50,436 bases of DNA, taken from NCBI RefSeq assembly GCF_020252405.1, contig NZ_JADCDA010000051.1, positions 1-50,436 on the forward strand, written 5' to 3'. A program made the position numbers and the translations under genes. The notes below the pieces were generated by a model. The model did not search any database. It was given only the letters and a program-made list of their open reading frames with translations, and was not told where the DNA came from. This document shows positions 1 to 50,436 of the stretch, one piece after another. How positions within the stretch are numbered: the stretch's first letter is position 1; every line of letters begins with the position of its first letter. This stretch comes from Aestuariivirga sp. GTDB lineage: Bacteria > Pseudomonadota > Alphaproteobacteria > Rhizobiales > Aestuariivirgaceae.

Positions 1-117
1 GATCTGCACCGCCCACAACCTCTGCAAACTGGCCAAGGCCGCAACATGAGCCAGAACATCCCGCTGAACCCATTGCACAAATGCAACAAAAATCAGATTA
101 TCCAGACAGGCTCCTAG
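1..117 (+). mobile_element. Right end of a probable insertion sequence
   Basis: The window opens inside a reading frame whose last residues look like the C-terminus of a DDE transposase. About 70 bases of non-coding, AT-richer sequence follow and end near GACAGGCTCCTAG at 105-117. That ending resembles the terminal inverted repeats of IS1182-like elements, but the partner end lies outside the window, so neither the family nor the exact boundary can be proven. A low-GC DUF3800 gene and a palindromic repeat follow directly, so the window start looks like a small accessory patch. Confidence 0.4.
2..49 (+). CDS. Transposase, C-terminal end only (partial)
   Basis: Only the last 15 codons and a TGA stop at 47-49 are inside the window. 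The visible residues, ICTAHNLCKLAKAAT, match the usual ending of IS1182-type DDE transposases, where a Cys-x-x-His-Asn-Leu-x-Lys-Leu pattern closes the catalytic domain. The frame is open back to the window edge. The call rests on this short pattern and on the IS-end-like bases that follow. It could instead be the tail of an unrelated protein. Confidence 0.4.
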   Translation: MCTAHNLCKLAKAAT

Positions 118-166
118 AGAGGCGCGCAGTCGAGTGAGATCAGTCCGCATAATTTGCTCCCTCCCG

Positions 167-254
167 GCCGTCATTCCGGCGAATGCCGGAATCCAGCTTT
201 CTTTCAACGCGTGCTGACGCAAAGCGGGATTCCGGCCTTCGCCGGAATGACGGC
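167..254. repeat. Snap-back inverted repeat (GTCATTCCGGCGAA type)
   Basis: Two 31-base arms, 167-197 and 224-254, are inverted copies differing at only two or three positions, separated by 26 bases. Each arm carries the core GTCATTCCGGCGAA followed by GCCGGAATCC. This core is a common dispersed intergenic repeat in proteobacterial genomes. In RNA the arms would form a very stable hairpin, and it lies just past the stop of the minus-strand DUF3800 gene, so it may also end that transcript. Confidence 0.75.
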
Positions 255-283
255 ATAAGAGGAGCATAAACGGTATTCTGATT

Positions 284-961
284 TCAGTTGAACGCCCGAT
301 GCTCCAGCAATTTGAACATGTCGTCATATCCCAAGATGGAGCGTGACGGAATCGGACGCTCCATGCGCAACAATGCATAGGAACAGAAATCAACCAACTG
401 AATGAAATAGGAATCCTTCGAATCCTTGAAGATCGGATCCTCTACAATGCGTGTGACAGGTATGTTGCGCGTAGGCGTGTCACTCTCTTGCCATCCCCCG
501 CGGTTGCTTGGGATGGGGTTGTGAATGCGCATTCTCCGGATGCGTCGGGTGAACTCCACCTCTTGACCCTCGTCACAGAAAAGCAGCACATGCTCCCCGT
601 GCGCTTCCGCTGTCCTGTTGATGCGGTTAACGAGTCGTTCAAAGGCATAAAGCTCGTTGGAATTTATGCTGGCGAAGAGCCTAAACTTCCCACACCCCGC
701 GACAAAGACAAGTACCTCACGAAAAATCGCAGCACGCTGCGACTTGGACAGCGGCCGGTCGGCAATCTGACCCTTTCCGGAGGCAAACTTCCAAGCATGC
801 AACTCCTGAGACAAAAAGATCCCGTAGTCTTTGCGCAATCGCCTGCGAAAGTCCCTTACGGCAGAGAAAACAGTCGGCCAGCGTTCTCCCCTGAGTATCA
901 GGGCAGAGTAGATGAATACACTGTTCTGTTCTTTGGATTCATCGATATAGGCAAACCACAT
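284..961 (-). CDS. DUF3800 domain-containing protein
   Basis: A 225-residue protein with the DUF3800 hallmarks: an N-terminal YIDES motif at residues 5-9 and a C-terminal YFIQLVDFCSYAL segment with a conserved Asp. The family is thought to adopt an RNase H-like fold and is often found near mobile elements and defence genes; its biochemical role is not established. The gene has roughly 50 percent GC, well below its neighbours, and lies between a probable IS end and recR, which suggests recent transfer. A snap-back repeat follows its stop. No partner gene is visible. The ATG at 961 gives a full-length domain with no better start downstream. Confidence 0.75.
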   Translation of the reverse strand: MWFAYIDESKEQNSVFIYSALILRGERWPTVFSAVRDFRRRLRKDYGIFLSQELHAWKFASGKGQIADRPLSKSQRAAIFREVLVFVAGCGKFRLFASINSNELYAFERLVNRINRTAEAHGEHVLLFCDEGQEVEFTRRIRRMRIHNPIPSNRGGWQESDTPTRNIPVTRIVEDPIFKDSKDSYFIQLVDFCSYALLRMERPIPSRSILGYDDMFKLLEHRAFN

Positions 962-1050
962 TGGCTTGGTCCTGACAGCCTGGGGGAGTCAGGAAAAGTG
1001 CCGCAAGGGCGCCTGTCAACTCCGTATTCGAATACAGCCCTCAAGAAATT
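962..1050. other. Short gene-free spacer with palindromes
   Basis: This gap lies between the start of the DUF3800 gene and the stop of recR. It contains a perfect 12-base palindrome, GTATTCGAATAC, at 1024-1035, and a 6-bp stem formed by CCTGAC and GTCAGG around 972-994. Either could mark the border of the transferred patch or end the recR transcript. No coding potential was seen. Confidence 0.35.
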
Positions 1051-1656
1051 TCACAATGGCCGACGCGCCCGGATGGCCTGCGTGAGTGTGCCTTCGTCGA
1101 GATAGTCCAGCTCACCGCCCACCGGCACGCCATGGGCCAATCGTGATGCGGCGATGCCCAGCGTCTTCACGCGCTCGGTGATGTAATGCGCGGTGGTCTG
1201 GCCCTCGACGGTGGCGTTCAGCGCCAGCACGACCTCCTTCACCTGCGCCTGACCCGCACGCTCGATGAGGGAGCCAATGGCGAGGTCCTCCGGCCGGACA
1301 CCCTCGATCGCCGACAGCGTGCCGCCGAGCACATGATAGAGGCCTGACCACGCGCCCGCGCGTTCCAGCGCCCAGAGATCGCCAACCTCTTCCACCACGC
1401 AGATGGTGGTGCGGTCGCGCCGCGCGTCGGTGCACAGCGTGCAGGGGTCAACGGTGTCGACATTGCCGCACTCGGTGCAGACCGTCACCTTCTCCCGCGC
1501 CTCCGCCATGGCCAGCGCCATGGGGGCCAGAAGCCGCTCGCGGTTCTTGATCAGGAACAGCGCCGCGCGGCGGGCCGAGCGGGGGCCGAGCCCCGGCAGT
1601 TTCGCCAGCAGCTGGATCAGCCTCTCGATTTCGGGTCCCGTCGTGCGGCGCGACAT
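1051..1656 (-). CDS. recR: Recombination mediator RecR
   Basis: RecR acts with RecO (and RecF) to load RecA on gapped DNA during recombinational repair. The 201-residue length is standard. A helix-hairpin-helix segment, [11 protein letters not shown], lies at residues 20-30. The zinc-binding cysteines are at 60, 63, 72 and 75. A Toprim domain follows, with [12 protein letters not shown], and the C-terminal part is typical. The start overlaps the ybaB stop by one base (TGATG), so the two are translationally coupled. The order dnaX-ybaB-recR on one strand is a widely conserved bacterial operon. Confidence 0.96.
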
Positions 1657-1979
1657 CAGAAGGGCAGCTTGAAGCCGGGCGGCAGCGGCAGCCCGCCCGT
1701 CACCGACTTCATCTCTTCCGCCATCATGGCTTCAGACTTGTTCCTGGCGTCAGTGTGCGCGGCGAGGATAAGGTCCTCGAGGATGTCCTTCTCCTCCGGC
1801 TTCATCAGCGACGGGTCGATCGACAGCGCGGTCATGGCGCCCTTGCCGGAGAGCGTCACCTTGACGAGGCCGCCGCCGGACTGGCCGGTGACGGCCGCCT
1901 GCTCCAGCCTGGTCTGCATCTCGGACATGCGGGACTGCATGGCCTGGACCTGTTTCATCATATCACCGAGGTTCTTCAT
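1656..1979 (-). CDS. ybaB: YbaB/EbfC family nucleoid-associated protein
   Basis: A 107-residue protein beginning [15 protein letters not shown], rich in charged helices, with a family-typical [14 protein letters not shown] beta region and a C-terminal [12 protein letters not shown] tail. Members form DNA-binding dimers that coat the nucleoid. The ATG at 1979 fits the usual family N-terminus; a GTG at 1988 would add three residues. The start lies inside the last codons of dnaX (overlap about 17 bases) and the stop overlaps recR, so the three genes form one operon. Confidence 0.94.
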
Positions 1980-3660
1980 CGCTCTCACTCATGCCGGGGG
2001 GCGGAGGGCTGTCATCGGGCAGCTTGACGTCGATGATTTCCGCCCCCGGGAAACGCTTCAGCACCGCCTGCACGTCCGGGTGTTCGCGCGCGGTGAAAAA
2101 CAGATTGTCCCTGGCCTCCTGGCGCTGGCGGGAGACGGGCTTGTCGCCGCCGTCCTTCGCCACCATCACGATCCAGCGCATGCCGGTGAAGGCCTCGAGC
2201 TTGCGGCCGATCTCGTTGGCGAGCCCCGCATGCGCGCCCGGTTCAAGCGCCAGCTCAAACTGGCCCGGCGCCACGCGGATCGGGCGGATCAGGGTTTCAA
2301 GATCGGTTTTCAGCTTGATGTCACGCTTCTCGGTGGCGAGCGCCACCAGATCCCCGAAGCTCGTGAAGGCGCGTGTCTCGGTGGGCGCGGGGACCTGCGG
2401 CTTGACCGCCAGCGCCCCTCGCGACTCGACTGGAGCCCCGGACGTATCGCGAAGGAGTTCGCGGGCGCTCACCGGCGCCACGCGCTCGGAGGACTGCGGC
2501 TGCTTGACGATCTTGGCGAGTTCCTCGCCACCGGGAAGGTCCGCCGCGTGGCACAGGCGGATCAGCACCATTTCGGCCGCCATCAGCGGGTCGGAGTGAA
2601 GCTCCGCCTCGCGGATGCCCTTCAGCAGCATGGACCAGGCGCGCGTCAGATGCGCGATGCCGCATGTCTGCGCATGACCGGCGCCGCGGGTTTTCTCCGC
2701 CTCAGTGCGCGAGGAATCCGCGAGAGCGCCCTCCTTCACCACCTTCAGGCGGGTGACCCAGTGAACGTAATCGGCAAGGTCGCCAAGGATGGTCGCCGGG
2801 TCGCCGCCGTCCCGGTGCTGCGCCTCGATCTCCCCGATCGCCCCCTTGGCATCGCCCGCCATCACCGTCTCGAAAAGGCCGATAATGCGGGAGCGGTCCA
2901 TGAGGCCCAGCATGGCGGCAACATCCGCCGCCTTCACCTTGCCCTCGCCATAGGCGATGGCCTGGTCGAGCAGCGACAGGCCGTCACGCACCGAGCCTTC
3001 CGCCGCGCGCGCGATCATGGCCAGCGCATCGGCTTCCGCCTCAACACCCTCCCTCACCGCGATGGCGCCGTAGTGCGACGCGAGCAGGGCGGCGTCCAGC
3101 CGCTTCAGGTCAAAGCGCTGGCAGCGGGAGAGGATGGTGACGGGAACCTTGTTGATCTCGGTGGTGGCGAAGATGAACTTCACATGCGGCGGCGGCTCTT
3201 CCAGCGTTTTCAGCAGCGCGTTGAAGGCGTTCTTCGAGAGCATGTGCACTTCGTCGATGATGTAGACCTTGTAGCGCGCGTGGACGGGCGCATAGCGCAC
3301 GCTGTCAATGATCTCGCGCATGTTGTCGACGCCGGTGTTGGACGCGGCGTCCATCTCGATCACGTCCATGTGGCGCGATTCGAGGATGGGCTCGCAGTGC
3401 GGGCCCATCTCCGGCATGTCGATGGCCGGCCGGCCGCCATAGTTCAGCGCGCGGGCGATCAGGCGGGCGGTCGTGGTCTTGCCCACGCCGCGGACACCCG
3501 TCAGCATGAAGCCCTGGGCGATGCGGCCCGACGCGAAGGCATTGGTGAGGGTGCGCACCATCGCCTCCTGGCCGATGAGGTCAGGGAAGGTGCGCGGGCG
3601 GTATTTGCGGGCAAGAACGCGATACCCTGCCGCGTTCGCGCCGCTCTGAGTGTCATCCAT
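1963..3660 (-). CDS. dnaX: DNA polymerase III subunits gamma and tau
   Basis: This is the ATPase of the replicative clamp loader. In the 565-residue product the Walker A motif GVRGVGKT is at 55-62, the Walker B IIDE ends at Glu137, and the sensor-like SRCQRFDLKR follows near 178. A long, less conserved C-terminal region fits the tau part that binds the polymerase core and helicase. The zinc module between the Walker motifs that has four cysteines in E. coli keeps only Cys89, a reduction I recall as common in Rhizobiales. An SRP RNA gene lies just upstream on the same strand, and ybaB-recR follow. No clear slippery A-run for making gamma was noticed. Confidence 0.95.
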   Translation of the reverse strand: MDDTQSGANAAGYRVLARKYRPRTFPDLIGQEAMVRTLTNAFASGRIAQGFMLTGVRGVGKTTTARLIARALNYGGRPAIDMPEMGPHCEPILESRHMDVIEMDAASNTGVDNMREIIDSVRYAPVHARYKVYIIDEVHMLSKNAFNALLKTLEEPPPHVKFIFATTEINKVPVTILSRCQRFDLKRLDAALLASHYGAIAVREGVEAEADALAMIARAAEGSVRDGLSLLDQAIAYGEGKVKAADVAAMLGLMDRSRIIGLFETVMAGDAKGAIGEIEAQHRDGGDPATILGDLADYVHWVTRLKVVKEGALADSSRTEAEKTRGAGHAQTCGIAHLTRAWSMLLKGIREAELHSDPLMAAEMVLIRLCHAADLPGGEELAKIVKQPQSSERVAPVSARELLRDTSGAPVESRGALAVKPQVPAPTETRAFTSFGDLVALATEKRDIKLKTDLETLIRPIRVAPGQFELALEPGAHAGLANEIGRKLEAFTGMRWIVMVAKDGGDKPVSRQRQEARDNLFFTAREHPDVQAVLKRFPGAEIIDVKLPDDSPPPPGMSESDEEPR

Positions 3661-3742
3661 GGCGGGCTTCCGCGGGGCAGCTTACATCTGGCCTATTCTT
3701 GCCGTCAAAGTGCATTCCACCTTAACGGAATATGCCATGAGG

Positions 3743-3842
3743 GTGGGAGGCTGGACGGGCAACCCGTTCCTGTCTCGTTGGGGCTGCTTCCTTCCGGACC
3801 TGACCCGGTTGGCGAGCGGCACGTCCGCCGCCAACCTCCCGC
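3743..3842 (-). ncRNA. ffs: Signal recognition particle RNA (4.5S type)
   Basis: On the minus strand the almost invariant SRP RNA core GGTCAGGTCCGGAAGGAAGC is present (plus positions about 3784-3805), which forms the apical loop bound by Ffh. The 5' end GGGAGG at 3835-3840 pairs with CCTCCC at 3745-3750 near the 3' end, closing the rod-like hairpin of about 100 nucleotides. This small domain-IV-type form is standard in proteobacteria. It lies upstream of dnaX on the same strand, a location also seen in other bacteria. The ends are set by pairing and by the promoter; the 3' end may vary by a few bases. Confidence 0.95.
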
Positions 3843-3875
3843 GCCCCATATGGGCGCTTGGGGAACAAAAGGCAA
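3840..3875 (-). promoter_or_regulatory. Promoter of the SRP RNA gene
   Basis: On the minus strand TTGCCT (3870-3875) and CATATG (3847-3852) are separated by exactly 17 bases. Transcription starting about seven bases after the -10 would begin at the GGGAGG that opens the SRP RNA stem. The -10 match is moderate, but its position agrees independently with the RNA 5' end. Confidence 0.55.
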
Positions 3876-3965
3876 GCACTGCGCTTGCAAAGCGCCCGGC
3901 GCGGCGGCATTCTGTGGTTTCTTCAGCGTCCCCGCCCGGCGGGGATTTCAGGGAGTGTTTCCGCC

Positions 3966-4349
3966 ATGTTCAGGAAGATCCTCGCCCCACTTCTGGGCCT
4001 CCTTGGCCTCGCCGCTCTGTCGATCAACGCCTCGGCCTCCGACCCCTATGGCACGGACAAGGACGGGGTGAAGGTCTGGAAGCCCTATGTGGTCGAGAAA
4101 AACTGCGCCGACGGGCTGTTTGAGTGTACGGCCCGGATCGACTATGCCCCCTTCCAGCGCTCCATGGTGGCCCGTTCCGGCAGCTACTGGTACCAGAAAC
4201 CCTTCCTGGTCCACCGCTATGGCGATTTCCGCCCGCAGGCCGGTTCGAGCCATGATGCATGGTGCAGCGCGCGCTACCGCACCTATGACCCGGCCACCGG
4301 CACCTATGTGGGCCGCGGCTACAAGCGCCATCGCTGCATCAGCCCCTGA
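3966..4349 (+). CDS. Small exported BA14K-like protein
   Basis: A 127-residue protein with a clear signal peptide at residues 1-24 (hydrophobic LAPLLGLLGLAAL, then SASA). The mature part holds several Cys and aromatic residues and ends with HDAWCSARYRTYDP followed by GTYVGRGYKRHRC. That pattern, WC-x-RYRSYDP then GTY-x-G-x-RHPC, is typical of the BA14K family of alphaproteobacterial periplasmic or surface proteins, described as immunoreactive in Brucella. The ATG at 3966 was chosen because it starts the signal peptide and follows CAGGGAG. It stands alone between two oppositely oriented gene groups. Confidence 0.65.
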   Translation: MFRKILAPLLGLLGLAALSINASASDPYGTDKDGVKVWKPYVVEKNCADGLFECTARIDYAPFQRSMVARSGSYWYQKPFLVHRYGDFRPQAGSSHDAWCSARYRTYDPATGTYVGRGYKRHRCISP

Positions 4350-4380
4350 GCGCCAGGCGACCAGGCGTGATTGACCGGCG

Positions 4381-4467
4381 GCCACGGCCTGACCGGAACA
4401 TGCGCCAGATCAAAAGCTTGAGCATGATCCTGTCGCAAAAGCGGTTCCACTTCTGCGGATCATGCTC
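4381..4467 (-). repeat. Dispersed GAGCATGATC palindromic repeat, copy R1
   Basis: Read on the minus strand this copy has module A, opening GAGCATGATCCGC and closing GGATCATGCTC, then the linker CTTTTGATCTGGCGCATG and the start of module B (TTCCGGTCAGGCCG). Related copies occur near 44374, 47329 and 49283. It lies in the gap before def and may fold into a hairpin in the def leader. It has the look of the small interspersed palindromic repeats known from Rhizobiales genomes. Confidence 0.75.
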
Positions 4468-4539
4468 TATCTCTTTGCCTGGTCGCATTTTCGACGGTCA
4501 ACCTGTCAACTTGACCTGAAAATGCTTTATGAGACGGCC

Positions 4540-5058
4540 ATGCCGCTGCTGCCCATCATAACCCTTCCCGACGAGAAGACGCTCCGCGAGGTGTCGAAGC
4601 CCGTGGCAGCCATCGATTCCCATGTGAAGAAGCTGTGGGACGACATGCTGGAAACCATGTACCGCGCCCCCGGCATCGGCCTTGCCGCCATCCAGGTGGG
4701 CGTGGCGCAGCGCCTCCTCGTGATTGACCTGGCCAAGGACGGCGAGCCCAGGGCGCCGGTCTTCGTCGCCAATCCGGAGATCATCTGGTCAAGCGAGCAG
4801 AAGAGCGACTATGAGGAAGGCTGCCTCTCCATTCCCGAATACTACGAGATGGTCACCAGACCCGCCGAGATCAAGCTACGCTACCTCAACCGCCAGGGCG
4901 AGCCGAACGAGATGCACGCCACCGGGCTGATGGCCACCTGCCTGCAGCACGAGATCGACCACTTGAACGGCATCCTGTTCATCGACCATATCTCGCGGCT
5001 GAAGCGCGAGCGGGTGATCAAGAAATTCCAGAAGGCCCAGAAGCTCGGAAAGCTCTGA
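4540..5058 (+). CDS. def: Peptide deformylase
   Basis: Removes the formyl group from the N-terminal methionine of nascent proteins. All three metal-site motifs are present: [10 protein letters not shown] at 45-54, EGCLSIPE with Cys95, and QHEIDHLNG with His137, Glu138 and His141. The 172-residue length from the ATG at 4540 fits the family; an in-frame start farther upstream would add an atypical 26-residue leader and run into the repeat. fmt starts two bases after the stop, so the enzymes that add and remove the formyl group are made together, followed by truA. Confidence 0.96.
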
Positions 5059-5060
5059 GC

Positions 5061-5966
5061 ATGCGCCTCGTCTTCATGGGCACGCCGGACTTCGCGGTGG
5101 AAACGCTGAAGACCCTGATCGCCGCCGGGCATGACATCGCCTGCGTCTATTCCCAGCCGCCGCGCCCGGCGGGCCGCGGCATGGCGGAACGGCCCTCGCC
5201 GGTGCAGGCTTTCGCGGCAGCACGGGGCCTCGGGGTGCGCACGCCCGCATCATTGAAGTCCGCCGGGGAACAGGCCCGCTTCGCCGCGCTCGATGCGGAT
5301 GCCGCGGTCGTCGTTGCCTATGGCCTGCTGCTGCCCAAGCCCGTGCTCGATGCGCCGCGGCTCGGCTGCTTCAACGTCCATGCCTCGCTGCTGCCGCGCT
5401 GGCGCGGGGCCGCGCCCATCCAGCGCGCCATCATGTCGGGCGACAAGGAGTCCGGCGTCACCATCATGCGCATGGAAGAGGCATTGGACACCGGGCCGAT
5501 GTGCAAGGTGGGAAGACTCGCGATCACGCCCATGACAACGGCCCAGACGCTGCATGATGATCTCGCGGCGCTTGGCGCGCGGCTGATGGCCGACGTGCTG
5601 GCGCAGCCGGACATCACCTCCGCGCCGCAGCCCGCCGGGGGCGTGACCTATGCGAAGAAGATCGACAAGGCCGAAGCCCGCATCGACTTCACGAGAAGCG
5701 CGCAGGAGGTGAGGAACCAAATCCACGGCCTATCGCCCTTTCCCGGCGCCTGGTTTGCCGTGAAGGGCACGCGCATCAAGGCGCTGCTCTGCGAAGTGAC
5801 CGGCGGCAGCGGCACGCCCGGCACCTTCATTGACGAGGCGCTCACCATCGCCTGCGGCTCTCGCGCCATCCGCCTCCTCAAGCTGCAGCGCGAAGGCAAG
5901 GGCGCGATGGAGGCCGCGGATTTCCTGCGTGGCTTTCCCATCGCTGCAGGAACGGAGGCCGCCTGA
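5061..5966 (+). CDS. fmt: Methionyl-tRNA formyltransferase
   Basis: Transfers a formyl group from 10-formyltetrahydrofolate to initiator Met-tRNA. The 301-residue protein carries the catalytic segment [17 protein letters not shown], with Asn105 and His107, and a conserved Asp near 144 in EALDTGPM. The C-terminal OB-like domain follows from about residue 205. It starts two bases after def, and its TGA overlaps the truA ATG by one base, so def-fmt-truA form a tight operon. Confidence 0.96.
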
Positions 5967-6718
5967 TGCCGCGCTATCGCCTCACCATCGAATATGACGG
6001 AGGGCCCTTCACCGGCTGGCAATCCCAGGCAGGCGGCACATCGGTTCAGGACGTGCTGGAGCGCGCCGTCGCCACCATCAACGGCGGGCATTCCATGGTC
6101 TATGGCGCGGGCCGCACCGATGCGGGCGTTCACGCGCTGGCGCAGGTGGCGCATGTGGACCTTGGCAAACCGTGGGACACATTCAAGCTCCGCAATGCGC
6201 TGAACGGCAACATCCGCGGGATGCCGGTGAGCGTGCTCGAAGCCGAGGAGGTGCCGGAGGATTTCCACGCGCGCTTCTCCGCCACGAGGCGCCATTATCT
6301 CTACCGCATCCTGAACCGCCGCGCGCCGCCCGCGCTTGACCGCGGCAAGGCGTGGTGGCTGCCGGTGGACCTCGACGCGGATGCCATGCATGAGGCCGCC
6401 CAGCACCTTGTCGGCAAGCATGACTTCACCACTTTCCGCGCCGCGCAGTGCCAGGCCAATTCGCCGGTGAAGACGCTCGACCATTTCGAAGTCGCCCGCT
6501 ATGGCGAGCTGATCGAGATCAGGGCCGACGCCCGCTCCTTCCTGCACAATCAGGTGCGCTCCATGGTGGGCTCGCTGCGCCTCGTCGGCGAAGGCAAGTG
6601 GACGCCGCGCGACGTGAAACGCGCGCTCGACGCCGCTGACCGCGCGGCCTGCGGCCCGGTGGCCCCGCCGGACGGCCTTTACCTGCTCCGCGTCGGCTAC
6701 AATTCCGCCGAGAAATAA
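5966..6718 (+). CDS. truA: tRNA pseudouridine(38-40) synthase TruA
   Basis: Makes pseudouridine at positions 38-40 of the tRNA anticodon stem. The 250-residue product has the catalytic motif GRTDAGVHA with Asp52, preceded by the N-terminal [10 protein letters not shown] strand, and a C-terminal [12 protein letters not shown] segment typical of the family. It is coupled to fmt by a TGATG overlap. Its 3' end overlaps the convergent dapE stop by about 22 bases, so opposing transcripts meet here with no intergenic terminator. Confidence 0.96.
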
Positions 6719-7869
6719 TCCGCGATGATGCGGCCGTAGATCGCCTGCGTGGCGCGCAGCTCGCCGATGGCGATGCGCTCATCCGTCTGGTGGATCGTCG
6801 CGTTGGTGGGGCCGAATTCCAGCACCGGGCAATAATCCTTCACGAAACGCGCGTCCGACGTGCCGCCGCTGGTCGAGAGCCTGGGCAGCAGGCCCGTCTC
6901 GTGCAGCACCGCATCCTGAACGAGGCCCACGAAGCGGCCGGGCTCGGTGATGAAGGCATCGGCACCCTCGGTGGCCGACACCGACCACGTGCCGCCCATC
7001 CCGGATTTCACCACCGCGATCTGCCCCTCCACCCATTGTTTCAGCGAGGCGAAACTGTGCTCGGTCGAGAAGCGGATGTTGAACTTGGCCGTGGCGCGCG
7101 ACGGGATGACATTGCCCGCCGGATTGCCCACATCGAAGGTCGTCACCGCCAGCGTCGAGGGATCGAATCGATCGTTGCCCTCGTCCAGCCTCGCCGCCGC
7201 GATGCGGTCAATGAAGCGGGCGAGCTTGGGGATGGGGTTGTCGGCCTTGTGCGGATAGGCGGCGTGGCCCTGCTTGCCCTCGACCGTCACCGTAAAGCTC
7301 AGGGAGCCGCGGCGGCCGATCTTGATGGTGTCGCCAAGCCTGTCCACGCAGCTCGGCTCGCCCACGAGGCAATGGTCCGGGATATGGCCGTTCTCACGCA
7401 TCCATTGCAGCACCTTCACCGTGCCGTTGATGGCGGGACCCTCCTCGTCGCCGGTGATGAGAAAGGAGAGCGAGCCCCTGAACTTGCCCGCCGTGCGCAC
7501 GAAATCGATGGCGGCGCCGACAAAGGCCGCGACCGAGCCCTTCATGTCGGTGGCGCCGCGGCCATAGACGAAGCCATCGGCAATGTCGGCGGCAAAGGGC
7601 TGATGCGTCCAGCTCTCCACGATGCCTTCCGGCACCACGTCGGTGTGGCCGGCAAGGCAGAGATGCGGGTTGCCCGTGCCAATGCGCGCGAAGAGGTTCT
7701 CCACATCTGGCGTGCCCGCCTCGCGGAAGATCAGCCGCTGGCAGACGAAGCCGTGCATCGACAGCTGGTTCTCGAGGTAGGTGAGCGCACCGCCCTCGGC
7801 GGGCGTCACGGACTTGCAGCGGATGAGGTCCTGCAGCAGCGGAACGGGATCGGTGGGGGTGTTCTTCAT
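6697..7869 (-). CDS. dapE: Succinyl-diaminopimelate desuccinylase
   Basis: Hydrolyses N-succinyl-LL-diaminopimelate to LL-diaminopimelate in lysine and peptidoglycan precursor synthesis. It is an M20-family dinuclear zinc enzyme of 390 residues. The ligands are visible: His75 and Asp77 in [10 protein letters not shown], Asp108 in GRGATDMKG, Glu in TGDEEGPA, and a C-terminal His in NATIHQTDE. It lies 43 bases after dapD, the preceding step but one in the same pathway. It overlaps the convergent truA at its 3' end. Confidence 0.95.
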
Positions 7870-7912
7870 GGGGGATTTTTGAGCATCGCAGGCATGGAAA
7901 GAAGCTGCGGCT

Positions 7913-8749
7913 TCAGTCGCGCAGCAATTCGTTGATCGAGGTCTTGGAGCGGGTCTTCTCGTCCACCCGCTTGACGATCACCGCGCAGTAGAGCGATGGG
8001 GACGGCGAGCCGTCGGCATAGGGCTTCTGCGGCAGCGAGCCCGAAACCACCACGGAATAGGGCGGCACCTTGCCCATGTGAACCTTGCCGGTGTCGCGCT
8101 CGATGATCTTGGTCGACTGGCCGATGAACACGCCCATGGAGATGACCGAGCCCTCGCCCACGACGACGCCTTCAACGACTTCCGAGCGCGCGCCGATGAA
8201 GCAATTGTCCTCGATGATGGTGGGGCCGGCCTGCATCGGCTCCAGCACGCCGCCGACGCCGACGCCGCCCGAGAGATGCACGTTCTTGCCGATCTGGGCG
8301 CAGGAGCCGACCGTGACCCAGGTGTCCACCATTGTGCCCGTGTCGACATAGGCGCCGAGGTTGACGAAGGACGGCATGAGGATGGCGCCGGGCGCCACAT
8401 AAGCCGACTTGCGGACGACTGAGTTGGGCACCGCGCGGAAACCCGCGGCCCGGAAGTCCTTCTCCACCCAGCCGTCGAACTTGGAGGGCACCTTGTCCCA
8501 CCAGCTGGAGCCGCCGGGACCGCCCGAAATCATCGCCATGTCATTGAGGCGGAAGGAGAGCAGGACAGCCTTCTTCAGCCACTGGTTCACGCGCCACTCG
8601 CCGTCCTGCTTCTCGGCGACGCGGGCCGTGCCGGAATCGAGCAGTTCAAGCGCGGCCACCACAGCGTCGCGCACCGCGCCCTTGGTCTCGAGGTTGACCT
8701 TGTCACGGGCCTCCCAGGCCTGTTCGATGGTGCTCTGAAGATCGGTCAT
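7913..8749 (-). CDS. dapD: Tetrahydrodipicolinate N-succinyltransferase
   Basis: Uses succinyl-CoA to succinylate tetrahydrodipicolinate in the lysine and diaminopimelate pathway. The 278-residue protein has an N-terminal helical domain and a left-handed beta helix built of hexapeptide repeats (for example [19 protein letters not shown], then [10 protein letters not shown]). The trimeric form is expected to place the active site between subunits. It is followed by dapE, so both desuccinylation-branch enzymes are co-transcribed downstream of argB and the nucleotidase gene. Confidence 0.96.
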
Positions 8750-8813
8750 GGCTGTACCCCTTCGGTCCTGGCTTGGTCTGTCGCGGTGGCTTTCGCCAAA
8801 AAGACTTGCGCGG

Positions 8814-9530
8814 TCAAGGCCGGCTTTTGCGGTCGCCCGCCAATCCCGCCAAAAAGCTGGCGAGGTCGTCGGTGACGTGGTGAATGTGCTCCTGCGCCGT
8901 GCCGCCGGTCTGCATGTTCAGGTGCTCGGCGTCCTTGTTCCCGGGGCTCACCACCAGCACAGTCGCCATGCCCAGCGCATGCGGGGCCTCCAAATTGCGG
9001 GCAATGTCCTCAAACATGGCGGAGGCCGTGGGGTCGATGCCGGTCTGGCCGATGAACTTGAGGTAGGGCTCCATCTCGGGCTTGGGGATGAAGTCCGAAT
9101 GCACGATGTCGAAGATGCCGCCGAAATGACGCGTGATGCCGATGCGGGCCAGCACCTTTTCGGCATGGGCCACCGTGCCGTTGGTGAAGATCAGCTTGCG
9201 GCCGGGCAGCGCATGCAGCGCCTCGTCCAGCGCCTTGTTGGGCGGCACCGGCGAATGGTCGATGTCATGCACGTAATCGAGGAAGTCATCCGGCGTGATG
9301 CCGTGCTCGGTCATCAGCCCACGGAGCGTGGTGCCGTACTTATAGAACATCTCCTTCTGGCGCCGCCTGGCCTCGGCGTGGCCGATGTTGAGCAGCTTGG
9401 CTAAGAAGTTTCCCATCCTCACGTCGATCTGGTCGAACAGCCGGCAGGAGGCCGGGTAGAGCGTGTTGTCGAGGTCGAAGACCCAAGTATCTACATGAGA
9501 AAAACCGTCGACGCCGGCGAAGCCCCTCAT
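8814..9530 (-). CDS. HAD-family pyrimidine 5'-nucleotidase
   Basis: A 238-residue haloacid dehalogenase-like phosphatase. Motif I is FDLDNTLYP (nucleophile Asp), motif [13 protein letters not shown], the motif III lysine sits in KPEMEPY, and motif IV is MFEDIARNL. The sequence has the look of the Sdt1-like pyrimidine 5'-nucleotidase subgroup, which dephosphorylates UMP and CMP; the actual substrate is inferred. The ATG overlaps the argB stop (ATGA). A HAD gene between argB and dapD is a recurring arrangement in Rhizobiales. Its cellular role beside arginine and lysine genes is not known. Confidence 0.85.
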
Positions 9531-10417
9531 GCGCCGGTCCGCGAAATGCGCGTTCCCACGCCATGAGGCGTCAAGAGTTCGAGCAGCACCGAATGCGGCA
9601 CGCGGCCATCGAGGATGATGACGCCTTCAACGCCGGACCTCACCACATCCGCCGCGCTCTCAACCTTGGGGATCATGCCGCCGGTGATGGCGCCATTGGC
9701 GATGAGCTCCAGCAGGTCCCCCACCTTCAGCTCGCTGATCAGGTTCTTGCCCTTGTCGAGCACGCCGGCGACATCGGTGAGGAGGAGCAGGCGCTTGGCA
9801 TGAGTCGCCGCGGCGATGGCGCCCGCCGCCGTATCGGCATTGACGTTGAGGGTCTCGCCGTCGATGCCAACTCCCACGGGCGCGATCACCGGAATGGCGT
9901 CGGACTTCATGATCGTCTCGAGAATGCCGGTGTTGATCTTGACCGGCTCGCCGACGAAGCCGAAGTCGATCTCGACCGTTGTGCCGGTGGCGGGATCGGT
10001 CTTCTCCCTGGTGAGTTTCCGGGCGATCATCAGATTGCCGTCCTTGCCGGAGATGCCCACGGCACGGCCGCCCGCCTGCTGGATGGAGGCCACGATCGAC
10101 TTGTTGATGGAGCCCGACAGCACCATTTCGACGACCGACATGGTGGCCTCGTCGGTCACCCGCAGCCCCTCGCGGAACTCGGGCTGAACGTCCAGCTTGT
10201 CGAGCATCTTGTTGATCTGCGGTCCGCCGCCGTGGACGACAATGGGGTTGAGGCCGCAGACCTTCAGCATCACCATGTCGCGCGCGAACTGATGCGCGAG
10301 CTTCGGATCCACCATGGCGTGGCCGCCATATTTCACCACGATGATCTGGTCATCGTAACGCTGCAGAAAGGGCAGCGCCTCGGAAAGGATGCGGGCCGTC
10401 GTGGCGATTTCGTCCAT
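9527..10417 (-). CDS. argB: Acetylglutamate kinase
   Basis: Phosphorylates N-acetylglutamate in arginine synthesis. The 296-residue protein has the amino-acid kinase signatures VVKYGGHAM near residue 28 and [11 protein letters not shown] near 61, plus the conserved LTDVAGVLD and [12 protein letters not shown] segments. Its stop overlaps the nucleotidase start by four bases. engB lies 58 bases upstream on the same strand. Confidence 0.96.
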
Positions 10418-10475
10418 GGAATTTCCCCGTCAGTCCCGCAGCGTCCTACAGGACATTCATTCCGGTTTCAAAGGC

Positions 10476-11108
10476 CTAAAGCAGCCCCGCGATCTCCGCC
10501 CGGAGCTCCGGGATGCCGAAGCCCTTTTCGCTGGAGGTGGCGTGGATTTCCGGGAAGGCCGCGGGGTGCTTCTTCACCGCGGCGGCAACCATATCCTTGA
10601 CCTTGCCGAGCTCGGCCGGCTTGATCTTGTCGGTCTTGGTCAGCACCACCTGGTATGTGACGGCGGCCTCGTCGAGAAGGCCGAACATCTCCTCATCGGC
10701 CTTCAGGATGCCGTGCCGGCTGTCGATCAGCACGAAGGCGCGTGTCAGGCCGGGGCGGCCGCGGAGATAGCCCCTCAGCACCGCCTGCCACTGCTTCACC
10801 TCGTGCTTCGGCGCCTTGGCATAGCCATAGCCCGGCATGTCGACCAGCGTCAGCGCCTCGTTCACCTCGAAGAAGTTCAGTTCACGGGTTCGGCCTGGCG
10901 TGTTGGAGGCGCGGGCAAGGCCGTTGACGCCCGTCAGCGCATTGATCAGCGACGACTTGCCGACATTGGAGCGCCCGGCGAAGGCGATCTCGACGCTCTT
11001 GCCGGCAGGCAGCTGTTCGAGCTTCGCAACACCCAGCAGGAAGCGCGACGGGCCGCCGAACAAACGGCGGCCCGCGTCGATCTGGGCATCGGCGAAGGCC
11101 CCGCTCAA
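10476..11108 (-). CDS. engB: Ribosome biogenesis GTPase EngB (YihA/YsxC)
   Basis: An essential GTPase for 50S subunit assembly. The 210-residue product has G1 GRSNVGKSS at 45-53, G3 DMPGYGYA, and G4 TKTDKI. The start appears to be a TTG at 11108 that overlaps the yidC stop as TTGA; no better ATG exists before the GTPase core, so a weak, coupled start is likely. Its place after yidC and before argB is typical for alphaproteobacteria. Confidence 0.94.
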
Positions 11109-12880
11109 CTTTCGGCCTTCTTCTTAAGGAAGGGCAGACTGTTCCTCACATTGCCGAAGAAGTCGATCTCGACGCCATGGCGCTTCATGATGAAGGACTG
11201 CTGCAGGATGGAGAGCGTGTTGCTCCACGCCCAGTAGATGACGAGGCCGGCCGGGAAGGTGCCGAGCATGAAGGTGAACATCACCGGCATCCAGTTGAAC
11301 AGGCTGGCCTGCACCGGGTCCGGCGGCATGGGATTGAGGCGCATCTGCAGCCACATGGTGATGCCCATGATGATCGGCCACACGCCGATCATCAGCATAT
11401 GCGGCGGCGTCCAGGGAATGAGGCCGAAGAGATTGAACAGACTCGTCGGATCGGGTGCCGAAAGATCGCGAATCCAGCCGAAGAACGGCGCATGCCTGAG
11501 TTCGATCGAGGTGAGGATGACCTTATAGAGCGCGAAGAAGATCGGAATCTGCACGACAACGGGCAGGCAGCCCGACAGCGGCGAAACCTTCTCGCGCTTG
11601 TAGAGCGCCATCATCTCCTGCTGCTGCTTCATCTTGTCGTCGGGATATTCCTTCTTCAGCCGCTCCATCTCGGGCTGCAGCTTCTTCATCTTGCTCATCG
11701 AGGCATAGGACTTGTTGGCAAGCGGGAAGACCGCCGCCTTGACAAGCACGGTGGCGATGAGGATGGCGACGCCGAAATTGCCGACGAGACCCTTGATCCA
11801 GTCGAGCAAATGGAAGAACGGCTTGGTCAGGAAGTAGAACCAGCCCCAGTCGATGATGTAACTGAAGCCCTGTATCTGGTGAAGGTTCTCGATCGCGTTG
11901 ATGGTGCGCACCACCTTGGCGCCGGCGAAGAGCAGGCTGGTCGAGGAGGCGGACTTGCCCGGCTCGACCACCATCGCAGTCCTGGCGAGATAGTCCGTCT
12001 GGTAAAGGTCGCGGTTGTCGAACTTGGTGTGGATGAAGCTCGCCGTCACCGGCATCGTCTGGTCGGGGATTGCGGCGGCAGCCCAGTACTTGTCGGTGAA
12101 GCCGATCCAGCCGCCCGTGGTGTCGCGGCGGTCGGGCTCGGTCTGGCCGTTGACGTCACTATAGTGGACTTCGTGCAGGCTGCCGTCGAGCCAGCCGAGC
12201 ATGCCTTCGAAGAACACCCAATAGCCCGAGACATGCGGCGTGTCCTGGCGCTGGATGCGGGCATAGGGAATCATGGCGACGGGGGCGCCGGACATGTTCT
12301 CCACCGTCTGTTCGACGGTGAAGAGATACTCGTCGCTCAGCTGGATCTTGCGGGCGAACTTCAGGCCCGCGCCATTGTCCCAGGTGAGCGTGACAGGGTT
12401 GTTCTCGCTCAGCACGGCGGAGGCGGGCGCAGTCCACACCGTGTTCGAGTCGGGAAGCCTCGCGGTCGTCCCGGTGGCGGGAACGACCCCCTGCTCGGCG
12501 AACAGCGCACCCGGCGTTCCGGATGGCGAGAGGAAGGTGATTGTCGGGCTCTCCGGATCGATGGTCTCGCGATAGCGGAGCAGGTGGAGATCGTCGATCA
12601 TCGCGCCCTTCAGGTTGATCGAGCCCGATACATAGTCGGACTTGATGGCCAGGCGCGGCGACTTGGCGAGCGCTTCCTCACGCGAGGCGGCGATCGCCTC
12701 CGGCGTCATGCCGGGAACCGACCCGCCGACGGCGGGCGCGGCGGCTTGCTGCGTCTGCGCCGTCTGGGTCTGCGCCGCCAGCTTCTGCTGCAGGGGCGCC
12801 GCATAGAAATACTGCCAGCCGAAGATGATCAGCATCGACAGCACGATCGCGAGGATGAAATTCTTGTTGTCGAAGTTCAT
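11105..12880 (-). CDS. yidC: Membrane protein insertase YidC
   Basis: Inserts and folds inner-membrane proteins, alone or with SecYEG. The 591-residue protein has an N-terminal membrane segment ([19 protein letters not shown], residues 8-26), a large periplasmic domain to about residue 350, then the conserved hydrophobic core with a segment [19 protein letters not shown] and a cytoplasmic KMKKLQPEM loop. It lies in the conserved rpmH-rnpA-yidC string. Its start overlaps the rnpA stop (ATGA); yidD, which often sits between them, is absent. Confidence 0.97.
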
Positions 12881-13233
12881 GGTGTTCCCTTATCCGCCGG
12901 AGGATGGGCGGTGCGATGCAGCCTCTTCAGAGCGGCGCTGAGATCATTCTCGAGGTCGGGGAAGGCGCGCTCCGGGGTGGGCGCGCGGCCGATCAGCACA
13001 TAATCATGGCCGGGGCGGGCTTCCGCCGAAAGCCCCAGCCGCGCCAGCTCGCGGAGCCGGCGCTTCACGCGGTTGCGAACCACCGCATTGCCGATCTTCT
13101 TCGTCGCGGTGAAGCCAACCCGCGGCGGGGCCCCGTCACCGCGGGCACGCATCTGCACCACAAGGCCCGGCATGGCGGCATAATGCGCCCGGGCGGCGGC
13201 AACGAAATCCTGCCGACGCTTCAGGCGCTCCAT
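12877..13233 (-). CDS. rnpA: Ribonuclease P protein component
   Basis: The small basic protein that helps the RNase P RNA cleave tRNA precursors. At 118 residues it has the usual length. It begins MERLKRRQDFVAA and holds the RNR signature NAVVRNRVKRRLREL, which contacts the RNA. It starts 18 bases after the rpmH stop and overlaps yidC by four bases. Confidence 0.95.
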   Translation of the reverse strand: MERLKRRQDFVAAARAHYAAMPGLVVQMRARGDGAPPRVGFTATKKIGNAVVRNRVKRRLRELARLGLSAEARPGHDYVLIGRAPTPERAFPDLENDLSAALKRLHRTAHPPADKGTP

Positions 13234-13251
13234 TGTCCGACAGTCCGGCGC

Positions 13252-13386
13252 TCAGGCCGAAAGGCGCTTGCGGCCCTTGGCGCGGCGGCGGGCGAGGACG
13301 TTGCGGCCGCCAACCGTTGCCATGCGGGCGCGGAAGCCATGGCGGCGCTTGCGGACGAGCTTGGACGGCTGGTAGGTGCGCTTCAC
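13252..13386 (-). CDS. rpmH: 50S ribosomal protein L34
   Basis: A 44-residue, very basic protein opening [18 protein letters not shown] and ending [13 protein letters not shown], the standard L34 sequence. It starts with GTG at 13386, preceded by ATGGAG nine bases upstream. It is the first gene of the rpmH-rnpA-yidC-engB-argB string. Confidence 0.97.
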
Positions 13387-13613
13387 GTTGCTAACTCCAT
13401 TTCGGCTTGTTCAGCCAATCATATCAAAAACATGTCCGGACATGCCAGATAGATCCCGGCAGCCGTCCCAGCGGCCTCGGGAAGTTGGTCCGGGCTTATG
13501 GGGGAAAAGCCGCGCGAAGTCAACGAGGCGCGCGGCATGTTGGACGCAGGCGCAGATACCTGCCGGCGCGACCCCCCTTCCGCTCGGCAGGCTGATGGTT
13601 CAAGCATGTCGGC
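13387..13613. promoter_or_regulatory. Divergent spacer upstream of rpmH
   Basis: This 227-base gap lies between rpmH (minus) and the TVP38 gene (plus), so it must hold promoters for both operons. The clearest structure is a perfect 14-base palindrome, CATGTCCGGACATG, at 13431-13444, about 45 bases before the rpmH start. Next to it on the minus strand is an AT-rich TTTTTGATATGATTGG that could hold the rpmH -10. No DnaA boxes and no small gene were found. Confidence 0.4.
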
Positions 13614-14420
13614 ATGATGATGTCGCCCGCCAGCCGCCCCCAGCCGGATGATAGCCTGCCCACCCCCGCCCCTGCCCGGGTCCGGCGCTGGCTGCCGGTG
13701 GCCGTGCTGCTGTGCCTGGTGACGCTGGTCTTCGGGCTCGGCGTGCAGAACCAGCTCTCGCTCGCCGCGCTGATCGAACATCGCGACGCCATCCGCAGCT
13801 GGGTCGATGGCCATTTCGCCCTGGCGCTGGCCGCTTTCGGCCTGCTCTATGTCACCGTCGTCGCCCTGTCGTTACCTGCGGCGGCGGCGATGAGCCTCAC
13901 CGGTGGCTTTCTGTTCGGCTGGGCGGTCAGCGCCCCCATCGCCACGCTGGCCGCAACGGCAGGTGCGGCCATCGTCTTCGAGATCGTCAAGACCTCGTTT
14001 GGGGCGGTCCTGGCGGAACGTTCCGGTCCCTTCCTCACACGGCTGTCACGCGGCTTTGCCGAAAATGGCTTCAGCCTGCTCCTGTTCCTGCGTCTCACAC
14101 CCGTTTTCCCCTTTTGGGCGGTGAATGCCGTGGCGGGGTTGAGCCGCATGCCGCTGTCCACCTTTCTCGCGGCCACGGCAATCGGCATTATTCCCGGCGC
14201 GATTGCCTTCGCGCTGGTGGGTTCCGGCCTCGACACGCTTGTCGACGACCAGGCGCTGGCCTTCAAGGTCTGCGCCGCGCAGAACGGGGCGGAGAACTGC
14301 CAGGTCTCGCTCAGCCCCGTGGCTCTGATCTCGCCGGAGCTGCTGTGGGGCCTCGCCGGGCTTGGCATCATCGCGCTGGCGCCCATGCTGGTGAAACTGT
14401 GGAAAGGCCACAAGCCATGA
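13614..14420 (+). CDS. TVP38/TMEM64 family membrane protein
   Basis: A 268-residue integral membrane protein with about six hydrophobic segments. The first is near residues 26-46 (PVAVLLCLVTLVFGLGV). The SNARE-associated (DedA-like) core runs from about 75 to 210, with AMSLTGGFLFGWAV and FLRLTPVFPFWAVNAVAG, which fits the conserved re-entrant motifs. Family members are linked to lipid handling or membrane homeostasis, with no firm bacterial function. Three adjacent ATG codons leave the exact start open. The stop overlaps the next gene by four bases (ATGA). Confidence 0.85.
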   Translation: MMMSPASRPQPDDSLPTPAPARVRRWLPVAVLLCLVTLVFGLGVQNQLSLAALIEHRDAIRSWVDGHFALALAAFGLLYVTVVALSLPAAAAMSLTGGFLFGWAVSAPIATLAATAGAAIVFEIVKTSFGAVLAERSGPFLTRLSRGFAENGFSLLLFLRLTPVFPFWAVNAVAGLSRMPLSTFLAATAIGIIPGAIAFALVGSGLDTLVDDQALAFKVCAAQNGAENCQVSLSPVALISPELLWGLAGLGIIALAPMLVKLWKGHKP

Positions 14421-15826
14421 GCACCAGGAGTTTCGACATCGCGGTGATCGGCGCAGGCTCCGGCGGCCTCTATTTCGCGGCCGCCGCCGTGCAATTCGGG
14501 CAGCGCGTGGTGCTGTTCGAAAAGGCCGAGATGGGCGGCGAGTGCCTCAACACCGGCTGTGTGCCCTCCAAGGCCTTGCTCGCCGCCGCGAAGCAGGCCC
14601 AGGCGATGCGCGATGCGGCGCGCGTGGGCATCACGCCGGTGGAGCCGCAGATCGACTTCGCCGCGGTTAGCGCCCATGTGCAGGGCGCCATCGCCGCCAT
14701 TGCGCATCATGACAGCCAGCAGCGCTTCGAAGCTCTCGGCGTCACCGTCATCCGCGCCGCGGCCCGTTTCATCGACGGCCGCAGTCTCGAAGCCGGGGGT
14801 GAGCGCTACAGCGCGCGCCGCACCGTCATCGCCACCGGCTCGCACCCCGCCATACCGCCCATCCCGGGACTGGGCGGCGTCCCCTACCTCACCAACGAGA
14901 CGCTGTTTGCCAACGCAACTCTGCCCTCGCACCTCCTTGTCCTCGGCGGCGGCCCCATCGGCATGGAGATGGCGCAGGCGCACCGGCGGCTTGGCGCGCG
15001 CGTCACCGTCATCGAAGCCGCCACGCCGCTGGCGCAGGATGACCCTGAACTCGCGGCGACAGTGCTTGCGCGGCTTGCGAAGGAAGGCGTCAGCATCGCC
15101 GCATCGACCGCCGTCACCCGCGTCACCCGCGCTGACGGGGGCATCGCACTCGAAGCCGGCGGCCGCACCTTCACCGGCTCGCACCTGCTGGTCGCCACCG
15201 GCCGCAAGCCCAATATCGAAGGTCTCGGGCTCGACGCGGCGGGGATCGCCTTCACGCCGCAGGGCATCACGGTCGATAAGGGCCTGCGCACGACCAACCG
15301 CCGGGTCTATGCCATCGGCGATGTGGCGGGCGGGCGCTTCACCCACGAGGCGGGCTATCAGTCCGGCGTCGTCATCCGCAACGCGCTCTTCGGCCTTCCC
15401 GCCAGGGCGACGGCCGCAATCCCGCATGTCACCTACACCGATCCCGAGCTTGCGCAGATCGGCCTCACCGAGGCGCAAGCGCGCGCCGCCCACGGCGACG
15501 CCATCCGCGTGCTGCGCGCGCCCTTCAGCGGCAATGACCGCGCCATTGCCGAAGGCCACGCCGAGGGCCTCGTCAAGATAATCACCACCCGCCGCGGCCG
15601 CATCCTCGGCGCCGGCATTGTGGGGCCGGGCGCTGGCGATCTCCTGCAGCCCTGGGTTCTGGCGCTGGAGCGCGGCCTCAGGATCGGCTCGCTCGCCTCC
15701 ACCATCCTGCCATACCCCACCCGCGGCGAGGCCTCGCGGCGCGCCGCCATCGGATATTTTGCGGATTTCGCATCCCATCGGCTCGTCCGCGGCGCAATCG
15801 GGCTGATGAGCAGGATCAGGCCATGA
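14417..15826 (+). CDS. MerA/Lpd-like FAD-dependent disulfide oxidoreductase
   Basis: A 469-residue flavoprotein of the pyridine nucleotide-disulfide oxidoreductase family. It has an N-terminal FAD site (IGAGSGG), the redox-active disulfide CLNTGCVPSK, a second nucleotide fold LVLGGGPIGMEMAQ, and the FAD-binding YAIGDVAGG. The C-terminal dimer domain reads LPYPTRGEA where dihydrolipoamide dehydrogenase has a His-Pro-Thr...Glu pair, so the catalytic His is missing and this is not a true Lpd. It resembles the mercuric-reductase-like proteins often paired with TVP38 proteins, but no MerA-type N-terminal metal domain is present. It is coupled on both sides by ATGA overlaps. The substrate is unknown. 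Confidence 0.85.
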   Translation: MSTRSFDIAVIGAGSGGLYFAAAAVQFGQRVVLFEKAEMGGECLNTGCVPSKALLAAAKQAQAMRDAARVGITPVEPQIDFAAVSAHVQGAIAAIAHHDSQQRFEALGVTVIRAAARFIDGRSLEAGGERYSARRTVIATGSHPAIPPIPGLGGVPYLTNETLFANATLPSHLLVLGGGPIGMEMAQAHRRLGARVTVIEAATPLAQDDPELAATVLARLAKEGVSIAASTAVTRVTRADGGIALEAGGRTFTGSHLLVATGRKPNIEGLGLDAAGIAFTPQGITVDKGLRTTNRRVYAIGDVAGGRFTHEAGYQSGVVIRNALFGLPARATAAIPHVTYTDPELAQIGLTEAQARAAHGDAIRVLRAPFSGNDRAIAEGHAEGLVKIITTRRGRILGAGIVGPGAGDLLQPWVLALERGLRIGSLASTILPYPTRGEASRRAAIGYFADFASHRLVRGAIGLMSRIRP

Positions 15827-17286
15827 CGGGCGGCGCGGCGCGGCATGAGGGGCCGGGCCTCCTGCGGGGGCTGTCCGGCAAGGTGCTGGCGATGACCGTT
15901 GTCTTCGTCATGCTGGGCGAAGTGCTGATCTTCCTGCCCTCCATCGCCAATTTCCGCATCCAGTGGCTGAAGGGCCGCATCGCCCAGGCCGAAATCGCGG
16001 CGCTCGCGGCGGAAGCCGCCCCCGACCGCATTCTCTCGCCCGACCTGCGCACCGAAATCCTGAAGGGGGCGGGCGTGCTCGTCGTTTCCCTCACCCGCGG
16101 CGAAACGCGCAGGCTGATGCTGAGGAGCGAGACCGATCACATGATCGATGCGTCCTATGATCTGCGCGGCGTCTCGTGGCCCGTGGCCATCGCCGATGCC
16201 TTCGCCGTTCTGCTGCAGCCCGCCGGCCGCGTTATCGGCGTCATCGACAAGCCGCCCAACATGTCGGGCGACGTGATCGAGGTGGCGCTTTTCGAAAAAC
16301 CGCTGCGCGAGGCGATGCTGCGCTCGGGCCTCAATATCTTCCTGCTTTCCGTCGTGCTCTCCGCCATCGTCGCGGGCCTCGTCTATCTGGCGCTCAACAT
16401 CGTGCTTATCCGCCCGATGAAACGGCTGACGCGCAACATGACGGTCTTCGCGCAGAACCCGGAGGACCGCTCGCGCATCATCGTTCCCTCGGCGCGCCAG
16501 GACGAGATCGGCATCGCCGAGCGCGAGCTCCATGACATGCAGTCGGAACTCACCGCCATGCTGCAGCAGAAGAGCCGTCTTGCGGCTTTGGGCCTTGCGG
16601 CGGCGAAGGTGAGCCACGATCTGCGCAACATGCTCTCCTCCGCCCATGTGATCTCCGACCGCCTGTCGATGGCGGAGGATCCGACCGTGAAGCGCTTTGC
16701 GCCCAAACTCATCGTCAGCCTCGACCGCGCCATTTCCTTCCTCACCGCCACGCTGAAATTCGGCCGCGCCGACGAACCGCCGCCGGTGCGCGAACGGCTG
16801 CCGCTGAAGGACATCGCCGAAGAGGTGATCGACACCGCCGTGCTGCAGGCGTCCTCGCGCGTCGTGCTGTTCAACCACGTGCCGCCCGGCCTCGAGATCG
16901 ACGCCGACCGCGAACACCTGAACCGCGTGCTCACCAACCTGCTGCGCAACGCCATCCAGGCGCTGGAACATCAGGAGGAGGAGGCCGATGGCCGTGTCAT
17001 CCTCTCCGCCTGGCGCGAGGGCGCGGTGGTGGTGATCGAGGTGAGGGACAATGGCCCGGGCATTCCGGAGCGGGTGCGCCCGAAACTGTTCGAGGCCTTC
17101 CAGAGCGCCGCCAGGCCGGGCGGCGTTGGCCTGGGCCTGGCCATCGCGGCGGAGCTGATCCGGTCCCATGGCGGCGAGATCAGGCTCAGGGAAACCGGGC
17201 CGGAGGGAACCGTCTTCCACGTGGTGGTGCCGGACGCCGTGGTGGAACTGCGCCCTGGCCGAAGAGGCGCCCGCAACCGGGCATGA
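15823..17286 (+). CDS. Orphan membrane sensor histidine kinase
   Basis: A 487-residue kinase. A first membrane segment lies at about 20-40, a periplasmic sensor region of about 125 residues has no recognised domain, and a second membrane segment (LLSVVLSAIVAGLVYLALN) is near 168-190. A HAMP-like linker follows. The phospho-acceptor is His265 in KVSHDLRNML. The ATPase domain has N box LLRNAIQALE, G1 DNGPGIPE and G2 GVGLGLAIA. No response regulator gene is in the window. Its start overlaps the flavoprotein gene (ATGA), so it is made with a membrane protein and a redox enzyme; redox or envelope sensing is an inference. Confidence 0.9.
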   Translation: MTGGAARHEGPGLLRGLSGKVLAMTVVFVMLGEVLIFLPSIANFRIQWLKGRIAQAEIAALAAEAAPDRILSPDLRTEILKGAGVLVVSLTRGETRRLMLRSETDHMIDASYDLRGVSWPVAIADAFAVLLQPAGRVIGVIDKPPNMSGDVIEVALFEKPLREAMLRSGLNIFLLSVVLSAIVAGLVYLALNIVLIRPMKRLTRNMTVFAQNPEDRSRIIVPSARQDEIGIAERELHDMQSELTAMLQQKSRLAALGLAAAKVSHDLRNMLSSAHVISDRLSMAEDPTVKRFAPKLIVSLDRAISFLTATLKFGRADEPPPVRERLPLKDIAEEVIDTAVLQASSRVVLFNHVPPGLEIDADREHLNRVLTNLLRNAIQALEHQEEEADGRVILSAWREGAVVVIEVRDNGPGIPERVRPKLFEAFQSAARPGGVGLGLAIAAELIRSHGGEIRLRETGPEGTVFHVVVPDAVVELRPGRRGARNRA

Positions 17287-17407
17287 ACCTTGTCCTTTCC
17301 GCGCTTGACGGGGGCGCCTCATTCAATGTCTATAGCGTTCGCAACCGAACCACAGGGGGTGGAGAAATGTCAGGCCCCCGAACACAGGAGCTCAAGACCA
17401 CTTGCCA

Positions 17408-17962
17408 ATGCCACCCAGGAGGCCGTCACTCAGCCGCGGAGCCGCCCCCCCGCAAAAGGAAGAAGGACACAGGATCAACCACCGCATCGACGCCCGCGAC
17501 GTGCGTCTGATCGGCGCCGATGGCGCGAATGTCGGCGTCGTGCCGATCCGCCAGGCCATCATGATGGCCGAGGAAGCGAACCTCGACCTGGTCGAAATTT
17601 CACCGGACGCCAAGCCCCCGGTCTGCAAGATCCTCGACTACGGTAAGTTCAAGTTTCAGGAACAGAAAAAGGCCGCCGAGGCCCGCAAGAAGCAGAAGGT
17701 CATCGAGATCAAGGAGATCAAGATGCGCCCGATGATCGACGATCACGATTACGACGTGAAGATGAAGGCGATCAGGCGCTTCTTCGAGGAAGGCGACAAG
17801 GTCAAGATCACGCTCCGCTTCCGCGGCCGCGAAATGGCCCACCAGGAATTGGGCCAGCAGCTTCTCGACCGTGTCAAGAAAGACGTCGTCGAGACCGCCA
17901 AGGTCGAATCCGAACCCCGCTTCGAAGGCCGCCAGATCGTCATGGTCCTGGCGCCCAAGTAG
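17408..17962 (+). CDS. infC: Translation initiation factor IF-3
   Basis: IF-3 binds the 30S subunit and checks the start codon and initiator tRNA. The 184-residue product has the N-domain signature [19 protein letters not shown], a basic linker rich in Lys, and the C-domain [11 protein letters not shown]-like segment (here [14 protein letters not shown]). The ATG at 17408 is chosen; a TTG at 17402 is also possible, and infC often uses unusual starts. Normally rpmI and rplT follow at once, but here about 6 kb of unrelated genes intervene. A hairpin covers the stop codon. Confidence 0.93.
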
Positions 17963-17972
17963 CGGGCGCCAG
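17948..17972 (+). terminator. Hairpin at the infC stop
   Basis: CTGGCGCCC (17948-17956) and GGGCGCCAG (17964-17972) form a perfect 9-bp stem spanning the IF-3 stop codon, followed by TTCC without a long T-run. It lies just before the convergent isomerase gene, so it may end or stabilise the infC transcript. The lack of rpmI downstream fits a 3' end here. Confidence 0.5.
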
Positions 17973-17986
17973 TTCCGCCGGTCAGG

Positions 17987-18913
17987 TCATTCCGCCGCCT
18001 GGCGGAGAAGGGTGCGCGCCGTGGCCGCCATCGCCCTGGTGGCGGCGACGCAGTCCGCCGCAGCATACCAGTAGCGCTGCTTCAGCTCGATGTTGAACAC
18101 CACACCCTGCGGGAACGCGCAGGCGGCCATCAGATCGGCCCAGGGAATGTCGCCCCAGCCCACGGGCAAGTGCAGGTCGCCATGGCCGAAAGCCAGGCGT
18201 TCGCCTTCGGTGAACATCCAGATGTCGTCCTGGCGGCCGAAGCTGTCATGGATGTGCAGGTGCTGCGCGAAGGGGGCCAGCGCCGCCACTTCGGCGATAT
18301 AGTCGGCGCGGCGGCCCTCGACGTCGAGCCTGAGGTAGGAATGGCTGAAGTCGATGGTGGCCCGCACCGCCGGGTGGCCGATGGCCGCCAGTTCCCGCGC
18401 CAGGCGGGCGGGCGCCGGGGTATGCGTGCGGGCATCGTCGGTGAACAGCGTCTCGACGCAGATTGTCAGCCCGCGCGCCGCGGCAAGATCACCCGCCCGG
18501 GAGAGCCATTCGCGCTGGCGGTCATAGGCGCTTTCGAGGCCCTGCGCCTGCTCCGTGGGAGTGACCCCGGCATGCAGCACATAATTGCCTGCGCCCACCG
18601 CGGCGGCGACGTCGAGCGAGGCTTCCAGCACCTCGAAATGGCGCGGCAGCCGCCACGCCGCATCCATGAAATTGAGGGCCAGCGGCCCATGCACGGTGAA
18701 GGCCACGCCGCGCCCGGCGCAGGCGCGCTTGACTGCCGCCAGCTGCGGCGGGCGGATGCGGCCGCCCACCACGATGTCCATGTCATAGGTGGGCAATTCG
18801 ATCGATTCGACGCCCAGTTCCTCGATCATGTCGAGTTCGCTGGCAAGGTCCGAGAGGTCGTCGGCGCGTTTGTGGGCGGAGATACCCGTCCCGGCAATTC
18901 CGTTCGGCAACAT
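17987..18913 (-). CDS. Sugar phosphate isomerase/epimerase-like TIM barrel protein
   Basis: A 308-residue member of the xylose isomerase-like (AP endonuclease family 2) barrel fold. Likely metal ligands are spread along the barrel as usual: Glu in CVETLFTD, Asp and His in IDFSHSYL, His in HLHIHDSFG, Asp in GHGDLHLPVG, and Glu near the end in NIELK. The ATG at 18913 follows CAGGATC and gives a standard barrel N-terminus; longer frames upstream add no recognisable sequence. The substrate cannot be told. It is convergent with infC. Confidence 0.8.
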   Translation of the reverse strand: MLPNGIAGTGISAHKRADDLSDLASELDMIEELGVESIELPTYDMDIVVGGRIRPPQLAAVKRACAGRGVAFTVHGPLALNFMDAAWRLPRHFEVLEASLDVAAAVGAGNYVLHAGVTPTEQAQGLESAYDRQREWLSRAGDLAAARGLTICVETLFTDDARTHTPAPARLARELAAIGHPAVRATIDFSHSYLRLDVEGRRADYIAEVAALAPFAQHLHIHDSFGRQDDIWMFTEGERLAFGHGDLHLPVGWGDIPWADLMAACAFPQGVVFNIELKQRYWYAAADCVAATRAMAATARTLLRQAAE

Positions 18914-19082
18914 GGCTGATGATCCTGATGCGGCGGCACCGCGCCGCCTCCGGTCGAAAACTAGTGCGGCGCGGTGAAGGTGCCGTGACGATTTGGCGGC
19001 GGACAGCGCCAAGCCCCCTCTTTTATGTGACAGCAAATCTTCGCAATATCGTCATTCGAACTTCATGAAAGGGTGGGTTGCG

Positions 19083-19442
19083 ATGAAAATTCTGGTTTTT
19101 GCGGTGTCCATGCTGCTGTGCGCAAGCGCCCCGGCGGCCGAACTGGCGGGGCCGGACCTGCGGGCAGCCCTGATCGGCCAGACCATCCAGTGGTGGGAGG
19201 ACGGCGGCTGGCATGCCGGCAACCTGTCGCTTCTGCCGGACGGCCGCGCCGAAATCACCATCGAATCGCCGCGCCCGCAGCGCGATGCCGGGCGCTGGAG
19301 CATCAGCGGCAACCGGCTCTGCACCGCGTGGTCCAGCCTGCGTGGCCGCGAGACCAAGTGCTATTCGCTGGAGCGCGCCGGTCCGGACCGCTTTGTGACC
19401 AGCGGCGGCAACGTCTTCGTCATCATCTCCGCCGGAGTCTGA
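19083..19442 (+). CDS. Small exported protein of unknown function
   Basis: A 119-residue product with a signal peptide (MKILVFAVSMLLCASAPAAE, cleavage expected near residue 19-21). The mature part has a pattern seen in small rhizobial exported proteins: a WWEDGGW stretch, a turn, then RWSISGNRLCTAW and KCYSLE with two Cys that could form a disulfide. The shape suggests a small beta barrel, perhaps DUF995-like, but I do not firmly recognise the family. GGGTGGG precedes the start. It is followed by the phased PhoB box of ugpB, so it is probably a separate unit. Confidence 0.6.
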   Translation: MKILVFAVSMLLCASAPAAELAGPDLRAALIGQTIQWWEDGGWHAGNLSLLPDGRAEITIESPRPQRDAGRWSISGNRLCTAWSSLRGRETKCYSLERAGPDRFVTSGGNVFVIISAGV

Positions 19443-19446
19443 AGTT

Positions 19447-19519
19447 CCGTCATCGCTCCGACGCAGCGCGTTCATACGGTTGTCGGCGTTTTGTCATGGC
19501 GCGGCCGCATGGCTATCGT
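19447..19519 (+). promoter_or_regulatory. PhoB box array and promoter of the ugp operon
   Basis: Seven-base units related to the Pho-box half-site CTGTCAT recur on an 11-base period: CCGTCAT at 19447, a weak unit at 19458, CGTTCAT at 19469, TTGTCGG at 19480 and TTGTCAT at 19491. The last overlaps a -35-like TTGTCA (19491-19496), 17 bases before a -10-like TATCGT (19514-19519). PhoB binds such 11-base-phased repeats and activates ugp in E. coli and rhizobia. The ugpB start follows about 40 bases later with GGAGG. Confidence 0.7.
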
Positions 19520-19559
19520 CCCGGCGAGCGAGAACCTCGCCGCAACTCGGAGGTAACAC

Positions 19560-20894
19560 ATGAACCGTCTTCTTCTTGCGGCCGCTTCGCTGGGCGCTCT
19601 CGCCCTTGCTGCCGCGCCCGCCCATGCGGACCGCATCAAGTTCGATTTCTGGTATGGCAACACCGGCGCCATCGCCGAAGTGGTGCAGAAGCACTGCGAT
19701 CTTTTCAACGCCTCGCAGGACAAATATGAGGCCGTGTGCACCGGCCAGGGCGGCTATGACAAGGCGGAGCAGAACACCATTGCCGCCTACCGCGCCAACC
19801 AGCAGCCCGCCATCGTGCAGATCTATGACGCCGGCACCGTGAACTTCATGCTGTCCGGCGCCATCGTTCCGGCGGTGCAGTTCGCCAAGGACCATGGCAT
19901 CAACGTCGACTGGGATTCCTATTTCGGCGGCATCAAGAACTATTATGCCACCTCGAAGGGCGAGATGTGGTCCTTCCCCTACAATTCCTCGACCGCCATG
20001 TTCTACTGGAACAAGGACGCCTGGGCCAAGATCGGCAAGACCGAGGCGCCCAAGACCTGGAGCGAATATGCCGCCGACCTGAAGGCCCTGAAGGCGGCCG
20101 GCGTCTCCTGCGGCCTGGCGCTCGACTATGACACCTGGACCGGCCTCGAGCAGTTCTCGGCCGCCAACGACCTGCCCATCGCCTCGATGAACAATGGCTA
20201 TGACGGGCTGGGCGCCGAACTCCTGTTCAACAAGACCGCCTTTGTCGACCACATGAAGGACTACAAGGCGTGGCTCGACGCCGGCTATGCCGAACTCCAC
20301 ACCGAGCAGACCGGCAAGGACATCGACCAGGCCTTCGCCGACGGCACCTGCGCCTCGATCTTCGAATCGATCGCCGACTTCCGCAACTTCAAGAAGACGG
20401 CGACGGGCTTCAACTGGGGCGTGGCCATGCTGCCGCTGCTCGACGGCAAGGAGCGCAAGAACACGCTCGTCGGCGGCGCCTCGCTGTGGGTGATGAAGGG
20501 CAAGACCGACCAGGAATATGAGGCGGCAGCGGCCTTCCTCAACTACGTCACCGCGCCCGGGACCGGCCAGAAATACATCGTCGAGAACACCGGCTACATC
20601 CCGGTGCGCGCCGACGGTCTCGAACTGCTCAACCAGGAGGGCTTCTACCAGAAGCCGGAAAACGCCGGCCGCGAACTGGCCATCGCCTCGCTGACCGCCT
20701 CCAACGGCACGCCCGTCACCCGCGGCATCCGGCTCGGCAATTACACTTCGATCCGCAAGGCGCTGAAGTCGGAACTCGAAGCCGCCTTCGCCGGCCAGAA
20801 GGACGTGCAGGTGGCGATCGACGACGCCGTGAAGAACGGCAACGAGATCCTGCGCCGCTACGAGCAGACCTTCCAGGGCGCCCAGCTGCCCTGA
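19560..20894 (+). CDS. ugpB: Glycerol-3-phosphate ABC transporter substrate-binding protein
   Basis: The periplasmic binding protein of the sn-glycerol-3-phosphate importer. The 444-residue product has a signal peptide ending AHA at residue 23, then the family-typical FWYGNTGAIAE, SFPYNSSTAMFYWNKDA, TLVGGASLWVM, NTGYIPV and RGIRLGNYTSIR. These match UgpB rather than general sugar-binding proteins. The ATG follows GGAGGTAAC. A phased PhoB box lies upstream, which supports a phosphate-starvation role, and a strong hairpin follows the stop. Confidence 0.9.
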   Translation: MNRLLLAAASLGALALAAAPAHADRIKFDFWYGNTGAIAEVVQKHCDLFNASQDKYEAVCTGQGGYDKAEQNTIAAYRANQQPAIVQIYDAGTVNFMLSGAIVPAVQFAKDHGINVDWDSYFGGIKNYYATSKGEMWSFPYNSSTAMFYWNKDAWAKIGKTEAPKTWSEYAADLKALKAAGVSCGLALDYDTWTGLEQFSAANDLPIASMNNGYDGLGAELLFNKTAFVDHMKDYKAWLDAGYAELHTEQTGKDIDQAFADGTCASIFESIADFRNFKKTATGFNWGVAMLPLLDGKERKNTLVGGASLWVMKGKTDQEYEAAAAFLNYVTAPGTGQKYIVENTGYIPVRADGLELLNQEGFYQKPENAGRELAIASLTASNGTPVTRGIRLGNYTSIRKALKSELEAAFAGQKDVQVAIDDAVKNGNEILRRYEQTFQGAQLP

Positions 20895-20910
20895 TCCGGC
20901 GCCGATCGTG

Positions 20911-20939
20911 GGGCGGGGTGGCCAAGGGCCGCCCCGCCC
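20911..20939 (+). terminator. GC hairpin between ugpB and ugpA
   Basis: GGGCGGGGTGGCC (20911-20923) pairs with GGGCCGCCCCGCCC (20926-20939) in a very stable stem with a tiny loop. No T-run follows. Such a structure after a binding-protein gene usually protects the upstream mRNA or partly stops transcription, which gives more UgpB than permease. Confidence 0.6.
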
Positions 20940-20966
20940 ATTCTCCCACCTGCCGAAAGCCACCCC

Positions 20967-21851
20967 GTGACAAGACATGCCGCCTTCACCAACATCTGGC
21001 TTGCGACACTGCTGGTGTTGCCGCAGCTGCTGCTGGTGTTCGTCTTCTTCTACTGGCCAACGGCGGAGGCGCTGTACTGGGCCTTCACGCTGGAGCAGCC
21101 CTTCGGCGGCAGCAACCAGTGGGTTGGCCTGCTGAACTTCACCACCGTGTTCCGGGACCCCAAATACTGGAACTCGGTCACCGTGTCGGTGATCTTCGCG
21201 CTGGCCACCACCGCGCTCATCCTCGCCGTGTCGCTCGGGCTGGCCCTGTTGGTCGACCGCCGCCTGCCCGGCCACCAGATCTATTCCTTCGGCTATTTCA
21301 TTCCCTATGCCATGGCAGCACCGGCCGCCGGCCTCGCCTTCCGCTTTATCTTTTCGCCCAATGCCGGCTTCGTGGCGGCGATCAACACGTGGTTTCCCAA
21401 TCTGTGGAACCCCGCCACCGACGGCGTCGACGCGATGATCCTCATCATCCTCTGCCAGGCATGGAAATCAATCGGCTACAGCTTCGTGTTCTTTCTCGCG
21501 GCCCTGCAGTCGATCCCGCGGCCGCTGCTGGAAGCGAGCGCCATGGACGGCGCCGGCATCCTGCGCCGCATGCGCGACGTGCAGGTGCCGCTCGTCATGC
21601 CCACGCTGTTCTTCCTCATCATCATCAACCTGACGGACAGTTTCGTCGACAGCTTCGGCATTGTCGACATCACCACCCATGGCGGACCGGCGCGCGCCAC
21701 CGATCTCATGGTCTACAAGATCTATTTCGACGGCTTCAAGGCGCAGGACTATTCGCTGGCGGCGGCCGAATCGATCGTGCTCATGGTCCTCGTCGTCGGC
21801 CTCACCTTCATCCAGTTCCGCTATATCGAGCGGCGCGTGCATTACACCTGA
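20967..21851 (+). CDS. ugpA: Glycerol-3-phosphate ABC transporter permease UgpA
   Basis: An inner-membrane permease of 294 residues with about six membrane segments, starting with NIWLATLLVLPQLLLVFVFF near residues 8-27. The coupling (EAA) loop is visible as EASAMDGAGILRRMRDVQVPL, which contacts the ATPase. It starts with GTG at 20967, 72 bases after ugpB, and is followed seven bases later by ugpE. Gene order and length match the ugp system. Confidence 0.9.
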   Translation: MTRHAAFTNIWLATLLVLPQLLLVFVFFYWPTAEALYWAFTLEQPFGGSNQWVGLLNFTTVFRDPKYWNSVTVSVIFALATTALILAVSLGLALLVDRRLPGHQIYSFGYFIPYAMAAPAAGLAFRFIFSPNAGFVAAINTWFPNLWNPATDGVDAMILIILCQAWKSIGYSFVFFLAALQSIPRPLLEASAMDGAGILRRMRDVQVPLVMPTLFFLIIINLTDSFVDSFGIVDITTHGGPARATDLMVYKIYFDGFKAQDYSLAAAESIVLMVLVVGLTFIQFRYIERRVHYT

Positions 21852-21858
21852 GACGGCG

Positions 21859-22752
21859 ATGATCGAGCGCACCCCCATTCTCAACGCCGTGACGCAGGTC
21901 ATCCTCGCCGTCATGCTGTTTGTGATCCTCATCCCCTTCTGGATGGTTTTCGCGGCCGCCAGCCATGACTTTGTGACCGTCAACCGCGTTCCGATGCCGC
22001 TGTGGCCCGGCGGCCACCTTTACGAGAACCTGGCCGAGGTGTGGGTCAAGGGCAATTTCGGCACGGCTCTCGTCAACTCCTTCATCTCCTCCGTGCTGGT
22101 GACTGTTGGCAAGGTGTTCCTCGCCTCGATCACCGCCTTCTCCATCGTGTTCTTCCGCTACCGGGCGCGCATGCTGGTGTTCTGGGCGATCTTCGTCACC
22201 CTCATGCTGCCGCTCGAGGTGCGGATCGTGCCGACCTATGCGGTGGCCGCCAATGTGCTTACTCCGTTCCAGCAGATCCTCGACTTCGCGCATATCCGCG
22301 TCGTGCTGCCGGAATGGAACCTGCTCAACACCTATCCGGGCCTGGTGCTGCCGCTGGTGGCCACCGCCACCGGCACCTTCCTCTACCGCCAGTTCTACAT
22401 GACGGTTCCCAACGAGCTTGCCGAGGCGGCGAAGATGGACGGCGCGGGGCCCTTGCGCTTCTACTGGCAAATCCTCATGCCGCTGTCGCGCTCCAACATG
22501 GCGGCGCTGGCCGCCATCATGTTCGTCTATGCGTGGAACCAGTATCTCTGGCCGCTGCTGGTCATCACCGACCAGCAGCATTTTGCCACCGCCACCATGC
22601 AGCTCCAGAAGATGGTGCCGGAAGGCTTTGGCGAGCCGCCGGTGTGGAACACCGCAATGGCCGCCAACCTCATCGTGCTGTTGCCGCCCGCCATCGTCTC
22701 CATCCTGCTGCAGCGCTTGATCGTGCGCGGCCTCATCGTCACGGAGAAATAA
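21859..22752 (+). CDS. ugpE: Glycerol-3-phosphate ABC transporter permease UgpE
   Basis: The second permease, 297 residues, with about six membrane segments. The first is [18 protein letters not shown] at about 13-30. The coupling loop reads [18 protein letters not shown] and lies before the last segments. The ATG at 21859 is eight bases after the ugpA stop; an earlier in-frame start would sit in the ugpA reading region and add no membrane segment. ugpC starts four bases after its stop. Confidence 0.9.
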
Positions 22753-22756
22753 GCCC

Positions 22757-23830
22757 ATGTCCGCCATTACGCTGCGGGATGTGAAGAAAAGCTATGGCCG
22801 CAACCAGGTTGTCCATGGCGTGAATCTCGCCGTGGAAGAAGGCGAGCTGGTGGTCATTCTCGGCCCCTCGGGCTGCGGCAAGTCCACCCTGCTGCGCATG
22901 GTGGCGGGTCTCGAGGCGGTGACGGCGGGCGACATCGGCATTGGCGGCAGGCGGGTCAACGATCTTGAGCCGCGTGAGCGCGGCTGCGCCATGGTGTTCC
23001 AGAACTATGCGCTCTATCCGCACATGAGTGTCGCGCAGAACATCGGATACTCGCTCAAAATCGCACGGGTGCCCAGGGCGGAGCGCGAGGCGCGGGTGAA
23101 GACGGTGGCGGAAACCCTTGGCCTTGGCGAATTCCTCGCCCGCAAGCCCGGGCAATTGTCCGGCGGCCAGCGCCAGCGCGTCGCCATGGGCCGCGCCATG
23201 ATCCGCGAGCCCAAGGTGTTTCTCTATGATGAGCCGCTCTCCAATCTCGACGCCAAGTTGCGCGTCGCCATGCGCGTCGAAATCCGCCGCCTGCACCAGC
23301 GCCTTGGCGCCACCACACTGTTCGTCACCCATGACCAGGTCGAGGCCATGACGCTGGCTGACCGCATCGTGGTGATGAACAAGGGCATGATCGAGCAGGT
23401 CGGAACGCCTGCCGAGGTCTACCACCGCCCGCAGTCGACCTATGTCGCCTCCTTCATCGGGGCGCCCGGCATGAACCTTTTGAAAGCCAGCCTCAACCGC
23501 AGGGCGTCGCGCCTCGAACTCGCGGGCGGCCAGTCTCTGCCGCTGGCCAATGTCGGCGCACTCGATGGCCAGGACACGGTGGAGGTCGGGGTGCGGGCGG
23601 AGTCGATCGCCCTGGCGCCACCCGGCGCGGGCGGCCTGCGGGCGACCGTGCAGTTCGTCGAGGAGCTGGGCGCCTCGCAGCTCCTCCACACGGAGCTTGG
23701 CGGCGCCCCGCTGGTCGTCGCGGCGCGCGACGGCATGGCGGCGCGAGCCGGGGCCGATGTCGAGCTGGCGGTGGACCCCGCGAGCCTGCATTTCTTCGAT
23801 CCCGGCAGCGGCCGGCGCATCGGGGCGTGA
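22757..23830 (+). CDS. ugpC: Glycerol-3-phosphate ABC transporter ATPase UgpC
   Basis: The ATPase of the importer, 357 residues. Walker [10 protein letters not shown] is at 36-44, the Q-loop sits in [11 protein letters not shown], the signature is [14 protein letters not shown], and Walker B is [12 protein letters not shown]. The C-terminal 120 residues form the MalK-type OB regulatory domain, where IIA or phosphate-linked control acts in relatives. It closes the ugpBAEC operon; no ugpQ phosphodiesterase gene follows. Confidence 0.92.
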
Positions 23831-23893
23831 GACTTCAGGAGAGCCACACCCTTGCAATTCCTGCCCCATTTTGCTTAAACCCGCCCGTTCTAG

Positions 23894-23927
23894 CCGCCTG
23901 GCCTGTAACGGGCATGCCATGGCGGCT
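23894..23927 (+). promoter_or_regulatory. Hairpin in the rpmI leader
   Basis: GCCGCCTGGC (23894-23903) pairs with GCCATGGCGGC (23917-23927) with one bulge, and TTTATAT follows. It lies between ugpC and rpmI. It may be a weak terminator for ugp, or the leader structure by which ribosomal proteins limit their own synthesis. The short T-run leaves both open. Confidence 0.45.
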
Positions 23928-23955
23928 TTATATCGCTTTGAAAGGATTAAGCAAA

Positions 23956-24159
23956 ATGCCCAAGATGAAGACCAAGTCCTCGGCCAAGAAGCGGTTCAAG
24001 GTCACCGCTTCCGGCAAGATCAAGGCGGGTCAGGCCGGCAAGCGCCATGGCATGATCAAGCGGACCAACAAGCAGATCCGCAACCAGCGCGGCACCATGG
24101 TTCTGGCGGCAGGCGATGAGCGCCTCGTCAAGATCCATATGCCTTATCTCGCCAAGTAA
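23956..24159 (+). CDS. rpmI: 50S ribosomal protein L35
   Basis: A 67-residue basic protein, [17 protein letters not shown] at the start and a [12 protein letters not shown] segment, the standard L35. AAAGGATTAAGCAAA just before the ATG holds the ribosome binding site. rplT follows 19 bases later. infC, normally the upstream gene, is about 6 kb away. Confidence 0.97.
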
Positions 24160-24178
24160 GCCCGGGGAGTAGAGAACC

Positions 24179-24535
24179 ATGCCACGTTCAAAGGGCGGCA
24201 CCGTCGCCCGCAAGTCCCACAAGAAGGTGATCAAGGCGGCGAAGGGCTATTTCTCCCGCCGCAAGAACATCTTCCGCGTCGCCGTTCAGGCCGTCGAGAA
24301 GGCCGAGCAATATGCCTACCGCGACCGCCGCACCAAGAAGCGCAATTTCCGCGCCCTGTGGATCCAGCGCATCAACGCCGGAACGCGTGAACTCGGCCTC
24401 ACCTATGGCCGATTTATCCATGGCCTGGCCAAGGCCGGGATCGAGGTGGACCGCAAGGTCCTGGCCGATCTCGCCGTGCATGATCAGGCCGCCTTCGCCG
24501 CTCTTGTCGAGAAGGCCAAGGCCGCGCAGGCTTAA
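24179..24535 (+). CDS. rplT: 50S ribosomal protein L20
   Basis: A 118-residue protein of standard length, with the basic N-terminal extension that reaches into 23S rRNA ([19 protein letters not shown]-like, here [18 protein letters not shown]) and a C-terminal globular part with [12 protein letters not shown]20 is an early 50S assembly protein and represses its own operon in other bacteria. It follows rpmI and precedes pheS. Confidence 0.97.
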
Positions 24536-24575
24536 TCAGACCTCGCTGATCGCCACGTCGAATTCCGATTGCCTT

Positions 24576-24617
24576 GACCGGGCCACAGCGTGTCTTTCGC
24601 GGCACCTGTGCCCGGTC
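24576..24617 (+). promoter_or_regulatory. Hairpin in the pheS leader
   Basis: GACCGGGCCACAG (24576-24588) and CTGTGCCCGGTC (24606-24617) form a 12-bp stem with one bulged C, 26 bases before the pheS start. A nine-codon frame, MPFPGEHAE, lies between it and pheS and overlaps the pheS ATG, but it has just one Phe codon, so classical Phe attenuation is unlikely. It may end rplT transcripts or tune pheS translation. Confidence 0.45.
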
Positions 24618-24643
24618 ATGCCGTTTCCAGGGGAACATGCTGA

Positions 24644-25714
24644 ATGAGTCTCGCCACTCTCGAACAGTCAATACTCGCGGAGATCGCAGCCGCCGGCGAT
24701 GAGGCTTCGCTCGAAGCCGTGCGCGTCTCGGCGCTGGGCAAGAAGGGCTCGATCTCCGAGCGCATGAAGGGCTTGGGCGCCATGAGCCCCGAGGCGCGCA
24801 AGGAGGCGGGCGCCACGCTCAACGTGCTCAAGGACAAGCTGTCCGACGCGCTCTCAGCCCGCAAGGCCGCGCTGCAGGAAGCAGCACTCGAAGCGAGGCT
24901 GGCCTCCGAGAAAATCGACGTCACGCTGCCCGTGCGGCCGCAGGTGACGGGCACGGTCCACCCCGTGTCCCAGGTGTGGGAAGAAGTGGTGCAGATCTTC
25001 GGCGACCTCGGCTTCTCCGTGGCGGAAGGCCCGCACATCGAGGACGACTTCCACAATTTCGATGCGCTGAACATTCCCCCCGAACACCCCGCGCGGCAGG
25101 AACATGACACCTTCTTCTTCAGCGAGAAGGCGGACGGTTCGCGCATGCTGCTGAGGACGCACACGAGCCCGGTGCAGATCCGCACCATGCTGGCCTCGAA
25201 GCCGCCCATCCGCATCATCGCGCCCGGCCGCACCTTCCGCTGCGATTCGGACATGACGCACACGCCCATGTTCAACCAGGTCGAGGGCCTCGTCATCGAC
25301 GGGACGACGACGCTCGCCAATCTCAAATGGGTCTTGACCGAATTCTGCAAGGCCTTCTTCGAGGTCGATGATGTGAGGATGCGCTTCCGCGCCTCGCACT
25401 TTCCCTTCACCGAGCCGTCGATGGAAGTCGATATCCAGTATTCGCGCGAGGGCGGGCAACTGAAGATCGGCGCCGGCGACAAGTGGCTGGAGATTCTGGG
25501 CTCCGGAATGGTGCACCCGAATGTCATCCGCAGCGGAGGCATGGACCCTGACCAAGTCCAGGGCTGGGCCTTCGGCGTGGGGCTGGACCGCATCGCCATG
25601 CTGAAATACGGCATCCCCGATCTCCGCGCCTTCTTCGAAGCCGACCTGCGCTGGCTTCGCCACTATGGATTCAGGGCACTCCAGGCGCCGACCCTGGCGG
25701 GAGGGTTGTCGTGA
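24644..25714 (+). CDS. pheS: Phenylalanyl-tRNA synthetase alpha subunit
   Basis: The catalytic subunit that charges tRNA-Phe. The 356-residue product has an N-terminal coiled-coil arm (about 1-85), motif 1 near [10 protein letters not shown], motif 2 [18 protein letters not shown], and motif 3 [18 protein letters not shown]. The partner pheT normally follows directly. Here a DUF559 gene and a broken copy of the pheT 5' end lie between the two. Confidence 0.96.
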
Positions 25715-25787
25715 CTTCCCCTCACTTGCTCCGCGAACGGAACCTTCTCTCCCGCTGCGCGGGCGAGATTGAACGGCACGTTTTCAA

Positions 25788-25810
25788 CCTCTCCCGCGTA
25801 GCGGGAGAGG
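25788..25810 (+). repeat. CTCTCCCGC hairpin before the pheT remnant
   Basis: CCTCTCCCGC and GCGGGAGAGG flank a three-base GTA loop, a perfect stem. A nearly identical hairpin ends at 26407, just before the intact pheT. The second halves of both hairpins continue into the duplicated pheT start, so hairpin and gene start were copied as one block. Confidence 0.7.
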
Positions 25811-25930
25811 ACATAAGGAAGCACTCCCATGAAATTCACCCTCTCCTGGCTCAAGGACTGTCTCGACACCACCGCGCCGCTTGAGGAGAGGTCGAGGAGG
25901 TCACCGACACGGCCAAGCTGTTCGCCTCTT
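25801..25930 (+). pseudogene. Displaced remnant of the pheT 5' end
   Basis: From 25801 to 25859 the sequence is identical to 26398-26456, covering the ribosome binding site, the ATG (25829) and the first ten codons of pheT. One mismatch and 15 more matches follow. After that the copy lacks about 33 bases and is shifted, yet GTCGAGGAGGTCACCGAC still matches the pheT region for VEEATD with several changes. The frame is broken, so no product is expected beyond a short peptide. The copy is cut off where the left inverted repeat of the DUF559 unit begins. It may be the older pheT start. Confidence 0.8.
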
Positions 25931-25933
25931 CGT

Positions 25934-26407
25934 CTTCTCCCGCACGGCGGGAGAAGAAGGGGACCCATTGCGCAGCAATGGGGGAGATGAGGGGACGCTG
26001 ATGCGCGAAGGCCAGAAAACCTTCACGGCAAGACGCCTGCGCAAGGACGAGACGCTTGCCGAGAAGCGCCTGTGGGAGCAGCTGCGCAGCCGCACGCTGG
26101 ACGGCTGCAAGTTCGTGCGCCAGTCTCCCATCGGACCGTACATCGCGGACTTCATATGCCGCGAGCATAAGCTGATCGTCGAAGCGGACGGCGCGACCCA
26201 TTCGACTGCAGCACAGCTTGAGCATGATCGCCTGCGCACGCAGGACCTGGAAGCGGAGGGATTTCGCGTCCTGCGCTTCCAGAACGATGAACTTCTCAAC
26301 GGCATGGATGAAGTGCTGACCATCATCCGCAGCGCTCTCGCCCGTGTCCCCTCACCTCCCCCGTCGCTGCGCGACGGGTCCCCTTCCTCTCCCGCAGGCG
26401 GGAGAGG
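25934..26407 (+). mobile_element. DUF559 gene unit bounded by 60-bp inverted repeats
   Basis: The left arm at 25934-25995 (62 bases) and right arm at 26347-26407 (61 bases) are inverted copies with only about ten differences. Each has a CTCTCCCGC-type hairpin at its outer end, then GGGGACCC, a second small hairpin around GCGCAGC, and an inner GGGGGAG-x-TGAGGGGA. Between them is one DUF559 gene. The unit separates a pheT remnant from the intact pheT. No transposase is present, so it resembles a compact selfish or cargo element that relies on the encoded endonuclease-like protein or on host recombination. Confidence 0.65.
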
Positions 26408-26429
26408 ACATAAGGAAGCACTCCCATGA
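26001..26429 (+). CDS. DUF559 endonuclease-like protein
   Basis: A 142-residue protein with a DUF559 domain at about 8-112, a Vsr-like PD-(D/E)xK nuclease fold. Likely catalytic acids are Asp50 in PYIADFIC and Glu61 in IVEADGATH; the family-typical GFRVLRFQNDEL follows near 87-98. The family is common and chromosomal in Rhizobiales, and its activity is not established. The ATG at 26001 matches the usual family N-terminus. Residues from about 116 to the end, rich in Pro and Gly, are encoded by the right inverted repeat. The TGA overlaps the pheT ATG (ATGA). Confidence 0.85.
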   Translation: MREGQKTFTARRLRKDETLAEKRLWEQLRSRTLDGCKFVRQSPIGPYIADFICREHKLIVEADGATHSTAAQLEHDRLRTQDLEAEGFRVLRFQNDELLNGMDEVLTIIRSALARVPSPPPSLRDGSPSSPAGGRGHKEALP

Positions 26430-28819
26430 AATTCACCCTCTCCTGGCTCAAGGACTATCTCGACACCACCGCCACCCTCGATGAAATCTGCGAGGGCCTG
26501 GTCGGCGTCGGCCTTGAGGTGGAAGAGGCCACCGACAAGACCAAGCTGCTCGCCGACTTCACCGTGGCCCACGTCATGCTGGCCGAGAAGCACCCCAATG
26601 CCGACAAGCTGCGCCTGTGCGCGGTGGAGACGAAGGACGGCACGAAGCAGGTGGTCTGCGGCGCCCCCAATGCGCGCACCGGCATCAAGGCGATCATCGC
26701 ATTGCCCGGCGTCACCATTCCGGCGACGGGTGCGGTGTTCGCGCCCGCCACGATCCGCGGTGTCGAATCCCAGGCCATGCTGTGCTCGGAGCGCGAGCTG
26801 CTGATCTCGGATGAGCACGACGGCATCATCGAGGTCGAAGGCGACTGGCCGGTGGGAACGCCTGCGGCGAAGGCGCTGGGCCTCGACGACCCGATGATCT
26901 ACGTCAAGGTCACGCCCAACCGCCCCGATGCGCTCGGCATCTATGGCATCGCGCGCGATCTGGCGGCGAAGGGCTTGGGGACACTGAGGCCGCTCGACGC
27001 CGGGAAGGTGGAGGGCACGTTCGACTCCCCCATCAAGGTCTCTCTCGACTTCCCCGATGGCGATACGAGGCCCTGCCCGCTGTTCGTCGGGCGTTACATC
27101 AGGGGCATGAAGAACGGCCCCTCGCCCGAATGGCTGCAGCGCCGCCTGAAGGCCATCGGCCTGCGCCCGATCTCGACACTCGTCGATGTCACCAACTACA
27201 TCACCTTCGCCTATGGCCGCCCGCTGCATGTGTTCGATGCGGACAAGGTGAAGGGCGCGGTCCGCGCGCGGCCAGCGAAGGACGGCGAGATGCTGGAGGC
27301 GCTCGACAACAAGACCTACACGCTGTCCGAAGGCATGACGGTGATCGCGGATGACGCTGGCCTCGAGGCCATCGCCGGCATCATCGGCGGCATTCCGTCG
27401 AGCTGCACGGATGACACCGTGAACGTCTTCCTCGAAGCCGCCTATTTCGATCCGCTGCGCACCGCCGCCACGGGCCGCAGGCTCGGCATCACCTCGGATG
27501 CGCGCTACCGCTTCGAGCGCGGCGTGGACCCGGCCTTTACACCGGTGGGTTCCGAGATCGCCACGCGCATGATCCTCGATCTCTGCGGCGGCGAAGCCTC
27601 GCATGTCGTCGTTGTAGGCGCGGTGCCCGATACTTCGCGCAGTTACACGCTGCGCAAGACCCGCGTTGCCTCGCTGGCGGGCGTGGAGATTCCCGTGGCG
27701 CGCCAGAAGGAGATCCTCGCGGCGCTGGGCTATGGCGTCACCGAGACGGCCGATGCCCTCACCTGCTCGGCGCCCTCGTGGCGGCCCGACATCCATGGCG
27801 AGGCCGATCTCGTGGAGGAGGTCATCCGCATCTGGGGCCTCGACAACATTCCCGCCCGGCCGATGGAGCGCGCCAGCGCCATTGCGAAGCCGGTGCTGAA
27901 CCCGCTGCAGAAGCGCATGCTGGGGGCGCGGCGGGCGCTCGCGTCGCGCGGCTTCAACGAGGCGATCACCTGGGCCTTCCTGTCCGAGGAGCACGCCAGG
28001 CTCTTCGGCGGCGGCCAGCCGGAGCTGAAGCTCGCCAATCCGATCTCCTCGGAACTCTCCGACATGCGCCCCTCGCTGCTGCCGAACCTGATCGCGGCGG
28101 CGGGCCGCAACATGGACCGCGGCTTCGCCGACATGATGCTGGCCGAAGTGGGCCACGCCTATGCCGGCGACCAGCCGAAGGATGAGACGCTGCGCGCCGC
28201 CGGCCTCCGCCGCGGCGCCTTCACCGGGCGCAACGTGCACGGGGGCGCCCGCGCCGTCGATGCCTTCGATGCCAAGGCCGATGCGCTGGCCGTGCTCGAA
28301 GCGGCAGGCGCAGCCGTGGCGACACTGCAGGTCGTCGCCGGCGCCCCCGCCTGGTTCCACCCGGGCCGGTCCGGCGCCATCCAGATGGGCCCGCAGAACA
28401 AGCTGGGCTTCTTCGGCGAGATCCATCCACGCGTGCTCGGCCAGATGGACGTGAAGGGTCCGCTTGTGGCGTTCGAGATCATCCTCACCGCCATCCCCGG
28501 CTCGAAGTCCAGGGGCGCCACGCGTGCCGCCCTGGTCATCTCCGATCTCATGCCGCTGTCGCGCGACTTCGCCTTCGTGGTGGACGACGCGGTGGAGGCC
28601 GACAAGCTGGTGAAGGCCGCGAAGGGTGCGGACAAGGCGCTGATCGCCGACGTCACCGTCTTCGATCTCTACAAGCTGGAGGGGGGTAAGAAATCGCTCG
28701 CCATCGAGGTGACGCTGCAGCCCAAGGACAAGACGCTGACCGAACCGGAGATCGAAGCCGTCTCGCAGAAGATCGTGCAGGCCGTGACCAAGGCCACCGG
28801 CGGGACATTGAGGAGCTGA
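26426..28819 (+). CDS. pheT: Phenylalanyl-tRNA synthetase beta subunit
   Basis: The 797-residue partner of PheS for charging tRNA-Phe, including editing of mischarged Tyr. It opens [14 protein letters not shown], then has the EMAP-like tRNA-binding domain (about 40-150), the B3/B4 editing domain (about 210-385), B5, the inactive synthetase core, and the C-terminal anticodon-binding domain with [14 protein letters not shown]. It is intact although a DUF559 unit sits directly upstream, and it shares an ATGA overlap with that gene. pgi starts one base after its stop. Confidence 0.96.
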
Positions 28820-28820
28820 C

Positions 28821-30434
28821 ATGGCAAAGGCCGACAGCCGCAAAGTACTTGCAGACCTGAAGGCCCACCGCAAAAAGGGCGCGCCCGCCAGCATGCGGCG
28901 CGCCTTCGAGCGTGATCCCAACCGCTTCGCGGAGTTTTCCGCCACGGCGGACGCGATGCTGCTCGACTATTCCAAATGCGCGGTCAACAGCCGCACCATG
29001 AAGCAGCTGGCCCAGCTCGCGAAGGCCTGCGACATCGAAGCCAAGCGCGACGACATGTTTGAAGGCGCCATCATCAACACCACCGAGCAGCGCGCCGTCC
29101 TTCACACGGCGCTGCGCAACCGCGCCAATACGCCGGTTCTGGTCGATGGTAGGGACGTGATGCCGGACGTCAATGCCGTGCTCGCCGCCATGGCCGCTTT
29201 CGCACGGCAAGTGCGCCGCTCGAACATCACCGATGTCGTTAACATCGGGATCGGCGGCTCCGACCTCGGCCCCGCCATGACCACGCTGGCACTCGCCCCT
29301 TATCACGACGGGCCGCGGCTCCATTATGTCTCCAACGTCGACGGCGCCCATATCGCCGACACGCTCAAGCTCTTGAAGCCCGAGACCACCCTCTTCGTCA
29401 TCGCGTCCAAGACCTTCACCACCATTGAGACCATGACCAACGCGAAGGCCGCGCGTGCATGGATCGCGGAGAAGCTGGGCGAGTCCCACGTCGGAGAGCA
29501 TTTCGCCGCGATCTCCACCGCCATTCCCAAGGTCAAGGCCTTCGGCATTCCGGAAGACCGCATCTTCGGCTTCTGGGACTGGGTGGGCGGGCGCTACTCC
29601 ATCTGGTCGGCCATCGGCCTGCCCTTGATGATCGCCATCGGGCCCGAGCGCTTCATCGAGTTCCTTGAGGGCGGCCATGCGATGGACCGCCACTTCCGCG
29701 AAGCCCCGGCGCTCCAGAACCTGCCCATGCTGATGGGCCTTCTCGGTGTGTGGCACCGCAACATCTGCGGCTATCCCTCGCGCGCCATCATTCCTTATGA
29801 CCAGCGCCTGTCGCGCTTTCCCGCCTATCTGCAGCAGCTCGACATGGAATCGAACGGCAAGCGCGTGACGAAATCGGGCAGGCCCGTGAAGGGCGACACC
29901 GGACCGATCGTCTGGGGCGAGCCCGGCACCAATGGCCAGCATGCCTTCTTCCAGCTCCTGCACCAGGGCACCGGCATCGTCCCCGTCGAGTTCCTCATCG
30001 CGGCGGACCCGCACGAGGACAAGGCCATGCGCGAGCACCATGCGCTGCTCGAGGCCAATTGCCTCGCCCAGTCACAGGCGCTGATGCGCGGCCGCACCGA
30101 AACGGAAGCGCTGGAACAGCTTCTCGCCATGGGCAAAAGCAAGGCGGAGGCCAGGGCTCTCGCCCCCCACCGCGTTTTCACCGGCAACCGGCCTTCCGTG
30201 ACGCTCGCCTACAAGCGCCTCGACCCCTTCACGCTCGGCCGCCTCATCGCGCTCTACGAACACCGCGTCTTCGTCGAGGCCGCGATCTGGAACATCAACG
30301 CCTTCGACCAGTGGGGCGTGGAACTCGGCAAGGAACTGGCAACAGGGCTGCAGCCGGTGGTGGAAGGCAAGAAGAGCGCCGAGGGGCTTGATTCATCGAC
30401 GGCAGGGCTCGTCAAGTTCCTGCGCGGTTTCTGA
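28821..30434 (+). CDS. pgi: Glucose-6-phosphate isomerase
   Basis: Interconverts glucose-6-phosphate and fructose-6-phosphate in glycolysis and gluconeogenesis. The 537-residue protein has the PGI signatures [11 protein letters not shown] near residue 146, [15 protein letters not shown] near 254, and [19 protein letters not shown]. The C-terminal [14 protein letters not shown] is also conserved. It begins one base after the pheT stop, an unusual pairing of a central-metabolism gene with a synthetase gene. A small palindrome overlaps the stop. Confidence 0.96.
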
Positions 30435-30446
30435 GAGCGCTCAGAA
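30429..30446. terminator. Palindrome between pgi and the acyl-CoA dehydrogenase remnant
   Basis: TTCTGAG (30429-30435) and CTCAGAA (30440-30446) form a 7-bp stem with an AGCG loop. Each arm contains one of the two convergent stop codons. It may act as a weak terminator in both directions. Confidence 0.4.
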
Positions 30447-30829
30447 CATCGCCTGATCCATCTCCATCTCCATCACCGGCCCCGCGCCAGCGAGGATCTT
30501 CGCATGCAGTGCCGCCGAATGCCCTGCCCGCCATGTTCAGGCGCGGCGGTCAGCGCGGGCCAGCCGCCGGCGACGAGCTGCGCATAGGCCTCGCGGAACC
30601 CCTTGGGCGTTCTCACCGTGCCATCGTCGAAATGCACGCCCTCCTCGTCGGCGCTGCGATGCAGCGGATACAGAACCTCGGACGAGAACCGCGCCGACTG
30701 CTCCAGCACCGCCTCGATCACATCGCGCGTGCAATGGCCGAAACCGGGCAGCTTCGTGTGCGCCTCGAAGCCGAGAAGCTCGTAGAGGGTGAAGAGGTGG
30801 TCGGCGAGCGGCGGCGCAAAGACGGGCAT
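30441..30829 (-). pseudogene. Acyl-CoA dehydrogenase with a large internal deletion
   Basis: From the ATG at 30829, about 106 residues match the N-terminus of long acyl-CoA dehydrogenases, with LPGFGHCTRDVIEAVLEQ, then DGTVRTPKGFREAY and GGWPAL, ending at APEHGGQGI. The sequence then jumps, in a different frame, to what reads as the normal C-terminus, ALHAKILAGAGPVMEME, and the stop at 30441-30443. About 450 codons of the catalytic core are gone. The full-length family has about 590 residues. The reading frame left after the jump ends at 30473. It cannot encode an active enzyme. Confidence 0.85.
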
Positions 30830-30838
30830 GGCCCAGAT

Positions 30839-32227
30839 TCAGCACTCCACAACGTTCACCGCAAGTCCGCCGGTGGAGGTCTCTTTGTACCGCTCGCTCA
30901 TGTCGAGGCCCGTCTGGCGCATGGTCTCCACACAGGTGTCGAGCGGCACGAGATGCGTGCCATCGCCGCGCAGGGCGAGCGATGCCGCCGTCACCGCCTT
31001 CACCGCGCCGAAGGCATTGCGCTCGATGCAGGGCACCTGCACGAGGCCACCCACCGGATCGCAGGTCATGCCGAGGTGATGCTCGAGCGCGATCTCGGCG
31101 GCATTCTCCACCTGCCCGTTCGAACCGCCCAGCGCCGCGCACAGTCCCGCGGACGCCATGGCGGACGCCGAACCGACCTCGCCCTGGCACCCCACTTCAG
31201 CGCCCGAGATCGAGGCATTGTGCTTGATAAGCCCGCCGATCGCCGCCGCGGCGAGCAGGAAGGTGCGGATGCCCTGCTGGTCAGCGCCCAGGCAATGATC
31301 AAGGTAATAGCGGATCGTCGCGGGGATGACGCCCGCCGCCCCATTGGTGGGCGCGGTGACCACCTTGCCGCCCGCCGCATTCTCCTCGTTCACTGCCATG
31401 GCATAGACCGAGAGCCAGTCCATCAGCTGGTGCGGCTGGATGGCGTTGTTGCCCTTCTCTTCCATCAGCCGCCGGTGGATATCCGCCGCGCGCCGCTTCA
31501 CTTTCAGGCCGCCCGGCAGCGTGCCGGTCTGGCGCAGGCCGCGGTTCATGCAGTCGCGCATGGCGGCCCAGATGCGGTCGAGATCGGCGTCAAGCTGGTC
31601 CGCCGTCTGCGCCACCTGCTCGTTCGCCCGCTTCATCTCGACGATCGAAAGACCGGAGCGCTGGCCCATCTCCAGCATTTCGGCGGCGGTGCGGAAGGGA
31701 TAGGGCACATCGACCATGGGCTTCTCGGCCTTGCCCGCGGCAAGGCTCGCGGCGCGCTCAGCCCCGGTCTGCACGAAGCCGCCGCCGATCGAGAAATAGG
31801 TTTCCGACAGGAGCGTGTTGTTGTCATCGTCGAGGATGCGGAACACCATGCCATTGGCATGGCCCTTCAGCGCCGGCCCGAAGTCGAAGATCACGTCAGC
31901 CGTGGGGTTGAAGGCCACGGCGAAATCATCGCCGATGGCAATGCTGCCGCGCTCCGCCATCTGGCGCAGCACATCGTCCACCCGGTCGGGGTCCATGGTC
32001 TGCGGCTTCTCGCCGGCAAGCCCGAGGATCACCGCGCGGTCGGTGCCATGCCCCTTGCCGGTGAAGGCAAGCGAGCCATGGAGCGTGACCGTCAGCCGTC
32101 CGGTGTGCGGCAGCGAGGCTCCGGAGGCGAGCGCCAGGAACCGCGCGGCCGCCACCATCGGCCCCACCGTATGGGAGGAGGACGGCCCGATGCCGATTTT
32201 GAAGATGTCGAAGACGGAGAGGAACAT
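30839..32227 (-). CDS. sdaA: L-serine ammonia-lyase (single-chain, iron-sulfur type)
   Basis: Deaminates L-serine to pyruvate with an oxygen-labile [4Fe-4S] cluster. The 462-residue product starts [20 protein letters not shown], the alpha/beta domain signature. The catalytic domain holds [21 protein letters not shown] and [18 protein letters not shown], which carry the cluster cysteines. An ATG at 32227 was preferred to an in-frame TTG nine bases upstream because it fits the family start. The stop is nine bases from the broken acyl-CoA dehydrogenase start, so the two once shared an operon or sit together after rearrangement. Confidence 0.93.
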
Positions 32228-32411
32228 GGCAACCAAAAATCATTGTCAGGGAGGATCATCATAGCCAGTTCTGCCGCTTTTTGCGCCATAAACCTCCGGC
32301 TGACCGCCATCCCGTCGCCCCGCTCCCCCGTTCCCCGGCTGACATTTGATCCGGGCGGCGCGACCCGGAAACTGCCGCATGACGGCGACTTTGAGGACGC
32401 GGCGGCCCACG
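32228..32411. other. Spacer between sdaA and the LysR gene
   Basis: About 184 bases hold the upstream region of sdaA on the minus strand and the end of the LysR gene, also on the minus strand. No convincing promoter pair, hairpin or small gene was found. Confidence 0.3.
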
Positions 32412-33299
32412 TTATGGAATGCTGTCGCCCGCCGGGTTGCGCGCCGCCGCCAGCAGGTCGGCCAGCAGCGGATTGGGAAAGCGCCGCTCCCGCGTCACCG
32501 CCAGGAAATGCTCGCGGATGCCGTCGATCTGGGCCACTTCGACGAGAAGGCCGGAGGTGATCTCGTCGCGCACCACGATGGGCGGGATGACGGCAAGCCC
32601 AGCATCCTCGCGCGCCAGCAGCCGCAGCATGGCCATGTCGTCGGCCTCGGCCGCGATGTGCGGGGTGACGCCATAACGCGCCGCAAGTGCGTCGAACGCG
32701 GCGCGCAGGGCGGAGTCCTTTGTGGGCAGCACCAGCGCCTCGTCGCGCAGCAGCTCCCGCATGTCCCGCGTGCCGATGCGCGCCGGCGTGCCGATGAGGC
32801 TCACCGGCTGCTCGCCGATCTGGTGCACGAGCCAGGGCGTGTCCGCCGCGCGCGGGGGTGCGAGGTTGGTGAGAACCACGTCGAGGGCAAGCGAGTCCAG
32901 TTCGCGCAGCAGCTCGGCCTGGCTGCCGGAGCGCAGGATCACCTCAACGTCGCGGCGGCCCAGCAGCGGGCGCAGGAACCCGATCTGGAAATTGCGCGAC
33001 AGGGTGGCAAGCGCGCCGACACGCAGCGCGCGGCGGGCCGCCCCGGTCTCGCGCATCACGGCGGCGAGGTCGTCGGCCGTTCGGAAAATCGCATCCGCAT
33101 GGTCAAGCGCGATGCGACCGGCCTCGGTGAGGACGAGGCTCCTCCCCTTGCGCTCGAACAGCTCATGGCCGAGCGAAGCCTCCAGCGCCTTGATCTGGGT
33201 GGAGAGGGCCGATTGCGAAAGGTTCAGCCGCCGGGCGGCCCCGGAAAGGGTGCCGTCAACGGCCACGGCGCGGAACAGACGAAGATGGTGCAGGTTCAT
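32412..33299 (-). CDS. LysR-family regulator of the dab operon (probable)
   Basis: A 295-residue LysR-type regulator. The winged HTH is at about 3-62, with GTLSGAARRLNLSQSALSTQ and a following FERKGRSLVLTEAG, and a periplasmic-binding-like effector domain runs from about 90 to 285. The ATG at 33299 fits the family start. It is divergent from dabB across a 100-base spacer containing an inverted repeat, the classic LysR arrangement. In several autotrophs a LysR gene accompanies dab genes, so control of dab expression by inorganic carbon is a fair inference. The effector is unknown. Confidence 0.88.
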   Translation of the reverse strand: MNLHHLRLFRAVAVDGTLSGAARRLNLSQSALSTQIKALEASLGHELFERKGRSLVLTEAGRIALDHADAIFRTADDLAAVMRETGAARRALRVGALATLSRNFQIGFLRPLLGRRDVEVILRSGSQAELLRELDSLALDVVLTNLAPPRAADTPWLVHQIGEQPVSLIGTPARIGTRDMRELLRDEALVLPTKDSALRAAFDALAARYGVTPHIAAEADDMAMLRLLAREDAGLAVIPPIVVRDEITSGLLVEVAQIDGIREHFLAVTRERRFPNPLLADLLAAARNPAGDSIP

Positions 33300-33321
33300 G
33301 ATTCTTCCATAAAACAGAACG

Positions 33322-33337
33322 ATCTTCGTTAAAAGAT
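33322..33337 (+). promoter_or_regulatory. Candidate LysR operator for the dab operon
   Basis: ATCTT and AAGAT flank six bases, giving a palindrome of LysR type within an AT-rich stretch. A -10-like TATAGA lies a few bases downstream at about 33345-33350, so a regulator bound here would sit over the -35 region of the dabB promoter and near its own start. Confidence 0.45.
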
Positions 33338-33399
33338 GTAATTTTATAGAAGAGGAAATGTGTCTATCCCTCCGTCCATCCTTGGACCGGAGCTGAGCC

Positions 33400-34959
33400 A
33401 TGACCACCCTTCCCCCGTTGACCGTCTTCGCCCCCCTGCTGCTGCTGGGATTCTCCGCCCTGTCGCTGGTCAACCCGGGCCGCCGCCCGGGGGCCTTTCC
33501 GCGCCTCGCCGAGGCTGCGGCCCTTGGAGCCATGGGCTTCGCCATCGCGGCGCTGGTGCAGTTGCTGTGGACCGGACCGGCGATCCTGAGCTTCGGCGGC
33601 GGCGCCTTGCTGCTGGCCTTCCGGCTCGATGCGGTGAGTGTCTCCATGGCGGTGCTCGTCAGCTTCGTCGGCTGGATCGTGGTGCGCTATTCGCGGAGCT
33701 ACCTGGACGGCGAGGCGCGCGAAGGGCGTTTTCATGGGCTGATGCTGGCCACGCTCGCGGCGGTGCTGGCGCTGGTGCAGGCGGGCAGCCTCGCTGTGGT
33801 GGCGCTGGGCTTTATCGCCATCGGCGTGGTGCTGCGGCAGCTCTTGCTGTTTTACCCCGAACGCGCCGAGGCGCGGCGGGCGGCGGCGAAGTTCTCGCTC
33901 GTCTGGGGCGCGGGCGATGCCGCGCTGGTCATTGCATCGCTGCTGATCGGCTGGAGCCTCGGCACCGCGAGCCTGGCGGAGATCGGCGCCAAGGCGGCGC
34001 AAGGCCTGCCCCCCGCCGCCGGGATCGGCGTGGCGCTGCTGGTGCTCGCGGCGGCGCTCAAGACCGCGGCCTTCCCGCTCCATGGCTGGCTGACCGAGGT
34101 CATGGAGGCGCCGACGCCGGTCTCCGCCCTCTTGCATGCCGGCATCATCAACTCCGGCGGCGTGCTGCTTATTGCCCTTGCGCCGCTGGTTCAGGCGAGC
34201 ACCGGGGCGATGGCCGCGCTCGTGATGATCGGCGGCCTCACCGCGCTGTTCGGCGCCGCCGTGATGCTGACGCAGAGTGCGGTGAAGACGGCGCTCGCCT
34301 GGTCCACGGTCGCGCAGATGGGCTTCATGCTTCTGCAATGCGGCCTGGGACTGTGGACGCTGGCGCTGCTGCACATCGTGGCGCACTCGCTTTACAAGGC
34401 GCATGCCTTCCTCTCGTCCGGCGGTGCGGTGCGCGCCGTCGCGGCGGTGAAGCGGCCGGGACCCGTCGCGGTGCCCGGTGTCGCGGCGGTGGCCAAGGCC
34501 TTCCTTGTGGCGCTGGCGCTGTTCGCCATCGTGGCCAGCCTGTTCTCGCTTGCCGTGACGAAGTCGCCGCAGTCGCTGGCGTTGGGCGCGATCCTGATCT
34601 TCGGCGTCGCCTATCTGGTGGCGCAGGGCCTCGCCGACGCGGCACCGCGCGCGCTCACCCTGCGCACGGCGCTTGCATCCACGGCGGCGGCCATCTCCTA
34701 CTTCAGCTTCCAGCTCATGGCCCAGGCGCTGTGGGGGGCCAGCCTGCCGCAGCCGCCGGAGGCCGGTCCGCTGGAATGGGCGCTGATCGTGCTGGCGCTC
34801 CTCTCCTTCGGCATCGTCGCGGTGGCGCAGGCGCTGTTTCCGCTCTGGGCCCATCACCCGGCGACCGCCGGCCTGCGCGTCCACCTCGCCAACGGACTTT
34901 ACCTCAATGCGCTGCTCGACCGGGCGACCGGCGGCTTCCGCTCCTCCCACACGGCCTGA
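33400..34959 (+). CDS. dabB: DabB, proton-conducting NuoL-like subunit of the DAB inorganic carbon pump
   Basis: A 519-residue protein of the NADH-dehydrogenase subunit 5 (proton-pumping antiporter) family with about 13 membrane segments. The core holds the family signatures LKTAAFPLHGWLTEVMEAPT and HAGIINSGG, and a membrane Lys-rich channel region, as in NuoL, but without the long C-terminal arm. In the DAB complex this subunit is thought to use a cation gradient to drive CO2 hydration in DabA. GGAG lies before the ATG. dabA follows after 15 bases. Confidence 0.9.
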   Translation: MTTLPPLTVFAPLLLLGFSALSLVNPGRRPGAFPRLAEAAALGAMGFAIAALVQLLWTGPAILSFGGGALLLAFRLDAVSVSMAVLVSFVGWIVVRYSRSYLDGEAREGRFHGLMLATLAAVLALVQAGSLAVVALGFIAIGVVLRQLLLFYPERAEARRAAAKFSLVWGAGDAALVIASLLIGWSLGTASLAEIGAKAAQGLPPAAGIGVALLVLAAALKTAAFPLHGWLTEVMEAPTPVSALLHAGIINSGGVLLIALAPLVQASTGAMAALVMIGGLTALFGAAVMLTQSAVKTALAWSTVAQMGFMLLQCGLGLWTLALLHIVAHSLYKAHAFLSSGGAVRAVAAVKRPGPVAVPGVAAVAKAFLVALALFAIVASLFSLAVTKSPQSLALGAILIFGVAYLVAQGLADAAPRALTLRTALASTAAAISYFSFQLMAQALWGASLPQPPEAGPLEWALIVLALLSFGIVAVAQALFPLWAHHPATAGLRVHLANGLYLNALLDRATGGFRSSHTA

Positions 34960-34974
34960 CACAGGAGACGATCC

Positions 34975-37353
34975 ATGTTCATGATGCATCCGCAGTTTCC
35001 CGCCGCCCGGGTCTCCGGCCTGCTGAAGGCGGCCGAGAGCGCCGCCCGGGCGATCCCGCCCGCCTTCCCGCTCACCGCCACGGTGGCGGTGAACCCTTTC
35101 CTCGGCCAGACGGGCCAGGACCTCGCCACCACTGCGGCACTGCTGGCGCGCGTCGCCGGCACGAAGGTCACGCCGCCGCGCAGCAGCTTTGCCGCGAAGC
35201 TTCGCGCGGGCGAGATCGAGGACGCCGATCTCGCGGCGGCGCTCGAGGCTTCCGCCGCGCCGCTGAAGCCCAGGGACGTAACGGCCCTGAAGGCGCTGCT
35301 TGCCGTGGAACGGCCCGCCCCGCAGGCGCTGCCCACCGTGGCCGAGCTTGCGGCCCGGGCCGACGGCACGGACTGGCCGGGCGTCATCGCGCGTGCCTTC
35401 GGCCTGTGGGCGGCGGGCCACTTCGACCGCGGCCAGGCCCTGTGGTCGCCCGCCGCCGGCCGCAGCACCTATGATGCCTGGCGGGCCTGGGCGGTGCATG
35501 ATCTCACACCGGAGATCGCCGGCCTCACCGGCTTCTGCTCGCATGTGGCGGAAGCTCCCGACACGGCGGAGCGCGCCATCCTGCGCGCTTCGGAGGCGCT
35601 GGGCCTGAGCGAGGCCGCCGCCGGCACCGCCTTCCACCGGCTGATGATCGACCTCGGCGGCTGGGCGCAGCATGCGCGCTGGCTGCTGTGGGAAGCGGAG
35701 CTCACGGGCGGGACGGACGCGACGCTCACCGACCTGCTCGCCATCCGGTTGACCTGGGAAGAGGCGCTGCTGGCGCACCGGCCCTGTCTCGCCGGCAGCT
35801 GGCAGCAGGTGACGGAGGCGCATTCAGCACCCGTGATGGCCTCCGCCGAGGATATTGCCGACGCCATCCTGCAGGAGGCAGCCGAGCGGGGGCAGCAGCG
35901 GAAGCTGGCGCTGAAGCTGGTGAGCGGCCACACACCGGAGGGACGTCCCAGCCTGCAGGCGGCCTTCTGCATCGACGTGCGCTCGGAGGTGTTCCGCCGC
36001 GCGCTGGAGGCGGCTGACCCAACCGTCGAGACCGTCGGCTTTGCCGGCTTCTTCGGCCTGACCGTGAAGCACCGGCCGCATGGCACGGAGATGACCGAGG
36101 CGCATCTTCCCGTGCTGCTCAACCCCGCACTGACATCGACGGGGCATGAGAGCGCCAGGTCCGAAGAGGACGCGCGCATCGCGGCGCGCACGGTCAGGGC
36201 CTGGGGCCGCTTCCGGCAGGCGGCGGTGTCTTCCTTCGCCTTCGTCGAGGCGGCGGGGCCGGGCTATGCGCTGAAGCTGGTCAAGGACGCACTCGCCCTC
36301 GTCAGCAAGCCGGCCACGCCGGAGCCCGCGCCGCGCATCGAGGGCGGCATGACGGCGCAGGCCAAGGCCGCGACCGCCGCCGCGGTGCTGAAGGCGATGA
36401 GCATGACCGCGGGCCACGCGCCGCTGGTGCTGCTGCTGGGCCACGGCGCGCATGTCACCAACAATCCGCATGAGAGCGCCTATCACTGCGGCGCCTGCGG
36501 CGGGCATACGGGCGAAGTCTCCGCGAGGCTGCTGGCGCAACTGCTGAACGACCCGGAGACGAGGAGCGGCCTCGCGCAGCATGGCATCAGCCTGCCGCAG
36601 GACACGCTTTTCGTGGCCGGCCTTCACGAAACCACCACGGACGAGGTGACGCTCTATGAGGATGGCTTCCCGCCGGAGCAGTGCGCAAGGCTCGCCGTCA
36701 CGCGGCAGCTGCTCCGGCGCGCCGCCCGGATGACGCGCGCCGAGCGGGCGCTGCGGCTGCCCGGCGCCACCGCCTTCGCCATCACGCAGCGCGCGCTGAA
36801 CTGGGCCGAGGTGCGGCCCGAATGGGGGCTCGCCGGCTGTTCCGCCTTCATCGCCGCGCCGCGCCGCGTGACCGCGCAAGCCGATCTCGGCGGCAGGTGT
36901 TTCCTGCACAGCTATGACTGGAGGGCCGACGCGGGCTTCGGCACGCTGGAGCTGATCATCACCGCGCCCGTCGTCGTCGCCAGCTGGATCAGCCTGCAGT
37001 ATTACGGTTCGGCGGTGGCGCCCGAGGTGTTCGGCGGCGGCAACAAGCTGATCCATAATGTGGTGGGCGGCATCGGCGTGCTTCAGGGCAATGGCGGCAC
37101 GCTGCGCGCGGGCCTGCCCTGGCAGGCGGTGCATGACGGGACCAGGCTGGTGCACGAACCGCTGCGCCTGACCGTGATGATCGAGGCGCCGCGGGAGGCG
37201 ATCGGCGCCGTGCTGGCCAGGCACCCGCAGGTGGCCGCGCTCTTCGAAAACGGCTGGCTGCACCTTCTCGCCCTCGAAGATGGCGCGGTGAGCGCCCGCT
37301 ACCGCCCCGGCGGCAGCTGGGAGCAGCTCACCCAAACGCGCCGGGCGGCATGA
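34975..37353 (+). CDS. dabA: DabA, zinc subunit of the DAB inorganic carbon pump (DUF2309)
   Basis: A 792-residue cytoplasmic-side protein of the DUF2309/UPF0753 family. DabA resembles a beta-carbonic anhydrase and is proposed to hydrate CO2 vectorially to bicarbonate. The expected zinc-site residues are present: Cys332 and Asp334 in AFCIDVRSE, His490 in LLGHGAHVTNNP and Cys505 in AYHCGACGGHTG. The 15-residue step from His490 to Cys505 equals that between the known ligands of the Halothiobacillus protein. CAGGAGA precedes the ATG. The stop overlaps the DUF6671 gene (ATGA). All key residues are intact, so the pump should be active. Confidence 0.92.
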   Translation: MFMMHPQFPAARVSGLLKAAESAARAIPPAFPLTATVAVNPFLGQTGQDLATTAALLARVAGTKVTPPRSSFAAKLRAGEIEDADLAAALEASAAPLKPRDVTALKALLAVERPAPQALPTVAELAARADGTDWPGVIARAFGLWAAGHFDRGQALWSPAAGRSTYDAWRAWAVHDLTPEIAGLTGFCSHVAEAPDTAERAILRASEALGLSEAAAGTAFHRLMIDLGGWAQHARWLLWEAELTGGTDATLTDLLAIRLTWEEALLAHRPCLAGSWQQVTEAHSAPVMASAEDIADAILQEAAERGQQRKLALKLVSGHTPEGRPSLQAAFCIDVRSEVFRRALEAADPTVETVGFAGFFGLTVKHRPHGTEMTEAHLPVLLNPALTSTGHESARSEEDARIAARTVRAWGRFRQAAVSSFAFVEAAGPGYALKLVKDALALVSKPATPEPAPRIEGGMTAQAKAATAAAVLKAMSMTAGHAPLVLLLGHGAHVTNNPHESAYHCGACGGHTGEVSARLLAQLLNDPETRSGLAQHGISLPQDTLFVAGLHETTTDEVTLYEDGFPPEQCARLAVTRQLLRRAARMTRAERALRLPGATAFAITQRALNWAEVRPEWGLAGCSAFIAAPRRVTAQADLGGRCFLHSYDWRADAGFGTLELIITAPVVVASWISLQYYGSAVAPEVFGGGNKLIHNVVGGIGVLQGNGGTLRAGLPWQAVHDGTRLVHEPLRLTVMIEAPREAIGAVLARHPQVAALFENGWLHLLALEDGAVSARYRPGGSWEQLTQTRRAA

Positions 37354-38168
37354 GCTACCGCGGGCGGATGGCGGCGCTGGGGACCCGGCACGCGAAGGAG
37401 CGCGTTATCGCGCCCGCCTTCGCGGAGCGGCTGGGGCTTGCCGTGCAGGCCCCCGCGGGCATCGACACCGATGCGCTGGGAACCTTCACCGGCGAGACGC
37501 CGCGCGCGGGCTCGATGCGCGATGCCGCGCGGGCCAAGGCGCGGCTGGGCATGGAGGCCGCCGGCCTGCCCATCGGCATGGCCAGCGAGGGCAGCTTCGG
37601 GCCGCATCCCTTCATGCCTTTCATCGCTTCAGGCCGCGAGATGATGCTCTTGATCGACGATGCGCGCGGGCTTGAGATTGTGGAGGAATGCGTTTCCGAA
37701 AGGACCAACTTCGCCGCGCTGGACCTGACGGAGGGCGCCGATGTCGGGGCTTTTCTCGGGCGCGCCGGCTTCCCCTCGCATGCGCTGGTGCTGCGCCGCG
37801 GCGGGCGCATCACGAAGGGCATCAACGATCGCGCCGCGCTCGAAAGCCTGCTCTCCGCGGGCCGGGGCGAAGGGCAACTCGAGACCGACATGCGGGCCCA
37901 TGTGAACCCCACGCGCATGGCCGAGATCGGGAAGCTGGCAGCAAGGCTCGCGGCGCGCATCGCAACGGCCTGCCCCGCCTGCGCGGCGCCCGGCTTCGGC
38001 ACGGTCCGCAGCGAAGCGGGATTGCCCTGCGCGGCGTGCGAAACGCCAACCGCGCTGGTGCGCAGCCTGGTTGCCGGCTGCGCGCTGTGCGGATACGAGA
38101 AACGGTCACCGAGAACCGACGGCCGCATGGCCGCAAGCCCCGCCGAATGCCCGGAGTGCAATCCATGA
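37350..38168 (+). CDS. DUF6671 family protein with zinc-ribbon tail
   Basis: A 272-residue protein with no established function. The N-terminal 200 residues fit DUF6671, with [33 protein letters not shown] and [14 protein letters not shown]. The C-terminal 60 residues hold Cys pairs (CPAC, CAAC, CALC and CPEC), probably one or two zinc ribbons. No signal peptide or membrane segment is seen. It overlaps dabA by four bases and cysD by four bases (both ATGA), so it is made in fixed proportion with both. A role in supporting DabA or CysD is inferred from context alone. Confidence 0.7.
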
Positions 38169-39064
38169 GCCTGTCCCACCTCGACCGTCTCGAAGCCGAG
38201 GCGATCCACATCATTCGCGAGACGGCGGCGCAGTTCAGAAGACCCGTGCTGCTTTATTCGATCGGCAAGGACTCGACCACGCTGTTGCACCTCTGCGCCA
38301 AGGCCTTCCATCCGGGAAAGCCGCCCTTTCCGCTGCTGCACATCGACTCGACCTGGGAGTTCCGCGATGCGCTGGCCTTCCGCGACTGGGTGGTGAGGCG
38401 CTATGGCGTGGAGCTTGTGGTCTATCGCAACGAGGATGGCGTTCAGAAGAACATCAACCCTTTCGACCATGGTTCGAGCCTCTATACCGAGATCATGCGC
38501 ACCGTGCCGCTGAAGCAGGCCATCACCGAACTGGGCTTCGATGCGGCGATGGGCGGGGCACGGCGCGACGAGGAGAAGTCGCGCGCCAAGGAACGCGTGT
38601 TCTCGGTGCGCGACGCGAACCATGGCTGGAACCCCAAGAACCAGCGGCCCGAACTGTGGGACAATTACAACGGCCGCCTTGCGCCCGGCCAGACGATGCG
38701 CGTGTTCCCGATCTCCAACTGGACGGAGATCGACGTCTGGCTCTATATCCTGCGCGAGGAGATTCCGCTGCCGCCGGTCTATTTCGCGGCCGAGCGGCCG
38801 GTGGTGCGGCGCGACGGGCAGATCATCCTCGTCGATGACGCGCGCATGCGCCTTCGCCCCGGTGAGGAGCCGGAAATGCTGCCGGTGCGCTTCCGCACCT
38901 GCGGCTGCTATCCGCTTACGGGCGGCATGGTGTCATCGGCGAAAGACGTGCGCGGGGTGATCCTCGAAACGGTCCAGGCGTCCGGCTCCGAGCGCGCCGG
39001 ACGCATGATCGACAAGGACGGCGCTTCCGCCATGGAGGACAAGAAGCGGCAGGGTTATTTCTGA
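38165..39064 (+). CDS. cysD: Sulfate adenylyltransferase subunit 2 (CysD), without CysN
   Basis: A 299-residue PP-loop enzyme. The PP motif SIGKDS is at 32-37, and the later [27 protein letters not shown] and [12 protein letters not shown] segments match the small subunit of ATP sulfurylase. It ends in the standard KKRQGYF. CysD normally works with the GTPase CysN, whose gene usually follows; here none follows and none is in the window. Its ATG overlaps the DUF6671 stop. It may pair with a distant CysN or have a new role with the dab operon. Confidence 0.92.
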
Positions 39065-39160
39065 GGCGCGCCATAGCGCGCATTGCCGCCGCCATACCGC
39101 GCGCCATACCGCGCCGCGGGCAGCGCGCGCAGTCCGGGGCCATCTGACCGTGGTTCCCCG
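39065..39160. repeat. Short CGCCATA repeats after cysD
   Basis: Three units of the type CGCCATA followed by GCGCGC or CCGCGC occur within about 50 bases after the cysD stop. The stretch is GC-rich with self-complementary parts, so it might fold as a weak terminator between two convergent genes. No gene was seen. Confidence 0.35.
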
Positions 39161-39616
39161 TCAGCCGTTGGGCCTGATGCGGTAGATCTGGCCGAAGAAG
39201 CTGACCAGCAACGCAGTGGACCAGCTCAGGCAGAACACGCCCGACATGGAGATCATCGGCGCCAGCATGCGCCAGCGGTCATCGACATCGACCCGCGTCA
39301 GGCCCAGCGCGGTATAGTTCTCGAGGGAATAGTAGACGCCCTCGCGATAGGTCGGCAGGGCGCCTGCCGCATGCATGAACAGGCCCCACGCGAAATTGGT
39401 CATCATGTGAAGGCCGAACAGCAGCATCATCGCCGCAAGGATGACGATCATCGCCCGGTGCTGGGGCAGCGAATGAATGTTCCCGACGTTGAATTTCATG
39501 TGGAACAGCCGGATCGAGACGTGAAGACCCACCAGGTGGAGCGCCACAATCGCCACGAAGGCAAGCACGCACAAGCCGAAGGATTCGAGCACGAGGGTTT
39601 CGGGAGCGGATAACAT
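39161..39616 (-). CDS. Ion-channel-like membrane protein
   Basis: A 151-residue protein with about four hydrophobic stretches, near residues 8-30, 50-72, 78-90 and 117-140. Between the last two lies YYSLENYTALGLTRVD, which sits where a two-segment potassium channel has its pore helix and TVGYGD filter; the filter is altered to TALGLTRV. The fold therefore looks like Ion_trans_2, but potassium selectivity is doubtful. It is divergent from a membrane LuxR-type regulator across about 150 bases. Function unknown. Confidence 0.6.
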   Translation of the reverse strand: MLSAPETLVLESFGLCVLAFVAIVALHLVGLHVSIRLFHMKFNVGNIHSLPQHRAMIVILAAMMLLFGLHMMTNFAWGLFMHAAGALPTYREGVYYSLENYTALGLTRVDVDDRWRMLAPMISMSGVFCLSWSTALLVSFFGQIYRIRPNG

Positions 39617-39766
39617 GGAGATTCCTTACAGCATCGGCCGGGCAAGCGGAATTGCCCGCGGCGCAAGACTTTCTCCAGGGCGCGACGGTTTGGCGCTTTG
39701 CCCAGCTGTTCGGGCGCCGTGATTGATGATTAAACGGGATCCCCGACGTTTGAACCGGACCCTGTG
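39617..39766. promoter_or_regulatory. Divergent spacer between channel-like and LuxR-type genes
   Basis: This 150-base gap must hold promoters in both directions. GGGCAA and TTGCCC form a perfect 6-bp stem with a GCGGAA loop around 39639-39656, a possible site for the neighbouring regulator. No clear -35/-10 pair was found. Confidence 0.3.
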
Positions 39767-40294
39767 ATGAAACATCGTCTGCCAGCCCTGATCATGGCCC
39801 TGATCGCGGTGCAAGTCATTTGCGCCATTGTCTTTTTTGTTGACGTCATGCGGGACGCGGCCGACCTTGGCGGGGTCGGCTGGGGTCTGCTGCCGGAAGC
39901 CCTGGCGAGCCTCGCCCTTTTCGTCGGCATTGCCTTCGAAGCGGCCTGCCTCGCGCACCTGCTGCGGCGAAAGGCAAGCCTGGAGCGCAGCGTGGGGCTG
40001 GCCTCCTCGGCGCTGCAAGGGGTGATCGAGAACCATTTCGACGCATGGAAGCTTACCGCCAGCGAGCGCGACGTGGCGGCCCTCATGGTGAAGGGCCTGT
40101 CCATTTCCGAGATCGCGGGGGTCCGCGGCTCGGCGGAGGGCACCGTCAAGGCTCACCTCAACGCCATCTACCGCAAGGCCGACGCACGCAACCGTGCGGA
40201 GGTGCTGAGCCATATCATGGATACGCTCATCGACAGGCCGCTGCTGTCCGGCGGGGAGCGCCCGCCCGCGGGAACGCGCAGAGCCGTCAACTGA
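39767..40294 (+). CDS. Membrane-anchored LuxR-type HTH regulator
   Basis: A 175-residue protein. Two membrane segments lie near residues 5-27 (LPALIMALIAVQVICAIVFF) and 42-64, then a short linker and a LuxR/GerE-type HTH from about 95 to 160, with LTASERDVAALMVKGLSISE and GTVKAHLNAIYRK. There is no receiver or ligand domain, so a membrane-borne signal may act directly. ATG at 39767 is preferred over the GTG just before it. It is divergent from the channel-like gene, which suggests a regulator-target pair. Confidence 0.8.
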   Translation: MKHRLPALIMALIAVQVICAIVFFVDVMRDAADLGGVGWGLLPEALASLALFVGIAFEAACLAHLLRRKASLERSVGLASSALQGVIENHFDAWKLTASERDVAALMVKGLSISEIAGVRGSAEGTVKAHLNAIYRKADARNRAEVLSHIMDTLIDRPLLSGGERPPAGTRRAVN

Positions 40295-40393
40295 AGGATT
40301 GTGCCGCTGATCTTCGAGCGCGGGCGCGGAAGGTGCGCGGGCTGACCGACGGATGGCGAACCTTGCGCGTCGGCCCCGGGCGGCCCCGGCCGC

Positions 40394-40879
40394 TCAGGCG
40401 GCGGTGATGCGCAGCTTCCGGTCTCGCGCGCGCAGGATGTACCACACGAGGATGACGCCAACCCCCTTGGACGCCATTTCCGTGAGGAAGGCGGCGGGCG
40501 TCAGGTAGCCTGCGAGATACTGGAAGGCCAGCGTGTCCAGCGGCACGGCGAACATCGCGGAAATCAGGATGCGCTGGGAGAGCGGTTTGCGCAGGAAGGA
40601 ATAAACACCCCAGTCCGCCGTTTCCGACAGGATGAAGGCGGTGATGGAGGCCACCGCGATGGCCGGGTCCACCATGAACCAGGTGAGAACCCCCGCCGCG
40701 GCGGTGGCGAAGAGGATAGAGTGGCCGATCTCGCGCTGGGCATAATCGCGCAGCACGAAGATGAAGCCGACCACCACATTGGCGAGATAGAGGTCGCCCA
40801 GCGGCGTCTGCCATGGTGCGATCGCCGTGAACATCCAGTTCACGGCGACGATGGCGGCGACGTAGAAGGCGACCCACAT
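40394..40879 (-). CDS. VUT family transporter
   Basis: A 161-residue integral membrane protein of the VUT (YhhQ/COG1738) family, with about five or six membrane segments and the family-typical LANVVVGFIFVLRDYAQREIG followed by ILSETADWGVYSF. E. coli YhhQ is a queuosine-precursor transporter; this shorter form may carry a related substrate, but that is inferred. It lies 12 bases after ndk on the same strand, so the two may be co-transcribed. No queuosine gene or riboswitch was noticed here. Confidence 0.75.
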   Translation of the reverse strand: MWVAFYVAAIVAVNWMFTAIAPWQTPLGDLYLANVVVGFIFVLRDYAQREIGHSILFATAAAGVLTWFMVDPAIAVASITAFILSETADWGVYSFLRKPLSQRILISAMFAVPLDTLAFQYLAGYLTPAAFLTEMASKGVGVILVWYILRARDRKLRITAA

Positions 40880-40891
40880 TGGCCTGGTTCC

Positions 40892-41314
40892 CTAGCCGAC
40901 GATCTCCTCAGGCTTGAACACCTGCGCGATCTCGATCCCCGCGTTTTCGGGCGAGTCAGACCCGTGCACAGAATTGGCCTCGATCGACAAGGCGAACTCC
41001 TTGCGGATGGTGCCGGGCGCGGCATTGGCCGGGTTGGTGGCGCCCATCACTTCGCGGTACTTCGCCACCGCGTTCTCGCCCTCCAGCACCTGGACGACGA
41101 CGGGACCCGAAATCATGAAGGCCACGAGGTCGTTGAAGAAGGGGCGCTCCTTATGGACGGCGTAGAAAGCCTCGGCCTCCGCCTTGCCCCACCTGACGCG
41201 CTTCTGGCCGACGATGCGCAAGCCGGCACCCTCGATCCTGGCGTTGATGGCGCCCGTCAGGTTGCGGCTGGTCGCGTCCGGCTTGATGATCGAGAAGGTG
41301 CGTTCGATGGCCAT
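40892..41314 (-). CDS. ndk: Nucleoside diphosphate kinase
   Basis: Balances nucleoside triphosphates by phosphate transfer through an active-site His. The 140-residue length is standard. It starts [18 protein letters not shown], and His117 in [12 protein letters not shown] is the phosphorylated residue. The VUT gene follows after 12 bases, and 102 bases separate ndk from the amino-acid transporter genes. Confidence 0.97.
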
Positions 41315-41416
41315 GAAAGTCCTCGTTTCCGTGCATGTCTGCGTGAGGGGAAGGGCCGCCGTATAGCGGCGGCGCGGCCTGCTGGCAAGCGCAGCCTCCG
41401 CCGCCGGGGCGGACGG

Positions 41417-42160
41417 TCAGAGCCGGCCGGCCTCAATGATGCGCCTGAGGAAGGCGCGGGTGCGCTCCTGCTTCGGGGCGCCGAAGATTTGCGCGGGCGG
41501 GCCCTCCTCGTGCACCACGCCCTCGAAGAGGAAGCAGACCTTGGAGCCAACCTCCCTGGCAAACCCCATCTCATGCGTCGCCAGAAGCATGGTCATGCCC
41601 TGGGCGGCGAGATCGCGCACGATGTTGAGCACTTCCGAGACGAGTTCGGGGTCGAGCGCGGAAGTGATCTCGTCGAGCAGCATCACCTTCGGTTCCATGG
41701 CCAGCGCGCGCACGATGGCGACGCGCTGCTGCTGGCCGCCGGAGAGCCGGTCGGGATATTCCGCCGCCTTGGCCTCAAGCCCGATGCGCTTCAACAGCGC
41801 CATGGCCCTCGCCTCGGCCTCCGCCCTGTCCACCTTCAGAACCTTCAGCGGCGCCAGCGTCACGTTCTCCAGCACGCTCATGTGCGGGAAGAGGTTGAAG
41901 CTCTGGAATACGATGCCCACATCCCGGCGAAGGCGGTTGACGTCAACGCCGGGCCCCGAGACGCGATCGTTCATCAGCCGGATCTCGCCGGCCTGGATCC
42001 TCTCCAGCCCGTTGATGCAGCGGAGCAGCGTGGACTTGCCGCAGCCCGAGGCCCCAATGAGGCAGACGACCTGGTGCTCGTCCACCGACAGGTTGACGCC
42101 GCGCAGCACCTTCACGGGGCCGAATTCCTTCTCGACGTTCACGATCTCGAGGAAGGACAT
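41417..42160 (-). CDS. Polar amino-acid ABC transporter ATPase
   Basis: A 247-residue ATPase of the GlnQ/AapP type. Walker A GASGCGKST is at 36-44, the Q-loop in VFQSFNLFPHM, signature LSGGQQQRVAIVRA, Walker B VMLLDEITSALDP and the His-loop LATHEMGFARE. It is the last gene of a three-gene operon with a binding protein and one permease and lies two bases after the permease stop. Polar or general L-amino acids are the likely substrate class. Confidence 0.9.
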   Translation of the reverse strand: MSFLEIVNVEKEFGPVKVLRGVNLSVDEHQVVCLIGASGCGKSTLLRCINGLERIQAGEIRLMNDRVSGPGVDVNRLRRDVGIVFQSFNLFPHMSVLENVTLAPLKVLKVDRAEAEARAMALLKRIGLEAKAAEYPDRLSGGQQQRVAIVRALAMEPKVMLLDEITSALDPELVSEVLNIVRDLAAQGMTMLLATHEMGFAREVGSKVCFLFEGVVHEEGPPAQIFGAPKQERTRAFLRRIIEAGRL

Positions 42161-42162
42161 GT

Positions 42163-43317
42163 TCAGCCCCCGGCCCGCATGCGGGCATTGTCGCGCTCGA
42201 TCATCCTGTCGACGAAGCGGGCCTGCGGTATGGTGATGAGGACGAAGAGGATGGCCACCACGGTGACGGCCGACAGGTTGAAGGCATTGGCCGCAATGAT
42301 GCGCGACTGGTTGAAGGCGTCGATGACGCCGACCACCTGCACGAGTGCGGTGTCCTTCTGCAGCCCGATGAAGTCATTGAGCAGCGGAGCGACGATGCGG
42401 CGCACCGCCTGCGGCACGACGACATAACGCATGGTCTGCATGTAGGACAGGCCCAGCGAGCGCGCGGCGGATATCTGGCTCCAGTGGATCGACTCGATGC
42501 CGGCGCGGTAGACCTCGGCGACATAGGCGCCATAGGTCAGCGTCAGCGCCAGGATGCACCACCAGATGACGGGGATTCGGGTGAGCGAGCGCTGCTCGGC
42601 CACCGACATGGAGGAGAGGTCGACGAACCAGCCCACGATGTGCGGCACGATCATCTCCGGCAGGCCGGAGGTGGGGATGCCGAAGCCGATGAGATAGAGC
42701 GTCACCACGGCCGGGAGCCCGCGGAAAATGTCGCAGTAGAGGATGGCAAGCGCGCGGATCGGCTGGCCGGCCTTGCCCGGCATCAGGCGGGCCAGCGCCA
42801 CGATCAGGCCCCACACCAGCACGAGAATTTCCGCCACCACGAAGATGAAGATGTTGGTGAGGAGGAATTGCCTCGTCACCAGCCACCACTTCTGCTGCAT
42901 CAGCGGCAGGTAGAAGAAGGTCTTGCCCACGGCGACGTCGTTCATCATCACAAAGACGGCGAAGCCGAGCGCCATCAGCGCGAAGGCCCCCCAGCCGAAG
43001 GTGACCCAGGCATTCTCGCGCGAGGCGGCGGTCTGGATGCGGGCTTCGGCGATGTCACCGGCGGCGAGCGCCGCGGCAGCCTTGCGCGATCCACCCAAGG
43101 CGCGGAGCGCCGGAATGAACAGCAGCGCCGTGCCAGCAATGGCGGTCCAGAACACCGCCTGCCAGAAGCCGTTCATCACGCCGAGGAATTCGAGCGAGGA
43201 GCGGATGAGGGTGGCGGCGCCATAGGCTGCGAGCGTGCTGAGCGCGGCAAAGAGCAGTGCTGCAAGCGCCAGGCCATCGGCGCGCTGCGGCAGCGGATGA
43301 GGAGCGGGCTTCTTCAC
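42163..43317 (-). CDS. AapM-like amino-acid ABC transporter permease
   Basis: A 384-residue permease with two to four extra N-terminal membrane segments before the standard core, which resembles AapM of the general amino-acid system. The coupling loop reads EVYRAGIESIHWSQISAARS. The usual partner AapQ is missing, so either two copies pair or a second permease lies elsewhere. It begins with GTG at 43317, after a strong hairpin that follows the binding-protein gene. The ATPase gene follows at once. Confidence 0.88.
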   Translation of the reverse strand: MKKPAPHPLPQRADGLALAALLFAALSTLAAYGAATLIRSSLEFLGVMNGFWQAVFWTAIAGTALLFIPALRALGGSRKAAAALAAGDIAEARIQTAASRENAWVTFGWGAFALMALGFAVFVMMNDVAVGKTFFYLPLMQQKWWLVTRQFLLTNIFIFVVAEILVLVWGLIVALARLMPGKAGQPIRALAILYCDIFRGLPAVVTLYLIGFGIPTSGLPEMIVPHIVGWFVDLSSMSVAEQRSLTRIPVIWWCILALTLTYGAYVAEVYRAGIESIHWSQISAARSLGLSYMQTMRYVVVPQAVRRIVAPLLNDFIGLQKDTALVQVVGVIDAFNQSRIIAANAFNLSAVTVVAILFVLITIPQARFVDRMIERDNARMRAGG

Positions 43318-43330
43318 GTGAGGATGGCAA

Positions 43331-43359
43331 TGCCCCCGCCACCTTCAGCAGCGGGGGCA
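43331..43359 (-). terminator. GC hairpin between binding protein and permease genes
   Basis: TGCCCCCGC (43331-43339) and GCGGGGGCA (43351-43359) form a perfect 9-bp stem with an 11-base loop, with no T-run. It follows the binding-protein stop by a few bases, as in the ugp operon, and probably protects that message or limits read-through to the permease gene. Confidence 0.6.
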
Positions 43360-43365
43360 GTGACC

Positions 43366-44208
43366 TCAGTGGTTGAAATAGGGGACGGTGGCCGGGTCCC
43401 TGCCCCAGGCGGCCGCCAGATACCTGGCGCCGAGCTTCTTGACGGTGCCGTCGTCGATCATCGACTGGATGATCTTGTCGAGAGTGGCGTTGTTGGCGTT
43501 GCCCTTGGGATAGATGGCGCCATAGGACTCGCCCGTCCTGTACTGGCCGACGACGTCCACCTTGTCCGGGTTGGCCACCACTTCGGCGAGCACGATCGAG
43601 GTGTCGGTCACGGCCACGTCGGTCTGGCCGGCGCGCAGGGCCGCGAACATGTCGCCCTGGTCCGGATAGACCTGCACGTCGGTGATGCCGAGCTTGTCCT
43701 GGACGAAGGCTGCACCCGTGGTCGCCTGCTGCACGCCGATCCTGGCGGACTTGATCGACGTCTCGTCGACGGGTGCATCCTTGCGCACCAGCACGCCGAT
43801 GTCGGAACTGAAATAGGGCACCGAGAAGTCATGAACCTTCTTGCGCTCTTCGGTGATGGAGATTTGAGACATGGCGAGGTCGAAGTCATGGGTCTGGCCG
43901 GCGATCAGCGCGTCCCAGCCGACATTGACGACTTCAAGCTTATCGTAGCCGGCGCGCCAGGCGATCTCGGCGGCCATGCAATATTCCATGCCGTCCTTGA
44001 TGGCTTCCGGCGTATCGCCGTTCCACCAGATGGGGGCGGGGAGAGACACTTCGACGGTCAACTGGCCGGGCCTGGCCGGGTTGGCGATGGGGATCGACCC
44101 CTTCTCGCCCGTCACTTCGCAATTGCCGATCATGTTGGCGGCGGATGCGGGAATGCCGAAGGCCAGCAGCGCCGCCGCGGCGAGAAGCACGCGTTTCGAG
44201 ATTGCCAT
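43366..44208 (-). CDS. Polar amino-acid ABC transporter substrate-binding protein
   Basis: A 280-residue SBP_bac_3-type periplasmic protein. A signal peptide covers about residues 1-24 (LLAAAALLAFGIPASAANM). The mature protein has the family-typical VGWDALIAGQTHDFDLAMSQ, ISITEERKKVHDFSVPY, and IGVQQATTGAAF blocks. The substrate is a polar amino acid or a related compound; nothing in the sequence fixes it further. It is first in its operon, with a promoter and an AGGGAG site upstream. Confidence 0.9.
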   Translation of the reverse strand: MAISKRVLLAAAALLAFGIPASAANMIGNCEVTGEKGSIPIANPARPGQLTVEVSLPAPIWWNGDTPEAIKDGMEYCMAAEIAWRAGYDKLEVVNVGWDALIAGQTHDFDLAMSQISITEERKKVHDFSVPYFSSDIGVLVRKDAPVDETSIKSARIGVQQATTGAAFVQDKLGITDVQVYPDQGDMFAALRAGQTDVAVTDTSIVLAEVVANPDKVDVVGQYRTGESYGAIYPKGNANNATLDKIIQSMIDDGTVKKLGARYLAAAWGRDPATVPYFNH

Positions 44209-44244
44209 GGTGTGATTGCTCCCTGTGCTTTTTCTTTAGGGCTG

Positions 44245-44273
44245 AATAAACGGGAAAAGGCGCTGCAGGGCAA
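44245..44273 (-). promoter_or_regulatory. Promoter of the amino-acid transporter operon
   Basis: On the minus strand TTGCCC (44268-44273) and TTTATT (44245-44250) are exactly 17 bases apart and lie about 40 bases before the binding-protein start. Both boxes match four of six consensus positions. Confidence 0.5.
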
Positions 44274-44373
44274 GGGGCAAGACAGCTGAGAAAAATCAAG
44301 GATCGGCATCGCGGGCGGCAATTTCGATTTCCGCATCACCGGCCACCTGGCGTCGCCGCGGCCCGGCAATTCG

Positions 44374-44476
44374 GGCATGATCCGCAAGAGTCCGTTCCAC
44401 TCCTGCGGTTGATGCTCAGGCTTTTGATCTGGCGCATGTTCCGTCCAGGCGATTCCGCGTGAACGGAACATGCGCT
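44374..44476 (+). repeat. Dispersed GAGCATGATC palindromic repeat, copy R2
   Basis: This copy lies in the 293-base spacer between the ends of ppc and the start of the transporter operon. It has a diverged module A (GGCATGATCCGCAAGAG then GATGCTC), the linker CTTTTGATCTGGCGCATG, and a full module B in which GCGCATGTTCCG pairs with CGGAACATGCGC around GTCCAGGCGATTCCGCGTGAA. The spacer holds no gene. Confidence 0.75.
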
Positions 44477-44501
44477 GGAGATTATGAAAACCGGGGGCTG
44501 A

Positions 44502-47231
44502 TCAGCCGGTCCAGCCCAGGCCCGCCGCCACGCAGTTCATGGTCATCAGCAGCGGCATCATCAGATTTTCGCCGCCCTTGCCGCGGCGCGTCTGCTTCAG
44601 CAGCTGCACCTGCCAGCGGTTGGCCTGGTCAACCATCGGCCGCACCCGTTCGAAGCGGCGCTGCAGGCCCTCGAAGCGTTCGCACAGGCGCGTCTCGCCG
44701 GTGAGATCCAGGATGGTGCGGGCCGTCCGGCCATGCTCGTGGCGGATCAGCGCGAAGAGGCGCTCGGCCGAGGCGCGGTCGGTGACGAGTTCGGCATATT
44801 GCTCGGCCACGCCCATGTCCGCGAGGTAGAGCGACTTTTCGACCTCGTCCACCGCCAGCCGGAAACCGCGCGAGCGGTTGAACATGTCGCGCAGCAGGCG
44901 CATGCCGTCAGCCCCGCGCGGCACGAGGAAGTCGTCGAAGGCATAGCCAAGCCCATACCAGCCGGTGAGCAGATGGCGGTTCTGGCTCCACGCGAAGACC
45001 CAGGGAATGGCGCGCAGATCGCCGATGCCCTTGGCGCCGAAGCGCCGGGCCGGGCGCGAGCCGAGCTTGAGGTTGGCCAGCTCCTCAACCGGCGAAGCCT
45101 GGTGAAAATAGTCGAGCAGGCCCTTGTCCTCCGCGAGCTTGCGGTAGTGCCGGAAGGAGGCCTGGGCGATCCATTCCACCGCCTTCTGGTGCTCCGGGTT
45201 CACCTTGAGTTCGGGCTCGTCGATGGACTTGAGCGAATGCACGAAGACCGAGGCTGCGAGGATTTCCAGATTGTGCTGCGCCGTGCCGCGGTTGGCGAAT
45301 TTGGAGGAGACGACCTCGCCCTGCTCCGTCACGCGCATATGGCCGTTGATGGTGCCCGCGGGCTGCGCGGCAATGGCGCGGCCCGTCGGCGCTCCGCCGC
45401 GACTCACCGAACCGCCGCGGCCGTGAAAGAAGCTGATCGACACGCCGGCGTCACGGCCGACGCGGATCAGCCGGCGCTGCGCTTCGAACAATTCGAAGCT
45501 GGCGCAGAAGAAACCGCCGTCCTTGTTGGAATCGGAGTAGCCGAGCATCACTTCCTGGCGGCCGCCGTGGAAGGCCACGGAGGTTTTCACCACGGGGTGC
45601 GCCAGAAGCTCCGTCATGATCGCCGGCGCGGCGCGCAGGTCGTCGATGGTTTCGAACAGCGGCACCACGCGGATGCGGCAGGTTTCGCGGGCGTTCTCAT
45701 CGGCGAAGAGGCCGGCGAACTTGGCGAGGAGATAGAGGCCAAGTACGTCCGCGGCGCTCTGCGTCATCGACAGGATGAAGGCGCCGATGGCCTGCGGGTC
45801 CGGCCCGTCGATGGTGTCGCGGATCAGTTCGAGGAGGCCCAGCAGTTCGCGCGCCTCGTCCGACACGCCGCGGAACTGCGGCAGGAAGCCCAGGGGCTTC
45901 GCAAGCTCCGCTTCGATCCAGGCCTGCCATCCGGCGGAGCCGGCCTCCGGGCCTCCGCCCGGTTCGAGCGGGTTCAGCTTGCGCCAGATTTCCTTCAGCA
46001 CGCGGTTGATGACGGTGGTGTTCTGGCGGATGTCGAGGCTGACTGTGCGGAAGCCGAAAGTTTCCACCTCCCAGCGCACCGGCCGCGCCAGCGTCGCGGC
46101 GAGCGAGACGGAGTGCATCTGCGCCAGCGCCTCCTCGGCGGCAAGCAGTTCGGCGATCAGTTCGCCGGTGTCGATGGGCCGGAAGCCAGCGCCCTTTGGC
46201 CCCCCGGAAAAGGTCTTGGCCAGCCGCACCTTCAGCGCGGTGAAGAAACGCCGGAACGGCTCGTGCATGTTGCGGCTGCCGATGGCATCGGCATCGCCGG
46301 TGAGTTCAACCTGCTTCTGGACGCGGCCGAGGAACTCCTCCGGGAACACGATCTCCTGTGTCGACAGCGAGACGAGCTGCGCCAGATCGTTCAGCCGCTG
46401 CTCCAGCCGCGCCACGATGGCATTGCGGTTTTCCGTCAGCGCAAAGCGCGTCACGTCGACAGTGACGAAGGGGTTGCCGTCCCTGTCGCCGCCGATCCAG
46501 GAGGAATAGCGCAGCGGCGGACGCACGCGGTGCGGCGTCTCCGGGTAATGGCGCTGGAGCGCGGCCTCCAGAAGGTCGCAGAGGCTCACCGTGCGGTCGA
46601 ACAGCGTCTCGCGGAAAAAGTGCAGGCCCCAGTGAATCTCCTGCTCCACGGTCGGCTTCTCCAGGCGGATTTCGCCGGTGAGCCAGAGGAGATCGATCTC
46701 GTTGCGGAGCAGCTTGAGCAGGTGAACGCGCTCGCGCGGCGTCCAGCGCGGGCTCTCGAGTTCATAGAGCTTCAGGTAAATGCGGCGGTGGATTTCAAGA
46801 ACGGTGACGCGCTTGGCCTCCGTCGGATGCGCTGTGATGGTGGGTTGCACGTCGATGGTGTCGAGGGCGGTCTGCACCGCCTCGGGCGGGACATTGGCGG
46901 CCGCCACCGTGGCGAAGGCGTGGGAGAAGGAGCCCGGCACCTGGTCCGGCCCGCTGCGCGTTTCCATCTGGCGGCGGTTCCTCATCGCCGCGTTTTCTTC
47001 CGCGATATTGAGGAGCTGCAGCCACATGCCGATGACCTGCAGCGCCGGCCCGATCAGTTCGGGCGCGAGCGCGGAGGCATTGGCGGGCTCGTCGATAATG
47101 GCCAGCACGCGCGGCTCGCGGACGCGGATGACCTGCCGCAGCAGGTCGCGCAGCATCATGGTGGTTTCATCGAGATAGGCGCTGTCGACCGGCCCGGTGC
47201 TGGCGGCTCTGGCGAAAGCTGCGTTCGACAC
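44502..47231 (-). CDS. ppc: Phosphoenolpyruvate carboxylase
   Basis: Adds bicarbonate to phosphoenolpyruvate to give oxaloacetate, the main anaplerotic reaction. The 909-residue product has the catalytic His in TAHPTEAKR, the substrate-loop GGDRDGNPFV, the FHGRGGSVSRGGAPTGRA signature, and a C-terminal Gly at the conserved end (AAGLGWTG). A GTG at 47231, ten bases after GAGGAG, was chosen; a TTG at 47249 would add six residues. It uses bicarbonate, which the DabAB pump about 7 kb away could supply. Confidence 0.93.
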   Translation of the reverse strand: MSNAAFARAASTGPVDSAYLDETTMMLRDLLRQVIRVREPRVLAIIDEPANASALAPELIGPALQVIGMWLQLLNIAEENAAMRNRRQMETRSGPDQVPGSFSHAFATVAAANVPPEAVQTALDTIDVQPTITAHPTEAKRVTVLEIHRRIYLKLYELESPRWTPRERVHLLKLLRNEIDLLWLTGEIRLEKPTVEQEIHWGLHFFRETLFDRTVSLCDLLEAALQRHYPETPHRVRPPLRYSSWIGGDRDGNPFVTVDVTRFALTENRNAIVARLEQRLNDLAQLVSLSTQEIVFPEEFLGRVQKQVELTGDADAIGSRNMHEPFRRFFTALKVRLAKTFSGGPKGAGFRPIDTGELIAELLAAEEALAQMHSVSLAATLARPVRWEVETFGFRTVSLDIRQNTTVINRVLKEIWRKLNPLEPGGGPEAGSAGWQAWIEAELAKPLGFLPQFRGVSDEARELLGLLELIRDTIDGPDPQAIGAFILSMTQSAADVLGLYLLAKFAGLFADENARETCRIRVVPLFETIDDLRAAPAIMTELLAHPVVKTSVAFHGGRQEVMLGYSDSNKDGGFFCASFELFEAQRRLIRVGRDAGVSISFFHGRGGSVSRGGAPTGRAIAAQPAGTINGHMRVTEQGEVVSSKFANRGTAQHNLEILAASVFVHSLKSIDEPELKVNPEHQKAVEWIAQASFRHYRKLAEDKGLLDYFHQASPVEELANLKLGSRPARRFGAKGIGDLRAIPWVFAWSQNRHLLTGWYGLGYAFDDFLVPRGADGMRLLRDMFNRSRGFRLAVDEVEKSLYLADMGVAEQYAELVTDRASAERLFALIRHEHGRTARTILDLTGETRLCERFEGLQRRFERVRPMVDQANRWQVQLLKQTRRGKGGENLMMPLLMTMNCVAAGLGWTG

Positions 47232-47328
47232 GTGATGTACGCTCCTCAAATCCCCCCATTTGTAGTGCGGTGCAACACGAAAAGAGTCAACGCTATTTCA
47301 GCGCGACTGGCCATAGGTGCATGAACCG

Positions 47329-47388
47329 CAAAAGTGCAACCCGCTTTTGCGACAGGATCATGCTCCAGCATATGATCCGGCGCATGAC
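47329..47388 (+). repeat. Dispersed GAGCATGATC palindromic repeat, copy R3 (partial)
   Basis: It has the second part of module A, from CGCAAAAGTG to GCGACAGGATCATGCTC, then a shortened linker and CGGCGCATGA. It sits in the spacer between the divergent ppc and ABC-F genes, about 30 bases before the ABC-F start, and may affect that leader. Confidence 0.65.
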
Positions 47389-47421
47389 ATTTGGGCGGTC
47401 CGCCGCTACAAGGCGCCCGCC

Positions 47422-49272
47422 ATGCTGCACATCAATGGACTGACTTACAGGATCGGCGGCCGCCTGCTGCTCGAAGAGGCCTCGGTCGCGGTGCCCGAAA
47501 GCCACAAGGTGGGAATTGTCGGGCGCAACGGCGTGGGCAAGTCCACCCTGTTCAAGCTGATCCTCGGCGAGCTTCCCGCGGAGAGCGGCTCCGTCACCTT
47601 GCCCCGAAACGCGCGGATCGGCACCGTGGCGCAGGAAGCCCCGGGCGGCCCCGAAAGCCTGCTTGCCACCGTGATGGCGGGGGACTGGGAATTGACGGCG
47701 CTCACAGCCGAGGCCGGGACCGCAACCGACCCCCACCGCATCGCCGAGATCCAGACGCGGCTCGCCGACATGGACGCCCATTCGGCGGAGGCGCGCGCCG
47801 CCACCATCCTTTCCGGCCTCGGCTTTTCCGGCGAGACGCAGCAGGGCCCCTGCTCGGCCCTTTCCGGCGGCTGGCGCATGCGCGTTGCCCTGGCCGCGGC
47901 CCTCTTTGCGAGGCCCGACGTGCTGCTGCTCGACGAGCCCACCAACTATCTCGACCTCGAAGGCGCCATCTGGCTCAAGAGCTTCATCCGCGACTATCCG
48001 CACACCATCGTGCTGATCAGCCATGACCGCGACCTGCTGAACGAGGCGGTGGGCTTCATCCTGCACCTCGAGCGCGGCAAGCTCACACTCTACCAGGGCA
48101 ACTATGACTCCTTCGAGCGCCAGCGCCGCGAGAAGCAGGCGCTGACCGTGAAGCTCCAGAAGAAGCAGGAAGACCAGCGCAAGCACATGATGGCCTTCGT
48201 CGAGCGTTTCCGCTACAAGGCCTCGAAGGCGCGGCAGGCGCAGAGCCGCCTCAAGGCGCTGTCGAAGCTTGAGCCCATCGCCGAGCTGGTCGAGGACCGC
48301 GTCGCGCCCTTCTTTTTCCCGAACCCCGGCAAGACCATCGCGCCCCCGCTTGTGACGTGGGACAGGGTGAGCGTGGGCTACACGGAAAACAAGCCGGTGC
48401 TGCGGAACATCACGCTCCGCCTCGATCCGGACGACCGCATCGCGCTGCTGGGCTCCAACGGCAACGGCAAGTCCACCTTCGCCAAGCTGCTCTGCGGCAA
48501 GCTCGAGGCGATGGCGGGCGACATGAAAGTGCCGGCGCGGCTGACGGTGGGCTATTTCGCCCAGCACCAGCTGGACGAGATCTCGGCCGGGCGCACGCCT
48601 TATTCCTACTTCGCCGGGCTGATGCCGGACGAACCGGAGTCGAAACGCCGCGCCAGGCTGGGCGCCTGCGGCTTCGGCGCCAGTCTCGCGGATTCGCCCT
48701 GCTCGACGCTCTCGGGCGGCGAGAAGGCGCGTCTGCTGTTTGCGCTTGCCGCCTTCCACGGGCCGCACATCCTGGTGCTGGACGAGCCCACGAACCACCT
48801 CGACGTCGACAGCCGCGAGGCCCTGATCATGGCGATCAACGATTATGAGGGCGCCGTCATCCTCATCAGCCACGACCGCCACATCATCGAGACCTGCGCG
48901 GATGAACTCTGGCTGGTGCATGACGGCACGGTGAAGCGCTTCGATGGCGACATGGAGGACTATACCCGGCTGGTGCTGGAGCGCGCCCGCGCCGTCCGCC
49001 GCGCGGAGCGGGCGGCGAAGGAGCCCGCCGCCGAACCATCACGCCAGCCCGCCAAACCCTCCGCCTCCACTGTCCAGAAGGCAGTGGAAAAACTCGACAG
49101 GCGCATGGAGGAGATCCGCGGCAAGATCGGGATCCTCGACAAGGCGCTCTCGGACCCCGCGATCTACAGCGAGGAGCCGAAGAAGGCTGGCGACTTCACC
49201 AAGCTGCGCGCCAAGCTGGCAACGGATCTCGAAGACCTGGAGAACCAGTGGCTCGAAGCCCAGATGGGCTGA
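47422..49272 (+). CDS. ABC-F family ATPase
   Basis: A 616-residue soluble protein with two ABC domains and no membrane part. Walker A motifs are GRNGVGKST at 34-42 and GSNGNGKST in the second half; the signatures are LSGGWRMRV and LSGGEKARL; Walker B segments are LLLDEPTNYLD and LVLDEPTNHLD. Between the domains is a long charged arm (about 240-300), the P-site tRNA interaction motif. A Lys/Ala-rich C-terminal coiled coil follows. It likely acts on stalled ribosomes. ATG at 47422 gives the family start. Confidence 0.92.
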   Translation: MLHINGLTYRIGGRLLLEEASVAVPESHKVGIVGRNGVGKSTLFKLILGELPAESGSVTLPRNARIGTVAQEAPGGPESLLATVMAGDWELTALTAEAGTATDPHRIAEIQTRLADMDAHSAEARAATILSGLGFSGETQQGPCSALSGGWRMRVALAAALFARPDVLLLDEPTNYLDLEGAIWLKSFIRDYPHTIVLISHDRDLLNEAVGFILHLERGKLTLYQGNYDSFERQRREKQALTVKLQKKQEDQRKHMMAFVERFRYKASKARQAQSRLKALSKLEPIAELVEDRVAPFFFPNPGKTIAPPLVTWDRVSVGYTENKPVLRNITLRLDPDDRIALLGSNGNGKSTFAKLLCGKLEAMAGDMKVPARLTVGYFAQHQLDEISAGRTPYSYFAGLMPDEPESKRRARLGACGFGASLADSPCSTLSGGEKARLLFALAAFHGPHILVLDEPTNHLDVDSREALIMAINDYEGAVILISHDRHIIETCADELWLVHDGTVKRFDGDMEDYTRLVLERARAVRRAERAAKEPAAEPSRQPAKPSASTVQKAVEKLDRRMEEIRGKIGILDKALSDPAIYSEEPKKAGDFTKLRAKLATDLEDLENQWLEAQMG

Positions 49273-49282
49273 GCCTCACCTG

Positions 49283-49460
49283 GAGCATGATCCGCAAAAG
49301 TGGAACCGGTTTTGCGATTAAGATCATGCTCAAGTTTTTTGATCTGGCGCATGATCCGCAAAAGTGGAACCGGTTTGGCGATTAAGATCATGCTCAAGTT
49401 TTTTGATCTGGCGCATGATCTTTTCGTTCAGGCGGGTCCGCCTGACCGGATCATGCGCCG
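49283..49460 (+). repeat. Tandem GAGCATGATC repeat, copy R4
   Basis: Two module-A copies lie in tandem at a 64-base period: GCATGATCC starts at 49285 and 49349, and GCATGATC again at 49413, which opens a module B. Copies differ at very few bases (TTTTGCG versus TTTGGCG), so the duplication is recent. The last part runs into the 3' end of holC and supplies its stop codon region. It also separates the convergent ABC-F and holC genes. Confidence 0.8.
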
Positions 49461-49921
49461 GCGGCGGCGCGGTTCTGCCAGCGGCCCTGCCCGTCCTGCT
49501 GCCAGTAGCTCACCTCGTGGCCCGCGGCCCTGAAGCGTTTCCATCCTTCGCGCGCGGCTTCCACCGCCGCGGCATCATTGCCGTCGAACATAATCACCGC
49601 CCGGGTGAGGCCGCCGATCTCACCCACCGCCGCGCCATCGACATAAAAGCGGACATTGGCGTTGTTCGGGTTCTCGTTCTCCGCCGTCAGCCACACCGGC
49701 TGCAGGTCCGCACAGCCGTCCGCCTTTGTGCCATGGGGCAGGAAACTGTTGTCCTCGAAACTCCACAACTGGGCGGCGAGCGCTTCCGCGCGCTCTTCGC
49801 TTCCGGCCTGAACCACCACCCGCCATCCCCGTTCAAGGCTCATGCCGAGAAGCCTCGGCAGCACCGAATCCAGAGGCTGGCGCTCCAGATGATAAAAGAA
49901 AACCGGCGTCATCGGCTCCAT
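49451..49921 (-). CDS. holC: DNA polymerase III subunit chi (HolC)
   Basis: A clamp-loader accessory protein that contacts SSB. The 156-residue product has the family features FFYHLERQPLD near the start, LERGWRVVVQ, SEERAEALAAQLW and FLPHG. An ATG at 49921 has GGGAG nine bases upstream; a second at 49912 is possible. The C-terminal codons lie in the end of repeat R4, so the repeat may have replaced the original tail. The usual neighbour, a leucyl aminopeptidase gene, is not present here. Confidence 0.88.
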   Translation of the reverse strand: MEPMTPVFFYHLERQPLDSVLPRLLGMSLERGWRVVVQAGSEERAEALAAQLWSFEDNSFLPHGTKADGCADLQPVWLTAENENPNNANVRFYVDGAAVGEIGGLTRAVIMFDGNDAAAVEAAREGWKRFRAAGHEVSYWQQDGQGRWQNRAAAGA

Positions 49922-50061
49922 TCAGCAAGGCTCCCACCCCCGGTCAAGTCCGCCCGCCCGCATTTCATGCTGGCAAAGTTACCATATTGCAGCATGGGAC
50001 CCCTGTGGAGAATTATTCATGGGTTTGTTACATCGCCGAGTCGGCAAAAGCGGAGTCAGAC
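49922..50061. promoter_or_regulatory. Spacer with possible promoter before the last gene
   Basis: TTGCAG (49987-49992) and AATTAT (50011-50016) are 18 bases apart on the plus strand and could drive the small gene at 50062. The match is modest. The rest of the spacer shows no gene or structure. Confidence 0.3.
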
Positions 50062-50343
50062 GTGAGACGGACTGATCGTGACGAGCGGGCTCCCTCCCTC
50101 ACCGAAGCCCCAACGGCCGCCAGCCTTTACTGCCTTGCGGCCATGGTGGCGGATGAGGCGTCGTTGGCCGGGCACCGGGACTTTTCCAAGGCCATAGAGA
50201 CCGCCATGGACGGCTTTCTCGCCACCCTGCCGCCGGACCAGCAGGCCAATGCCCTCACCCTGTCATACGAGATCGCCATGAACTGCGCTGGTGACAGCGA
50301 AGAACCCACAAAGCCCCGCCTGCGCCTGGTCTATTCCCGCTAA
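50062..50343 (+). CDS. Small protein of unknown function
   Basis: A 93-residue frame starting with GTG, with GGAG six bases upstream. It has a polar N-terminus, then ASLYCLAAMVADEASLAG, a helix-like middle, and a C-terminal LRLVYSR. No membrane segment, signal peptide or motif is recognised. The base composition fits coding sequence. It is not homologous to anything I can name. Confidence 0.5.
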   Translation: MRRTDRDERAPSLTEAPTAASLYCLAAMVADEASLAGHRDFSKAIETAMDGFLATLPPDQQANALTLSYEIAMNCAGDSEEPTKPRLRLVYSR

Positions 50344-50378
50344 AGCGCCGGGCGGTCATGCAGAATCGGGGTCTTTTC

Positions 50379-50397
50379 CCTCCCCCTTGTGGGGAGG
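50379..50397 (+). terminator. Hairpin near the window end
   Basis: CCTCCCC and GGGGAGG enclose a CTTGT loop in a 7-bp stem, 36 bases after the last gene. It may be its terminator or the edge of another CTCCCC-type repeat; the window ends soon after. Confidence 0.4.
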
Positions 50398-50436
50398 CGA
50401 ATCACATATGGCGGCGGCGTGTCTTGTGCCATGTCA

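Follow-up and report, generated by a model that had tools for sequence, protein, structure and literature searches.

A gene of the DUF559 family lies between pheS and pheT in a genome of Aestuariivirga sp., within two inverted repeat arms, and this arrangement raises the question of whether gene and arms form a unit that moves and, if so, which enzyme moves it. The stretch analysed, hereafter the window, is the 50,436 nucleotides of contig NZ_JADCDA010000051.1. A description made from its letters alone (the sequence-only reading) had noted near-perfect inverted arms with two hairpins each around a single DUF559 gene, and this anatomy was confirmed (Table 1). The arms are inverted and about 63 nt long, and two small hairpins per arm can be read directly from the letters. 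Their ungapped core (25947-25996 and 26346-26395) shows 88% complementarity over 50 nt, and the inverted alignment of the upstream and downstream flanks reaches a score of 41; among 958 control positions in the window, taken with identical geometry, no score exceeds 17. The inward terminus is GAGATGAGGGG (25984-25994) in the left arm and CCCCTCACCT in the right arm, and DUF559 is the sole gene enclosed.

Table 1. Features of the pheS-pheT unit in the window
Feature	Position	Strand	Basis or detail
pheS, host gene upstream of the unit	24644..25714	+	ORF list; junction comparison
Extra palindromes, 25747-25767 and 25789-25809	25747..25809	.	self-comparison of the window
pheT' remnant, copy of the 5' end of pheT, truncated and with an internal deletion	25829..25926	+	part of the duplication 25788-25926 / 26386-26554
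Left arm, REP-like, type C; outer hairpin 25934-25956, inner hairpin 25964-25982	25932..25994	.	
DUF559 gene, 142 aa, Vsr-fold nuclease of the PD-(D/E)XK / EDxHD kind	26001..26429	+	
Right arm, REP-like, type C; inner hairpin 26360-26378, outer hairpin 26387-26406	26348..26409	.	
pheT, host gene downstream of the unit	26426..28819	+	ORF list; junction comparison

The DUF559 frame continues across the right arm to a TGA that shares ATGA with the start codon of pheT (26426-26429). Two neighbouring features were absent from the sequence-only reading. A further copy of the pheT start and leader precedes the unit; this duplication spans 139-169 nt, has an internal deletion in the upstream copy and looks repair-made. 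The extra palindromes of Table 1 are probably part of an earlier insertion, and by eye two relatives (G001 and G030) carry sequence matching this palindrome region.

To identify the encoded product, the window protein was compared with Pfam and only DUF559 was found above the cut-off (PF04480, 127.7 bits, E 2.2e-37). Profile and structure matches indicate that DUF559 folds like Vsr and I-Bth0305I, and the conserved acidic and histidine residues of the Vsr-like catalytic fold are present. Neither the Pfam search nor the fold, which matches Vsr-like proteins, gave any sign of a tyrosine (HUH/Y1) transposase encoded by the gene of the unit. One DUF559 gene has been placed in the EDxHD homing endonuclease family (PMC9403480). 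The earlier statement that the family has no accepted role needs revision, as a 2026 paper describes VsrA, a DUF559 protein of Caulobacter, as an endonuclease resembling Vsr (PMC12907096). A role in anti-phage defence was set aside, PADLOC matches being weak: the best E for four DUF559 proteins was 4.2e-6, and for the window protein it was 4.5e-4, to a homing endonuclease model.

The pheS-pheT junction was read in 30 of the 33 genomes of the genus with a pheT match. It was empty in 13 of the 30, pheS and pheT overlapping there by ATGA, and contained a DUF559 unit in 7, repeats only in 3 (G016, G005 and G017) and other sequence in the remaining 7. In G005, the whole unit is present twice, 8 kb apart, with 87% identity over 676 bp. 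The similarity between the two units runs from the outer edge of one arm to about 30 nt beyond the other; the flanks are unrelated, with no further similarity in those compared. No clean target-site duplication was evident in the G005 units, and the only one at pheS-pheT is the ATGA that both genes require. Combined, the empty and filled junctions and the two G005 copies with unrelated flanks agree with the earlier suggestion of mobility, and these sequence comparisons support a unit that is mobile or once was. As a separate observation, the junction is a hot spot for cargo in the genus, the other sequence often consisting, by eye, of one open frame; the ORF at the G012 junction looks by eye like a TIR-type or nucleotide-binding protein.

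Palindromes and doublets of this kind are dispersed in the genome of the window, which rules out that the arms are exclusive to its unit. The pattern CTTCTCCC-N-GGGAGAAG gives 79 hairpins in this genome (0 with the reversed-pattern control) versus only two DUF559 genes, and the second gene, which lies at an unrelated site, likewise has CTTCTCCC-type palindromes on either side. A pattern search that admitted spacers of 25-55 nt only returned 18 type-C doublets, of which 17 were real by inspection and one was a chance match. These doublets have both ends of the window unit and a spacer of 28-36 nt in place of the gene. As in the unit, their left end (GTCTTCTCCC...GAGATGAGGG) differs from their right end (CCCTCACCT...CTCTCCC...GGGAGAGGAC). 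One right-right doublet was found in this genome and no type-C left-left doublet, the 12 matches of the corresponding pattern search being 11 type-A doublets and one chance hit. The left arm of the window was closer to the doublet left arms in 18/18 comparisons, one of them with the chance hit, and the right arm was closer to the doublet right arms in only 9/18. Seven type-A doublets with the same spacer were located on contigs C9, C28, C29, C71, C87, C92 and C94, three of them at most 150 nt from the contig start; they apparently sit inside a longer composite repeat.

Arms next to DUF559 were then counted in other genomes. A search of 61 genomes gave 99 DUF559 matches in 43 of them; 7 partial or decayed matches were left out and the remaining 92 loci, from 42 genomes including that of the window, were used. 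An inward-facing arm was present on at least one side in 86/92 loci and on both sides in 59/92, compared to 60/1463 and 0/1463 control pseudo-units drawn from the same contigs, with an arm signature that was defined after the flanks were seen. The density of CTTCTCCC falls at least 26-fold beyond 200 nt from the gene in 72 of the 92 loci, and the top five words are enriched 45- to 78-fold within 200 nt of DUF559. With the strict pattern, and in loci chosen for DUF559, wide inward arm pairs enclose DUF559 only; two apparently different pairs are the two G005 units, each visible from the record of the other. On the question of whether such arms always flank DUF559, no other gene was bracketed in the loci read; the arms mostly occur without DUF559. 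By eye, eight of the nine DUF559 matches fetched from G070 have palindromic arms and the ninth, a weak match, does not; a partial match in G072 is flanked by arms.

The same signature was sought at 80 named loci from several phyla, 78 of which were testable (L170 and L209 have too little flank). With L200 included, it was found on any side in 64/78 loci, on both sides in 21/78, upstream in 62/78 and downstream in 23/78, and the respective control values were 39/915, 4/915, 22/915 and 21/915. The inverted-flank score was redone with 77 loci, as the top score of L200 was due to a run of N alone; 37/77 were above the control 99th percentile, 40/77 were not, and 5/77 exceeded the control maximum. 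Among 47 records of a plasmid collection with a DUF559 match, six were read by eye and all six have palindromes near the gene, although the E. coli palindrome is downstream only and the Deinococcus tails point outward. In the E. coli locus L260, a 45-nt palindrome lies downstream of the DUF559 gene (1996-2040); at a loose E limit of 10 it matches in 5377/5426 genomes of the species, with a median of 19 matching places per genome. This palindrome is putatively box C, which, like rhizobial RIME and Brucella Bru-RS, is a palindromic intergenic repeat; we know of no mobiliser for any of the three.

Whether arms and gene share a phylogeny had also been raised as a check. The arms are alike by eye within clades of the DUF559 tree, and the nearest-neighbour arm similarity by DUF559 relatedness, with 122 same-site pairs left out, was reached in 0/2000 within-genome shuffles. 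Because units on short contigs can hide further same-site pairs, a stricter subset of 63 units with long flanks was tested; here the similarity exceeded 1968/2000 shuffles and was reached in 32/2000. The coupling is weaker in this subset and, therefore, the value from the full set owes something to same-site pairs that went unrecognised. Arm type tends to follow DUF559 clade.

The number of palindromes was compared with the presence of DUF559 in 192 genomes of the class, from which that of the window was excluded; 17 with no more than weak DUF559 matches formed a separate group. The median count with the first pattern was 17 in genomes with DUF559 (n=45), 3 in those with weak matches (n=17) and 1 in those without (n=129). 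At least 15 palindromes were found in 26/45, 2/17 and 0/129 genomes, respectively, as raw counts and with limits (15 hits, E 1e-20) chosen after the tables were seen. A second pattern adds six genomes with DUF559 and one without (32/45 versus 1/129), and 13/45 DUF559 genomes have fewer than 15 palindromes of either pattern. Within families, the member with DUF559 has more palindromes in 14/16 comparisons, in two of which the partner genome has a weak DUF559 match; the contrast is weaker in the genus of the window (31 with, 5 without, p 0.045). Two exceptions are rich in palindromes and have no DUF559 match: G080, the one genome added above, with 64 CCTCCCC-N-GGGGAGG palindromes (second pattern), and G011, with 69 of the first pattern and a completeness of 87%. 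G080 could have a different mobiliser or could have lost the gene. In G105 the control counts are also high (16 and 75). This correlation has no direction: DUF559 might depend on the repeats instead of producing them.

Type-A arms have a further property. In a strict count, the pair beside the GGGAG stem was G.T in 28/42 arms and C.C, C.A or C.G in the other 14, with no G.C, A.T or A.C. This count missed longer loops and variant tails; in a relaxed count of arms with a purine at that place (n=36), G.T was found in 33 and G.C in 3. The inner stem of these arms varies with compensating changes. The pattern is suggestive of a signal that a Vsr-like nuclease could read as a mismatch in the extruded hairpin; Vsr repair nucleases nick the T:G mismatches that arise when 5-methylcytosine is deaminated. 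A general rule of this kind was rejected; the relaxed count includes three G.C pairs. The hairpins of the window are perfect, and the mismatch was therefore left out as a clue for the window.

We consider it probable that this unit of the window represents a small selfish element in its autonomous form, mobilised by its nuclease, with the short doublets as non-autonomous derivatives. Such an element would end in REP-like arms with distinct left and right forms and would carry the Vsr-fold nuclease DUF559 as its only gene. DUF559 would most likely recognise its own arm type, probably as an extruded or single-stranded hairpin, and cut there, and we infer that the cut would lead to copying of the element elsewhere via host repair or replication. 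The short doublets, with spacers of about 30 nt, would be internally deleted copies mobilised in trans, and the pheT duplication suggests that integration may involve repair between palindromes. The sequence-only reading had named a predominance of arms without DUF559 as evidence against it, and formally such a predominance is what the 79 hairpins, two genes and 17 type-C doublets amount to. We read the gene-less arms as non-autonomous derivatives of an autonomous copy, and the mobile reading is therefore strengthened; overall, the earlier interpretation is partly supported.

The main rival to a selfish element is homing, in which the repeats are host-borne or otherwise spread, and DUF559 cuts repeats of its own type and copies itself into them via break repair. 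We regard this as unlikely, while giving it more weight than the other alternatives. Among solved relatives whose role is known, the homing endonuclease I-Bth0305I is the closest; according to a review it binds a target of nearly 60 bp as a dimer (PMC3943268), similar to the arm length here, and the duplication of pheT by the window unit looks like break repair between palindromes. However, at least 15 first-pattern palindromes were found in none of the 129 genomes without DUF559, and the gene-less doublets retain the two different ends of the unit, which fits deletion derivatives better than bare targets.

It is improbable that DUF559 is only cargo, perhaps for Vsr-type mismatch repair, on arms moved by another enzyme or by general recombination. 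The functional tie reported between Caulobacter VsrA and a cytosine methyltransferase (PMC12907096) and the abundance of palindromes in G080 and G011 are in favour of such a passenger; against it, no other gene was found within a wide inward arm pair in loci chosen for DUF559, and arm type shows a tendency to track DUF559 clade. It is very improbable that the arms are ordinary intergenic palindromes, such as terminators or hairpins for RNA stability, adjoining the gene by chance. The arms do fold, and as RNA the G.T mismatch of type-A arms is a plain G-U pair, but the enrichment of the top words near DUF559, the lack of two-sided arms in all 1463 control pseudo-units, the multi-copy doublets with fixed ends and the counts of 26/45 versus 0/129 all argue against this. 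Chance hairpins or terminators were ruled out by the first two of these results together with the inverted-flank scores.

Compared with known systems, the best reading from sequence is that the selfish element may work like REPIN/RAYT, but with an enzyme of the Vsr/I-Bth0305I fold. Both have dispersed inverted palindrome doublets with constrained spacing (17 type-C and 11 type-A here) and a gene flanked by palindromes of its own type, a likeness that is weaker in the strict subset. In REPIN/RAYT systems, one genome is also described as containing several types with a separate gene for each, as here (PMC3116915). In contrast, RAYT is a tyrosine transposase, and RAYTs are reported to be single-copy and not self-mobile (PMC3116915), whereas the DUF559 unit is present twice in G005. 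As its enzyme belongs to another superfamily, the DUF559 system is not a member of REPIN/RAYT.

The type-C doublets also resemble the CGTC-tagged REPs of Di Nocera 2013, described as alphaproteobacterial, mostly dimeric and without a dedicated transposase (PMC3733652). Their left ends carry CGTC in 12/17, TGTC in 4 and GGTC in 1, and their right ends CGTC in 7, TGTC in 2 and another sequence in 2, with 6 not found. By that description, CGTC-tagged REPs have stems of 8-9 bp opening with AT and usually a CCA tail (PMC3733652), whereas type-C outer stems begin with TT or CT, and type-C arms have a second hairpin and a GAGGG terminus. The tag is absent by eye from the other arm types. Identity with plain CGTC REPs was rejected as the stem rule fails even though type C bears the tag. 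Dimers typical of the CGTC type exist here as separate repeats: another palindrome (GTCATTCCGGCGAATGCCGGAATCC...) forms a head-to-head dimer resembling CGTC-type REPs at 167-254 of the window, and similar GTCATTCCGGCGAATGCCGGAATCC-like dimers were seen by eye at the pheS-pheT junction of G005, G017, G025 and G036.

EDxHD homing endonucleases such as I-Bth0305I share the fold of DUF559 by profile and structure; they differ in that the window gene is free-standing, encodes one domain and lies within palindromic inverted arms, and no intron or intein was seen at this gene. A homing endonuclease of this kind cuts a defined allele that lacks the insert and copies itself into it; sites with and without the insert do exist at pheS-pheT. 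The difference from the Vsr mismatch endonuclease and from VsrA is the partner, which for DUF559 here is a palindromic arm. The short type-C copies, which share both ends with a longer gene-bearing copy, resemble MITEs with their parent element.

In the 2013 survey, palindromic repeats fell into a GTAG group, linked to RAYT, and a CGTC group with no transposase dedicated to it; what mobilises the remaining repeats was left unanswered (PMC3733652). We tentatively propose, as a possibility short of probable, a widespread class of selfish elements whose hairpin-ended DNA is copied by a Vsr-fold nuclease without a transposase; this nuclease would act as mobiliser of many 'orphan' palindromic repeats, the G.T hairpin mismatch maybe serving as a signal. 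Judged by palindromes seen beside DUF559, the range of this putative class would comprise Alphaproteobacteria and single gammaproteobacterial, planctomycete, cyanobacterial and Deinococcus records; the orphan repeats would perhaps include some from E. coli and part of the CGTC-tagged ones. A large group of enzyme-less palindromic repeats would thereby gain DUF559 as a candidate enzyme, and there would be an added route of DNA movement without a transposase; in one arm type, the chemistry of mismatch repair would have been turned into a transposition signal. A selfish element would also explain why DUF559 recurs in several copies per genome. The literature searched, in which few subscription journals and preprints are covered and absence is not proof, gave no report linking DUF559 to palindromes, and none joining REPIN/RAYT with Alphaproteobacteria or repetitive extragenic palindromes with a Vsr nuclease.

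At least five sites in the window carry yet another dispersed repeat, whose form is GAGCATGATCCGCAAAAGTGGAACCGGTTTTGCGA (4387-4467, 44407-44450, 47341-47386, 49283-49317 and 49349-49381).
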